NCBI GenBank assembly: GCA_038501195.1
Contig: JBBPUQ010000013.1
Location: forward strand, 1 to 64,000
Length of the DNA stretch: 64,000 nt
DNA from: Nemania diffusa
Taxonomy: Eukaryota; Ascomycota; Sordariomycetes; Xylariales; Xylariaceae
Reading direction: 5' to 3'
A program made the position numbers and the translations under genes. The number at the start of each line of letters is the position of its first letter. Within the stretch, counting starts at the first letter, position 1. The notes beneath the pieces were generated by a model. The model did no database searches. It was not told the origin of the DNA and saw only the letters and a program-made list of their open reading frames with translations. Positions 1 to 64,000 of this stretch are shown one piece after another.

Positions 1-2
1 TT

Positions 3-1153
3 GAGGGTGACATCTCTAAATGCTTCGACTCCATAGACCATACAAGATTAATGAGCATACTAGGAGAGAGGATCAAAGACGGGAGGTTCCTCAGCTTGAT
101 TCGTAAAGCCCTGAAAGCATCGACATCATTAAAGTGGAATTTGACGTAGGTACTAAGGCTACGATAAATCCAGAGTACAAACGTTTAAGCAGCAGAAAGG
201 ATAGAACGGATTCAGTGGAAGAGAAGAAAAGAATACACAAATCGCTAATACGAATGCCATCCAAACTACATATAGACCCAAACTTCAAAAAGATGGAATA
301 TGTAAGATACGCCGATGACTGAATTATAGGTGTTAGAGGGTCCCTTGAAGATTGCAAAGCCATAGTAAACAAAATCGACGGTTTTATCAAAGATGAGTTA
401 AATCTAGATCTATCAAAAGAGAAGACGAAGATCACTAATGCGGGTAAAGAAGTCGCAAAGTTCTTATCGGTTAACATTCACAGAAAAACGCATAGAACCT
501 TCAGAAACAATAATGGTATAATTCGTAGAAATGTGAACAATCTTCGGCTAGCAGCTCCTATCCAATCCATATCGAAAAAGTTGAATACACATTATTTCCT
601 TAAAGGGAATCTCCCATATCCTAAATTTAAATGAATGGGGGAAGATAAGAATACCATTATACTATTATATAACTCAGTCTATAGAGGGATCGTTAACTAC
701 TACCGTTTCGTAGATAATTTTAATGAGCTATCGTCTAAAATACACTTTATAATCAAAAATTCATGTGCAAGGCTTCTTGCAGCAAAATTTAAGACTACCC
801 AAGCGAAAATCTACAAGAAATATGGAAAAAATCTCAAAGGGGAGGATAAACATTCTTTCATAGATATTACCCTGGGTGTAAGAACAAACGCATTCTCCGC
901 AAACTCTAAAGACACACTATTTAAGTTTAACGCAGAAGGTTTATCTAAAGCCAACTTGGAAGGGTTAGCACGTGCCGTATGTGAATCAGAGTATCGTGTA
1001 GAAATGCACCATATTAGAATGATGAAGGATCTTGATCCAAAGAAGAGCCTGAGCCTGATTGATAGACTTATGATAAAAAAAAGAAGAAAGCAGATTCCTC
1101 TCTGTCGAAAATGTCATATGGAGTACCACAGCAGTAAGAAAAAGCAACAGTAA
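3..1153 (+). pseudogene. Group II intron reverse transcriptase/maturase-HNH, internally deleted
   Basis: Frame 3 begins [13 protein letters not shown] (RT domain 3) and runs to KALKAS, then hits a stop. The protein resumes in another frame at VEFDVG (about 134), passes YVRYADDW (RT domain 5 with intact YADD, then a TGA Trp), a maturase X-like region (LLYNSVYRGIVNYYRF) and an HNH endonuclease tail (CESEYRVEMHHIRMMKDL ... CRKCHMEYH). Compared with the related protein at 42142-43863, about 45 residues spanning RT domain 4 (the PQGS..SPILSNIYL block) are missing and the frame is shifted at the junction. The conserved D/X and HNH parts remain readable. An RT without domain 4 is unlikely to be active, so I call it a pseudogene. 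Confidence 0.85.
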
Positions 1154-1198
1154 AACTCCCTCCCACCCTCTAAATTACAGGTAATTCTAGACCTATTG

Positions 1199-1242
1199 TG
1201 GAGAGCCGTATGATGGGAAACTATCACGTACGGTTCGGGAAA
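1199..1242 (+). ncRNA. Group II intron domain V
   Basis: The hairpin GAGCCGTATG...GAAA...CGTACGGTTC is the canonical catalytic domain V with its AGC triad-like base and GAAA-type tip. Domain VI and the 3' splice site follow within 40 nt. It matches the domain V sequences at 3216-3260, 9149-9190 and 43897-43940. Confidence 0.85.
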
Positions 1243-1282
1243 AGGGCATATAGTTGGTAAAAGACTATGTGTCCTAGTTCAT

Positions 1283-1387
1283 TTGTTAGGATCCGCCTTA
1301 TTATATGCAAATTCTGGAACAACTAATTTGGATGGTTTATATATTATTACTAGTATAAGTGATAATATTAATTATTGTGGGGTTTGA
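1283..1387 (+). CDS. nad2: NADH dehydrogenase subunit 2, internal exon (35 codons)
   Basis: Nad2 is a membrane subunit of respiratory complex I (proton-pumping arm). This exon reads [20 protein letters not shown]..., a conserved Nad2 stretch, and ends in phase 0 at GTT TGA (Val-Trp with TGA as Trp). It is bounded by group II introns on both sides: upstream intron ends ...TTCAT, downstream intron starts GTGCG. The next exon (3485) continues [20 protein letters not shown] in the same phase. The N-terminal exon(s) lie before the window. Confidence 0.9.
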
Positions 1388-2458
1388 GTGCGCCCTCTAA
1401 ATTATATATTCCGTAGTGCCAAAGGGCATCATCCACGTGGTAACGGCACGGCTAACCAACCGTGCCCGAAGGTATATTATCCTCTACAAAGTGTAAGTAG
1501 CTTATTATTTAGTAATCAAGTTTTAAATGTACAGAAAAGATTCTATTCAGCTTCTAACCTTAAATTAAACAAAGATGAAGCATACTTCAAGAGTTTTATT
1601 TCTGGTTTCATAGATGCTGAAGGTTCTTTTGGTATTCAAGTTCCCAAATATGAAACAAATTTGGTAGGTTGAAGTGTAAAACTAGTTTTCGACCTGAATC
1701 TGCATAAAAAAGATATGGTCTTGTTAGAAAACATTCAAAAATGTTTAGGTATAGGAAAAATCTATGCATTACGTAAGGATTATATTCATTATAACATAAA
1801 TAGTATGAGAGATTTAAAAATTCTTATAGATCATTTGGAATGTTATCCTTTAATAACTCAAAAGTTAGCTGACTATAAAATATTTAAGCAAGTCTATAAT
1901 CTGGTTTTAAATAAAGAACATTTAACTTTAGAAGGATTACGAAAAATAATAGCTCTAAAAGCTTCGTTTAATTTAGGTTTATCTGAAAAATTGAAACTAG
2001 AGTTTCCAGATGTTATTCCAGTAGCTAGACCATTAGTATCAACTCTATCAATAAAAGATGCAGGTTGATTAGCTGGATTCGTATCTGGTGAGGGTTGTTT
2101 TATGATTGTAATGAGAAAAGCTAATAATTATTCTGCAGGCTTCCAGATCTCTTTATCTTTCGTTGTTGTTCAACATGATCGTGATGAGTTATTATTACAA
2201 AAATTTATTGAATACTTTGGTTGTGGAATTCTTTATCGTAAAAAAGAAGTTTTTGAATATAGAGTAACTAAATTATCTGATTTTGTAGAAAAAATTCTAC
2301 CTTTTTTCGATAAATACCCTATTTTAGGTATTAAGTCCCTAGATTATCAGGATTTTTGTAAGGTAATTAAATTGATGCAAACTCAAGCTCATTTAAGTAA
2401 AACAGGAGTTGATGAAATTCGTTCTATAAAAAATGGTATGAACAGAAAAAGAAGTTAA
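1388..2458 (+). CDS. LAGLIDADG homing endonuclease, exon-fused, intact in code 4
   Basis: The reading frame continues directly from the nad2 exon through the intron 5' end and is open to TAA at 2456-2458, using TGA as Trp at two sites. Two LAGLIDADG helices are seen: ISGFIDAEGSFGI (about residue 78) and LAGFVSGEGCFMI (about residue 230), each with an acidic catalytic residue. The second half carries the usual LSDFVEKILPFFDKYPILG block and the NGMNRKRS tail of this family. The product is expected to cleave intronless nad2 alleles and may also act as maturase. It probably needs proteolytic release from the Nad2 N-terminus. About 356 residues, normal for a double-motif enzyme. Confidence 0.85.
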
Positions 2459-3215
2459 ATTTAATCTTTTTTTGAAGCTAAAGAGTGGCTACGATTTCAA
2501 AGGGAGCTCAAAGGGAGCTGGTAAATACGAGGTATTCATAAATTTAGATAAATTAAAATTACTTACACTTTTAACAAGGGAGGACAATATAGGATGTAAA
2601 AGAAGTGGTTTACCCAAAGTTGAAAGATGGAGGGGACAATAGCATGCCACTAAAGGGTTTCTTAGGAAAGGTTTACTTTCTAAAAGTTATCCAACTTATA
2701 TTTGTTATGGCGGTTTCTTACCAGCTTTCCAATAATTAGCTTCGGTAGTTCGCGTATACTACCAGAGCTAAAGCTCTTTGATTGGTTATCAAACGATCAA
2801 TCAAACCTTCCATAGAGCAATGGTTACTTAGCTTTTCCTTCGAAGGAGGAAAGGTTAGGGACAGAGTTGTGCGCCTAAGACAAATCAAATTGAGCGGAAT
2901 ATTAATGAATTGGGGATTTCCTAAGGGGCAGTAAGCCCTAAGTTAGTACTAGAGACTAACTAACTAAATGTTGGAAACGGAGAGCTCGTAGTATTTTCAA
3001 CCTAGTTATTAACTGGGTTGAAAAGAGAGCCAGTTGATTATCATGTATATAGGAGTAACTTAATAATTTATTAAGAAAAAGTTACATATAACCTAAATAC
3101 ATAACGGTACACGAGAAGAAAGTGCGAGTTAATAAATATGTGTATTTAAATAACGAGGGGGAAGATTGTATCAAAACCTCACCGTCAGTGAAATAATTTG
3201 AAAAAAATAATCAAG

Positions 3216-3260
3216 GGTGAGCCGTATGCATTGAAAGATGCACGTACGGTTCTGGAAGGG
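3216..3260 (+). ncRNA. Group II intron domain V
   Basis: GAGCCGTATGC...GAAAGATGCACGTACGGTTC forms the domain V stem-loop. It proves that the intron holding the LAGLIDADG ORF is group II. The 3' exon follows about 225 nt later, so domain VI or a spacer is longer than usual here. Confidence 0.8.
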
Positions 3261-3484
3261 GTCCGGAGTTGCCAGGCTGAGTAAAGTGGCAAGGAATCAT
3301 GATAAAAACATTAGATATGTACGATATTTTTCCTATCTTAAGCTAATTCGATCTACATAATTTATAAGTAAAATTAATAAGGTCAGCAGAATAGGCGAAG
3401 GGTAAAGATATAAGTATATTTAAGTGCATAGTCATATTTGGGTCAAACTAGAATAAGCTCACGGTGCTACCGATAACCTCTAAC

Positions 3485-4210
3485 TATAAACCACATTATA
3501 TAAATTTCTCTCTACTTATTTTTAGTATAGGATTCTTATTTAAAGTTAGTGCTGCACCTTTTCATTTTTGATCTCCTGAAGTTTATGACGCTATCCCGAC
3601 TATAGTTACTACTTTTGTAGCTATTATCGCGAAAATATCCATCTTTATTTTGTTATTAGAAATAGTGTATTTTACAAGTAATTCATTTTCTGATTTTAAT
3701 TGAACTTTTGGTTTGTTAATGAGTTCTTTATTATCTTTAATAATAGGTACAGTAGTAGGTTTAACACAATTTAGAGTAAAAAGGCTATTAGCATACAGTA
3801 CAATAAGTCATGTAGGTTTTATATTATTAGCTTTAAGTATAACAAGTATAGAATCAATACAAGCTTTTGTGTTTTATTTAATGCAATACTCAATAAGTAA
3901 TTTAAATGCATTTATTATATTAGTAGCAATTGGATTTTCTTACTATTTTTATGTTGCAGATAATAAAGAACATAAAGAATTATTAGATAAAAATAATTCT
4001 CCTGTTCAATTAATAAGTCAATTAAGAGGTTATTTTTATGTTAACCCTATTTTAGCCTTAAGTTTAGCTATTACTATTTTTTCTTTTGTAGGTGTTCCGC
4101 CGCTTGTCGGATTTTTTGCAAAACAGATGGTATTAAGTGCTGCTTTAGATGGTGGTTATGTATTTTTATCTTTAGTTGCAATATTAACTAGCGTAGTAGG
4201 TGCTGTCTAC
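3485..4210 (+). CDS. nad2: NADH dehydrogenase subunit 2, main exon
   Basis: Reads [21 protein letters not shown] then the conserved [17 protein letters not shown] (TGA Trp), [46 protein letters not shown] and [21 protein letters not shown], ending [11 protein letters not shown]. This covers the proton_antiporter-like core of Nad2 with many transmembrane helices. It ends in phase 0 at TAC (4208-4210) just before a group II 5' end GTGTG. The frame stays open into the intron, so the intron ORF is exon-fused. Nothing in the exon looks damaged. Confidence 0.95.
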
Positions 4211-5790
4211 GTGTGCCCTTTAATTATTATAACGCCCGGGTCATTAAACCTTACCTTTGAAACATTAAAATTTATAGGGTATAAACCTGTCAACTTATCC
4301 GATTTCGAAATGAATAGGGGAGTGCAGCATGTTGATAAAAGCTCAACTGTCAGTAGTATATTAGCAGTGTTTTTATACGTAGTCTCATATTTGCTGATCA
4401 TAGCTCAGGTACCTCTTTCTCATGTCAAATTTAATCTCCCGGTCAACTTTGTACCAGTTACATTACCAAGGGTAATGGTGCCGATGATATCTCTAAAAAG
4501 TAGACTTAGTAGATATATATTTTTTGGCAGACCAGAGACAACTAGTCTAAGGGAGTTGGCTAAAAGAGAGATAACAGACGTTATAGTAAGAACTGGGGAT
4601 CTCCTAAGGGAAGTAATTCCTAAAATAAGGTTTAAACTTATTTCAATAAAAAATTACTTTTTTATTGGGAGACGGAGTTTTCGTAGTATCAGCGGTTATG
4701 ACCGTCGAGAAGGAAAACAGAATCTAATCAATAAGTTTAGTTCGGCTTGTACTAGCTTAGGTTTAATATCATACAAGCGAACTAGACCTCTATTAGTAAG
4801 AACAGAAGAGTTTATGGTTAAGTGAACTCTAGGTAAAATAAGATATATTTCGAATGAAAAAATAGGATACAGCAATCCACAAATAAAATCTAATATTAAT
4901 TCTTGATTTATAACAGGTTTCACAGATGCGGAGGGAATGTTTGGTGCTAGCCTTATAAAATCATCTAATACTCGTTTAGGATGAACAATACATCTTAATT
5001 TCCAAATCGGGTTTATAAAAAAGAGCTAGAGTTTTTGAAGGAGATTCAAGCTACTTTAGGTGGAGTTGGTTCAATATCTGAGCAAGGAGATGTAGCGTAT
5101 TTCAGGGTACAATCTTTTGAACAAATTTATAATGTAATAGTCCCTTTTTTCGATAAATACCCCTTGATCACTCAAAAGCTAGCCGATTATATCTTGTTCA
5201 GAGAAATAGTTATGAAGATGATGCAAAAAGAACATCTTAATAAGAAGGGTTTTCAAGAAATTGTAAATATTAGAGCTTCACTTAATTTAGGACTATCTGA
5301 GAACTTAAAAGCTACTTACCCTAGAACTATACCAGTGTCTCGGCCGCTTGTAGAAAATAGCCAAATACCAGATCCCGAGTGAATAGCGGGGTTTACCTCT
5401 GGTGAGGGTTGTTTCTACGTTGGAGCGTGAAAAGCGCCAGATAGACGATTAGGAGTCAGAGTAGCTATAAAATTTTCGATTACTCAACATTCTCGTGATG
5501 AGCTATTAATGAGTAGTTTAGTCTATTATTTTGAATCAGGGTCTTATTCTTTAAGAAATAATCTGAATAAGGGGGAATTTGTAGTAGCAAAATTTGGTGA
5601 TATAACTGAAAAAATTATTCCATTCTTTTGCAAGTATAAGATCAGAGGTGTTAAATCCTTGGATTTTCAAGATTGATGCCGAGTGGCCGAATTAATGAAA
5701 GTTAATAGTCATTTAACTCCTGAAGGGTTAGACCAAATTCGTCGAATTAAAGATGGTATGAACAAAGGTAGGAAAGTTAATATGGAACTG
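4211..5790 (+). pseudogene. LAGLIDADG module fused to nad2 exon, one frameshift
   Basis: Directly after the nad2 exon comes an unusual ~220-residue leader with one hydrophobic stretch ([18 protein letters not shown]), then SWFITGFTDAEGMFGA, the first LAGLIDADG motif (about 4903). At about 5010 a 1-nt indel shifts the frame. The protein continues as KEIQATLGGVG...ASLNLGLSENLK, then WIAGFTSGEGCFYV (second motif, about 5381) and FCKYKIRGVKSLDFQDW...IRRIKDGMNKGRK. With the frame corrected it is a normal double-motif HEG. Downstream it continues without a stop into RT-like sequence. No group I core lies between leader and RT, so this HEG looks inserted into the RT ORF. Confidence 0.75.
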
Positions 5791-6880
5791 CAAGCTCAAA
5801 ATTTTGAGCCTCGCGACCTCACGATCCTGACCCTAGATTCTGGATCTTCTGAATCAAATTTAGAGTTGTTGCACACAAAAAAGATCTCCAAAGTATATGA
5901 GGCTAAACTTAGCTCTTTAGATAATCAAATAAAAAAAACGGCTAGGTTGAATATAATTTTAGAATCCAAGATGGAAAAGGTATTTCATCCTCTTAGTTTT
6001 GGGTTTAATAGACCGGTAGATCCGTCCATGATGCTTTAAGCGTGGTACAAAGAATGATGGGGATCTCTTGAATGATAGAGGGAGATATAGAACTGAAAAA
6101 TTTTTCGAGTATATATCGCCATAGATTAACTCAAATTTTTAGTAAATATATTAAACCTGATAAGACTTTGATTAATTTTTATATGATGCTTTACAAATTA
6201 AGATATCTTGAACAACCTAAGTTTAAGCACTCTCTAACAGGAGTAATAACTGCCTTATACCCTTGTAGATCTGGAGGCGCGGACTATATTTATCCGTTGT
6301 TTGCCAATCTTTTCTTGACGCCTTTTGATGAGTATACGGATAAATTAAAAAAAGAATTCTATAATTTACCTATTTCAAACAACCCTTCTTTGGAGGCAGT
6401 AAGAGTAGAACGTAAAATTAACTACGTACGATATGGAAATAAATTCATAGTAGGATTATCCGGTAGTTATAATGATGCGATTTTTGTGAGAGACTCCCTT
6501 AAAGATTTCTTAGTTAAAGAATTATATTTGACTTTAAATAAGGATAAAATTATAAGTTTAAATAGTAATTATTCCAAAAAAGGAGCGGTGCCTCTTTTTT
6601 TAGGATATTATTTAAGAATTCCCTCTTATTCACAGTATTTAGCCAGTCGGAGTGTTTACAGATCTACGCTACGGCTTTCCCCTCTGGACCGCCCAGGCGA
6701 CTCATTGAGCCTGCGGAAGTCGCCGCCAGGGCTAATACTTTCAACTAGAAAGCTAAAATTAATTGTACCTAAAAAGGTAGTTAAGGAATGACTTATTTCT
6801 AAAGGATTAGTTGATATGGGCTCTAGGAAAGCCCTAAATCGGCCTTTATTGCCAAATTCCGGGGACGCCTTAAAGCTTAT
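5791..6880 (+). pseudogene. Group II reverse transcriptase/maturase, first part, degenerate
   Basis: In frame with the preceding HEG it reads ...LNIILESKMEKVFHPLSFGFNR.VDPSMML then TAA at 6037-6039, and continues WYKEWWGSLEWMIEGDIELKNFSSIYRHRL, which is RT domain 2-3 (FGFRPGRS..., EGDI) by pattern. The domain 4 PQG motif is replaced by CRSGGADYIYPLFANLFL. The catalytic YADD is YGNK in KINYVRYGNKFIVGLSGS (about 6415-6465). Then LFLGYYLRI and WLISKGLVDMGSRKALNRPLLPN lead into domain X. The in-frame stop and missing Asp pair mean the polymerase is dead; maturase function could have persisted after RT loss. The C-terminal half resumes at 8573 after a group I intron. Confidence 0.7.
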
Positions 6881-8615
6881 AATACTAAGCCATATATGAA
6901 AATATATGAGTGGCTGAATTAATTACTCAGATATAGTAATAAGTTATAAGATGATGGAAACTGAAATAGGTAATCGCGGATCTAAATTAGATAATGTTTT
7001 ATCTGTAAAAAGAGCAACGAGCAGATGGTAGTAGACTAATAAATAAGGAGGTAGCTACCTCCAGTATTAAAAGTTTAAGGTGTGCTCTAACGGATTTCAA
7101 AAGAAATTATCAGATCAAAATCCTTACTAACCTTACATTAATTAATCAAACATTAATTAGAACTTATTTTACTTATTCTACTTTTTCTAATAATGATAAA
7201 TTAAATCCTTTAATTATTACAGGGTTTTCAGAGGCTAAATCTTCTTCTATTAAGTGAGGAGTTCGTTATTTTAGTAACACTGCTATTTTCCAAGTAAGGA
7301 AGGTAAAACAAGTATATTGTAACAATGAAGATTGCGGTTTAAAGCATTTAGGATATAAATTTAAAAGTTCTGACTATGAGCAGGCAAGAACTGAATTTGA
7401 CAGAGATAATACTAGACCGAGTTTAACTGCAGAAACTATAACAAAAATTCTTAATGAAAAACCCAGTGATTTAGCTATTGCATTTAAAAATAATCCCGAG
7501 GCTTTAAGAGATCGGCGTGAAAAACTAATTCTTCGCAGTGAAGAATTAGCAGAACAGGAATTTAGTTATTTAACGAAAAAAAATAATTATGTATTCTATG
7601 AGGAGTTAAAAAAAGACCCGACATTATGTCAAAAAGATTTTATTGGTAAATTATTAGCTAGTTCGAAAGGTGATAAAGCATCCACTCAACGCGTGAATTC
7701 TACAGAAAACAGCCTAAAATTTTTCGAAGATCACCCACTTATTAGTAGTTTATCGCAATCTTCTTATAAAATGCTAAAAAAAAGTATTGAATCACATGAT
7801 ATTGCCTCAGAATATCTTAAAACTAGAAGACAAGATGTAGAGTCTTGAGCTTCAAAACCTAATAATAGTGCGTCAATAGATAAAGAGCTACATAATAACT
7901 CTTTAACTATTCTAAGTCCTCAATATATTCCCGGGAAGGGTAATCCCCAAGTTCAAGATGCTGCTTTGCGAGCAAAGCCTAAACTAAGCGAGGCTACTAT
8001 GCAGCCGGGAACTAAAAGATCCATATCTTCTTCTAATGAAACATCAATGCAAGCAGGAGAATCATCTAAAAGTTTCAAAAGACCTCGGACTGGAAATAGC
8101 CCTATTCTTGATGGTGTTTATAAAGGTGGAAATAAGCCATTCAAAAAAAGTGTAGAAAATAATCTAGAAACTCCAAACAGCTGCAAACCTGATGGACCTT
8201 TCAAAACGAATTTTTTGGAAAATATTGATTTTCACATACCTAGCCATATAAAAGTTCGGTGTTTAGGTATTGATTTGAAGATACCTACTATAAATGCCCC
8301 AGGTCTAGAAATAAATAGCTTGATAAGCTGTTTGATAGATCTACCTATAAATTATCATGAAATACTATATCTAAGTGTTATACTTATAATAAAAGTGATA
8401 GTTTATTTAATAAATTATGACCCAACGTGAATAATTTATTTTAGTTATTATGTTGTTGGACCTATAAAACGTTTTATAAATAAAGTAAAGAACCTTATTA
8501 GAAAGAAATAAAGTAAGAAAGAAAGTAAGAAAGAAAGAAATTAATTAATTAAATAATTAATGTTTGTATGTTAAATTTGAAGTCGGTCCATTTTGACGGC
8601 CTATGTCAAAATGGA
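6845..8615 (+). mobile_element. Group I intron nested inside a group II maturase ORF
   Basis: From about 6850: a P-like element CCGGGGACGCCTTAAAGC, Q TTACTCAGATATAGTAA, R-side GGTAATCGCGGATCTAAA, GAGCAACGAGCAGATGG and S-like AAGGTGTGCTCTAA. They have the same order and near-identical sequence as the cox2 intron cores at 18355-18580 and 25155-25500. A 1.3-kb ORF follows, then a hairpin TCCATTTTGACGGCCTATG/TCAAAATGGA (8587-8615). Sequence before and after belongs to one maturase, so removal of this intron would rejoin it. Exact splice sites are not resolved. Confidence 0.65.
7099..8511 (+). CDS. Unrecognised ORF in the nested group I intron, degenerate LAGLIDADG start plus novel C-terminus
   Basis: Open in code 4 from the end of the group I core to TAA at 8509-8511 (about 470 codons; TGA used as Trp at three or more sites). 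No convincing start codon was chosen, and the frame is open upstream into the core. Near the N-terminus NPLIITGFSEAKSSSIKWGV resembles a first LAGLIDADG motif in which the acidic residues are lost. The rest does not look like a HEG. It is hydrophilic and charged (EKLILRSEELAEQEFSYL), has a low-complexity basic stretch around SSKSFKRPRTGN, and ends in a hydrophobic helix pair (EILYLSVILIIKVIVYL, WIIYFSYYVVGPI) with a basic tail. I do not recognise the family. Confidence 0.6.
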
Positions 8616-9004
8616 CTTCCGTGAATCCACAAGGAAAACCCAAGTATATAGGTAAATGAATCTATTTATCTGATAGTGAAATTATACAACGGTATAATAA
8701 CATCATGGTAGGTCTGATTAATTATTACAAGATGGGAGAGAATAGACGGGATCTTAATGAGGCTATTTATATTATTAAATATTCTCTTCTTCATACTATA
8801 GGAGCCAAACACAGAATGAGTCTTAATAAAGTCATTATAAAATATACTCTAGATAAAGTTTATAATAAATTAGGTATAAAGTCAGATGGAAAATATATTA
8901 TAACCTTCAACTACCCTAAATCTCTTTCTGCTTCTTACCTGGACGATAAATATACCAAACAACCACCAAAATTTGATCCTTTTTTAATAAAGACGGAGGA
9001 TTAA
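8573..9004 (+). pseudogene. C-terminal maturase (domain X) segment of the split group II RT
   Basis: In code 4: GKPKYIGKWIYLSDSEIIQRYNNIMVGLINYY, then SLLHTIGAKHRMSLNKVIIKYTLDKVYNKLGI. The block LxxxEII..YN.I..GL.NYY...L.Y.....L.....T.A.K is the signature of maturase domain X. It continues logically from the half-domain that ends near 6836 and lies just upstream of the group II domain V (9149). It is in a different frame from the first part, which is irrelevant if the group I intron between them is spliced. No HNH domain follows. Confidence 0.7.
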
Positions 9005-9148
9005 ATAGAATATAAAGAAGGGTGGAACACTGCATATCTTATTCATACTACTGACAGTAAGGTTGCCTTACTTATAATCCCTGCTTTGCAGGGATACGGA
9101 GAAATATATCTTATGGCAATAAAATCCTAAAATTGTTATAGATTGATT

Positions 9149-9190
9149 CGAGAGCCGTATGCGGGGAAACTCGCACGTACGGTTCGGAGG
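9149..9190 (+). ncRNA. Group II intron domain V
   Basis: GAGAGCCGTATGCGGGGAAACTCGCACGTACGGTTCGG is a clean domain V. It defines the outer nad2 intron as group II although a complete group I core lies upstream within it. Confidence 0.85.
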
Positions 9191-9316
9191 GAGCGTTATA
9201 TATAGACCTAACAGGTAGGTTGTGCAACACGTTACACGTGTTTATATAAACCTTTGAGGGTTACATAAACGTGTTGAACTAATACCTTACACTAAGGTGT
9301 TGTAATGCGACCCAAC

Positions 9317-9586
9317 TACCTTAATATTATAAAAGAAATTTTCTTTTATAAACCTGAATATAAAATAAATTCTTTATTAAAAGATAGAAAATTATTAGGT
9401 TATATTTATAATAATAATGATACTTTAATAAAAAATTTAGATTTCAAATATAATAATATAGTTATGTCTAGCCCTATATCTATAACAATATCTAGTATAA
9501 CTTTAATAATATTATTATTTATATTTTTAAACAAAGAATGATTAAATATGGGTACTATCTTAGTACAGATTTTATTTAATAATTAA
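9317..9586 (+). CDS. nad2: NADH dehydrogenase subunit 2, last exon
   Basis: Starts YLNIIKEIFFYKPEYKINSLLKDRKLLGY and ends ...FLNKEWLNMGTILVQILFNN with TAA at 9584-9586; the Trp is TGA. The hydrophobic C-terminal helix SSITLIILLFIFL is typical of fungal Nad2. The stop abuts the nad3 ATG at 9587 with no spacer, which supports a nad2-nad3 co-transcript as in many fungi. Confidence 0.92.
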
Positions 9587-12223
9587 ATGAGTAGAATGAC
9601 TTTATTCTTTTTATTTGTATCTATAATAGCTTTAGTCTTCTTAACAGGTAATTTTCTTTTAGCCCTTAACATACCCAATCGAGAAAAAGGTTCTAATTTT
9701 GAATGTGGGTTTCATAGTTTTTTAGGTCAAAATAGAGAAGAATTTAATGTTTTATTCTTTACATATCTAATTCTTTATATTCTATTTGATGGAGAAGTTA
9801 TTCTAGTTTTACCTTATATGGCAAGTGCAAATGAAAATGGGCTTTATGGATTAATCATAGTATGTGTATTTATATTGATAATAGCTCTAGGATTCTGTTT
9901 TGAATTAGGAAAAAGTGCATTAAAAATAGATAGTAGGCAAGTTACTACCCCATTAAATGTAAAATCATCTAATGTCACAGAATTAATAAGTATTTTTTTA
10001 GTAGAGAATCTAAATGTACAATCGATATATCCTAAAGGAGTAGATGAAAAAGTAATAAATTTTCTTAAATCCGCTTCAATCCCCGAAGGGGGTGGTGCTG
10101 CAGCTTCGCAGCAGGAGCAGGAGCATAATCAAAAGAGTTTTTTTAACGGTTTTATCAGTAAAGTCTGCTTAGTTAATTTAGATTTAATATTTTCTTTTAC
10201 TGATATAAGTAAATTTTACTTTATTAATAAAGATTTTTTTGTTAAATTTTCCTCTATTATACTATATGTACTTGCTACATTATTAGGAATATCTTTATTT
10301 TTGGTTATGTTTAAGTTAAATGAAGGGGTTGATTTGTTTTTATATTTCAATTTATTTACAATTGTAGCTAGTTTAGTTATGGTTTATTTATCCTATAAAA
10401 ATATAGATCTTTTGATCAAATTATGCTTAAATAGTTTATATGTTATAACTAATATGTTATTGCTTAGTTTAATCCTAAGTATATTTATTTATATTATAAT
10501 TATTTTCTTACAGGTCCCTTTTAATATTAATACACTATCTTTTATGGATTGTTTTATTTTATCTAGGACAATATTGGGTATTCTGTTATCTTTAAAATTA
10601 ACAGTTCATACCTTAAAATTAATATATGCTAATAGAAAAAACCCCAAAAGTTTAATTAAAAATTTAATTTTATTGATCTTATCTTTATTGATAATAAGTT
10701 TTTTTTTCCAAATGTCTACATTTATAGTGAATGTTTTTAATGTTTTTATATTTAGTTTTGGTTTTTTACCCGATAAAGGGGACCAGGACCTGCCGGAATT
10801 AAATAGCTACGAAGAAAATTTAAATAATCCATCTGTGCGTGAACCAAGCATAGATAAGTCTTTAAGTGGTGAATTAAGTATTTCAGATAATTCTTTAAAT
10901 CATCATTTAAAGAAATCTTACCCTGTTATAATTAGGGGAAAGGGTACTTACTTATATACAGAAGACGGGAAGGAAATTTTTGATGCAGCTTCAGGAGCAG
11001 GAGCCGCTTGTATTGGTTATGGTAACGAGAAAGTAATCGAGGCTATGATGAAAAAATACTCGGAGGGTACTCATTATTTATCTACATCTTATTGAAAAGA
11101 TAAGGATGTTTCTAAATTGAATGATTTTCTTGTAAATAGTACAGGAAATCAATTGACAAAAGTCTATTTAACAGGGTCAGGTTCTGACGCAACAGAAGCA
11201 GCCTTAAAGTTAGCTCGTCAATATTTTTATGATCAAGACAAAGAAACTCAACGTCATATTGTTGTTACCCGTGAAAATAGTTATCACGGTAATACTATTG
11301 GTGCTTTAAGTGCGTCAAGTTTTGTTATCCGTCAACAACCCTTCTATCCTCTTCTTACGGATAATGTTGAACATATTAGTTCTTGTAATCCTTACCGTCA
11401 ACAAATAGATGGTGAATCCGACGCTGCCTTTGTTGCTAGAAAAGTCCAGGAATTTGAGGATAAAATTAATGAAATAGGTGCGGATAAAATTATGTGTTTT
11501 TTAATGGAACCTGTCAGTGGAGCTGCACTTGGGTGTGCTACACCTGTACCTGGTTATTTAAAAGCCATGAAGGAAGTTTGCCATAAACATGAAATTCTTC
11601 TTATATTTGATGAAGTTATGTGTGGTATGGGTAGAACTGGTACATTGCATGCCTGACAGGAAGAGGGTGTTGTACCTGATATACAAATAATAGGTAAAGG
11701 ACTTGGGGGTGGATATCACCCTATTTCGGCTATCTTAGCCTCTCCTAAGGTATGTGAGGCATTGAAAACTGAACAATTTATTCATGGGCTTACCTTCGAT
11801 GCCGTACCTGTAGGGGCAGTTGCTGCATGGAATGTTCACCAAATTATAGCAGAAGGTAATTTGATAAATAATGTATTGGAACTAGGTATTTATTTAGAGG
11901 ATAGCTTAAAGGCTGCGTTAGGGGACCATCCTAACGTAGGTGATATTAGAGGTAAAGGTTTGTTTATAGCTATAGAACTTGTCAAAGACAAAAATACTAA
12001 GGAGCCTTTCTATACAGATGTAAAGGTAACTCAAAGAATTGTAAACTTGGCATTGTCAGAGTTTAATATGACAATATATCAAGGAACGGGAGGAGCAGAT
12101 GGGGTAAATGGAGATCATATTATGATTCATCCTCCTTATAACATTACAGCTAAAGATGTGGATCATATAGTAGAAGTGGTCACAGCTGTAGTTAAAATAG
12201 TTTTAAAGGAGATTAACGAATAA
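9587..12223 (+). CDS. nad3: Nad3 fused to a membrane segment and a class III PLP-dependent aminotransferase (878 aa)
   Basis: One ORF in code 4. Residues 1-118 are Nad3, a complex I membrane subunit (FECGFHSFLGQNREEF, YLILYILFDGEVILVLP, ELGKSALKIDSRQ). Nad3 normally stops here, but this frame continues. Residues about 119-430 hold about five hydrophobic helices (for example NMLLLSLILSIFIYIIIIFL) and a linker DKGDQDLPELNSYEEN. Residues about 440-878 are a full-length class III aminotransferase: TGSGSDATEAALKLAR (phosphate site, from 529), NSYHGNT (Y566), LIFDEVMCGMGRTG (D675) and IIGKGLGGGYHP with the predicted Schiff-base Lys704. TGA encodes Trp at 11094 and 11654, so this part has been read in mitochondria for some time. 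The amino donor/acceptor is unknown. No start codon separates the modules, so cleavage or a bifunctional protein are both possible. Confidence 0.85.
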
Positions 12224-14223
<2,000 letters not shown>

Positions 14224-14265
14224 TTTGCTTTGATGATGGCATTCTTATTATTATATGTTGCATAA
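14224..14265 (+). CDS. atp9: ATP synthase subunit c, exon 2
   Basis: TTT GCT TTG ATG ATG ... GTT GCA TAA encodes FALMMAFLLLYVA and completes the second transmembrane helix of Atp9. Confidence 0.9.
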   Translation, partial: FALMMAFLLLYVA

Positions 14266-14483
14266 CTAATTGTTTAATCTTAGAAAATTTGTTTGAACAT
14301 AGCTTAGCTATAGATAGAATAAAATGCAGGTCGAGTTAATGCGTCAAAAGGTAGCTTACATGTTTATTAACTTGTCAGTAAGGGAAAGGGGAGGGGGGGG
14401 GGTAAAAAAAAAATAAAAGTCTGTGTTAAATAAGTTTTCATATGCTATTTTTAGGTTTTTGCTTTCTCATATGCTACTTTTTC

Positions 14484-14522
14484 CTTGCATGGATGATGGC
14501 ATTTTTATTATTAGTTGCTTAA
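14484..14522 (+). pseudogene. atp9: Second copy of atp9 last exon (degenerate)
   Basis: CTT GCA TGG ATG ATG GCA ... GCT TAA reads LAWMMAFLLLVA-stop, very close to FALMMAFLLLYVA at 14224. It lies 220 bp downstream of the intact exon. Likely the native terminal exon displaced when the HEG brought its own exon copy, or a later duplicate. Confidence 0.7.
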
Positions 14523-14864
14523 TCTCACAGAATTATACGGTTGCTTTAAATATGGTGCTAATTTCAAAGCCAGAGCGCTTAATTCTATATATATTTCATC
14601 TTACGGCGGAAAGCTCTTTATTCATGCGAAGCTGGGATAAATTTTTATATTCTTTAGCATTCGGTTTATGTAATAAAAGGTTGTTTAGCTCTGCTCTAAA
14701 TGTGGTATAGGTAATAATACTAATAATAGTTCACACGGTGTTGTTTCGCAACCATATGGTACTGTTTTCTCTCTTTCATCTATTAGTAAATTAGGTCTTA
14801 AAACTTATGAAAATCCTCAATAATCTCGTGAACTTATTCGTAAAGATAATTACGGAAAGTAGGA

Positions 14865-15516
14865 GTATATTGTTGATTTAATAATGTAAATGGAAAATTT
14901 TATATTGGTAGTGGTGACCCTTTATATCTCTGATTAAGTGATTACTACCTATATTGATACTATCTTGCTTGTGCTAATATATTGTTAGAGCTCTATCTAA
15001 ACATAGAATGGCTAATTTTTATTTGGTTATACTCAAATACACAACTTCAGATAATTTTATAAAATGTGAACAAAAATTAATAGATAAGTTAAACCCTGAA
15101 TATAACCTTAACAGGTTAGCTGGAAATTCTAGCGGTTATGTACATACACCTGAAAGTATAGAAAAATTGCGTACTCTTGCATTAGGTAGAAAACACAACG
15201 AGGAAGTTAAAAAACTTATGAGTGAGTCTCGTAAAGGAGTTAACTATAATTTTTATGCAAAAAAACACACCGCCGAGTCTATAGATCTTATTAGAGCTGC
15301 CGCATTGAAAAGAACAAAACTTAACAGGCCGGGTATTTAAGTAGAAATTACAGATCTTGAGACTAAACTCACTACTACTTACGAATTTATTCGTAAGGCA
15401 GCAAATGTTGTTAATTCAGACATAAAATCGCTATCTCGTAGGGAGAAATATCTATTAGATAAAGGTATCAATACACCTTATAGAGGTAGATATATTATAG
15501 TATTTAAAATATCTTA
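14865..15516 (+). pseudogene. Decayed second copy of the atp9-intron GIY-YIG HEG
   Basis: With several indels it reads GK.GVY..., YIGSGDPLY, then intact from 15008: MANFYLVILKYTTSDNFIKCEQKLIDKLNPEYNLNRLAGNSSGYVHTPESIEKLRTLALGRKHNEEVKKLM, a TAA at 15338-15340, and VEITDLETKLTTTYEFIRKAAN...GINTPYRGRYII to TAG 15514-15516. It parallels the HEG at 13393-14198 throughout. No atp9 exon follows it. Confidence 0.8.
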
Positions 15517-15916
15517 GTTTCATATAAAAATACGCCCTGTATCGAATACACAGGAGTAGTGTTTTCTTCGCTCTTTTTTTATTAGCTAACGTAGTGCAAT
15601 ATTGTATAAAGGAATAATATGAGGGCTTATAAAAAAAAAAAAGATATTTTTTTTATCCGCGCGCTAGCTAGCTTCGCAGCAGCGGGAATCATATATAACC
15701 TAGATTATTTATATTAATGGTGGTAGAGAATTCAAGCTTTTTTGGTTGTAAGTTCACATTATAATAGAGTAAAGAGCACCAGTGCCCAAACTCGATGTGA
15801 AAAGTACTCTAGTTTTAATAAATAAATAATCTTATCTATGGCTCTATTTTTCGATTTTAGTGTATGATATATACAAATGTTTTTTATGAATTTAGAGATT
15901 TTTATATTTACCTATT
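15517..15916 (+). other. Spacer upstream of cox2
   Basis: No gene is seen. It contains an A/T hairpin capped by GC-rich sequence (AAAAAAAAAAAAGATATTTTTTTTATCCGCGCGC region, 15630-15665) and the fragment CTAGCTAGCTTCGCAGCAGCG shared with other dispersed GC pieces. The cox2 promoter may be here. Confidence 0.45.
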
Positions 15917-16029
15917 ATGTTCTTATCTAGCTTTTTTTTTAATATAAATATGGATGTTCCTACTCCTTGAGGTATTTATTTTCAAGATAGCGCAACTCCT
16001 CAAATGGAGGGATGGTCGAGTTACATGAT
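15917..16029 (+). CDS. cox2: Cytochrome c oxidase subunit 2, exon 1 (with 1-nt deletion)
   Basis: Cox2 carries the CuA centre of complex IV. Start ATG 15917 gives [32 protein letters not shown] (TGA Trp). The expected next residues LVELHD are encoded as TGGTCGAGTTACATGAT (about 16013-16029), but one T is missing after GGA, so the frame is shifted. Either a sequencing error in GGATTGGTC or a broken gene. The exon then joins NIMYYLV at about 18216. Confidence 0.85.
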
Positions 16030-16461
16030 TTTCGTGTTTAAGAGTCAAACTCCGGGGACCCCCTAAAGCTCTAACTACCAAGGATATAAAGTAAATTTTA
16101 ATCTGGCTTAATTAATCACTAAGGTACGGTAATAAGGTTAGAGATAGAAGTTAGAACACTTCAAAATGGACTATCGCGGATCTAAATCAGTAATATAAGA
16201 TTTTATATTATTGTAAAAGAGCAACGAGTAGACGGCTCTTCAGTTTTTCACTGTAAGGTGTACTCTAGCCCCTTGAGAAATCAAGGGATTTCAATAAATA
16301 TATATACAGCATTTTTAATATGAAATCCAAGCTGGCTCTATTTAAACCTTTCCCGGTAACTTGCTTCTTAATAGAAGAACCGCCAAACGAAGTACAAAAT
16401 CTCCCTCAATAGTTTTATATAATAACCGATTAATGAGGACTTTTTACATCGTAGCTTTAAA

Positions 16462-16540
16462 AAAATAAAAAACTAAAATCTTTAATAATATAAAAAGATC
16501 CATAAATTATATTTAGATTTTATTTTTTTTTTTAGCCGCC
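16462..16540 (+). repeat. Direct repeat copy 1 flanking the cox2-i1 HEG
   Basis: CTTTAATAATATAAAAAGATCCATAAATTATATTTAGATTTTATTTTTT is repeated almost perfectly at 17797-17865, just after the HEG stop. The pair brackets the LAGLIDADG ORF, as expected if the ORF plus flank arrived or could leave by recombination. Confidence 0.75.
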
Positions 16541-16707
16541 GGGTGGGGTCAGAGTTTGCTAAAATTTATGCCGTAAAAACGCGGAGATGATATATAGTTT
16601 AATATAAGTCTCGATTTAATAATATAAAAATTAAAATACTTTCTAGGTAAGTATTCAGCTAAACCTGATTGAATATATTTTAGATTCGTAAGGTATACGG
16701 CGAAAAC

Positions 16708-17748
16708 GTGTATATCTTATATATATTATTGAATAAATATACGGAAAATTCCTTGGAGTTAAACCCTGCGTGCGAGAAGGATCCTAAATTTAGATTGAAT
16801 TCACACTCAGAGGAATTTAACTTAAAACGTGCTTCTTATGCTAATTTGGGTAAGTTACACCCTGCTTATGTAACAGGGCTTTGTGATGGTGAAGCTTGTT
16901 TTCATTTAGCTATGGGTGAAAACTCTAGATATAAAATAGGTTATTATGTTAATCCGTCTTTTTCTATAGCTTTGCATAAAAAGGATGAAGAATTATTATT
17001 ATTACTTCAACAGTTTTTTGGTGGTGTAGGTGTTGTAAAACCTAGTAGTCGGCCTAATATGGTAGAGTATAGAATTATGGCTATTAAAGATTTAGATGTT
17101 ATTATAAACCATTTAGACCTTTACCCTCTAATCTCAAAAAAAATAGGAGATTACTTACTATTCAAGGAAGCCTTGGAATTAATTAAAAATAAACAACATT
17201 TAACTATTGAAGGGTTTAATCTAATTCTGGCTATAAGGGCTTCTATTAATAAAGGGTTGCCTGCAAAACTAAAGGAAAAGTTTCCCTATATTAAAGGGAA
17301 AGAAATTCCCGCTGCGTTAGTCCCTGATAGTTTGAACCCTTACTGGGTAGCTGGTTTTGTGGATGCTGAGGGTTGTTTCTTTGTAAAGTCTCTTTACAAT
17401 AAGAACAATGAACTTAGATTCGTGCTAGGTTGTCAAATTACGCAGCACAGTAGGGATTCTTTACTTATGCACAAAATTTGTTCTTTCTTTAACTGCGGGA
17501 GAGTTGAGGTAAATAGAATGATTTATGATAATTATATTGTAACTAAGTTACTAGATATAAATAAAATTATCATCCCTTTCTTTACAAATTTTCCAATACA
17601 GGGTTCTAAACGTAAAGATTTTGAATGCTGAGTGGAAGTCGCTAAACTAATGACTTCGAAAGCTCATCATACTAAGGAGGGATGTGATAAGATATTAAAA
17701 ATAAAACTTCAAATGAATACCCTTAGGAAGGAAGACGATAATAATTAG
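16708..17748 (+). CDS. LAGLIDADG homing endonuclease, intact
   Basis: Double-motif enzyme of about 346 residues: YVTGLCDGEACFHL (about residue 52) and WVAGFVDAEGCFFV (about residue 212). It includes HKKDEELLLLLQQFFGGVGVV, DLYPLISKKIGDYLLFKEAL, ITQHSRDSLLMHKICSFFNCG and the C-terminal KLQMNTLRK. One TGA is used as Trp at 17629-17631; stop TAG 17746-17748. The frame is undamaged, so this is likely an active HEG. Start ATG 16708 is assumed. Confidence 0.88.
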
Positions 17749-17796
17749 AGCCAACTTGTAGCAATAGAAAGCCCTAGATTAATTAATTTGTGCTGC

Positions 17797-17865
17797 TTTA
17801 AAAAAATAAAGTCTTTAATAATATAAAAAGATCCATAAATTATATTTAGATTTTATTTTTTTTTT
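17797..17865 (+). repeat. Direct repeat copy 2 flanking the cox2-i1 HEG
   Basis: Partner of the repeat at 16462-16540. It is followed by short GC-rich debris (CTACGAAGGAGGAGGAGCAGCAGG). Confidence 0.75.
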
Positions 17866-18215
17866 AGCCTACGAAGGAGGAGGAGCAGCAGGGGTATATC
17901 TTTAGCAGAATAAGTTAGCTAAAGCTCCACCTAGAGTATACACCTATTTATACTTTTATAACATCTAGAGTATATAACATATTGATGACAAGTTTGTCAT
18001 TAAATAACCTTAATTTGAATGTAAAGAGTAGAGTAACTACCCTAATTAGTAGAGATATTTCTTGGTATATTAAATATAATAAGTTTAAAAGATAAATGTT
18101 CTCTCTGCTGTTCACCTCAAACTAAGTTTTAGTTGATGGGGTTATAAAGGGGCGCAAGCTTCCTGCAAGGTAGGCAGGGTTTATAAACTTATTATATTTT
18201 AATGAAAGAGCGGAC

Positions 18216-18305
18216 AACATTATGTATTATCTAGTTATAATATTATTTGCTGTTGCATGAATAATGTTATCTATAATTAGAAATTACGCTGAAACTCAAT
18301 CACCC
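18216..18305 (+). CDS. cox2: Cytochrome c oxidase subunit 2, exon 2
   Basis: NIMYYLVIILFAVAWIMLSIIRNYAETQSP is the first transmembrane helix and following loop of Cox2; Trp is TGA. Boundaries are estimated from the protein. Confidence 0.85.
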
Positions 18306-19731
18306 AAAAAATGATCGGGAAAATCTTTAATGATATGGGTGAATACATTGCCAAACTTCGGGGAACTCCTAAAACCTTTGGTACCAAACCGTATAAGAAA
18401 ATATACAGGTGGCTGAAGTAATTACTCGGGTATGGTAACAAGCCAAAGGATTTGTGAAAACAAAATGGACAATCGCGAATCTAAATCAGTTGTAGGATCT
18501 ATTCCCATCTGTAAAAGAACAACGAGCAGACGGTAGTGGGCAAGTAAGAACTCTTACTTGTTTAAGGTGTGCTCTAACTGGTTTCGAAAGAAAACCTAAA
18601 ATCAATATCCTGTCTAAGGAAATATATCTAAAGTATTATTCTAGTATTAGTATAGATAAATCAGATCGTATAGATTGTATATCTCCTGTGAATCCTTGAT
18701 TCTTCACTGGATTTGCAGACGGGGAAGCTTCTTTTATAATTTATATTCAAAAGACAGATAATACTAAAATAGGGTGAATTTCATGAGTATCTTTTGAGAT
18801 AAATATAGATAATAAAGATCTTTCTATATTGAAAGATATAAAATCTTATTTAGGTGTAGGTAATATTAGTGTAAAATCGAATGGAACTTGTGTTTATTAT
18901 GTAAGAGCATTAAATGATATAAGTATATTAATAAATCATTTTGATAAATATCCTTTGATTACTAAAAAACATGCAGACTACTTATTATTTAAGTCTGCGT
19001 TTGATATTTTAAAGAAAAAACAACATTTAACAGAAAAAGGGTTAAATGAAATAGTAGCAATAAGAGCTTCACTGAATAAAGGTTTACCTGGTAAATTAAA
19101 AGAAGCTTTTCTTAATATTACTCCATTAGAAAGGCCTAATAATTGAGATACTACTATTATAGATCCTAATTGATTATCTGGATTTACTACTGCTGAAGGA
19201 AATTTTTTGGTTAGAGTTTTAGACAAACCTAGAACTCAAGTACTATTACGTTTTAAACTAACTCAACATTCGCGGGATGAAGAATTAATTAGAAGTTTAG
19301 TAAACTACTTAGGTTGTGGTAAAATTTATATTGAGGAAAGATCAGTATCTTTTATTGTAACTAAATTTAGTGATATAACAGATAAAATTCTTCCTTTATT
19401 TGATAAATACCCTATACAAGGTATAAAACGTTTAAACTATGCAGATTTTGTTAAAGTGTGACAATTAATGAAAAATAATTTACATTTAACTACAAAAGGT
19501 GTAAAACTTATTCGTGACATAAAATCAGGTATGAATAAGGGTAGATTATTTACGTAATAGTGCTTAACTTACCTAAGCCAAAGATAACCTAAATCTTTAC
19601 GAAGCAGAAAAAAAAGAATAATATAAAATTTAGTCACTTACTCCTAACCCTTATCCTTCAAATTAAAATAAGGAATATAAGAATACATGTGAAGATAAAG
19701 ATATATTTCTAAGATAAAGTTGATTTTTGTG
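18306..19731 (+). mobile_element. Group I intron 2 of cox2
   Basis: The core at 18355-18580 (CTTCGGGGAACTCCTAAAACC; ATTACTCGGGTATGGTAA; AATCGCGAATCTAAATCAG; GAACAACGAGCAGACGG; AAGGTGTGCTCTAA) precedes the HEG. This core is the closest match to the nested group I intron in nad2 at 6850. Confidence 0.8.
18601..19557 (+). CDS. LAGLIDADG homing endonuclease, intact in code 4
   Basis: Open from 18496 through TAA 19555-19557 with TGA Trp codons; the true start is unclear (the frame opens inside the intron core). Motifs WFFTGFADGEASFII (about 18700) and WLSGFTTAEGNFLV (about 19173). Also DKYPLITKKHADYLLFKSAF, LTQHSRDEELIRSLVNYLGCGKIY and the terminal IKSGMNKGRLFT. Looks active. Confidence 0.82.
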
Positions 19732-19758
19732 ATATCACACAAGTATTTAAATCATGGT
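19732..19758 (+). CDS. cox2: Cytochrome c oxidase subunit 2, exon 3 (short)
   Basis: ATA TCA CAC AAG TAT TTA AAT CAT GGT encodes ISHKYLNHG, a conserved Cox2 stretch. The frame runs on into the GIY-YIG ORF of the next intron. Confidence 0.85.
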
Positions 19759-20643
19759 AGAATAGTGCCTGCTCAAAAGTGTTTTAAGTTTAACAAGAGA
19801 TCGAATATAAATTATATACGTTTTTGTAGTACAAAACCTTCTTTAGATCTTCCTAACGTAAACTTTTACGATGATGTTTTTTCTGCGCAAGCTAGGAAAT
19901 TAATTATAAAGGATAATAAAAATAAATCTGGAATTTATAAATGAACTAATAAATTGACAAATGATATATATGTTGGACAATCAATAAATTTATCGAAAAG
20001 ATTTATGAGATATTTTAATCTTAGTTATTTAAAAAATAGAGAAACTCTTGTAATAAGCAGAGCTTTAATTAAATACGGATATTTTAATTTTTCACTAGAA
20101 ATATTAGAATATTGCGATATAATTAACTTAACTGAAAGAGAGCAATATTATTTAGATAAATTAAATCCTAAGTATAATACTTTGAAAATAGCAGGTAGTT
20201 CCTCAGGTCATAAACATACTGAAGAGACTAAAACCAAAATTAGTCTAGCATTAAAAGGAATTTATGTTCAAAAAAAATCTCCTTTATATGGTCGTACTCT
20301 TTCTGAAGAAACTAAAGCACTTATGTCTTTAAAAAAAGCGAAGGAAAATAATCCATTATTTGGTAAAAATCATACTGAAGAAACTAAAGATTTAATGAGA
20401 CAAAAAGCTTTAGGTAGAAACCATTCTGAAGAAACTTTATTGAAGATGAGTGCTAGCAGAGGTTATCTTGTGGACATACTTGAAAAATGTGATTCAGAAG
20501 GATTTAAATTAATAGGTAGTTTTGTTTCTATAAGAAGAGCTGCGAAATTTTTAGGGATTAGTAGTAATACTATAAGAATTTACATAAATTCCGGTGAAAT
20601 ATTTAAAAATAGATATAAATTTACCGGAGGATCTCCGAAATAA
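19759..20643 (+). CDS. GIY-YIG homing endonuclease, fused to cox2 exon 3, intact
   Basis: The frame continues from exon 3 to TAA 20641-20643, one TGA Trp. GIY-YIG domain: SGIYKWTNKLTNDIYVGQSINLSKRF (near 19930) with the catalytic-type Arg, and REQYYLDKLNPKYN. Then NUMOD3-type repeats (HKHTEETKTKI, GRTLSEETKALM, GKNHTEETKDLM, GRNHSEETLLKM) and a NUMOD1-like DNA-binding tail (SIRRAAKFLGISSNTIRIYINSGEIFKNRYKF). About 295 residues beyond the exon. Looks active. Confidence 0.88.
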
Positions 20644-20916
20644 ACTTAAAAAAACTAAGAATAAAATTCCACTGTATACTGGAAACTCCTAAAGCCTTTA
20701 GGTACTATAAATTTAAATTTTATCAGTAATAACCCTAAAGGATGTACAATGGACTATCAGTAGGAAACCTCCAGATATTAGTATAATCCGACGGTACTCA
20801 TTAGTATACGAGTATGGATTCATACGAAGGTAGGGATCCTCAGAGACTAAATGTGGAAACTTTATATATAAGGTAAGATATAGTCCGGTTAAGTATGAAA
20901 GTACTTATGTTTATCG
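19759..20916 (+). mobile_element. Group I intron 3 of cox2
   Basis: Here the ORF comes first and the core follows at 20680-20910 (GGAAACTCCTAAAGCC; ATCAGTAATAACCC; CAATGGACTATCAGTAGGAAACC; GATCCTCAGAGACTAAA; AAGATATAGTCC). This is unlike the cox2 introns 1, 2 and 5-7, where the core is 5' of the ORF. Confidence 0.8.
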
Positions 20917-21009
20917 ACTATTATAGAATTAATATGAACTATAACCCCTGCAGTAATTTTAATATTAATTGCATTTCCTTCCTTTAAGCTATTATATTTA
21001 ATGGATGAA
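20917..21009 (+). CDS. cox2: Cytochrome c oxidase subunit 2, exon 4
   Basis: TIIELIWTITPAVILILIAFPSFKLLYLMDE is the second transmembrane helix of Cox2 (Trp is TGA). Ends at GAA 21009 in phase 0. Confidence 0.9.
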
Positions 21010-21408
21010 AGATTTAGTCCACCTTACAATTATAACTTGTAAGTTAAATAAAGAGGATGAATTTCAAGAATAACTGATATAATTTTCAGTCAACTTGAAG
21101 CGTAGCTTGTAAAAATAGATAATTGTCATTAAATGATGTTAAACAAGAACGTTCAACGACTAGAAAATAAATCTTATCTCACGCTTATTTATTTTCCTAT
21201 TAGTTATAATGTATTTACTTAAAAATTAAGATGTAAAATTCTCATTTTTAATTTATGTATATTTAATAGAGTATCCTCCGTGAATTAATAAAAATAAAGT
21301 AATTTTATTTCAAATTTTACGATGACATAGTCTGAACCTTATTGAGAAATATGGAAATTAAAGTATAACCTTTAATTAACAATACTGATAGTTAATAAGA
21401 GCTTTACC

Positions 21409-22721
21409 ATGTTAGTGAAATTTATAAATTTCCTGAACGTTAAACCTAAATTAAATTTTAAACTTGCTCTTTTTTACAAATTTAAAAGATATATTTGCTA
21501 TAATAAATATAGTCTTATATCACCTAACTACGGCTCCGCCATACATGTGCCTTTAAAACAGACCCTAGGTCTAGTCGCCGGGCTTATGCTTATGTTTATC
21601 CTAATCCAGAGGATATGGATTCGAAAAATTTGTATTTTTTTTATTAGTCCACAGGCTAAGGCTTTTGATGCTTTTGTATTTAATAAAAGTTTTACAAGAA
21701 GTTATAGCATTTTATCTTCAACAGCTGGATCAAAAGTATCCTGTTCAATTGATTCTTTAAAGGGAGAAATGAAAAATTTCTATGCGTGATTTAGCGGTTT
21801 TACTGATGGAGAGGGATCTTTTTATATTGCTACAAGTAAAAACTGTTCTTTTAGATTTCAAATTAATTTACATAAGGACGACTTAAATGTATTATATTAT
21901 ATCCAGAAATCTTTAGGATTTGGAGAGGTTAGATTCTACAATAATTACGGATCTTTTACTGTTACTAGGTTAAAAGATATAGCTAAACTTATTAATATTT
22001 TTGAAAAAACCCTCTTCAAGGTTCAAAATGGCTTAATTACAGAGATTTTGTGTTGGCTTTTGAGCTCTATACTAATTCAAATCCTAGTACTGATGTATTA
22101 AATGAAATCGCTAAATTAAAAAACAATATGAATCGTTTAAGATTAGATTATACAATACCAAAGGATAAAGTTATTAATATAACACCTTACTGGTTATTAG
22201 GTTTTATAGAAGGAGAAGGATGCTTTAGTATTAATAAACATAATAATTATAGATTAGATTTTAGTCTAACTCAGTCTTCTACTAATTTTGAGTTAATGAA
22301 AAGTATTAAAGTATACCTAGAGAATCTCCCTAGTACAGAAGGTGATTATACAAATGCAATAGGTATTTCTGAAGTTAGATCTAATAACCCTAATCACGAA
22401 TCAGTTACAAGAATTGAAACTGCACGAATCCTATTTATCTCTGATGTTTTTATACCATTTTTAGAAAGTCTTACTTGACAAAGTAAAAAATATTTAGATT
22501 TTCAAGATTGAAAAAACATTTTAAAATTAAAAGAACAGGGTATGCATTTAGATGAGAAAGGTATAAAATTAATAGATGTTATAATAAGTCAAACTAATAA
22601 TAACAGATTATCAACATCTTTAAATCATGTAGTTGTAGATAGAGAACAGTTATTAGCAAAAGTTAAAGAATTACTTAATGGACCTTCAAATTTCGAGATA
22701 AGATCTCCCTCTCCTCTCTAG
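21409..22721 (+). pseudogene. LAGLIDADG homing endonuclease with one homopolymer frameshift
   Basis: Leader MLVKFINFLNVKPKLNFKLA, then WFSGFTDGEGSFYI (about 21790), NLHKDDLNVLYYIQKSLGFGEV. At about 22010, in GAAAAAACCC, one A is missing; the frame resumes PLQGSKWLNYRDFVLAFEL and continues WLLGFIEGEGCFSI (about 22194) to TAG 22719-22721. Both motifs keep acidic residues, so it would be intact with one more A. Confidence 0.78.
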
Positions 22722-22978
22722 GTCCATTTATGAGGAAAAGGAATTAGGTTATTTAGTAAAACTGATAGGGAATAAATTTATATTTGACAAGTATTAAATG
22801 AATGTGATTGCAGAGTAAAATTTATAAATAGAGTTTAATATTAACTATTTTTTTCATACCTCCTCTCTATATACAGGAGTTTTTAAGCGCCCTTCTGGCT
22901 TTTCATAAAGAGGGCGCAAGCTCTTGCTCTTATTATGGGAGGGGGTAAATAATAAAATGAAAAGTTGATTTAACAATA
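22722..22978 (+). other. Spacer between two cox2-i4 HEGs
   Basis: No gene is seen. It holds a GC-rich fragment GCGCCCTTCTGGC...AGAGGGCGCAAGC (22888-22920) that can form a hairpin, typical of the dispersed GC pieces here. Confidence 0.4.
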
Positions 22979-24289
22979 TTGATGATAAGTATTATAGCAC
23001 TGGTCAGTTTTTTCACAAAAAAAATAAAAATTTTTGTGCGTAGCGATTATTTTTATTATATAAAAAATTTGATTTTGCACTTCAACATAAGATTTAAATA
23101 TATGTTGTTGAAGTTTACAATTTCTATGTTTAGAAATAAAATTTTATACTTCATCATCCTTTTACAGTTATTTTTTATAAAAAAAAATCTTTATGATATT
23201 TTTTTTAGTTTTCTAAGTTTTTTTTTGGTTGATATCTCCTCATACCTTCTATTCGAAACCCATCATTGTAAACACGATCGTCAACAGCTAGCCTCACTAA
23301 ATAATGTAAATAAAACAGCGCTTACATGCACGCACATATTATTCCCTAAACAAAAAAGATTATTTTCTTCTCAAGCTACTTTGCAAAGTTGTAGAGAAAA
23401 TTCAAGTTCTGATATTAATCCTTGATTCGTTTCTGGATATACAGATGGTGAAGGTTGCTTTACAGTATCTGTTATAGCAAACCCCAAATCTAAAACTGGT
23501 TGAGTAGTTCAATTAATATTTAAAATTGCTATTTCAAAAAAAGATCTTTTTTTATTGGAAAATATTCAAAATTTCTTTAAAGTAGGGAAAATATATAAAC
23601 ATGGTGCAGAATCCATTCAATACCAGGCTTTTTCAGTAAAAGATTTAGAAATCATACTTTGTCATTTTGATAAGTATCCTTTAATTACACAAAAGCGAGG
23701 GGACTACCTTTTATTTAAAGAGATTTTTATGGTAGTTAAAGAAAAAAAACATTTAACAACTGAAGGTTTACAAAAGATTGTTGCAATGAGAGCCTCTTTA
23801 AATTTTGGTTTATCTGATAGCCTTACAGTAGCCTTCCCGTCAGTTGTTCCTCTTTTAAGACCTATCTTTAAGGTTGAAAATGCATCAGAGCCTCATTGAT
23901 TAGCCGGTTTTGCTTCAGCTGAAGGGTGCTTCATTGTAAGTATTAATGATGCGCCTGACCGGAAAGCAGGAGCTCAAATTAGGTTAGCTTTTGATATTAC
24001 TCAACACCAAAGAGATGAGCAACTAATAAAAAGCTTGGTGGAGTTCTTTGGCTGCGGGGATGTCTACAAAAATAGAGGTGCTTTTAGATATTTAGTACAA
24101 AAATTAAGTGATATTAATGAAAAGATTATTCCATTTTTTATTAAATACCCTGTACAAGGGAAAAAGCTTCAGGATTTTCAAGATTGATGTAGGGTTGCGG
24201 AATTAATGAAAGAGAAAAAGCACTTAACTATAGATGGATTGAATGAGATACGTGCCATAAAAGCTGGAATGAATTCAGGAAGAAACTAA
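22979..24289 (+). CDS. LAGLIDADG homing endonuclease, intact
   Basis: A long N-terminal region with hydrophobic stretches (LYFIILLQLFFI, FFSFLSFFLVDISSYLLF) precedes WFVSGYTDGEGCFTV (about 23423) and WLAGFASAEGCFIV (about 23900). Other family blocks: DKYPLITQKRGDYLLFKEIF, ITQHQRDEQLIKSLVEFFGCGDVY, KAGMNSGRN. Several TGA Trp codons; stop TAA 24287-24289. Start ATG 22979 is uncertain. Confidence 0.83.
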
Positions 24290-24539
24290 GAGGGCTTTAC
24301 CCTTTGAAAGAATATCCGCGATCCTTTGGAAACAAATATAGGTTAAGAATAGTCGGCCACTTATTTATGCCACAAAAGGAGTTATCATGTTTCACCCCAA
24401 AAATTAACAAAAAAATAGGAGGACAATTTCATCGCATTTTTCACCTGCACATCTAATAATGGTATAGAGCCCACGTGTCATTTATCGAAAAAAATTTGTA
24501 ATTTCATTAAATAAATATTATCATTCTTCTCGCCTAAAT

Positions 24540-24724
24540 GTATGTGTTATATTAGTAGATGAAAAGGGTAATACTTTACACAGTTTTGATTCACTAGGAG
24601 ATTGTGCGAAATTTTTAAAAGTAGATCCTAGTACAGTATCTAAAAGAAAAAGTAAGGGTATACCTTTTATATTTGAAAATCAAACTGTTTACATAAAAAA
24701 TGCGGAAGTTGAAGTTAGTTGTTA
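24540..24724 (+). pseudogene. Orphan NUMOD1-like C-terminal HEG fragment
   Basis: HSSRLNVCVILVDEKGNTLHSFDSLGDCAKFLKVDPSTVSKRKSKGIPFIF-like reading, ending VEVSC-TAA. This is the NUMOD1 helix-turn-helix tail found on GIY-YIG and HNH HEGs, with no catalytic domain upstream. A similar orphan lies at 40640-40814. Confidence 0.6.
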
Positions 24725-24888
24725 AAAAAAAAAGTGTTTATTATTTATTTACGGCAGCTTCGCACGCCTTTCATTATTAAAGGAAGGGCGCTGCTGTAAA
24801 TATCGCAGCACGAAGATTATATTTAAATTTGTATAAATGACAGTGAATAATATTAACATATACCTTAGTGTTAGTAACATAATTGGAA

Positions 24889-25122
24889 GTTAATGATTCT
24901 TCAATGTCAGTATTAGCAGAGGGTCACCAATGATATTGAAGCTATCAATACCCCGATTTTTTAAATACAGATGAAGAGTTTATAGAATTTGATTCATATA
25001 TGGTGCCAGAATCTGATTTAGAAGACGGAGGTTTAAGAATGTTAGAAGTAGATAATAGAGTTATTCTTCCTGAATTAACTCATGTTAGATTTATAATTAC
25101 TTCTGGTGATGTTATACATGAT
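24889..25122 (+). CDS. cox2: Cytochrome c oxidase subunit 2, exon 5
   Basis: [24 protein letters not shown]...[30 protein letters not shown]. It includes the aromatic EGHQWYWSYQY segment involved in electron transfer and the first CuA-domain strand with DVIH. TGA Trp codons. Ends at GAT 25120-25122. Confidence 0.93.
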
Positions 25123-26875
25123 AAATAGAAAATTATTACTATTTGAAGTGTAAAAGAGCCAAACTCCGGGGAAGCCCTAAAGCTTTAGTAACCAAAGTAA
25201 CAAGGAAACATGTATACTGGCCTGATTAATGACTCGGGGTACGGTAAGATCACTAAAGATGAAAGTGTTTTTAATAACGTGGCTATACACTTAAAATGGG
25301 TAATCGTGGATCTAAATCAGTAATCTTTATAGTAGCTTGCTATACTTAGTTAGCAAGCTCTTTATTTAGTGAGTAAAAGTGTGTACTTACTTTTTCCTCT
25401 TTAGATTAGGTTACTGTAAAAGAGCAACGAGTAGACGGTTCTTCAGTATTATTTTCAATATTGTAAGGTGTACTCTAGTCGCCGGGAAACCGGTTCTTGG
25501 AAGAAATAAAGTAAATCAAGATTAAAGTTCCCACAAAACTGTCCTAGACTGTATAAGCTTAATATGTAATTAAGAACTTTTTTGGTTATTGTGGTACGGT
25601 ATCAAAATTTTATATTTACTTTTTGTCCCTTTTGTTAGAAAATTGCTTGTTTACTTCTTATATTCTTTTATTAAATCTTATAACCATACCTTGTACCATA
25701 TACTCTCTTGTATTAATCTACGTTTTACTTTTTTTTATTAATATAGATAAAAGTAAGTCCACCATAAGGTTTGTTAAATTACCTTCTGGCGTAATTATAC
25801 GCGATTCATCTTTGAGATATGGAAATAAAAGTAGCAAGGTTAGATTTTATAGTACAACACCAAATAAAACCGTTTACAAAGACTTTAAAGATATCACAGT
25901 TGATGTTTTAAATAATTTATTAAAAAACCAAAAAGTTTCCATAACAGAAGCTGAATTAGCAAGACTTAAAAGTATACCGGGTGTTAGATTTAAATTACCT
26001 CTAAATGATCAAACTTATCCTTCTTTTGAGGGTCTAGTAGGTAAACCTAACACTAGAGATATAAAAGCAGGTGTTTATATCTTTACGCATATTGCGTCAG
26101 GTGCAAAATACGTAGGCTCTAGCAATAGCTTATCTAGAAGACTGGATCAATATTTTACTTTTAAACATTTTAATCAAAAAAACTCAGGATTACTAATTCC
26201 TTTAATAAAAGAAGAAGGGTTTGAAGCTTTTAATTTAGAAGTTTTGGTTATACCTGAAAATATAGGTTTAGAGTTTAATGGTTCAAATAACTTAAATTTT
26301 TATTTTCCTTACTTATTCCTAGAACAGTATTATCTTTTACATGAGAAATTTAATCTTAATACTCAAAGAATAGTTAACTTCAGAGTTAATCAAGGTAAGA
26401 CTGTATATCTTTATAGCTTAGAAGGTAAAATTTTATACTATTGTGGTAACTCTTTACACGGGATTAAAGGTGCTTTAGGTATACACTACGCTACTTGCAC
26501 TAATTGTATAAAAACAGGGAACAGTTACTTAGATTTCTTTAAAATTACCACTAACTTTTTAGATGGAGCAGAAAGAACAAAACTAAGTTTACAAGAATTG
26601 TTGGAATTAATAGACAGAAAAAAAAAAGAAGTATTACAGAAAAGAACTAGCATTAAATTTAGTAAAGCTATTCTGATTAGAAAGGAGGATCAAGAACAAA
26701 CACTTGAGTTTTCTAGTATAACTATGACCGTAAAACACCTTAAGAGTATAGGTGTTTATGCAGATAGAAATCAGATAGCTAAATATTTAGATACAGGTAT
26801 AACTTATAAAGGGTATTTTTTTTCAAAAGCTTAAATGTAGGAGTTGAATAACTTAATAATTTTAGTGGTTCGTCT
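25123..26875 (+). mobile_element. Group I intron 5 of cox2
   Basis: The core at 25155-25500 (CTCCGGGGAAGCCCTAAAGC; GACTCGGGGTACGGTAA; ATCGTGGATCTAAATCAG; GAGCAACGAGTAGACGG; AAGGTGTACTCTAG) precedes a GIY-YIG ORF. Nearly the same core is found in intron 6. Confidence 0.8.
25623..26834 (+). CDS. GIY-YIG homing endonuclease, intact
   Basis: 403 residues. N-terminus is hydrophobic (MSLLLENCLFTSYILLLN). GIY-YIG domain at about 150-230: AGVYIFTHIASGAKYVGSSNSLSRRLDQYF, ending with LFLEQYYLLHEKFNLNTQ (catalytic-type Glu). The C-terminal part carries two NUMOD1-like DNA-binding modules (VYLYSLEGKILYYCGNSLHGIKGALGIHYATC; SITMTVKHLKSIGVYADRNQIAKYLDTG). It is a clear paralog of the ORFs in introns 6 and 7. 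Confidence 0.88.
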   Translation: MSLLLENCLFTSYILLLNLITIPCTIYSLVLIYVLLFFINIDKSKSTIRFVKLPSGVIIRDSSLRYGNKSSKVRFYSTTPNKTVYKDFKDITVDVLNNLLKNQKVSITEAELARLKSIPGVRFKLPLNDQTYPSFEGLVGKPNTRDIKAGVYIFTHIASGAKYVGSSNSLSRRLDQYFTFKHFNQKNSGLLIPLIKEEGFEAFNLEVLVIPENIGLEFNGSNNLNFYFPYLFLEQYYLLHEKFNLNTQRIVNFRVNQGKTVYLYSLEGKILYYCGNSLHGIKGALGIHYATCTNCIKTGNSYLDFFKITTNFLDGAERTKLSLQELLELIDRKKKEVLQKRTSIKFSKAILIRKEDQEQTLEFSSITMTVKHLKSIGVYADRNQIAKYLDTGITYKGYFFSKA

Positions 26876-26912
26876 TTTGCGTGTCCTGCTTTAGGTATTA
26901 AATGTGATGCAT
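26876..26912 (+). CDS. cox2: Cytochrome c oxidase subunit 2, exon 6 (short)
   Basis: FACPALGIKCDA plus one base (T), encoding a CuA-domain strand. Splicing to AT at 28557 restores TAT (Tyr) of DAYPGRLNQ. Confidence 0.85.
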
Positions 26913-28556
26913 AAAAAAAAATGAATCTAGGCAATTCATTATTAAATGTGCAAAAGAGCCAAACTCCGGGGAAGCCCTAAAACTTTAGTAACCAAAGTTG
27001 TAAAGGAAACTTTACAACCGGCCTGATTAATGCCTCAGGGTATGGTAAGATCACTAATGATGATGGAAACTGAAATGGGTGATCGCGGATCTAAGTCAAC
27101 AATATATAATAATATTGCTGTAAAAGAGCAACGAGTAGACGGTTCTTCAATCAAGATAAATTCATGATTGTAAGGTGTACTCTAGTCGTCGGGAAAGCCG
27201 ATTCTAGGTCTAAATAAGTTAAATAGTGTTAACTATTTATAATAATAACCCTAGATTAAAGTTACTGCAACAGCCTTAACCTAATAAGTAAAAGTTGTCA
27301 TACGATTTTCTAATAATATTTAGTTTTATATTAAGGATTGTATACGTATCCTTAAGTAAACTTTATTATTTATTTAATGTGCAATTAATATGAAATTCTG
27401 ATATTAGTAAAGTAGTATTTATTTCTACTAAAAGACAATATATGAAAAGAGTATATACTACTCTAGGATGTTTAAATAAACGTCCTAATATGGAGATGTT
27501 GAATTATAAATATTATTTTAATCAATTAAATTGATTATCTAGATATGAATCTAGCTTAACTTTACCTAAAAAAGTAGAATATCGTCCTAATTCTCTAGCA
27601 TTAGAGCATATTAATAAAGGTAATCTTACAACTAGTGAAGTTATAAATAGTGTATTACTTAATCAAAAGGTATCTATAACTCAAAAAGATTTAGATACAC
27701 TTTTAGCTCTTCCTCGTGTAAATTTTGATTTACCTATTACAGATCAAACTAATCCTGGATTATTAGGGTTAATAGGTAAACCTGGATCAAAACGTAGTAA
27801 AGCGGGAGTTTACATATTTTCACACAAGAATTCAGATAAAAAATATGTAGGTTCTAGTAATGATTTAGCTAGAAGATTCAAACAATATTTTGAAAAAAAT
27901 ACATTATTTAATAACAAAGATACCGGTGTTTTATTACCTATGATGGAAAAGGAAGAATTAAAAGCCTTTACTTTAGAAGTTACAGTTATACCTTCTTCTT
28001 ATTCTAAATATTCCCATTGTTTCTTAGAACAGTATTATTTATTAAATAAAAATTTTAATCTAAATACACCTAAAATAGTAAATTTTAGAGTAAATCAAGG
28101 GTTTAATATATATTTGTACGATAAAGATTGTAAAATCTTATATTATTCAAGTAACTCTTTAAATGCTTTTTGTGCAGATTTAGGTATTCATCATTCTTCA
28201 TATAAAAAACATATAGCCAATAATAGTTTTTTTTTAGATCATTTTATTATATCTAATAATCTAATATCTGAGGCAACTATATCTGATTTAACAGGATTAG
28301 AACTAAGAGAATTAATAAATGAACGTAGAAAAACGAGTCTAAATAAAGTACATTTATCCTCCGGTAAACCTGTGGAGGTACTAGATTCTGATACTAATAC
28401 TACTAAAATCTACGATTCTTCGTATAAAGTTGCAACTAGATTTGGTTTTAGTAGAAGTTCTTTAAGAAACTACATAGCTAGCGGTAAACTGTATAAAAAT
28501 CGTTATGTATTTAAATATACAAATAACCAAAATGATTAGGTTTAAGTTGCAGAACG
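26913..28556 (+). mobile_element. Group I intron 6 of cox2
   Basis: The core at 26950-27215 (CTCCGGGGAAGCCCTAAAAC; GGTATGGTAA; ATCGCGGATCTAAGTCAAC; GAGCAACGAGTAGACGG; AAGGTGTACTCTAG) closely matches that of intron 5. GIY-YIG ORF follows. Confidence 0.8.
27442..28539 (+). CDS. GIY-YIG homing endonuclease, intact in code 4
   Basis: Start ATG 27442 (MKRVYTTLGCLNKRP), one TGA Trp, stop TAG 28537-28539, about 365 residues. GIY-YIG: AGVYIFSHKNSDKKYVGSSNDLARRFKQYF; FLEQYYLLNKNFNLNTPKIVNFRVNQG. The tail has NUMOD1-like repeats (ILYYSSNSLNAFCADLGIHHSSYKKHI; VATRFGFSRSSLRNYIASGKLYKNRYVF). Paralog of the intron 5 and 7 ORFs. Confidence 0.85.
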
Positions 28557-28615
28557 ATCCAGGTAGATTAAATCAAGTATCTGTTTTTGTAAATAGAGAA
28601 GGAGTTTTTTATGGT
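28557..28615 (+). CDS. cox2: Cytochrome c oxidase subunit 2, exon 7 (short)
   Basis: PGRLNQVSVFVNREGVFYG, the strand just before the CuA ligand loop. Ends in GGT and joins QCSEICG in exon 8. Confidence 0.87.
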
Positions 28616-30509
28616 CTTGAACAATGGCCAAAACTGTAGTGAACCTATGGTTATAAATCACCAAATTGCGGGAAAGCCCTAAAGCAATCTTAACCAAGTA
28701 AGTATGGTAACATAACTTATGGCACAGGTAATGACTCGTGGTAGGGTAAAATCAAGATTTATTATTCAATGGGTAATCCGCAGCCAAGTGTCAAGTATAA
28801 ATTATTTGGTATGCAGTTCATCGACTAGACGGTGATTGGTATTATTAGTGTTAATAATGCTTAAGATATAGTCAGCCCCCTCCTGAAAAGGTGCAGAAGT
28901 ATATAAGTATTTATATATTTTGTTAAATAAATATATATAATTATGTTTAGGGATTTCTACAATAGTTTGCTAAACTTATTTAAATGTAAAATAAAATCTT
29001 AGTATAAACAAATGTTTGACCTGTCTTTCCCGCTAAGCGGAAAGACTATTGTAGTCTTTGCATAATACAAGTAATAAAAGTGTTTTTAATCATCGTTTCA
29101 TCTTGGATAAACGTATTGGATTAGGCTCTATAGCTGCTATATATTTAACTAGGTCTTTTAATTTAAGTAGATCTTTTAGTTCTATGAGACCTTTGGCTAA
29201 TAATCCAGAGTCTTTAGTGTTAGAACATATCCATAGTGAAAAACCTACTACTTCATCTATTATCAATAAAATATTATTAAATCAAAATTTATCGGTTACT
29301 GACTCTAAATTAGAAAAATTATTAAAGGTTAAAGGTGTTGAATTTGATCTTCCTATCTCTACACCGGAAAATAAAAAACTTTTAGCGGAATTAACTGGTA
29401 AATCTGCATATAAAGGTTTCTCTGGTGTATATTTTTTTATACATAAAAATACAGGCCATAAATACGTAGGTTCATCTAACTTATTAAGACGTAGAATGGA
29501 TTACTATTTTAAAGGAGATTACCCTTTAGCTGGTCAATTTTTACCTTTACTTCATAAAGATGGGCTAAAAGCTTTTAAATTAATAATATTTAAATTAGAT
29601 AGCGAGATATTTAGTAATCAAGACGCTTTAATATTAGAACAGTATAATTTATTAAATAAAGAATTTAACTTGAATACATTAAGAGTTGTTAACGCAGGAT
29701 CTTCAAAAGGAGATCCTGTATATGTTTATAATTTAACATGTAGTATTCTTTATTATCATGCAAAATCAAGTATTGAATTAAAAAGAGTATTAAAAATACA
29801 TACTCTAACTAGTAAAAAATATGTAGATTCTAAAATACCATACCTTAATAAATTTTTACTTTTAAGTTATCCTATACCTACTGCTTTAACAAGCAATCTT
29901 TCGGCAGATAAATTAGTAGATATAATGCAAAAAGAAAGACAAAATATGTATACAATGGGAACTCGTAGAAGTATTTCAGTAGAATTAGAAATTAAAGAAG
30001 GTAATACCTTTGTAAATTCAGATTGTATTGGCCAAACTTTAAATTTTGATTCATTAACATCTTGCATTGAATATTTAAGAGAATTAGGTTTAACCATTAA
30101 AAGGGATACTCTTACTAAATATATAAAAAACCAAAAAGTGTTTCATAATTTCTTATGTAAATACTCAGATAAAATTTTACCTGATAATTTTGAAGAAGTA
30201 GGATTAATTATTGATGAATATAAAAAATTAAAAGTAGATACAGACTTATATTCATTAAAAGTGAATTTAAAAAATAAACCTTTATTAGTAAAAGGAGAAA
30301 ATTTTGAGAAAGAATTTGAAAGTATTAGAGCTACAATTGAATACTTTGATACTTTAAATATAAAATTAGATAGAAAAGCTTTATATCTTCACTTAAAAGA
30401 AGGTAAAAGATATAAAGACTATTATTTTTCTTATAAATAATTATATAATAAAAGGTTTTCTTTTATTATTATAGAGCTTTATCCATAACATTTAATAAAC
30501 GTAGAGACG
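28616..30509 (+). mobile_element. Group I intron 7 of cox2
   Basis: The core at 28660-28890 (AATTGCGGGAAAGCCCTAAAGC; AATGACTCGTGGTAGGGTAA; GGGTAATCCGCAGCCAAG; TCATCGACTAGACGG; AAGATATAGTC) has a different R pairing from introns 5 and 6 although its GIY-YIG ORF is related, so HEG and ribozyme histories may differ. A near-identical core type sits in nad4L at 35390. Confidence 0.8.
29058..30440 (+). CDS. GIY-YIG homing endonuclease, intact
   Basis: 460 residues. GVYFFIHKNTGHKYVGSSNLLRRRMDYYF is the GIY-YIG core (about residues 118-150), LEQYNLLNKEFNLNTLRVVN follows. Three NUMOD1-like segments are visible towards the C-terminus (ILYYHAKSSIELKRVLKI; SLTSCIEYLRELGLTIKRDTLTKYI; SIRATIEYFDTLNIKLDRKALYLHL), one more than in the intron 5 paralog. 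Start assigned at 29058 on length grounds. Confidence 0.86.
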   Translation: MHNTSNKSVFNHRFILDKRIGLGSIAAIYLTRSFNLSRSFSSMRPLANNPESLVLEHIHSEKPTTSSIINKILLNQNLSVTDSKLEKLLKVKGVEFDLPISTPENKKLLAELTGKSAYKGFSGVYFFIHKNTGHKYVGSSNLLRRRMDYYFKGDYPLAGQFLPLLHKDGLKAFKLIIFKLDSEIFSNQDALILEQYNLLNKEFNLNTLRVVNAGSSKGDPVYVYNLTCSILYYHAKSSIELKRVLKIHTLTSKKYVDSKIPYLNKFLLLSYPIPTALTSNLSADKLVDIMQKERQNMYTMGTRRSISVELEIKEGNTFVNSDCIGQTLNFDSLTSCIEYLRELGLTIKRDTLTKYIKNQKVFHNFLCKYSDKILPDNFEEVGLIIDEYKKLKVDTDLYSLKVNLKNKPLLVKGENFEKEFESIRATIEYFDTLNIKLDRKALYLHLKEGKRYKDYYFSYK

Positions 30510-30608
30510 CAATGTAGCGAGATCTGTGGTATATTACATTCATCAATGCCGATTGTAATTGAATCAGTCTCTCTTGAAAAATTCCTTACTTGATTAGAAG
30601 AACAGTAA
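30510..30608 (+). CDS. cox2: Cytochrome c oxidase subunit 2, exon 8
   Basis: [32 protein letters not shown] with TAA 30606-30608. The CuA ligands C..EIC...H..M are all present. TGA Trp. Confidence 0.95.
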
Positions 30609-31498
30609 TATATTATTACTAATATTTATTTGCTAGTTGCTATTTAGCTATTTTCCTATATTATTACTAAAAATTTAGAGCGATGAACATTACCTAATGT
30701 GCATCAAAGCAAGTTTTGCAAGTTATTCGTCCAAAATTAATTACCACCCATGCTTTATTCACGCTGCGAAGCTAGCTTCGCTGTATACGCAGCGTGAAAA
30801 TTAGGATTTCACCTAAGAGGGTGTTTAGTTATAAAAAAATTATGTTATCATTGTTTAGCATGCACGCTTGGATTATTTCATAGCAGCATAAAAAAAAATA
30901 TATTTTTTTTTATGCTGCGATATTTAAAGCAGCAACACAGTGCTGGGTTATAAAAAGGCTAATAATGATATATGGTGACTGGATTACATAGTTCTATGCA
31001 TGCCTCTTGTAATAGAATCCATTAGCTTGCAAAAAATTTCTTACTTGATTAAAAGAACAAGAATAGTTTTTTACTAGGTTAAAATACAGATGTGTAAATA
31101 AATAATATAGAGTTACATAACTTATCTGTAAAAGTATTAAATATTTAAAGATTCGATCTTTTAATATCTATGTGTTTTGATATATATATAACCAATAGTT
31201 AAATATTTAGATCTTCATTCGTATAATTGAATATTATATGAAGATGATTTTAATAAAAGAAAGGGATAATATCTAAGGCATCTTTAAATGTTTAAATAAA
31301 TATAATGCTTAAATATTAGGCTTGCTTCTATATAATAGGAAAATTTGTTTTTATTTAAATTGAAGTAATTTATTCTTCGTTGCATATAGCGAAAATAAGT
31401 GTGCGGCCTGTTTACTGTTTATTGTTTACTGTTTACTGTTTATTCTAAAAGTAATAGACATGTTTTTTTGTACTTTTATTGTATTAAAAGTACAAAAA
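30609..31498 (+). other. Spacer downstream of cox2 with displaced 3' exon and hairpins
   Basis: Apart from the cox2 3'-end remnant it holds a strong A/T hairpin with GC-rich stem ends (GCAGCATAAAAAAAAATATATTTTTTTTTATGCTGC, 30885-30920), a GC-rich inverted motif (GCTGCGAAGCTAGCTTCGC, 30763-30781) and AT-rich sequence. No other gene is seen. Confidence 0.5.
30978..31066 (+). pseudogene. cox2: Degenerate second copy of the cox2 3' exon
   Basis: GGATTACATAGTTCTATG..CATGCCTCTTGTAATAGAATCCATTAGC... reads GLHSSM/MPLVIESISLQK then, after an indel, a FLTWLKEQE-like end with TAG. It parallels exon 8 ([26 protein letters not shown]). It lies 370 bp downstream and cannot be used in frame. Confidence 0.75.
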
Positions 31499-31569
31499 GG
31501 TATGTTAATTCAATGGTAGAATGTAGTACTACGGTTACTATTATATAAGTTCGAATCTTATACATACTT
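31499..31569 (+). tRNA. trnR(acg): tRNA-Arg (anticodon ACG)
   Basis: Full cloverleaf: acceptor GGTATGT/ACATACT (one G-T pair), D-stem ATTC/GAAT, anticodon stem TAGTA/TACTA with loop CTACGGT (anticodon ACG), variable TTAT, T-stem ATAAG/CTTAT with loop TTCGAAT. It reads CGN arginine codons. Confidence 0.85.
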
Positions 31570-31641
31570 ATTTTTTTTTATTAGGACGCTGCACGCTGCA
31601 CATATTATATTTAAATATAAAATTATTAGAGAATAAGAATA

Positions 31642-31751
31642 AGTTCCGGCCGCCTGCAAAATTAATTAATATATTAATTAATTTTATCCTTTAAGGCGGC
31701 TGGAACCTGTGGGACCCTGCGGCAGCTTCGCATGCCGCAGCACCCCACTGG
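31642..31751 (+). repeat. GC-rich dispersed element, copy A
   Basis: AGTTCCGGCCGCCTGC... with an internal perfect AT palindrome (ATTAATTAATATATTAATTAAT), then AAGGCGGCTGGAACCTGTGG, a GC hairpin (TGCGGCAGCTTCGCATGCCGCA) and CACTGG end. Nearly identical to 59046-59156; related to 36583-36672. Confidence 0.85.
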
Positions 31752-31776
31752 AATAATAAAAGTACCCCAAAAATTA

Positions 31777-31857
31777 AGGTAGTTAGTTTAAAGGGTAAAA
31801 CTTTCAAAATAATAAAAATTTAGATTTAAAATATAAGTTCGATTCTTATACTATCTT
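31777..31857 (+). other. tRNA-like sequence without clear anticodon arm
   Basis: Acceptor AGGTAGT/ACTATCT, a D-like arm GTTT...AAAC and a good T-arm ATAAG-TTCGATT-CTTAT are present. The 31 nt between D and T arms do not fold into a standard anticodon arm. It could be a pseudo-tRNA or a tRNA with a small insertion. Confidence 0.4.
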
Positions 31858-31921
31858 CCATAACAATTTGTTATGGGTATTAATTAGGCATCTATTAACT
31901 TATAATTTTAATTATAAGTTA

Positions 31922-32206
31922 ATGTATACTATTTTTCTTTTATTTGATTTTTACAATAGTTTAATTTATAAAATATACAATGAATATTACACTGATACTT
32001 TTTTTGATAGGGATTTAGGGTTCGTGTTGAATAGAAAAAATATTATATTAATGCTTATTTCAATTGAAATAATGCTTTTAGCTATAACATTTTTAATATT
32101 GGTAAGTTCACTTAACATTGATGATATAATAGGCCAAACATATGCTATATATATAATAGTAGTAGCAGGAGCAGAATCTGCTATAGGTTTGGGTATTCTA
32201 GTAGCT
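31922..32206 (+). CDS. nad4L: NADH dehydrogenase subunit 4L, exon 1 (unusual N-terminus)
   Basis: GFVLNRKNIILMLISIEIMLLAITFLILVSSLNIDDIIGQTYAIYIIVVAGAESAIGLGILVA is highly conserved Nad4L (complex I, K subunit), covering helices 2-3 with the key Glu residues. Upstream, instead of the usual short hydrophobic first helix, the frame has MYTIFLLFDFYNSLIYKIYNEYYTDTFFDRDL. ATG 31922 is the nearest start; the true N-terminus may be a separate exon or a rearranged 5' end. Confidence 0.85.
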
Positions 32207-33044
32207 TTAACGTAATGGAGCTGTGGGTAAATAATAATCCCACCTAGCCATTATAAATTATAGGTAACGTTATAGCGAAATATAAGTAAGATAATGGCCG
32301 GACATGGTGAAAACGGTTAACGACCCCCCTGGTTAAAGACCGTCGGTGGCTATAAACATCGCTACAGACTGGTTCACCTATGTAGAGCTGAAATGCTCGC
32401 AAATGTACAGTCGTAACTTAAGAATTAACCTGAAAGGTAAACGAGTAACCCTTCGATATCTAATATATAATTCAGATTTGGAGGAAAGCTTATAATTATT
32501 AAGGTTGATTGGTGAAGGGGGCTACTTATATGTGTCCAGGATAATACACAGACAGCGTAGTAAACATCTTAACTTACTTCTTCCTATGTATGATAATAGG
32601 TCCCTTCGATATTTACGGTGGGTTTTAATTTTTAGTTCAGACCTACAAAAAACTGCGCTTTACACACTTGTATTGGCTTCGCAGCTAGTAAAGTTTGAAG
32701 GAAAATAAGAAGTATAGTTTTCTCATTTTTGGTATTGTTTAACTAATAACTAAGATGAGAACAAAGGGATATTGCCCTTTGATATTATTAAGTTAGTCTA
32801 TAGATTAAGTATGTTGTCATCTATATGTACCTTGTACTGTGAATATTATAATTCACAGAATTTTGGTTTACTGTCTAAATATCCCCTTATTGGGACACGC
32901 TGCGGATCTTTTTTATTTGCAATTATCATCAATTGACTTATCTTAATTATATATGGACTAATTAAATGTTCATTTGGATGTCGTTTTAGTAGCCCTATAT
33001 CTGGACCCATAATTTTAGTACATCCCCAAAGGACTCCAAAGTGA

Positions 33045-33990
33045 TTTAAAAGGGGAGGTCGGGCTTATTCAACCCAAAATTTAACTACAGCAAAAGACCC
33101 CTGCCCTTGATTCATAACAGGGTTAATAGATGCTGAGGGTTGTTTTAGGGTTAATATTGTTGGAGATTCTAAAAATCGATCAGGATGACTAATACAACCT
33201 AGTTTTCAAATTGATCTCCATGAAAGAGATAGAGCACTTTTAGAACAAATACAAAGTTTTTTTAAGGGGAGCGGTAATATTTATAATAAACAAGGAGGAC
33301 AACTTATTTACAGAGTGTCTTCTTTAGCACAAATTATAAAAGTAATCCTTCCTCATTTTGATAATTATCCTTTAATTTCTCAGAAGAGATTATCTTTTAT
33401 TTCGGAGTATAGAGATGATGAAAGATAAATTGCATTTGACGAAAGAGGGAGTAATAGATGTTGTGTCAATTAAAGCATCATTAAATAAAGGTTTATTCCC
33501 TAAATTGGAAGATGCTTCCAAAAATATAATTAAGGCAGTTAGATCTGAAATTGTCGATCAAAAGATTCCTCATCCCAATTGAATGGCTGGTTTTATTTCA
33601 GGAGAAGGTTGTTTCTATGTAAAGATTAGGAAATCCTCCTCATATTCAACAGGATATCAAGTTATGTTATAATTTAGTGTAGGTCAACATATTAGAGATA
33701 CTCAGTTATTGACAAATTTTATTTCTTACTTAGGTTGCGGTAAGCTTTATACAAATCCTGACCTGCCTTGGGTGACATTTAGATGTCATAAATTTACCGA
33801 AATTAACTTAAAAATCCTCCCTTATTTTTACAAAAATAAAATTAAAGGAGTAAAATCCGAGGATTTTAATGCTTTTTGTAAAATTGCTGGAATAATAAGA
33901 GATAAAGCTCACTTAACTTCAGACGGATTAGATAAGATAAAGGAAATAAAGTCAGTAATGAATACCGGAAGATATGCTAAGGAAGATTAA
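33045..33990 (+). pseudogene. LAGLIDADG homing endonuclease with frameshift and stop
   Basis: Reads WFITGLIDAEGCFRV (about 33110) and FFKGSGNIYNKQGG, then a 1-nt shift near 33390 (QKR / DYLLFRSIEMMKDKLHLT). WMAGFISGEGCFYV (about 33583) follows, then an in-frame TAA at 33670-33672 where QVML-x-FSVGQH is expected, and continuing GCGKLYTNPDLPWVTF to TAA 33988-33990. Two lesions make this a likely pseudogene. Confidence 0.78.
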
Positions 33991-34226
33991 TATTTATATA
34001 ATACTTCTGAGTAAATGTAAATATGTAAACACTAAATTACTAATTAAACTAAACTAGATACACATGGATTAATAAATTAAACAGTCAAGTAAATAGGAGG
34101 GGGTCCACATATCCCCTCTAACTTACGAAATAAAGGTAGGGAATTGTTTAGATAGATATACAAATAAACAAGGAAAAGATAAATTTGACTCCCCCCCCCC
34201 TATAATATTTTCAAGTACAATCTCTA
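33991..34226 (+). other. Intron spacer with poly-C tract
   Basis: AT-rich spacer with a C10 homopolymer (about 34191-34200). No gene is seen. Confidence 0.4.
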
Positions 34227-34241
34227 GCTTTCTATAGATTT
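34227..34241 (+). CDS. nad4L: NADH dehydrogenase subunit 4L, exon 2 (about 15 nt)
   Basis: GCT TTC TAT AGA TTT encodes AFYRF, matching the [14 protein letters not shown] end of Nad4L between exon 1 (...ILVA) and exon 3 (RGSIAIEYK). The frame continues directly into the next HEG, a common arrangement for exon-fused ORFs, which supports the call. Boundaries are estimates. Confidence 0.65.
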
Positions 34242-35312
34242 ATTAACTCCCCTGTTAAAAATCCAAGATCAAAATCTTCTTATTCACATTTTAATTCATT
34301 ACCTACAATTTCACCCTGTAATTTTTCCATGTCAAGGAATTTTTCTAGCGGAGGTAAACTCCGCCTACCTGGTCAACCGGAGGCTAGTTTTTCGTTACAC
34401 GAAACTTGTGAAAGTAAAATAGTTTTAAATCCTTCATTTATAAGTGGGTTCTCCGATGCTGAAGGTTCTTTTGTTGTAACTATTTTAAAGAACCCTAGAT
34501 ATAAAATAGGGTGAAATGTACAAGCTAGATTTCAAATAAAATTACATGAGGTAGATAGAGCTTTATTATTATTAATTCAAAATTATTTCGATAATATTGG
34601 ATATATATCTAAATTAAATGATAAATTAACCGTTGAATTTAGAGTTAGCGATATAACTAGTTTAAATAATTTAATTATACCTCATTTTGAAAAGTATAGA
34701 TTAATAACTAATAAACATAAAGATTTTATATTATTTAAACAAATTGTTTTGTTAATGTCAAAAAACAAACATACTACTTTAGAAGGATTACAAGAAATTT
34801 TAGCTTATAGAGCATCTCTTAATTGAGGTTTATCTGAAAATTTAAAGATATCTTTTCCTTCTATAATACCAGTTAAAAGAGTAGAAATTGAGGATAATAT
34901 CTTAAGTAATCTATCTCCTGACTGAGTAGCTGGTTTCTCTACAGGAGAATCCAATTTTTATATAGCAATATCTGGTACTAAAGTATGATTACGTTTTTCT
35001 ATTGCTCAAGATTCAAGAGATAAATTATTATTAAAAAGTTTAGTTGAATTTTTTAATTGTGGTTATATAGCTCAATATAAAAATCGTGAAGTGTGTGAAT
35101 TTGTGGTTACAAAAATTAAAGATATAAATATGTACATTATTCCTTTTTTTGATAAATACAAAATTGAAGGTTTTAAATATAAAAATTATGTTAAATTTAA
35201 AAAAGCTGCTATTCTTATTAATAATAAAGAACATTTAACAGAAAAAGGTTTAAATGAAATAATAGAGTTAAAAAATTCTATGAATAAGTATGATGAAAAT
35301 TGTCTTGATTAA
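34242..35312 (+). CDS. LAGLIDADG homing endonuclease, fused to nad4L exon 2, intact in code 4
   Basis: Open from the mini-exon: [19 protein letters not shown]..., then [15 protein letters not shown] (about 34437) and [14 protein letters not shown] (about 34924). Also [22 protein letters not shown] and [22 protein letters not shown] Trp codons at several sites; TAA 35310-35312. The second motif has TGES, keeping one acidic residue. Confidence 0.82.
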
Positions 35313-35638
35313 AAAGGGGGGGGTTCAATCTTGATCACTAAAGGCGAAGTGAACCTTTGTCTAGTCTTATATAAGGCGAAACTCTCAAATTGCGGGAAAC
35401 TCTTAAAAACAAATCTACCAAGTTAATATAGTAAGATAATTAATGGAACAGGTAATGACTCGTTGTATGGTAAAAACGATTTGTATATGTAGAAAACCTG
35501 CAGCCAAGCACCTATATTCTAAGGAATAAAGGTGTACAGTTCATCGACTAAACGTGAGTTGGTTTTTTATTGATAAAAAATATTAATAATTAGCTTAAGA
35601 TATAGTCAGTCTCAATATATGAGTATTGAGGTAAACGA
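34242..35638 (+). mobile_element. Group I intron 2 of nad4L
   Basis: The exon-fused LAGLIDADG ORF is followed by a core at 35390-35625 (AAATTGCGGGAAACTCTTAAAA; GACTCGTTGTATGGTAA; CCTGCAGCCAAGCACC; TCATCGACTAAACG; AAGATATAGTCAGTC), the same type as cox2 intron 7. Confidence 0.78.
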
Positions 35639-35668
35639 AGAGGAAGTATAGCCATAGAATATAAATAA
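35639..35668 (+). CDS. nad4L: NADH dehydrogenase subunit 4L, exon 3
   Basis: [12 protein letters not shown]. The last A of the stop (35668) is the first A of the nad5 ATG, the 1-nt nad4L/nad5 overlap typical of fungal mtDNA. Confidence 0.88.
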
Positions 35669-35916
35669 TGTATTTAAGTATAATAATTTTACCTTTATTA
35701 GGATCTATAGTGTCTGGCTTTTTTGGTAGAAAAGTTGGGGTAAATGGTGCACAGCTTATTACATGTTCTAGTGTAATAATAACGACAGTTTTCGCGATTA
35801 TAGCTTTCTTTGAAGTAGGTTATAATAATATACCTGTTTCAATTGAATTATTCAGGTGAATCGATTCTGAATGGTTTAATATTATATGAGGTTTTAAATT
35901 TGATAGTTTAACAGTA
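35668..35916 (+). CDS. nad5: NADH dehydrogenase subunit 5, exon 1
   Basis: [54 protein letters not shown]...[22 protein letters not shown], the N-terminus of Nad5, a proton-pumping complex I subunit. TGA Trp codons. Ends at GTA 35916, phase 0, joining [11 protein letters not shown] at 38199. Confidence 0.94.
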
Positions 35917-36178
35917 TTATTTATGGGTCTCTTTTTAGAGATAAATGCTGTGTTGATTTTAATTCAACTGTGTAAGTTGTTTATTTTTAAATTATATTTA
36001 TATATGTTTATATATTTACCTGTTTATTGAATTTTTTAAAGAAGCTAGTATAGCCGCGCGCCGCTCCTGCGGTGCAAGGCACCTTGGAGCTAATCCTTAT
36101 AAATTACATTTTCTAGGGTGGCGCAAACGTGTAGACGCTAAATTTAACAATGTACTAAATATTGGTTTATGTCAAAAA

Positions 36179-37582
36179 ATGCAATATTCAGTCCTAAAAG
36201 ATATTAGCTTAGCCTCTCAGTCTAACATAATTAACCCAAAAGGATTACCTCTCGATTCAACTTTCTTACAGTGATTTGTAGGATTTACAGATGCAGAGGG
36301 TAATTTTATTATCAATCCTATAAAAAATACTAAATTGGATGTTTCTAGATTTTCATTTATGTTTAAAATAACGTTACATCAAGACGATGAAGCAGTTTTA
36401 AAGTATATTAATGATAAATTGGGGATAGGAGGTGTTCGTTATTATAAAAAGGAATGTATATTTAATGTTACAGATAAAGAAGGAATTGCTTTATTAATTT
36501 CTATTTTTTACAAGTATAATTTAAATACTACAAAACATTTAGATTTTTTAGATTTTAAAGAAGCTTTCTATATTTATTGAAACAGTTCCGGTCGCCGCCT
36601 GCGGCGGCTGGAACCTACGGGGCCCCGGCTCGGGCCCCGGCCCTGGCCCCATGCATGGGGACCTCCCGTTGGAGAAAAAAACTCAAATGAAGGTCTCTTA
36701 TCTTCTGTAAAAGAAAAAATTTTAGAATTAAAAAATAAAATGAATACTAATCGTATTCATTATGATAGGCCTCTAAATTCTCCAATTATTATTACGAAAA
36801 ATTGATTGTTCGGTTTTATTGAAGGTGACGGATCTTTTTTTATTAGAAGGGATACTTTAACTCCTATTTTTGCTATTGAAGTTACAGGTGTACAAATTCC
36901 TGTTTTAGTGCAAATAAAAGAATTTTTAGAAAATTCTTTAGGGTTTGATAAATATTCTTTATTTAAATTGAAAAATTCTTCTATTATTGCTGTAACAACA
37001 AATAAGGCTAGATATAATAGTAAGAGTAGTGTATCTATTACTATTAGTAATATTAGTGTTTTAAATAATTATTTTATACCTTTATTTAAAGAAACAGAGT
37101 TTTTAACTAAGAAAGGTAAAGATTTTCAAGATTTTAAAACTATATGTAAAATTACTTATAAGGGTGCTCATAGAAAAGAGGATATAAGATCTTTAATTTT
37201 AAAATTAGCAAATACTATGAATAATTTTAGATTATCAACTAATAAAGAAATAGTTCAATTTTTAAATAATGAAGAAATGGATTTACTTATAAATGCTTCA
37301 CCTACAATTGAACGACTTTTCGATGGTAGAGTAGTAGATAGCGTTACAAAAAAGATATTACCTAAACTAAACAGTTGTGTGTATGAAATTCTAGGGGACG
37401 CTTCGCACGGAGAGTATTACCTGGCTAATTCTTTAAGCGAAGCTGCTTCAATTGTAAATATATATCCTGATACATTAAGTAAACATTTAGATATTGAATT
37501 CTTAAATTTAGATGAAGCATTTATAAAAATTAAAATATATAAAGTAAGAAGAGTTCGTGTATTTTTTATAAATCAAATATAA
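36179..37582 (+). CDS. LAGLIDADG homing endonuclease with in-frame GC-element insertion
   Basis: Open in code 4 from ATG 36179 to TAA 37580-37582 (about 467 residues). First motif WFVGFTDAEGNFII (about 36271), second WLFGFIEGDGSFFI (about 36803), and a C-terminal NUMOD1-like tail (YEILGDASHGEYYLANSLSEAASIVNIYPDTLSKHL). Between the two halves, 36583-36672 is a 90-bp GC-rich element translated as NSSGRRLRRLEPTGPRLGPR... without breaking the frame, an unusual GC-rich island in an AT-rich gene. Likely functional because the insert sits in the inter-domain linker. Confidence 0.82.
36583..36672 (+). repeat. GC-rich dispersed element, copy B, inside a HEG ORF
   Basis: AGTTCCGGTCGCC...TGCGGCGGCTGGAACCTACGG then GGCCCCGGCTCGGGCCCCGG and CCCATGCATGGGG palindrome, end CCCGTTGG. 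It shares both ends with copies A (31642) and C (59046) but lacks their AT palindrome. Confidence 0.78.
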
Positions 37583-38198
37583 AGTAATTTACCCTCATAA
37601 AACTATTTTATAGTTAAATCATGTAAACTATATTTATAGTAGGGTGAGGAGAACTGCTTCTAGCGAAGCAAGCAGGGATTATACATAAATTATATAATTT
37701 ACAAATAAACATATTTATAAGAGCGAAGCGCCTTAATTAATATTTCTTAATAAATAACCTACCTGACACTTAGGGCTATGATCTATTTTAAGATCAGTTC
37801 TCTGGAGCTAGTATAAAGGAGGGGTATATTTATTATTTATATACTAATACTAAATAAATAAAATTAAGAATTGAGCAAGATTATAATCAAACAATTCTAT
37901 ACTTACATAAAAAAAGGTGAAAACGGTTAAGGGGCATACTCCCTAAGACCGTCGGCAGTTATAAATGTCGCTACAGACTGGTTCACCAGGGTTAGGCTGA
38001 AATGTCTGTCCAAATGTACAGTCGGATTCTATAATGAGTGCGATATCATAGGGAGGATGTATTTATCTTAATAAACACTACGCACAGTGGATAGCCTTAC
38101 CGTAAAGGTAATAAACTCCTGAGTATTAATTTACTGTTAAGGTCAATACTCGTGTATTTAGTATACGTGTGACTTTAATATATGTTAACTAGAATTGA

Positions 38199-38375
38199 TC
38201 TATGCTTTTACCCGTTTTAATAATAAGTTCTTTAGTTCATATTTATAGCGTATCATATATGAGCAATGATCCTCACATACAAAGGTTTTTTAGTTATTTA
38301 AGTTTATTCACTTTTATGATGATTATCTTAGTAACTGCAGATAATTATTTATTAATGTTTGTAGGATGAGAGGGT
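38199..38375 (+). CDS. nad5: NADH dehydrogenase subunit 5, exon 2
   Basis: [59 protein letters not shown], conserved Nad5 helices 2-4. TGA Trp. Ends GAG GGT 38375; the next exon starts [12 protein letters not shown]. Confidence 0.93.
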
Positions 38376-40187
38376 TATCCAAATAGCCCTAAATGACTAA
38401 ACTTAAAGAAATATACAATACTTAATCAAATTAGAAATAGATCGCACACTAAAGAGGCAGGAAATAATAATAATGTAAATGATACTTCTTTAATAATAGG
38501 ATCATTATTGGGTAATTCTTATTTAGAAAAGAATGAAAAAGGCGTCAGAATTGTCTTTATAAAATGTAACGGAAATATAGAATATTTAACTAATTTTTAT
38601 TCTCATTTAAGTAAAATAGGGTGGCTTCGCCTCCCTTCGGACAAAACCAAAAAACCCATTTTAAATAAAGTTATTGCTAAAAATAATAAGTTATTATATT
38701 ATTGAAGAGTAGAAAGTTATTATTTAACACAATTTGACTGATTATATGAAATGTTCTATAAAGACAATAGAAAAACTATACCTTCAAATTTAAAAGATTA
38801 TTTAACACCTTTATCTCTTACTACCTGATATTTAGATAATACAGATAAGTTATATTTATCTAGTTACCAAAGTTTTCATTTAAATAATGAAAATTTAAAT
38901 TATATATCTCAAGTATTAAAAGATAAATATGATATAAATACATATTATAGATTAGAAAGTAAAGGTAAAGTGGTTTTTTATATTGAAAAAAACCCCTTAA
39001 GTAATTTTATAGATACAGTGAAGCCTTATATTTCTTCTTCTTTACAATGTAAATTAAACGATTCCCATAATAAATTAAGTATGTGAAGTAATTTAGGATT
39101 GCCCTTCGGCGCGCAGAGATATTATTCTACTAGCTCCGCTGGCCTTATAAAAAAAAATATAAAGTACTCAGCTATATATAAAAAAGAATATATATTGACT
39201 GATATTCAAAAAGAAGCATTAATAGGTCTAATATCCTCAAAATCATATAGTACTTTAGGGATTTCATTGAGTAATGAATATCCATTAGATAACTTAAACG
39301 AGTATTTTGTCACAGGATTTACTGACGCTGAGGGAAGCTTTAGAATAAGAATTTCTAAAAGTAAAGAAAGAAAAATAGGTTGAGTTGTTGAGCCCATATT
39401 TCAAATAGGGTTAGATTGAAAAGATTTAGTTATATTACATTTAATACAAAAAACTTTCAAAGGTGTAGGTTCAATCACTAAAATGGGTTCTAGTAATGGG
39501 TGGATGTATAGAATATCCTCTATTAAAGATTTTAATGAGATAATTATTCCACATTTTACAAAATATCCTTTAATAACTCAGAAAAAAGCAGATTATGATC
39601 TATTAAAAAAAGTTGTTGCTTTAATAAACAAAAAAGAGCATTTAACTCAAGAAGGTTTACGAAGTATTATAGCAATTAAAGCATCAATGAAGTTAGGTTT
39701 ATCTGATGAATTAAAAGTTGCTTTTCCAGATGTTAATCCTGAACCTAGACCTTTAATTAATCAGGAAAGAATCCAGGATTCTAATTGATTGGCAGGATTT
39801 ATTAACGGAGAAGGTTGTTTTTTTATTGATATATATAAATCTAAAACTACTAAAATAGGTAGTTCAGTTAGATTGAAATTTCTTATAGGTCAACATCTAA
39901 GAGATAAATTTTTAATGGAAAGTTTAGTTCATTATTTAGGTTGCGGACGAGTTGTTCGTCCTTTATCTTATAATCATGTAGAATATGTAGTTTCTAATTT
40001 TACGGATATAAATGAAAAAATTATTCCTTTTGTATATAAATATCCAATATTTGGAAATAAAGTTTTAGAATTTCTGGATTTTTGTGCTGCATCTTTGATT
40101 ATTAAAAATAAAGAGCATTTAACTGTTGAAGGATTAAAAAAAATTAAAGTACTTAAGAGTGGTATGAACAGAGGTAGAATTTTTTAA
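38376..40187 (+). CDS. Tandem fusion of a LAGLIDADG_2-type and a LAGLIDADG_1-type endonuclease, exon-fused
   Basis: One code-4 frame of about 603 codons continues from nad5 exon 2. First module: SLIIGSLLGNSYLEKNEKGVRIVF..NIEYLTNFYSHLSKIG and WYLDNTDKLYLSSYQSFHLNNENLNYISQVL, the pattern of the LAGLIDADG_2 family, but the catalytic acid positions read GNS and LDNT, so it is probably dead. Second module (from about 39290): YFVTGFTDAEGSFRI and WLAGFINGEGCFFI, with HYLGCGRVV and LKSGMNRGRIF; both motifs keep Glu/Asp. TGA Trp codons throughout; TAA 40185-40187. Confidence 0.83.
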
Positions 40188-40640
40188 GATTAACAGGTAT
40201 TTATCATTAAAAATAAATATAATAAAATAGACTGAAATTTTAAGTATATTTAATATGGGTAGTTAGCCCTCCGCTCTAATTTATATAAGAGCGAGCTGGG
40301 CTGCGTTTTATTTTTTATTTCTTTTTATTCCAATTATGCGTGCTAAGCAGCGTCCATTTATTTACCTTATATAAGGGAATTAGGTAGATTTATTGGGAAC
40401 TGCTCCTCGCCCCTGGCGATTTTTATGATTATAAAAATTAATAAAAAAAAAATATATTTTTTTTATAAGGCCCAGTTCGCTCGCAAGCGAACGAAGGGGG
40501 CGGCCCTGCACTTCGCAGCAGGGGATGCCCATAAAAAAAAAACTGCTCCGTAGGAGACCGTTTGGGCTAAAAATAAATAAAAAATTTACGGTGGGGAAAA
40601 AAAAGACTTTGAAGCAATACAGCCGTATTAATTCACTTAA
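40188..40640 (+). other. Intron spacer with GC-rich clusters and an A/T hairpin
   Basis: It contains AAAAAAAAAATATATTTTTTTTATAAGG (40443-40470), GTTCGCTCGCAAGCGAAC palindrome (40476-40493) and CTGCACTTCGCAGCAGG (40505-40522) hairpins. No gene on either strand is convincing. Confidence 0.5.
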
Positions 40641-40814
40641 TAGAGGTTTCATCAGAGGCTCAAGAATTTTCTTCTTCTACAAATATTCTTAATACCTTTC
40701 CTGGCAGATTGTGCTAAATATTTAAATATATCAACTTCAGGGTTACAATATAGACTGCGCAAAGATAAACCCTTTATATTTAAGGATAAATTAGTAAAAA
40801 TTATAATAATGTAG
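40640..40814 (+). pseudogene. Orphan NUMOD1-like HEG tail
   Basis: With frame changes it reads ...ADCAKYLNISTSGLQYRLRKDKPFIFKDKLVKIIIM-TAG. Same fold signature as the orphan at 24540-24724 (DCAKFLKVDPSTVSKRKSKGIPFIF). Confidence 0.5.
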
Positions 40815-41345
40815 AATATAAGGTAAGGTTAACAGACCCCCTTTTTTATTTTTACCGTCCCTAGTAGTATGCAAGGAAGGTTGCATAACGAAGGGTTAGT
40901 AGCCGGCCACGATTGAACGGGTGAAGGATTATAAAAAGGATTACGCCTAGGGCGCGGAACATTAATATTATTTTACGTAGTGTGCATAAATCTAGGTTGT
41001 ATAAATTATAAGTTTAGTTATAGTTAGTAATAAAAATATATTAAATAATAATAAAATAGAAAATATATTATAAATATTGCATAATTTAAATATGTGTATT
41101 TTGATTATTACTAGCAATATCGTTGAAAACGATTAAATAAATATAGTTAAATTATAGATCGTTGGTTATTTTATTAATCGTGACAGACTGGTTCAACGAT
41201 AGGTGTCTGAAATGATGCTTAATGTACAGTCGGAATCTTTATATTTAAATTATTTTAAGTATACCAAGGCTTTATGTAAAACCAATTAGGTTATAAAGTA
41301 CAGGGAGTATATATTAACTCTTAATGTATATGCTTTAAAGATTTG

Positions 41346-41591
41346 GTAGGAGTTTGTAGTTATCTTTTAGTCAGTTTCTGATTTACTAGAATAGCGGCAA
41401 ATCAAAGTTCTCTTTCAGCCTTTTTAACTAACAGAGTGGGAGATTCTTTTTTAACAATAGGTATGTTTGCTATTTTATGATCTTTAGGTAATTTAGATTT
41501 TGTTATAGTTTTTTCATTAGCTCCTTATCTTAATGTAAATGTAATTACTATTATAGGTACATGTTTATTAATAGGTTCAATGGCTAAAAGT
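41346..41591 (+). CDS. nad5: NADH dehydrogenase subunit 5, exon 3
   Basis: [53 protein letters not shown]...[17 protein letters not shown] Trp codons. It ends at AGT 41591, directly before GTGCG of a group II intron; the next exon begins SQVGLHVWLP. Confidence 0.94.
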
Positions 41592-43863
41592 GTGCGTTGT
41601 TGCGTCCTATTTTGAAATGGAGGAAAATCCTCTGGATACTGACCGAATGTATCCCTGACAACGGAGTTAGGTAAGAGGGAAATCCCGATACTGAACATAG
41701 CATCTCCGAGGAATAGAGAGGTTAGATCTAACCAGAAAGATCGAGTAACTCTCTTAGTCAAGATTCCTATGATTAAAGTTATACTACTTGAAGTCTATTT
41801 ACCAGTTGTCTCAAGCCATGGACTCCAACACATCTGGGAAAGGTTGGGTGCAGCAAATCCTCTTCTTGAACTTTTGGAAGTGGGTACGGTCTGTCTGCAA
41901 ACGAACTGCATAAACAGTTTTAAGGTAAAGAGTAGACAATCTAACGGAATCCGAATTCAAAATAAGGGAACTACAAGACTGCCTAAAGTCAGAAATGAAC
42001 ATGGTAGCGGAGGAATCGTACTACCCGTTTACTTAAGTATATACTGTCCAATGAAAGTTGGAACAAAGGGAAGGATTCCAGATTTCAACCTTAGAACGTT
42101 ATTCACTAATGCTGGGAGCCCAGTGAAAAAAAAAAATTTTTAACACTAGTGAGAAACTTCTAAAACTAGCGGAACATTGTAAAAAAAATCCTGATAAACC
42201 GGTAGGTATGGAAAATATATATAGACTGATGTATGATCCTCGTTTATATGAAATAGCTTATGAGAAACTAAGAAGGAACCCGGGTAATATGACTCGGGGT
42301 ATTACACCAACAACTTTGTACGTTATGTCCATGGAGGTCATAGAGGAAATAATTTCCAAACTGAAAGACAATAGTTTTAAATTCTCTCCTGATATAATAG
42401 TAGAGATACCGAAAGTCAACAGGGGAACAAGACCGTTAACGATTGTTCTTCAGAGAGACAAAATTGTCCAGGAAGTCATGAGAATGATTTTAGAAGCCAT
42501 TTTCGAACCCATGTTCTCAGATAATAGTTATGGGTTTAGACCTCACAGAAGCCGCCAAACAGCACTTAGAAAAGTAAAGGAAAGATTTGGAGTAGCAACT
42601 TGATATATTCAAGGAGACATATCCAAATGTTTTGATTCTTTCAACCAAAAGATTCTGATGAAGATTATAGGGAAGAAAATTATTGATAGAAGATTCACAA
42701 ATCTAATACATAAAGCTTTGAAAGCAGGTTATATGGAATTTAGTATCCTCAAAGACTCAGTTACTGATAGACCTCAAGGGTCAAGAATTAGTCCAATCCT
42801 AAGTAATATATACTTAAATGAACTGGACAAATTTATTGATGAATTTAAATCGGAATTTGACACTAGTGAAAAACCTAAAATTAATCCGACATACGGTAAA
42901 TTCAGATATCTGAAAAATAAAGAGTCTAATACTAAAGCTCAAGCCCGTACCCCAAAACTACTCCTGAAGACGCCATATTATAAGGCAATAGATCCAAGCT
43001 TCAAGAAGATTACTTACGTAAGATACGATGATGATTGAATCTTAGGAGTCAGAGGATCCAAGGAAGATTGTAAGCACATTTAAAAAAAAATCAGGGGCTT
43101 CCTAAAAGAAGACTTGAAATTAAATCTAAGTGATAGCAAAACTTTACTGACGAATGCTAATGAGGATAAAGCTCTGTTTCTTGGAACTGAAATCTTCCGA
43201 TCGAGACATCAGTCGTTCTCATCAAGTAAATTTGGATATATAAAACGAAATGGAAGAGAAGTCAGACTGGAATTACCTAAACAAAGGATAGTAAAAGAAC
43301 TAACCAATAAAGGTTTCTTAAAGAATAGCATACCAGTACCAAAATTTCGATGGCTACACTATGACAAAGACACTATAGTAAGAAAATACAACTCCGTATA
43401 CAAAAGATATATTTATTATTATAGTTTTGCTGAAAATTTTAATAGAGTCTTCTCTTGGTTACACTTCGTACTAAAAACCTCATGTGCTAAACTATTGGCT
43501 TCTAAATTCAAATTAGAAACCCAGAAGAAGGTATTTATTAAGTATGGAAGTGATCTAAAAGGGGAAGACAGATTAGGATTCGTGCAAGCTGGGTATGGGA
43601 TGGACGCCTTAAATTTTAAAATTAAGAACCGTGAAATCATACCGCCTACTTTATATGCTGAAACCCTGTCGAAAGCTTCATTACAGAACCTTAAATGTGC
43701 TGTCTGTGAATCTGAATATAGAGTTGAAATGCATCATATTAGAATGATGAAGGATCTGAATCCTAAGTTAAATAAGATCGACGCCCTTATGGCTAAAAGA
43801 AACAGGAAGCAAATCCCACTATGCAGGGAATGTCATATAGAACATCATAAAGGACATAAATAA
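41592..43863 (+). pseudogene. Group II intron reverse transcriptase/maturase-HNH, exon-fused, two lesions
   Basis: The frame continues from nad5 exon 3 (VRCCVLFWNGGKSSGYW...) to an A10 run at about 42126-42136, where a shift puts it into the RT frame: NIYRLMYDPRLYEIAYEKLRRNPGNMTRGI (domain 0/1), GFRPHRSRQTALRKV (2a), [12 protein letters not shown] (3), DRPQGSRISPILSNIYLNELD (4), YVRYDDDWILG (5; YADD reads YDDD), an in-frame TAA at 43081-43083, then domain X (YNSVYKRYIYYYSF) and HNH (CESEYRVEMHHIRMMKDL...CRECHIEHH). All domains are present. The A-run shift could be a sequencing error; the TAA needs a base change. Confidence 0.83.
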
Positions 43864-43896
43864 AACAATGTAAAAACGCCAATAGCACGTTGAGGT

Positions 43897-43940
43897 CGGA
43901 GAGCCGTATGATGGGAAACTATCACGTATGGTTCGGGAAA
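43897..43940 (+). ncRNA. Group II intron domain V
   Basis: GAGAGCCGTATGATGGGAAACTATCACGTATGGTTCGGG; nearly identical to domain V at 1199-1242 in nad2. Confidence 0.85.
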
Positions 43941-43982
43941 GGGGTAAAAAAAGTAAATATTTCGTTTTATTTATTTTTTTAT

Positions 43983-44750
43983 TCTAGTTCACTTTTTTTT
44001 TTATGACTTATAAAGAACCTATTTGTAGATTGACAGGATTCAGAGGATATACCTTCACTAGATGGTATAATAGAGTTAATAGATAAAATTCAAAATTCTA
44101 AGGGTTCATGAGAGGATTTTGTAAAGTTAATACATTATTTAAAACTTTTAGGTTTTCTAAAGTTATTAAAAGAACTTTTGAATTATTTGATTGGAGTTAT
44201 TTTATGATCAAATTATATAATTTTTATGCTGAGCATTCTAGGATTTCTAATGTGACTTATGACGATTATAGAACAAAGGACTCATCGTGGCTCCATTAAT
44301 TTTATGTTTGTTTATAAAAATACTGGTCTTTTTACGGAAGACGGTCTCGCTATTTATAGAGTATGTCTTATAGACACCAATGATCATTCAATGCTTATAA
44401 CGAGATTTATTTTATTAACTATATTTCGTCATTCATTTAGAATTATTTCGATAACTACTAATGAGGGAGTAATTTTTAAAGCTATTGAAACCAATCTTGA
44501 AATAGCAGGTGAACCTAATTCACGGTTTTCAGATTCACCTCTATGATTAGATAATCTAGAGCAGGCAATAATTTGAAGTGCATGACCTCAATTTTTAAGA
44601 AGAGCTGCATTACTTCATATTCCTGTAACAACTGGGTGAGGTGTTAACAGAACCCGTATAGCTAGTTTTTATTTTAATCAAAGTAATGGTAGTACTTGGG
44701 TAGTTATAAAAAGTAACTATTGATTATTAGGCCCTTATAACGCACAATAG
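43983..44750 (+). CDS. Unrecognised membrane ORF between duplicated intron 3' ends
   Basis: Open in code 4 to TAG 44748-44750 (about 255 codons; at least eight TGA Trp). N-terminal part is acidic (LFVDWQDSEDIPSLDGIIELID), followed by hydrophobic helices (NYIIFMLSILGFLMWLM; LITRFILLTIF) and a C-terminal region LEQAIIWSAWPQFLRRAALLHIPVTTGWGVNRTRIASFYF. The VCLIDTNDHSM...FILL and WPQFL blocks match the ORF at 48245-48975 (IGLIDTEDPFM...FILM; WPSFL), so they form a small family. I do not know its function. It is not a HEG or RT. Confidence 0.65.
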
Positions 44751-44784
44751 TAGAAAAAAATTAAATTAACTTACTCTAGTTCAC

Positions 44785-46195
44785 TCTCAGGTAGGTCTTC
44801 ACGTATGATTACCTATGGCGATGGAAGGTCCTACTCCTGTCAGTGCTTTAATACACGCTGCAACTATGGTTACTGCGGGTGTATACCTATTAATCCGTTC
44901 ATCTCCTTTAATCGAATATAGTTCTACTGTATTATTACTATGTTTATGATTAGGTGCCATTACTACTGTATTTAGTTCTCTTATAGGGTTATTCCAACAA
45001 GATATTAAGAAAGTTATAGCATATATCTACTACTATGTCACAACTTGGAATGATGGTTATAGCTATAGGTTTATCTTCTTACAATGTAGCTCTATTTCAT
45101 TTAGTTAATCATGCCTTTTATAAAGGTTTACTATTTTTAGGTGCAGGAGCGGTTATTCATGCAGTAGCTGATAATCAAGATTTCAGAAAATATGGAGGTT
45201 TAATCACATTTTTACCTTTAACATATTCTGTTATACTTATAGCTAGTCTTAGTTTAGTCGCCTTTCCTTTTATGACAGGATTTTATAGTAAAGATTTTAT
45301 ATTAGAGTCGGCTTTTGGTCAATATTATTTTAGTAGTATAGCTGTATACGTTATAGCCGTAATAGGTGCTATATTTACTACTCTTTATTCTGTAAAAGTT
45401 CTTTATTTAACTTTCTTAAGCCCGGCGTCTGGTCCTAAAATTAGTTACATTAAAGCACACGAGGGAGATCTGTTTTTAAGTTTACCTCTAGTAGTGTTAG
45501 CTTTGTTTTCTATTTTTTTTGGATATATAACTAAGGATATTTTCATAGGTTTAGGGTCTGGATTCTTTATAGATAATTCTATTTTTATTCACCCTATGCA
45601 TGAGATATTAATTGACACTGAATTTGCTGTTCCTACATTATTTAAACTTTTACCTTTATTATTTACAGTTTTATTTAGCGCGTTAGCCATTATTACCTCA
45701 GAATTTTTACCTGAATCTTTAATTAGCTTTAAATTCTCGAAATTCGGTTACTATCTTTTCGGTTTCTTTAATCAAAGATTCTTAATCGAGATGTTATACA
45801 ATAAGTATATTACTGGATTAGTGTTACATCTTGGAGGTCAAACTACAAAGGTATTAGATAAAGGAAGTATTGAGTTAATAGGACCTTGAGGTTTAGAAAA
45901 AGCTTTAATTAAATTAAGTAAAAGTATAAGTAGCCTAAGTACTAGCGTGGTTACAAGTTACGCTTTATATATTTTAATAGGATTAATCAGTTACATACTT
46001 ATGGTTTATCTAGGTACATTTACTCTTAACTCAGGTGAAGAGGGAGTCTACCTAGGAGCCTACGAATATATTATACTATTAACATTGGCTAACTTTACAT
46101 TAATTAGTTTAAGTGATAGCAAATCAGTTTCGTCAGCCAAAGATTCCAAACCTAAGGTCTATACAGGGCTCGTGCAGGAGACTATGAGGAAATAA
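44785..46195 (+). CDS. nad5: NADH dehydrogenase subunit 5, exon 4 (with +1 indel)
   Basis: [38 protein letters not shown]... then [11 protein letters not shown]. At 45020-45030 (GCATATATCTACTACTATG) an extra base breaks the frame of the conserved [19 protein letters not shown]. The rest reads cleanly to the C-terminus: [35 protein letters not shown]...[18 protein letters not shown], then an atypical tail ending VQETMRK-TAA. The C-terminal ~200 residues are repeated at 47558 and, in fragments, at 49019. Confidence 0.9.
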
Positions 46196-46199
46196 GAGC

Positions 46200-47359
46200 T
46201 TACATGCTTCGGTTCTTCCCATAATCTATCTTAAATCTAGCATTTTACCTTTAAACAGTTATACAGGATTCAGTAGCCTCCGGCTACGGGTTTGTAGTAA
46301 TAACCACTCAGTAAAATACAGTACATCTTCAATATCACCGGTTATAACATACTCTAACCCAGATAAAGATAAAAAATCTATTTATGTAGATAACAAAGGA
46401 CGTTCCGGGATATACCTTTGAGAAAACCAAATAACGGGAAAAATCTATGTAGGTTCTTCTCAGGATTTAAGAAAAAGGGTTATGGATTATTTTGATAGTA
46501 ATAATCTAAAAAATCCTAGAGGTTCTATCATATACAAAGCATTAGAGAAATACGGTCATGCTAACTTTAACTTAAAAATTTTAGAGTATTGCCCTGTCAA
46601 TGATCTAATGCTAAGGGAGCAATATTATCTTGATACTCTTAAACCTGATTATAATATTTAACATATGCAGGTAGTTCGCGTGGGTATTGTCATACTGAAG
46701 CTAGTAAAGAGCTTATGTCATTTAGTCGTAAGGAATGAAGCTTTTCTCCTGACCAATTAGCTAATTTCAGCTCTAATAGTTATCGAAATAAGAGGATTCA
46801 ACTTACTAATATAGCTACAGGAGAGGTCCTTACTTACCCTTCAATGACAAAAGCTGCGGAGTTCTTAGGTGTATCTAGACCAACAATAAAAAATTGCTTA
46901 GATAAGAATCTTTCTTATAATGGATATGATTTTAACCTAGTTAATCTTGAAGGTAAAGACTCTACAAAGTTCTTAAATAAACCGCAGGCTATTATATTAA
47001 CTAACGTCAATGACTCTAGTATTATAAAAGAGTTCCCTACTATTAAGGAAGCTGCGGAGTTTTTAGAAGTAAGTCGTTCTTCATTAAACTATGTTTTAAA
47101 TAATCCTAATCATATCGAAGGTACTCTTCCTACAATAAGCGGATATTTTGTTTCTAGAACAGAAAATAATGTAGACTATATCAAACCTAATCGTATGGTT
47201 ATTGAAGTTATTAATTTAGAAAGTAATACAACTAATATTTATCCTTCTATAACCTTAGCCGCGGAAGCTCTGGGTGTAGCTAAGGGTAGTATTTCGATGT
47301 ATTTTAAAAATAAACAAACTGTACCTTTTAAAAATAAATATACACTAAGAAAAATTTAA
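46200..47359 (+). pseudogene. GIY-YIG homing endonuclease between nad5 3'-end copies, one frameshift
   Basis: RSGIYLWENQITGKIYVGSSQDLRKRVMDYF (about 46401) and LREQYYLDTLKPDYNI, then a missing T near 46660 (AATATTTAACATATGC) shifts the frame; it resumes TYAGSSRGYCHTEASKELM. Three NUMOD1-like modules follow (MTKAAEFLGVSRPTIKNCLDKNLSY; IKEAAEFLEVSRSSLNYVL; LAAEALGVAKGSISMYFKNK) to TAA 47357-47359. No intron core or exon junction was recognised around it. Confidence 0.75.
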
Positions 47360-47381
47360 ATCTTTTTCTCTGGCCCGGGCT

Positions 47382-47415
47382 TATAAAAAAAAAAAATATA
47401 TTTATAAGCCCGGGA
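47382..47415 (+). repeat. GC-capped A/T hairpin
   Basis: CCCGGGCTTATAAAAAA... and ...TATTTATAAGCCCGGG form a long near-perfect hairpin directly after the HEG stop; could end transcripts or be a mobile hairpin element. Confidence 0.6.
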
Positions 47416-47557
47416 CGCCTAGCATACTCCTTGAGCCAGCAAGCTGGCGTAAGTGTGCGCAAGGCTATTTCTAAAGGTATCGGGTTATGTATTTAGATCC
47501 AGTAGTAGCTAGCCTTGGCAACCAGGGCTAGCGGGGATGGTGGTGGGTTAAATGGGT

Positions 47558-48204
47558 CTAAAGCATATTATAAACATGCTCATGAAGGTGATTTATTTTT
47601 AAGTTTACCTTTAGTAATATTAGCGATATTTTCAAGATTCTTTGGTTATATAACTAAAGATATTTTTATAGGTTTAGGTTCAAGTTTCTTTCATATAGAT
47701 AATAATATTTTTATCCATCCTGTGCATGAAATAATGTTAGATACTGAATTCGCAGTACCTGTTTTGTTTAAGTTATTACCTCTAATTTTCACCATTACAT
47801 TTAGTATATTAGCTTTTATTTTATCTGAATTTTTACCAGAATCTTTAATTAATTTGAAATTTTCAAGATTAGGTTACAACATTTTCGGTTTTTTTTATCA
47901 AAGGTTTTTAGTAGAAATGATTTATAATAAGTATATTACTAATTTTGTTTTAAGATTAGGGGGACAAACAACTAAAGTACTAGATAAAGGAAGTATTGAG
48001 TTATTGGGACCATGAGGTCTGGAACTAGGATTAATAAAATTAAGTAAAAACATTTCATCTTTAAGTACCGGCATAGTAACTACATATGCTTTATTTATTC
48101 TGATAGGTTTAATTACTTATATTTTAGTCTGTTACTTTACTCAGGGTAATTTTGATTTAGTGTTATTATTAGTATTAGGTTTTTTTTCTTTGTGGGCAAG
48201 GTAG
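47558..48204 (+). pseudogene. nad5: Second copy of the nad5 3' end
   Basis: [45 protein letters not shown]...[19 protein letters not shown]...[60 protein letters not shown] to TAG 48202-48204. About 215 codons, undamaged and using TGA Trp, about 80% alike by eye to 45452-46030. It lacks all upstream nad5 sequence, so it is not a gene alone unless trans- or alternatively spliced. Confidence 0.85.
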
Positions 48205-48244
48205 CCCCGCGCGCAGGGTCTGACCCCTCTGCTTCACGCGCGAG

Positions 48245-48654
48245 GAGAGAGGTCCAGGTACCCAGCGATATTTAAAGCAGGGAGACTAGCAAATTATAAT
48301 ATAATTGGCCTACCTGTTACTCCTGACGTATACTATTTATATTTTTTTCCTTTCTTAGATATATTAGAAACAAGGCTGACTACTGAAGATCTGAGATCCT
48401 TTCTACCAATACTAGAAATACTAGTAATAGCACAAGTATTGATGGCTGTAGGTGAATTATTTTTAGATTACATGACAAGAGTCCGTTTAGAAGCTGTATT
48501 GGTTAATTTAGGTAGTGATCGTAATGACTCTAGCCATCTAGTCACTATAGGGTTAATAGATACTGAAGATCCTTTTATGTATAAAATTCATTTTATATTA
48601 ATGTTGATGATGGGTTTTGAAAAAGGGGGGACTAAAAGTATGCATTATGGATAA
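48245..48654 (+). CDS. Unrecognised ORF A of a split membrane protein
   Basis: RYPAIFKAGRLANYNIIGLPVTPDVYYLYFFPFLDILETRL..., ILEILVIAQVLMAVGELFLDYM, VTIGLIDTEDPFMYKIHFILMLMMGF to TAA 48652-48654. The LIDT.D..M....FIL segment matches the ORF at 43983-44750. It overlaps ORF B by 8 nt and is probably one protein split by an indel. Function unknown. Confidence 0.55.
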
Positions 48655-48975
48655 CGGAAAATCTAGAAGGTCATGTCTAATAAACTTAAATTTTGTTTTT
48701 GATAAAAAAGATTGTGCTAATTACATTTACCGTCCAATTTCGCCGGATTTTAATTATTTAAGTAGCGCTTACATACCTTGTTCTGAGTGACCTTCGTTTT
48801 TGTGAATAGCTCAAAAGTATGTAATTAACCTTTATACAGGAGTAGGAGATCAAATAACTCCAATAACTTTAGAATCATCTCTCCTAGTTCATGAATTAGA
48901 CCCAAGGATGGGTCATTGATCGTTGAAGGTTAAAGGGGCGTCTAGATACGAGATATCCTTACTTTTTTTATAAGG
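48647..48975 (+). CDS. Unrecognised ORF B, probable C-terminal part of ORF A
   Basis: MDNGKSRRSCLINLNFVFDKKDC..., YIPCSEWPSFLWIAQKYVINLYTGVGDQITPITLESSLL, MGHWSLKVKGASRYEISLLFL-TAA (TGA Trp codons). WPSFL...GVGDQITPI aligns with WPQFL...GWGVNRTRI of the ORF at 43983-44750, which supports ORFs A and B being two halves of a homolog. Confidence 0.5.
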
Positions 48976-49018
48976 GGGATAATAATAATGTAAGTAAATA
49001 AAAAATTAAGGTATTATT

Positions 49019-49343
49019 TATTGCAGTAGCAGTCTTGTTTAAGCTATTGCCTTTAATTTTTACCCTTAGATTTCGTATATTAGCTCTTATTGTTTTTTCT
49101 TTTTACGCGAAGCAGCGAAGCAGCGAAGCAGCGAAGCAGCGAAGCAGCGAAGCACACTTTGATGAATTTAAGGTATAAAATGTAGCATATTTAAGTACAG
49201 GTTTAGTTACAACTTATGCATTATATATTTTAATGAGTTTTGTTTTATACTTACTAATAACTTATTTAACTTTATTTAATTTTGATTTAATATTAATTCT
49301 TATATTAGCTATTTTTTCTTTAGGTACTTTCAAATTGTGATAA
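49019..49343 (+). pseudogene. nad5: Third, most decayed copy of the nad5 3' end
   Basis: [23 protein letters not shown] (49022-49095) is followed by a short tandem repeat and then STGLVTTYALYILMSFVLYLLITYLTLFNFDLILILILAIFSLGTFKLW-TAA. The last stretch looks like a native Nad5 C-terminus. About 120 codons are missing at the repeat. Confidence 0.78.
49105..49156 (+). repeat. Tandem octamer repeat GCGAAGCA
   Basis: Six consecutive GCGAAGCA units inside the nad5 remnant. The unit resembles the ends of GC-rich pieces elsewhere (GCTTCGC). Confidence 0.85.
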
Positions 49344-49656
49344 TAAAGTTTTGGAATAGAGTTTTACGTTTTGAATTTCTTTTTTTTTTCTTTTAAAGGT
49401 ATAGTTAAAGTAATTAAAAATCAATATCTTTATGGTATTTAAAAACAAATTGTTTTCTGCGCTGTATACAGTGGTCCAGGACCTAAAAAAAAATTTTTTT
49501 TTTATATTTTTTTTTTTATTAGGGCTAAATATTTAGTAATAGAAGGAAGAAGATAAGATTAACGAGCATTTAATAAAGGAGTAGGATAAAAAGATCTATA
49601 AAATAAAGGAGTAAAGGATATATACGTATAATATAAAAATTTTATTATATTATATA
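49344..49656 (+). other. Spacer between nad5 remnant and cob
   Basis: AT-rich with A/T hairpin AAAAAAAAATTTTTTTTTTATA (49486-49510). No gene is seen. Confidence 0.45.
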
Positions 49657-49720
49657 TATAAATTAGCTTAATGGTAAAGCAGCCGTATAGATGTTAGGTG
49701 TTCAATTCTCCTATTTATAT
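49657..49720 (+). pseudogene. Truncated tRNA-like sequence
   Basis: Acceptor TATAAAT/ATTTATA (7 bp), D-arm GCTT-AATGGTA-AAGC, T-arm AGGTG-TTCAATT-CTCCT with one mismatch. Only 15 nt remain between D-arm and T-arm, too few for an anticodon arm plus variable loop, so part of the anticodon arm is deleted. Confidence 0.55.
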
Positions 49721-49818
49721 TAGTATTATATAAGCCTTTTTTATAATAATTGTATATATTACAGAATGGAGTATATAAGTTTAATTAACTCTAATAAAAA
49801 TTTTACCTTACGAATCTT

Positions 49819-50022
49819 ATGAGATTATTAAAAAGTCATCCTTTGTTAAAATTAGTTAATTCATATCTTATTGATGCATCTCAACCTAGTAATATTAGCT
49901 ATTTTTGAAATTTTGGATCTTTATTAGCTGTTTGTTTAATTATACAAATTTTAACTGGTGTTACGTTAGCCATGCACTATAGTCCAAATATATTGGAAGC
50001 TTTCAATTCTATAGAGCATATC
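49819..50022 (+). CDS. cob: Cytochrome b, exon 1
   Basis: [68 protein letters not shown], the N-terminus of cytochrome b (complex III). TGA Trp. Ends at ATC 50022 and joins [13 protein letters not shown]. Confidence 0.95.
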
Positions 50023-50524
50023 TCTTGCACGTAATGTGCTCTTTAAATCAAGCTAATTGCTGGAAAATCTTAGTTTATTTGTGTTATATTGTCAGCTAGG
50101 TGGACTGGCTTCACGAGTACCCTCAAAAATGTGCTTCGCACAAAATTAGATTTTTTTATTAGGAGGCTAGTTTTCTAGCACAAATTATAATTTTAAGACA
50201 ATCAGCAGGAAATCTACTTTTCATCTATGATGATGGTAAGGCCTTCAGAGACTATATGCTTGACTTCTTAATCTTCAGAATGAGGTTATGTATGATGATA
50301 TAGTCCAACCTTCGCCGTAAGGCGATGAATAATAATAAAGATTATTTTTTTATATTATATAGATAATATGTATTTATCTATGTATTTATTTACACAAGGT
50401 CATAAAAATAAAAAGGAGTCCAGAGAAATATCAACTATTTATGGTAGGCGGCTAGGCCACCTCCCTCTATCTGTAAAAGTAAATACACCTTTACCTTTAG
50501 TTTTGAACTCAGGTAACTGACGAC

Positions 50525-51805
50525 GTGGCTACCGGGTTAGCGACAGGAGTAATAAACTACTCTACTAAACTAAGTGTAAATAACTCAAGGATTAGTGGAG
50601 AGTTTTTATCCTGATTTTCAGGGTTTACGGATGGAGAGGGTAACTTTTCTATTATGTTAGATCGTTCTTATATTAGATTTAGATATAAAATAAGTTTACA
50701 CATTGATGATTTAGAAGTTCTTAATGTTATTAAATCTAATTTAAATATAGGAAATATTATTGTAGAAGAAAAGAGAAATAGTTGTGCATTTGTAGTACAA
50801 AGTTTTTCAGAATTAAAAGATGTTTTATGTCCTATATTCACAAACTTTCCTTTACATACTAGTAAAAAATTAGATTTCCAAGATTTTTACGCGGCTATCC
50901 TTATCAAAGCTAAAAGTAAAAATGGAAATTTATCTGATTTAGATAAAGAAAAAATTTTATCTATTAAAGATGGAATGAATTTAGGTAGAACGGTTTTTAA
51001 ATATGATTTTACTGGACATCAAATTATTATAAACCCTAATTGATTTATTGGATTTATAGAAGCAGAAGGTACTTTTGGTATTAAAACGGGATCTTCATTG
51101 TATTTTCAAGTAGCTCAAAAAATTTCAAGCCATGATTGTTTAGACGCAATAAAAACTTTTTTAACTGGATTGAATAATTCAGATGTACCTAAAAATAGTG
51201 AAATACTACCTGTAAACGTTACAAGTGCAACTAATGTTAGAACCAATGTAGTATCTATAGTAATTAGTAGTGTAGATGCTTTATATTATCATATTTTACC
51301 TTTATTAGATTCTTCAAAATTTTATTCCCGTAAATATGTGGATTTTAAATTATGAAAAATAGCTCTTTTATTAAAAATAAATGGTTATTATTATCTAACT
51401 GAAGGTAAAAATTTATTTTTAGATATTTCAGATGTTCTTAATAAAAGGTATAGTACAGATAACAATTTGGTTGATGTAAATAAAACTATTGAAAATATAT
51501 TTGAGAGATTTTATAATCTTTCCCAGATAGAACCTCCTTTTAATGTTAAACTTTTTAATTCTCATGTAGATAATACGCGTAGATTTAGATTAGCAAATAA
51601 ATCGGATCAACCTCGAACTGTTTATATTTATACAAACGAAGGTTTAATAGAAGGTTCTCCATTTGCTTCATTTAGTTTAGCGCATAAGGCGTTAGGATTA
51701 AAGTCAAGTAGTAACACATGCAATCGTTATATTGATACCAATAAATTATATAAAGGTAAATATCTTTTTTCATCTAAGCCCGTAGATAGTGCGTCTAGGG
51801 ATTAA
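50525..51805 (+). CDS. LAGLIDADG homing endonuclease 1 in cob intron 1, intact in code 4
   Basis: About 426 codons; start uncertain (frame open further upstream). WFSGFTDGEGNFSI (about 50622) and WFIGFIEAEGTFGI (about 51041). C-terminal NUMOD1-like module: TVYIYTNEGLIEGSPFASFSLAHKALGLKSSSNTCNRYIDT. Stop TAA 51803-51805. Paralog of the next ORF in order and spacing of all parts. Confidence 0.83.
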
Positions 51806-51848
51806 GAAAAAAAAAATAATAATTTTTTTATTTAATAACACGTAGATT

Positions 51849-53264
51849 ATGAGAGGCCCCTACTCATTATTTAGGTTATTTTTTACACCACTTCAACGGC
51901 TCCGCGGCCTAGCTCTCTACGAGAGCGGAAGGCTAAAAAAAAAGCTCGTTGAAAAATTACGAGGAAATTTTCGCCTTTCTTTATTTAATGATAGATCCGC
52001 GGATCTACCAGCTCACCTTAAAGTTATTTTACCTAAGGCTACTAAGGAATTTTTATTGTGATTTTCAGGATTTGCAGATGGAGAGGGTTATTTTAAAATT
52101 GTAGTTTTAAAAAATTGAACTTATATATATTTAAATTTTTCAATTGAACTTCACATAGACGATGTAGAAGTCTTATATAAAATACAGGAAAATCTAGGTG
52201 TGGGTGAAGTAGAGATTAGTAAAACTCGTTCATCTGCTATATTTCATGTAAGCAATTTTGAAGATATAACTTCAGTGCTTATACCTGTCTTAAAAGAATT
52301 TCCTCTGCAGACCACAAAATATTTAGATTTCATTAGTTTCGCGGATGCAGCTTTAATAAAATTAAATTCTAAGTCCATATCCCCTAAAGGATATATCTCC
52401 TATAATAATTTTTCTGCTGCTAATTTGGTTAAATTAAAAAAATTAAAAGAAGGTATGAATAGTAAAAGATTGGTTATAAAACCAGAGCAAGAAAAATTTT
52501 TAAAAGATAAAGTTTCTATTAACAAGTGATGATTATTGGGTTTTGTGGAAGGTGAAGGAACGTTTGGTTATAAGCATTTGGTTCCTTATTTTCAAATTGC
52601 CCAGAATGAAAAAAATTTATTTGTTTTAGAGGCTATTGAAAATTATCTGCTTAATACTTTTAATTTATCCAGAGATCTAGAAGTGTTCAAGTATTCTTTA
52701 AATAAAGGAACTGGAGTCTATTCTCTGGTAATATATACAGTAGATCTGCAATTTTATTATCTTTTACCTTTTTTTGAATCCATGACATTTTTAAGTAGAA
52801 AAGATATAGATTATATTTATTGAGTTTTTATGGTATTAATTCATAAATTAGGTTATTATTATTTACCAGAAGGTAAGAAAATAGCTTTAGAAATATCGCA
52901 ATCTACTAATAAATATCGTTATACTACTAATAACTCAAATAAAGTAGAACTAGTCAATTGTGAGTTAATATCAAAACTATTAGCTCAAACACCTCCTTTT
53001 GATATTTCAACTGGTAGTCATTCTGAATTGGTTAAAAAATTCACTATAGCTAAAGGGGGATGTGAGGGTTTTATTGTTTATATTTATGAATCAACTGAAC
53101 CTAATAAGTTAAAAGAATTAAAAGGTTCACCTTTTTCTACTTATGGAGATGGACATGAATTTATAGGTTTAATTAGAAGAAGTAGAGTAATAGGAAGATA
53201 CATCGACACAGGTAAAAAATATAAAGATAAATATCTTTTTTCGTCTGTTCCTCTGGATATATAG
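51849..53264 (+). CDS. LAGLIDADG homing endonuclease 2 in cob intron 1, intact in code 4
   Basis: Start ATG 51849 with a basic leader (MRGPYSLFRLFFTPLQRLRG). WFSGFADGEGYFKI (about 52060), WLLGFVEGEGTFGY (about 52529), and the same C-terminal module (SPFSTYGDGHEFIGLIRRSRVIGRYIDTGKKYKDKYLFSS). Several TGA Trp codons; TAG 53262-53264. About 471 residues. Confidence 0.84.
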
Positions 53265-53497
53265 GAGATATAGAGCCCAGGGCTTGGGTCAGATTTTAAG
53301 TGCGCGAGTTATGAATAGATTCGCCTAGCGGTCGTATTTATTAAAGTTTAAATGAGTTTATTATTATGATTAATCTCGGTATGGGTATAGAGCTTCATAC
53401 GTTTTTATTGGTAAAGATAAACAAGGAAATAATAAGCATAGAAGTGGTGTACAAATAATATAAATATGACAGGAACAGACTCAATCTAATTTTGATT

Positions 53498-53684
53498 ATG
53501 AGAGATGTTAATAATGGATGGCTTATTCGTTACTTACAGTAACACAGCCTCTGCATTCTTTTTTTTGGTTTATTTGCACATAGGCCGTGCAATTTACTAC
53601 GGATCTTACAGATCTCCAAGAACATTAGTTTGAGCTATAGGTACTGGTATACTTATTGCTATGATGGCTACAGCTTTCCTGGGT
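53498..53684 (+). CDS. cob: Cytochrome b, exon 2 (with 2-nt deletion)
   Basis: [13 protein letters not shown] then, in another frame, [49 protein letters not shown]. The expected CAT (His, the b-type heme ligand of LHSNTAS) is reduced to C at about 53537, shifting the frame. The second heme ligand in YLHIGR is present. Confidence 0.88.
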
Positions 53685-55085
53685 TTTTTTTACATAGCCC
53701 TAAATGGTTTTTATTCAATACAACAAAATCAACAAAAGAAAAATAAACAAAAACAAGTTCAATTGCATTACGGAGAAAAAAATTCTAACCTATTTAGACT
53801 TAACGAAGTTAATACACCTCAAGGTGTAAGATATTACTCTACAAAAAAAAACTGTGCAAATAATAACTGTATAAATAACACTAAATTAAATTCTATTATG
53901 ATATATGATTTATTATTAGAATACAGTAAAAAATTACATAATTTCCCTCAGAGTACAGGGAAAATAGGTACGGATTCTATCTCAATATATACTTACACTG
54001 ATTATATAGATGAGTCAGTATAATTTTAAAAAATATGGAAGACTCTTATAAAACAGATCCTGACACATTTAAATTAATATTTGAATTATATATTTACGTA
54101 TATCTTTTAAGCATAGAACCTGTAATAAAAAATGCATATAGTGATAAAGTAGTTAAATCAAATTTTATGCTAGATTTTGAGAAAAAGGTACATCTAGCTT
54201 TAAAAGAATATAGTTTAAACTATTCTAAAAGTAAAAAAATTATTAAATCAAATAATACTGATAAAGATGAAAAAATATATTGGTCTATAGAAAATGATAG
54301 TGTTAGTTTTAGAAATATATCTAAAACATTAGAAAAATTTATTCTAGAAAAAAATCTTAATCCTGTTTTTATATATGAAGATCTGTTAGATGAAAACCTA
54401 AAATCTAGAGTTTTGAATGAAACCAGGGGTCTTAGTGGTATTTATTTAATTTTAAATAAAGTAACTTTAGATTATTATATAGGATCAGCTTCCACAGGTA
54501 AATTTTATGCTAGGTTTTCTATCAATTTATTTAATTTTCATGGAAGTAAAGTGGTTAAAAATGCAGTAAAAAAATACGGTATATCTTGTTTTGCTTTTTT
54601 TAGTTTTAGAGTTATTTCCTGAAATAGTAAATAAAGAAAATAATAAAAAATTATTAGATTTGGAGGATTTTTATTTAAAATCTTTATTACCTAACTATAA
54701 TATCTTGACTGAAGCAGGTTCAAGTTTTGGTTATAAACACAGTGAAATTACTAGAATAAAAATGAAAACTAATTTTAGTGAAGAGCGTAGATTAGCTATA
54801 GGTAATCTAAATAGAGGTAAAAGTCTTTCTCCTTTAACTCTTGAAGCTATAAGACAATCTGCTTTAAATAGAATAAAACCTATTTATTCAACGGAAGCTC
54901 TTCAAAATATGCAAAAAAAATCTAAACCTATATTAGTTTATAATATGGATTATACAGTATATGGGGAGTTCCCTAGTATAACTGAAGCATATAAATCTTT
55001 AGGTTGTTCACCTAAAACTATTTATAGGGCTTTACTTACACCAAAAAAGATATTAAGAAGGCGTTGAATTGTTAAGTTTATTTAA
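53685..55085 (+). pseudogene. GIY-YIG homing endonuclease, exon-fused, two frame breaks
   Basis: Leader FFYIALNGFYSIQQNQQ... from cob exon 2 to a stop at 54021. A second frame (MEDSYKTDPDTFKLIFEL...) contains GLSGIYLILNKVTLDYYIGSASTGKFYARFS (GIY/YIG, about 54430). At a T7 run near 54597 the frame changes again to LELFPEIVNKENNKKLLDLEDFYLKSLLPNYN, then NUMOD-like SFPSITEAYKSLGCSPKTIYRALL. All domains of a working enzyme are present once frames are joined. Confidence 0.75.
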
Positions 55086-55462
55086 CATGTTATGATTGAA
55101 TTTAAATTATAGTCCTATGAGTATAACTTTTTATGCAATTTATAAAAAAAAAAATAAAAAGTAAAGTAGAATAGCCCGACGGGGTTATTGAAGAAATGTT
55201 TAAATTTCTTTGGCTATGTCAGTGAAAACGATCAAAAATCTTTTAATCATGTTTTAAAGGTTAAGCTCTATAAAATATATAATTAAAAGTTAGAGATCGT
55301 CGGTTATTATAGGATCGCTACAGACTGGGTCACTGATGGGTGTCTGAAATGATGCTTAATGCACAGTCGAAACATTTAGTTAAAAAATAACCTCTTATTT
55401 AACTAATAGAATATTTTAATTCAAAGGTATTCTAGCTTATCTTTTATAGATAAGTATGTTTG
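53685..55462 (+). mobile_element. Group I intron 2 of cob
   Basis: The exon-fused GIY-YIG ORF is followed by a core at 55215-55375 (CAGTGAAAACGATCAAAAAT; AGATCGTCGGTTATT; CGCTACAGACTGGGTCACTG; TGAAATGATGCTTAATGCACAGTCG). Confidence 0.8.
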
Positions 55463-55498
55463 TATGTTTTACCATATGGACAAATGTCTTTATGAGGT
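55463..55498 (+). CDS. cob: Cytochrome b, exon 3 (12 codons)
   Basis: YVLPYGQMSLWG, the conserved segment that follows TAFLG in cytochrome b; Trp is TGA. Confidence 0.9.
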
Positions 55499-55798
55499 TT
55501 ATCTATAGAGCCTCAAATGTATAACTAATTATAAATTTTGGGTATTTTCTGCCACTAGCTGCGCTATATAGAACGCAAGTGGTATATTTAAATTAGATTG
55601 CATCGTTCTGTAACAACCTTGTCTTCTAAGATGCAAAGTACAAGTTTCCATTTGTCTAACTAATCTTGTGCGGGTGAAACCGAATCAAAGAAAAAACAAG
55701 TTCAATCTGATCAGCCTTCCTCCTCCGACATCGCCTTCGCCGTTCCACGTTTTTATTATCGAATGTAGTGATAATAAAAACTAAAAAAAAAAAATCCT

Positions 55799-56881
55799 CT
55801 AGAAATCCATCGTAAATACCCAAAGACTATGTCCATCTTTTTTTATTGTACCCAAAGGTTTCTCTTCAAACCCTCTCTTTAGAAGGATACCTCGACTTCC
55901 TAAATTATTAAGACGGACCGTAGTATATATCCGTTCAGTTGCCTCATCAACAGGTTGGAAATCTATAGAGGAAGGGTTTATTTTAAGTTCGACCTCTTGC
56001 CTAGGTAGACTTGACCAATATGTAATAAAGGTATCCAGGAATTCAGTTCCATACTTCTTATCCCAATACTCTTCCTTGAGTATATAATGAATGTATGGCC
56101 AACTTAGGGATTGCCTTAGTTCTACACCTAAGTAGCCTATCATTTCTTGTTCCTTATTATCCTCTTTCAAGAAGATGCCGAGTATTATATTGAAATCTGT
56201 AGGTGAAGGTAAAGGTGAACAGATATTAGCTAGGTATTTTCGAGTAGCTTCTAAGTCGGGTATAGTATCGTTCCATCCTAAACTGCGCATAGCTTTTTCT
56301 TGTTTTTGAACAGAGTATAATGCATCTGCATCCTCGAGGGTGAGTTGTCGAAGAATTAGTCGATCCGAAGAAGTCGTCAAATTTGATTTGTTTCTTATAG
56401 AAGGTATTGTAGTTTTGACTACGATCTTGTCCCAGTATCTCCAGTGCGATTCCTTATATTCTTCAAGATAAGGTTCTGAGGTACTGTAGGGTACCCCATG
56501 AAAACACAATAGCTCTATTGAGCTTTGTCTTCCTTGGGTATCCTTAAAAAGAGAATCGACATCGACTCTAAGACGAACGGTTTTTCGAGGAATAGACCAC
56601 CATAATTGTAGGATACGGTAACAAATTATATCTTTCCATAATTCCAATTCATTTATCTCTATGTCGATATGGGTCCAATAAAGAGAAGGCCAGGAAGATT
56701 TAGCCATGTATACCCCGCCTTCAGCAATCAGTTCGAACTCATTTTGGTCTTTTCTCTTGAGGAAAAAAGCTAAATGAATTCCTTGAGTGAAGGGAGCGAT
56801 GGATGATTCGAGAATGCGTTGGAATCGATCTTGAGTATTACTTATTTCGAAATGAGGATTCCCTTGTCCACATTGGATCAA
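55799..56881 (-). CDS. GNAT-family acetyltransferase-like protein of nuclear type
   Basis: 360 residues, no TGA, ten or more Trp all TGG. The C-terminal half (from about 170) looks like a GNAT domain: TSSDRLILRQLTLEDADALYSVQ (b1-a1), EMIGYLGVEL (b4), YIHYILKEEYWDKKYGTEFLDTFITYW (motif A with KKYGTE in place of the usual Q/RxxGxG/A) and a late LNNLGSRGILLKRGFEEK. The N-terminal half (MIQCGQGNPHFEIS...) could be a second, diverged domain. With TGA as Trp or stop the reading is the same. Whether it is expressed in mitochondria is doubtful. Confidence 0.65.
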   Translation of the reverse strand: MIQCGQGNPHFEISNTQDRFQRILESSIAPFTQGIHLAFFLKRKDQNEFELIAEGGVYMAKSSWPSLYWTHIDIEINELELWKDIICYRILQLWWSIPRKTVRLRVDVDSLFKDTQGRQSSIELLCFHGVPYSTSEPYLEEYKESHWRYWDKIVVKTTIPSIRNKSNLTTSSDRLILRQLTLEDADALYSVQKQEKAMRSLGWNDTIPDLEATRKYLANICSPLPSPTDFNIILGIFLKEDNKEQEMIGYLGVELRQSLSWPYIHYILKEEYWDKKYGTEFLDTFITYWSSLPRQEVELKINPSSIDFQPVDEATERIYTTVRLNNLGSRGILLKRGFEEKPLGTIKKDGHSLWVFTMDF

Positions 56882-57239
56882 AGGTTTGTTGGAAAAGGAG
56901 TTGTATGCTTGGAGATCCTCGAGTAAGAAGGGTCGATAGAAAATGTTAGGATACCATCCAGGAAGAGGAAGATGATTTAGACAAGGTAAAGTTGTCTCAA
57001 TTTCGATTTGAGAAGTTCAGCCATGATGATTGAGGTGTTGAGTATATTAAGGTTGGTGACCTTTTGAGGTTGATAAGTCTTTAAGATAATCGTAAATATG
57101 AATCTCTTATGAGGATGGAAAAAGAGAGAGAGAGGGAAGAAATTAAGGGTTCTTATATAGTTTTTTTGGATTTGGTAGTTTAGATCACTCAGGTCAAGGT
57201 CCCATGGCTGTTTATCCAAGGGAGAAAATTTCGGTATAT

Positions 57240-57445
57240 GGTGTGTTCTTTAGGTTTCCATTTGTCGATCACTATGACTCAATATGCTTTATGATTCATT
57301 TGTCGATCCCTATGACTCATTTGTCGATCCTCGGACTCATTTGTATATCCTATGATTGTCGATCCCTATGACTCATTTGTCGATCTTATGATTCATTCTC
57401 CATCCTTATGACTCATTGTCGATCCTTACTTCTTATAGCTATTTC
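57240..57445. repeat. Minisatellite-like direct repeats
   Basis: About eight imperfect copies of TATGACTCATTTGTCGATCC-like units. A further pair GAGAGGGATGACTCCAC lies at 57504-57539. Typical of nuclear spacer DNA. Confidence 0.75.
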
Positions 57446-57832
57446 AACTCAGTTGATCTAGGTTGTTCGATTATATTGTAGGTAAAGGGAGGTGTGATTC
57501 AGGAGAGGGATGACTCCACGAGAGGGATGACTCCACGAGAGGGTAGTGGGAAAATAGTGGCAAATTAGTGGAAAGCCCCTTAGATAAGGATATAAGCGAT
57601 AGGATTGGGCAGAAGATAGAGGTTCATATAACGTGTTGTTACGTGATTGGACGCAAGAAGAGGGGTCGCAGCTTCGTTGCAGGGAGGTAGGGAGGGAGGG
57701 ATCCATCAAACGACTTGTCAGTCGAAGTAAGCATGATCAAATTAAGTAAGAGATAAGTATATCATCAAAGGACGCTTTGCTAACGTTATTTTTGGCGGGT
57801 GACGGGGTGAAATACGATAGGCTAGATATAGG

Positions 57833-57849
57833 TGGGGGGGGGGGGGGGG
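57833..57849. repeat. Poly-G tract
   Basis: A run of about 16 consecutive G, exceptional in AT-rich mtDNA and within the nuclear-like block. Confidence 0.8.
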
Positions 57850-58147
57850 TTAAGCGAGGTGTTTTAAGGATCGACAGTGATTCCTTGATCTGCAGAGGCG
57901 ATTACTCGATCCAGAGATGTGAAAGATAGATCGGCATATGAGTTAAGTCTGATATAATTGGTCAGAGTACTATGTGATGGGATGCTTAGTTGCGACAAAA
58001 TTTTCTATTTAAAATACATCTTTGCTTGCGAAGCGTACTCACTTTGCTTCAAGATTTTCTCACCATACACAAGAAGTTATCTTAGTCATCTTGTTTACTC
58101 TATTCTATTGATCACATATCTCATTTCTCCTCCACCTATCCATTATC

Positions 58148-58729
58148 ATGGTCAAGTCTGAAGATATTTCCTTTTCCGGAGGAAGAGAAAACTCCTTTCA
58201 AGGGGACCTGGACCTGGACCTGGACCTGGACCTGGACCTGGACCTGGACCTGGACCTGGTTGACGATATTTCTTCTTGTACTCCTATCTTTTCGAAGGAG
58301 AATCAGGACTTTACCTTTCCAAGCTGTACTCGAAAAGAGTCTGATTATTCGAGGCCGGGTGTAGAGGGTTTATCCCTCAAGAGGAGTGTTGTCTTGGATG
58401 GTCTTCCGTACAACCTTACTCTTTTGAGCTCTGATAAAGCGGATGCTTACTACGAATCCGCAAGAAGTCTTCATTCTAAATCGCCCGTGATTTGGGGTGA
58501 TTCCAGAACTTCACCTAATGAAACCACTTCCTTGGATCCATCATCAGAAACTACAAATACCCTATCCGCGAAGTTAATGGGTAAGTTATTCCAAAATATT
58601 CTTTTATGTAAAGTTCTAACTTCTTATCGGCTAAACCTCATCTCTACCATGACGGTTGTTCATGGCGTTTTGGCCCTAAGCGTCCTAATGAGGAATGGGT
58701 TAGACGATATTGTAAAAAACATGGTCTAA
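58148..58729 (+). CDS. Unrecognised nuclear-type ORF with Asp-Leu repeat, first part
   Basis: MVKSEDISFSGGRENSFQGD then nine DL dipeptides encoded by a perfect GACCTG hexamer array (58204-58260), then VDDISSCTPIFSKENQDFTF... Trp is TGG. The reading likely changes frame between 58580 and 58680 into the ORF below; a GTAAGT at 58581 and CTAAC at 58616 could mark a spliceosomal intron, but no in-frame acceptor was found. Function unknown. Confidence 0.45.
   Translation: MVKSEDISFSGGRENSFQGDLDLDLDLDLDLDLDLDLVDDISSCTPIFSKENQDFTFPSCTRKESDYSRPGVEGLSLKRSVVLDGLPYNLTLLSSDKADAYYESARSLHSKSPVIWGDSRTSPNETTSLDPSSETTNTLSAKLMGKLFQNILLCKVLTSYRLNLISTMTVVHGVLALSVLMRNGLDDIVKNMV
58204..58260 (+). repeat. Hexanucleotide (GACCTG)n array
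   Basis: Nine or more perfect GGACCT units in frame, encoding alternating Asp-Leu. Confidence 0.9.
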
Positions 58730-58986
58730 TTCCTTCTTCCTTGCGTGAAGGGGTCTCTTCACATGGGAGGTCGGCCATTATTAAAAGACGGCCTAATTCG
58801 AAAGATCTCCTGCAAAAGTTGCAGGAGGTGGTTAGAGAATATATAGAAGACTCGGATGATTACGGTGTGGAAGTAAGTGGAGTCTATTCTTCCTGGAAGG
58901 AGTACAAGATGCAAGACTTGATGAAGGAAAAGGAAGAAAAGGTTGTAGAGTTCAGCCTTGATTTCAAATTTATTAGTTATATATAG
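58612..58986 (+). CDS. Unrecognised nuclear-type ORF, second part
   Basis: HLYHDGCSWRFGPKRPNEEWVRRYCKKHGLIPSSLREG..., LLQKLQEVVREYIEDSDDYGVEVSGVYSSWKEYKMQDLMKEKEEKVVEF, TAG 58984-58986. The basic Cys/His-containing first part (C-W...RRYCKKHG) and a coiled coil-like end suggest a real protein. Probably the C-terminal exon or frame-shifted end of the preceding ORF. Confidence 0.45.
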   Translation, partial: SSNFLSAKPHLYHDGCSWRFGPKRPNEEWVRRYCKKHGLIPSSLREGVSSHGRSAIIKRRPNSKDLLQKLQEVVREYIEDSDDYGVEVSGVYSSWKEYKMQDLMKEKEEKVVEFSLDFKFISYI

Positions 58987-59045
58987 TTGCACAATTTAAA
59001 GATGCAATATTTACTTTAACTCTTTTTATATTGTTTTTATAATTT

Positions 59046-59156
59046 AGTTCCGGCCGCCTGCAAAATTAATTAATATATTAATTAATTTTATCCTTAAAGG
59101 CGGCTGGAACCTGTGGTACCCCGCGGCAGCTTCGCTGCCGCACCAATTTCCACTGG
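59046..59156 (+). repeat. GC-rich dispersed element, copy C
   Basis: Nearly identical to copy A at 31642-31751, including the internal AT palindrome. It sits at the right edge of the nuclear-like block, which suggests it inserted at, or marks, the junction. Confidence 0.85.
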
Positions 59157-59389
59157 CGAGAAAATATTTACTTATAACTCACTTTTTATAATTGGTTTTG
59201 TTGTTTATAAATATAGATTTGTTGTTTTTTATACTGAAATGAATAATCTTTTAGGTTTTTATTAAAGTTAAACGCGCTGCTAGCTTCGCTGTATACGCTA
59301 CGAAGTAGCAGTAATATAAAATATAAAAAAATAGATAATTACAGTTAAATATAGTAGATAAGACATAGTTGGTATTAATACAGCTACAT

Positions 59390-59584
59390 TTATGCTAGAT
59401 ACAAAAGCAAAAAAGTCACGATTAAAGCAAAAAGTCCAGTAGCTTCACTAAAAGCGAATCCTAAAATTGCGTAAGAAAAAAGCTGACCTCTTAAAGAAGG
59501 ATTTCTAGCTACTCCTAAAATTAACTCTCCGAAAACTACACTAATACCTACTCCAGCTCCTATTAAACCTGTAATGGCTAAAGC
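59390..59584 (-). pseudogene. atp9: Antisense, intronless, 5'-truncated atp9 copy
   Basis: On the minus strand: [67 protein letters not shown], preceded by an in-frame stop. The first ~13 codons of Atp9 are absent. It reads straight through the TGL/FAL site where the main atp9 has its intron. Substitutions include ALI to ELI and MMAF to IVTF. Confidence 0.88.
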
Positions 59585-59599
59585 TTAAAATTACTTTAT

Positions 59600-60730
59600 T
59601 GAATAAAAAAAGTTAATTAAGTGTGCCGGATATGTAATTAATTACATATAGCTCATACCACTGTATGCGGGAAACTCCTAAAGCTTAAAGTACCTAGTTG
59701 TAGTTTAAAAACTCTTAGTGGCTGAAGTAATTACTCAGGTAAAAATATTTAAGATTTGTGAAAACAAAATGGATAATCCGCAGGAAACCTAAGTAATAAA
59801 TCATATTATAAGTGGGATCCTCAGAGACTATACGTGGTACTCCTATTTAATTAAAAATCTTTTTTGGGTTTAGTGCTTTATTTTAGCCCAGGAAGTTTAT
59901 TGTAGGATGAAGATATAGTCCGTCTTTTTCAGAAATGGAAAAGTAATGAATGACACTCTATTTTTTAAGTATAGGATTATGAGCATATCTTGCATTGAAA
60001 TTGCCATTTTCTTTTATTATTAATAAACTAGGACCGGATTTTTTTATAGTAGGAATTTTAATAGCCAGCTTTCTTTCAGTTATTATAACATATGTAATAG
60101 TTTTACTCAAAAGGGACGATATTACCTTTAATAGATTATTAATATTATTAATTACACAGATTATTTTTCACTTAGTATTTCCTATAGTATGCCCTTTATT
60201 ATTATTAATACTTAGTTATTATCCTGAATTTATTGATAATGTTATATCTTATATTTTATCAGGTATAAAGACAATACTATCTAAAATTGGCGAATTTTTA
60301 ATTAGAATTAAATTTATAAAAGTTGCTTATGCGGATGATGGTAGTCATTCTCCTAGTCCTTTTGAAGGAAGAGAATTTATTATTCTAGATGGTATAGGTA
60401 GGAGTACCCAACATAAATTACATGAGGTTAGGTCTATGGAGAAAACTATTAGACCTAGAGGTAATTTAGCTAGCTTATTAAGTGAGGATGAAAATAGATG
60501 GTTTTTACAAAAAACTTCTAGTGTTAGGGATGATAGTGGTAAGAAAATCTTTGTCGCTAAGAGAGATATGAGTGCCTCCGATCTACGAACAGCATATACT
60601 GGAGAAACCGCGGAGCCTACTGATATTTTTATTTTACATCGAGCGAACTATAGACCTTGTCATTCTTATAATACAAGTTATTTAAATAAAGCTATATATG
60701 CCTGCGGAGCGTAAGATAATTATATCTCAA
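59600..60730 (+). mobile_element. Group I intron-like unit (core plus membrane ORF) within cob intron 3
   Basis: Core at 59650-59935: GTATGCGGGAAACTCCTAAAGC; ATTACTCAGGTAAAAAT; GGATAATCCGCAGGAAACC; GATCCTCAGAGACTATACGTGG; AAGATATAGTCCGTC. An ORF follows in the position normally taken by a HEG. No flanking exon of a known gene was recognised, so it may be nested or relic. Confidence 0.6.
59950..60714 (+). CDS. Unrecognised membrane protein ORF following a group I core
   Basis: 254 residues from ATG 59950: MTLYFLSIGLWAYLALKLPF (TGA Trp). About four hydrophobic helices in the first 110 residues (FFIVGILIASFLSVIITYVIVLL; IIFHLVFPIVCPLLLLIL), then a soluble half: VAYADDGSHSPSPFEGREFIILDGIGRSTQHKL, SLLSEDENRWFLQKTSSVRDDSGKKIFVAKRDMSASDLRTAYTG and a terminal HRANYRPCHSYNTSY. 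Not a HEG. I do not recognise the family. Confidence 0.62.
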
Positions 60731-60787
60731 ATTACCGTCGCAATTTACTAGTTTATAGTTTTATTTATATATTATTATCTTTATTAA

Positions 60788-60855
60788 CTAGCCCGGCGCG
60801 CGCGCTACGCGCGCGCTGGGTCTGACCCCCTCCCCACAGGGGGTCGGGGGCTAGT
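60788..60855 (+). repeat. GC-rich hairpin cluster
   Basis: CCCGGCGCGCGCGC-TACGC-GCGCGCTGGGTCTGACCCCC followed by CCCCACAGGGGGTCGGGGG. A related piece (CCGCGCGCAGGGTCTGACCCC) is at 48207-48228. Confidence 0.75.
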
Positions 60856-61323
60856 TTATTTATCTATTACATTTTATATATTTCTTATCTTATTTATTTT
60901 TTTTACAAAATTGCAGCGACACTAGTGAAAACGGTCAAATATATTTGTTTAGTATAAAGACCGTCGGTAGAGTAAAATATCGCTACAGACTGGGTCACTG
61001 GTGGGTGTCTGAAATGATGCTTAATGTTCAGTCGGAGTTTTTTTTCTTTATTTTTATAATTATTTTTCATTTTTTTTTTTCAATTGTCGCCCTTGTTATT
61101 AACAATAGGTATAATGAAAATATAAGGTAACGGATTTATATGTAATTGAGTTTATTCTTTAAAGACAACTCTCATTATACACAGCTAAAGAGTTGATAAG
61201 TAAAAAGGGAAATTTTTATTAAAGAGACACAAGGCTTTATATGTTTTACTTATAAAGTACAGGGTTGGCTTATTTTAAACATTTAGGGCTAATATCGGCC
61301 AGAATAAGTTAATTAAAAACTCG

Positions 61324-61332
61324 GCTACAGTT
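61324..61332 (+). CDS. cob: Cytochrome b, proposed 9-nt exon 4
   Basis: GCT ACA GTT = ATV, exactly the residues needed between YVLPYGQMSLWG (exon 3) and ITNLISAIPWIGQDIV (exon 5). It lies after one group I core (60920-61035) and just before another (61360). Very short, so chance occurrence is possible. Confidence 0.5.
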
Positions 61333-63155
61333 GAACAGCGAAGTAATAGCTGTAGTAAAATACCACTAATTGCTGGAAACTCTTATGATTATAAGACAAT
61401 CAGCAGGGTAGTTAACATAGTATGTTAAAACCTTCAGAGACTATACGTGGTACATTGAACTTTTTTTACATAATAATACACTTATGTGGATTAATAAAAT
61501 GAAGATATAGTCCAACCCATTAAAGAAATTTAGTGAAAGGAGAGTCGCGCCTCCTTCCTTTTTTAATGTCAGTAAATATTTCAGTATTGTTCGTAAGCAT
61601 AAACCTTATCCTCCTTCGGAGGTTAAGGTTAATAAATTCTTCATACTGGGTTGTTAGGAACAAAGGTTTAATGTATTACTTTTTTAATATCACCAATATT
61701 ATTATATTACTCTCAAATTTATTTAGATTTATATTATTACTTTGTAGCTACCTTTTACAAATCTAAGGCCGCTTGCGCAGACAATAGTGTAACTAATGAG
61801 ATTAATGTTTTATCATCTGGTGTCTATAAAGAATTACCAGAGATTTCTTTAGATACAAAATTTTTAGAATGATTCGTAGGCCTTTGTGATGCAGAGTCTA
61901 ATTTTTTAATTAGAACAAGAAAGAACGAAAAAGAGCAAGTGTCGGGTTTTGAGTTTGTATTTAGAATTTATTTACATAAAGACGATAAAAAAGTTTTAGA
62001 GTATATAAAAAATACACATACTAAGATGCGGTAGATTAAGATTAAATGCTGAGAGAGATGTTTTAGTATTTTCAATTTCTCAATTAAATGATATTGAGAC
62101 AATATTAATACCTTTATTTGATAAATTTACATTAAATACTACCAAGTACTTGGATTATCTTTATTTTAAAAAAGCATTTTTTATATTTAGAAATCGTAAA
62201 TTCAATGGTTTGGATTTACAAGAAATTAACTTAAAAATTCTAAAATTAAAAGAAGGTATGAATAGTAAAAGAGTCGATTTTGTTTTACCTAGGGACCATA
62301 GTATATTAATTACAGGTAACTATCTTCTAGGTTTACTTGAGGGAGACGGGTCATTTTACTTAAATAAGCAAGATATGACTGTTCGTGTTTCGCTCGTTAC
62401 TACTACGGTAAATAGACTAGTTTTAGAAAAAATACGTGAGTTTATCTTAGGTTTATTGGATGAGCATTCTTATATGCTGGGTAGTACAACTAAATTGATT
62501 AGTATTTATGATAAAAAAGTTCAAAACACCAAAGACCTATCTCTATATTAGAAATATCTCAAATTGATTTTGTTTGCAATATACTGATTCCTTATCTAGA
62601 TACTTTAGAATTCAGAACAAAAAAATATCTGGATTATTTAGATTTTAAGACAATAGCGCTATTAATCTTAGAGGGTAAATACTTGACTAGTAAAGGTAAA
62701 GAACTAATAATTAAATTAGGTGATAGTATGAATAATAATAGACTATCTACTAACCCTAACCCTTTAATATTAGACAAAGCTACTAAATCAGAATTAAATA
62801 TTTTAATCCTATCAGAACCTCTTATAAACATAGATTCTGAAGGTAGAGCTATAATAATATCTGAAGGAAAATATATAAGATCTACCTATATTATAAAAGT
62901 TTACCTTATAAACGGTTCTGTACATTACTTTACAAGTGGAATTTCATGTGCTAAATTCCTACATGTAAGTAATTATACTATAACCATAAGATTAAATGAC
63001 GGTAAACCAGTAAAAACCAAAGAAGGTTTAATTGTAGCTCAGTGTATAAAAAGAATAAAAGTCTATTCTTCTTTTAAATAAAGATACAAACTCTAAACTC
63101 AGATTGAACACGTTCAATTTAAAACAACCACTTAATTATAATAGGTTATTTTTGT
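61333..63155 (+). mobile_element. Group I intron 4 of cob
   Basis: The core at 61360-61520 (CTAATTGCTGGAAACTCTTATG; AGACAATCAGCAGGG; CCTTCAGAGACTATACGTGG; AAGATATAGTCCAACCC) resembles that of cob intron 1. A degenerate LAGLIDADG ORF follows. Confidence 0.75.
61780..63081 (+). pseudogene. LAGLIDADG homing endonuclease with two frameshifts
   Basis: WFVGLCDAESNFLI (about 61870), then a shift near 62020 (YIKN / CGRLRLNAERDVLVF), LLGLLEGDGSFYL (about 62325), a second shift near 62545, LEISQIDFVCNILIPYLDTLEF, and a NUMOD1-like C-terminus (SGISCAKFLHVSNYTITIRLNDGKPV) to TAA 63079-63081. Similar in plan to the nad5 intron 1 HEG. Confidence 0.75.
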
Positions 63156-63209
63156 ATTACAAATCTTATTAGTGCAATACCTTGAATTGGGCAAGACATA
63201 GTTGAGTTC
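63156..63209 (+). CDS. cob: Cytochrome b, exon 5
   Basis: ITNLISAIPWIGQDIVEF, conserved cytochrome b segment (TGA Trp). The frame runs on into the HEG of the next intron. Confidence 0.9.
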
Positions 63210-64000
63210 AAAAAAAAATATAACCTATTCAAGGTACAACCCGTTCTTTTATTTTTGGATTTTTTTAAAGCAACTTATTATGCGGGTATTTCAGCAGCTG
63301 GGACTATTAATTATAAATCTCGTACTGCTAAGTTAAATAGACTATCAGAGGATGAGTATTTGACTATTCCTAAATCCTTTTTAGCTTTTTTAATAGGATT
63401 TGTAGATGGAGACGGTTATATAGGAATTCAGAAAAATTATAATAATACTGTTACGGTTCACTTAACTATTTCTGTGCATTTAGAAGATATTGGATCGTTA
63501 AATTATATTCAATCTGTATTAAAAATAGGAAAAATATATCTTTATCCTAACCGAAAAAGCCCTACGGCTAGATTAATTTTTTCTAAATTAGAGTTACAAG
63601 AAGTTTTATTTCCTTTATTAATACACCATGGACTTTTTTTCTTAACTAAAACCCGTAGAGGTCAATATAACGTGGCTACGTATATTTTTAATAATAATAT
63701 AAAAAATTATTCTGAATTACCTCCTTTTGTATTAGATACGCAAGAACTTCCAACAAGTGCTTTAGATTATGCAAACTTGCAATTTTTTAAAGATTGAATC
63801 GTAGGATTTGTTTGTGCTGAGGGTTCATTTTTTATGAAAAAAAACCAGGATGGTTGTTTCCAAATTAAACAGAGATTACATCCTTTATTATTTGAAGCAT
63901 TTAAATTAGTTTTTAATACTAATCGTAAGATTACTATTGATAAAGAATTATATTCACAATTCGGTGTTAGTTCTAAGGCTGATGTACAGAATGTTCTAAA
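63210..64000 (+). CDS. LAGLIDADG homing endonuclease in cob intron 5, exon-fused, cut by window end
   Basis: Continues from cob exon 5 (KKKYNLFKVQPVLLFLDFFKATYYAGISAAG...). Motifs LIGFVDGDGYIGI (about 63396) and WIVGFVCAEGSFFM (about 63796), with HLTISVHLEDIGSLNYIQSVLKIGKIYLYP between. TGA Trp. Undamaged up to the window end. Confidence 0.82.

Follow-up and report, generated by a model that had tools for sequence, protein, structure and literature searches.

A class III aminotransferase encoded in frame with nad3 in fungal mitochondrial DNA

Class III aminotransferase genes have been described in fungal mitochondrial DNA (mtDNA). In Annulohypoxylon stygium an aminotransferase class III-like gene with two short introns lies between atp9 and cox2 (PMC6140425), an aminotransferase of the Pestalotiopsis fici mtDNA is mentioned in a review (PMC11277600), and aminotransferases in fungal mtDNA are mentioned in further papers, two of which cite Wai et al. 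2019. An earlier note on the DNA treated here, made from the letters alone, had stated that none was known from fungal mtDNA; the A. stygium and P. fici reports show otherwise. In-frame extension of a resident gene at its 3' end is also described, for Allomyces atp6 and for Phlebia radiata cob and nad6 (PMC4019555). The gene reported here is built in the same way, but the additions in those fungi are linked to homing endonucleases or are unknown extensions, whereas here the addition is a metabolic enzyme. Intron ORFs that use the start of their host gene borrow a start in a similar manner.

A search of the open literature, with subscription papers mostly outside its scope, found no report of the enzyme fused to nad3, nad4L or nad5. 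The Nemania diffusa mitogenome paper mentions neither the enzyme nor a fusion (PMC7748715), and the words "aminotransferase" and "nad3" are absent from the main text of the Dematophora necatrix paper (PMC11404375) and from that of a fungal mitogenome survey. As far as these searches reach, the fusion and its recurrence are new, while the presence of the enzyme in fungal mtDNA was already known. Few proteins are expected to be made from fungal mtDNA; judged by sequence, a core respiratory subunit here fronts a metabolic enzyme.

The window, that is, the whole stretch analyzed, covers positions 1-64,000 of contig C13 (207,234 bp) in an assembly of 55.6 Mb and 16 contigs. Translated with code 4, positions 9587-12223 form a single frame of 878 codons with one terminal stop, in which Nad3 is followed by a hydrophobic module, then by an acidic spacer and finally by a whole class III aminotransferase (Table 1). 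Pfam Oxidored_q4 (PF00507) matches residues 16-113 (E 2.5e-20; 72.9 bits against a cut-off of 23.3), and Aminotran_3 (PF00202), the family named in the earlier note, matches residues 447-867 (E 3.3e-79; 266.9 bits against 30.5) over profile positions 12-401 of 403. The in-frame fusion of Nad3 and a class III aminotransferase is real, and the reading of one frame that holds a complete Nad3 and the full enzyme is borne out by both translation and Pfam. Two of the three Trp codons of the frame are TGA (W503 and W690, with TGG for the third), and both lie inside the enzyme, as had been noted; in the window as a whole there are 47 frames of at least 120 residues, many of which require TGA to be read as Trp. 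No third Pfam family was matched in the 878-residue protein at E 0.001, hence no endonuclease domain there. Inside 9587-12223 there were no Rfam matches to group I or group II introns at the gathering threshold, which sets the frame apart from the intron ORFs; the idea that the middle segment is an intron was dropped, since Rfam gives no match there.

Table 1. Features of the nad3-aminotransferase frame and its immediate surroundings (window positions)
Feature	Position	Strand	Basis or remark
Group II intron match upstream of the fusion	9150..9316	+	RF00029, 61.7 bits
Presumed last nad2 exon in open frame	9305..9586	+	Position; exon start not fixed
Nad3 core	9587..9940	+	Residues 1-118; PF00507 match
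Nad3 C-terminal extension	9941..10201	+	Residues 119-205; 84/87 equal in Nemania diffusa
Hydrophobic module	10202..10771	+	Residues 206-395; AlphaFold2 pLDDT, hydropathy
Acidic variable spacer	10772..10891	+	Residues 396-435; low pLDDT, variability
Class III aminotransferase domain and stop codon	10892..12223	+	Residues 436-878; PF00202
TGA as Trp503	11093..11095	+	Translation, code 4
TGA as Trp690	11654..11656	+	Translation, code 4
Lys704 codon, PLP lysine	11696..11698	+	Family alignment
atp9, apparent first exon; next gene found downstream	12868..13059	+	PF00137, E 7.4e-11

The nad3 ATG begins on the base that follows a TAA stop at 9584-9586. The open frame that ends there has no Pfam match above a family cut-off and is presumed to hold the last exon of nad2; its position agrees with this, as it follows an exon with a Proton_antipo_M match and the group II intron match. 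In the fungi of two papers, one of them PMC4019555, nad2 and nad3 adjoin or overlap each other, as do nad4L and nad5, and fusions such as those described below would thus occupy tightly packed gene pairs, a circumstance that may be relevant to their translation.

The open middle of the frame is not due to chance. With the base-step composition of 9941-10906, none of 20,000 simulated stretches of 322 codons was free of TAA and TAG (expectation 1.4e-11), and the other two real frames across the same 322 codons contain 39 and 30 stops. Membrane-like sequence occupies less of it than the roughly 310 residues given in the earlier note: of the 317 residues between the Nad3 core and the enzyme, only about 190 (206-395) have this character, and hydropathy detects no hydrophobic segment in residues 119-205, where a GC-rich insert coding for Gly, Ala, Gln and Glu is found near 10085-10130. 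The hydrophobic module has five hydrophobic helices, the last of which is ~40 residues long and may account for one or two membrane passes. The spacer region is acidic, with 3 K/R against 10 D/E over residues 393-436. An AlphaFold2 model built from 44 sequences (mean pLDDT 80.5, pTM 0.56) divides into corresponding blocks, with the enzyme mostly above 90, the module (201-390) at 74-94, Nad3 at 36-65 and residues 395-431 below 50.

A close relative is a deposited N. diffusa protein, P0122 (UniRef A0A6M8NSQ2), of 892 aa, which is the same fusion under the plain name "NADH-ubiquinone oxidoreductase chain 3" and is 90% identical over 100%. Residues equal to P0122 number 115/118 in Nad3, 84/87 in the extension, 177/190 in the module and 392/443, gap-free, in the enzyme, so that neither module nor extension is less conserved than the enzyme. 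The spacer has 35/40 aligned residues equal together with 10 residues of length difference, and the extension shows a 2-residue length difference as well; a comparison of translated proteins can only show length differences in whole residues, and these are not counted as evidence. Selection is argued here from protein comparisons, and a viral_contigs scan for DNA relatives confirmed none. Three further proteins, P0123, P0124 and P0125, have the build of the window fusion, and in their spacers 11/33, 2/26 and 5/19 residues, respectively, are equal to those of the window. The D. necatrix "NADH dehydrogenase subunit 3" (P0002, 590 aa) likewise carries Nad3 and an enzyme of the same family in one frame, but lacks the membrane module. 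Among relatives with known species two are deposited gene models, and several fusion relatives derive from metagenomes. The deposition of whole fusions as plain Nad3 (P0122, P0002) could mislead Nad3 alignments.

The product of nad3 in the window is predicted to be a functional complex I subunit. Among ten Nad3 parts, 47 positions are invariant over the rows that cover them, and the window Nad3 keeps FECGFHSFLGQNR and most of the last motif; it differs at 13 positions that are invariant in eight other rows. The Nad3 parts of the window and of P0122 are unusually diverged, being 51-58% identical to other fused Nad3. The first Nad3 helix is absent from P0123, P0124, P0125 and P0002, and we would guess that these records miss an unseen first exon.

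An Oxidored_q4 search of the genome at E up to 1 found only this nad3 and a twin on contig C12. The assembly seems to carry the mitogenome twice, as C13 and as an indel-rich C12 (220,760 bp). Over three compared stretches (9,011, 10,012 and 5,954 alignment columns) the two are 99.6-99.8% identical, with 33 indel and 6 substitution events; C12 was thus dropped as a separate relative, being the same mitogenome. The C12 copy of the fusion frame has 7 indels and 1 substitution and is broken, at a density of 7 indels in 2.6 kb of fusion against 26 in the other ~22 kb. A base lost at 9910, in the conserved end of Nad3, leaves a Nad3 of 111 residues there, and two bases are inserted in a nad5 exon (41403). 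These two breaks are firm; insertions at 4519 and 4522 total three bases, and the 4519-4522 stretch and 5013 may be intronic (nad2). Many indels beside few substitutions are typical of uncorrected long reads. The breaks in C12 are unlikely to be biological, since nad5 and the conserved end of Nad3 are broken as well and indels greatly outnumber substitutions. The presence in one assembly of two mitochondrial contigs that differ by indels might raise suspicion of an assembly chimera or contamination, which is scarcely credible given that the order and joining of the segments are the same in C12 and that a protein of this build has been deposited for N. diffusa, apparently from a mitogenome obtained with Illumina reads (PMC7748715).

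The enzyme part is complete. The motifs lie where the earlier note had placed them: S531-G532-S533 (phosphate binding), Y566-H567-G568, D675-E676 and K704, to which T736 can be added. From the family we take K704 to be the PLP lysine and D675 the cofactor Asp, and assign the YHG and phosphate-binding roles likewise. Fourteen active-site and neighboring positions were compared over 190 aligned rows. Position 704 is Lys in 189 of them, the remaining row having a gap, and in all 16 rows labelled mitochondrial; in these 16 rows the fourteen positions are kept, save for Trp in place of Tyr566 in one. The catalytic set is intact, and transaminase activity is predicted. Solved class III enzymes match the window enzyme from E 4.6e-64 downwards, and the best Foldseek match of the predicted model is 5kqw_B (TM-score 0.88, scaled like the others by target length); across the 50 matches listed of 1496, the scores against transaminase structures are 0.87-0.91. 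The substrate is less readily named. The database name "adenosylmethionine-8-amino-7-oxononanoate aminotransferase" was not adopted, because the BioA profile (TIGR00508) scores 261.8 bits against a cut-off of 405. No cut-off was reached among 25 of 72 NCBIfam families, the nearest being PRK07483 (NF005685), which was just missed (466.6 bits against 485).

This conservation bears on the idea that the insertion is decaying, with Nad3 ended by some unseen device and the enzyme unexpressed. The frame breaks in C12 would fit such decay, as would the description of the P. radiata extensions as putatively non-translated (PMC4019555), but catalytic positions kept in all 16 mitochondrial-labelled rows, apart from the one Trp for Tyr566, and an enzyme that matches that of N. 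diffusa without a gap make it very unlikely.

The enzyme is carried by more than one resident gene. P0126, P0127 and P0128 consist of Nad3 and a diverged enzyme, P0018 of Nad4L (Oxidored_q2, E 6.7e-13) and the enzyme, and P0129 and P0130 of Nad5 (Proton_antipo_M and NADH5_C) and the enzyme, so that, as far as predicted proteins show, three complex I partners carry it in frame. The heads of P0007 and P0107 match the window Atp9 by BLAST (27/34 and 37/61 identical); they are called only Atp9-like because they miss the Pfam Atp9 profile at E 0.1. P0003, P0004 and P0008 have module and enzyme without Nad3, and the Apiospora proteins P0101 and P0115 are free-standing enzymes named as mitochondrial. 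P0008, listed as a hypothetical protein and presumably the product of the gene printed for A. stygium, thus shares the membrane module and enzyme family of the window protein but lacks its Nad3 part. A search with the middle segment alone found three proteins, P0198-P0200; P0113, P0199 and P0200 (longest contig 26,604 for all three) may be pieces of another fusion cut at TGA.

On balance, the mitochondrion would appear to encode a polyprotein that is read on from the nad3 ATG and from which the enzyme is probably cut free in the spacer. Ribosomes would start at this ATG, make and insert Nad3, and continue into the membrane module and then the PLP-dependent class III aminotransferase, which would rely on nad3 both for initiation and for delivery to the membrane. 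Dependence on the nad3 start is the most likely arrangement because the Met residues between the Nad3 core and the enzyme (241, 265, 290, 320 and 376) all lie inside the membrane module, and the D. necatrix protein has none in the corresponding interval. The occurrence of Nad3, Nad4L and Nad5 as partners is consistent with a general reliance on a resident gene as carrier.

Separate translation of the enzyme, whether initiated at a codon other than ATG or made from a processed 3' mRNA, with the open junction as a by-product, could draw on the relatives that have module and enzyme without Nad3 (P0003, P0004, P0008); it is decidedly unlikely, since the middle stays open both in the window and in four relatives of the same build, and since neither the window nor P0002 has a Met close to where the enzyme begins.

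Within the polyprotein reading, the probable site of cleavage is the spacer, or else a point close to where the Nad3 part ends; being acidic, variable and of low model confidence, the spacer is the natural place for a cut. A fusion that is translated and never cut would instead leave the enzyme as a permanent Nad3 tail on complex I. The good conservation of module and extension relative to N. diffusa and the core motifs kept in the Nad3 part are in keeping with such a tail, as is the matrix-facing topology of the Nad3 C-terminus, but it accounts poorly for a variable spacer of low confidence, and the free-standing Apiospora proteins P0101 and P0115 imply that the enzyme needs no Nad3; we regard it as unlikely.

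For the polyprotein, the side of the membrane on which the enzyme is released depends on the module. The C-terminus of Nad3 faces the matrix, where the directly attached enzyme of D. necatrix would also lie; in the window, five passes of the module would place it in the intermembrane space and six in the matrix. The free-standing Apiospora proteins named as mitochondrial favor the matrix, and the released product would most likely be a matrix amine or amino-acid transaminase, either membrane-anchored or soluble. Counting against the polyprotein are the C12 frame breaks, the diverged Nad3 of the window and its low AlphaFold confidence, the Nad3 records without a first helix, a five-pass topology, which would put the enzyme outside the matrix, and the P. 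radiata cob and nad6 extensions that were called putatively non-translated (PMC4019555). Because the enzyme recurs behind nad3, nad4L and nad5, one can test how a gene new to mtDNA comes to be translated, through the start of a resident gene, and whether such tails are tolerated by complex I or put to use by it.

A phylogeny of the enzyme, which the earlier note had proposed, places it in a fungal clade of 91 rows (100/100). For this, 200 proteins and the fungus's own nuclear paralogue were reduced to 190 rows, 11 with a short enzyme match or none being dropped, and the careful tree used 114 of the 190, with near-copies and far rows left out. P0010 (Juglanconis) is one of the mitochondrial rows by our own assumption. 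The 16 mitochondrial labels otherwise comprise 12 rows fused to Nad3, Nad4L or Nad5, P0101 and P0115 by record, and P0008 from the A. stygium paper. All 16 lie in the 91-row clade, as do 15 rows on contigs longer than 300 kb, which were taken as nuclear; 66 of the 114 tree rows are unlabelled. The minimum number of compartment changes is 3 (3-3 over bootstrap trees) and that of fusion-partner changes 10, Atp9-like heads included, on a tree whose branching within the 91 rows is poorly resolved and whose bootstrap is not fully settled. The window and N. diffusa proteins group together (100/99), within a 13-row clade (100/99) that also holds those of A. stygium and D. necatrix.

By its placement, the enzyme is a member of a fungal family that is nuclear in some fungi and encoded in mtDNA in others. 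A first move from nucleus to mitochondrion is favored because the labelled rows that surround the 91-row clade are nuclear. The suggestion of a captured nuclear or bacterial gene stands in so far as the family has nuclear members; a recent bacterial origin was set aside, since the organism-named proteins among the best 120 of 8000 and the best 120 of 151 matches are, as we class them, ascomycete. The surviving nuclear paralogue (C2:3048021-3049503) was rejected as the source, since it falls outside the 91-row clade, in a group with sequences of Sporothrix and Colletotrichum. A move back into the nucleus, with an import signal gained, was not supported either: in 27 rows of the nuclear clade that contains Leotiomycetes, N-termini of 32-69 residues hold 0-4 Arg and 1-6 acidic residues.

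Heads and tails of the fusions do not share one pattern of divergence. P0126, P0127 and P0128 have Nad3 parts that are 97-99% identical and enzymes that are 45-48% identical, which may point to an enzyme swapped behind a constant Nad3. The window shows the reverse, with an enzyme 74-77% identical to those of P0123, P0124 and P0002 and a Nad3 only 51-57% identical to theirs. The mismatch reflects either exchange of cassettes behind nad3 or very uneven or fast evolution. In the careful tree P0126, P0127 and P0128 are not joined, and all three are on long branches; an AU test on 66 of the 190 rows did not reject a single clade for their enzymes (p 0.41). Three independent acquisitions are thus not demonstrated, and cassette exchange is a lead rather than a result. 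That the 3' ends of complex I genes serve as landing or exchange sites for a functional aminotransferase cassette, with the enzyme swapped behind a constant Nad3 head, is a tentative proposal that we would not presently expect to hold; if true, an essential respiratory gene would be a reusable expression platform for a metabolic enzyme.

Other features of the window may be of interest. Many of its translations resemble LAGLIDADG or GIY-YIG endonucleases by eye, as in large fungal mitogenomes, and the two endonuclease-like frames that were put to Pfam both fell just below the cut-off. Two versions of the 3' part of Nad5, at 45035-46195 and 47515-48204, each match NADH5_C; the pair has the appearance of a 3' end duplicated by a mobile element, and the frames between them (46113-46661 and 46715-47359) resemble parts of GIY-YIG endonucleases by eye. 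Further frames at 7693-8511, 43890-44750 and 59950-60714 contain stretches that look membrane-like; the first of these has no Pfam match at E 0.001. On the minus strand, positions 55799-56881 hold a frame of 360 aa with a GNAT acetyltransferase domain (PF13302, E 4.7e-18) and no TGA codon, and N-acetyltransferases have been reported from other Xylariales mtDNAs (PMC6140425, PMC11404375).
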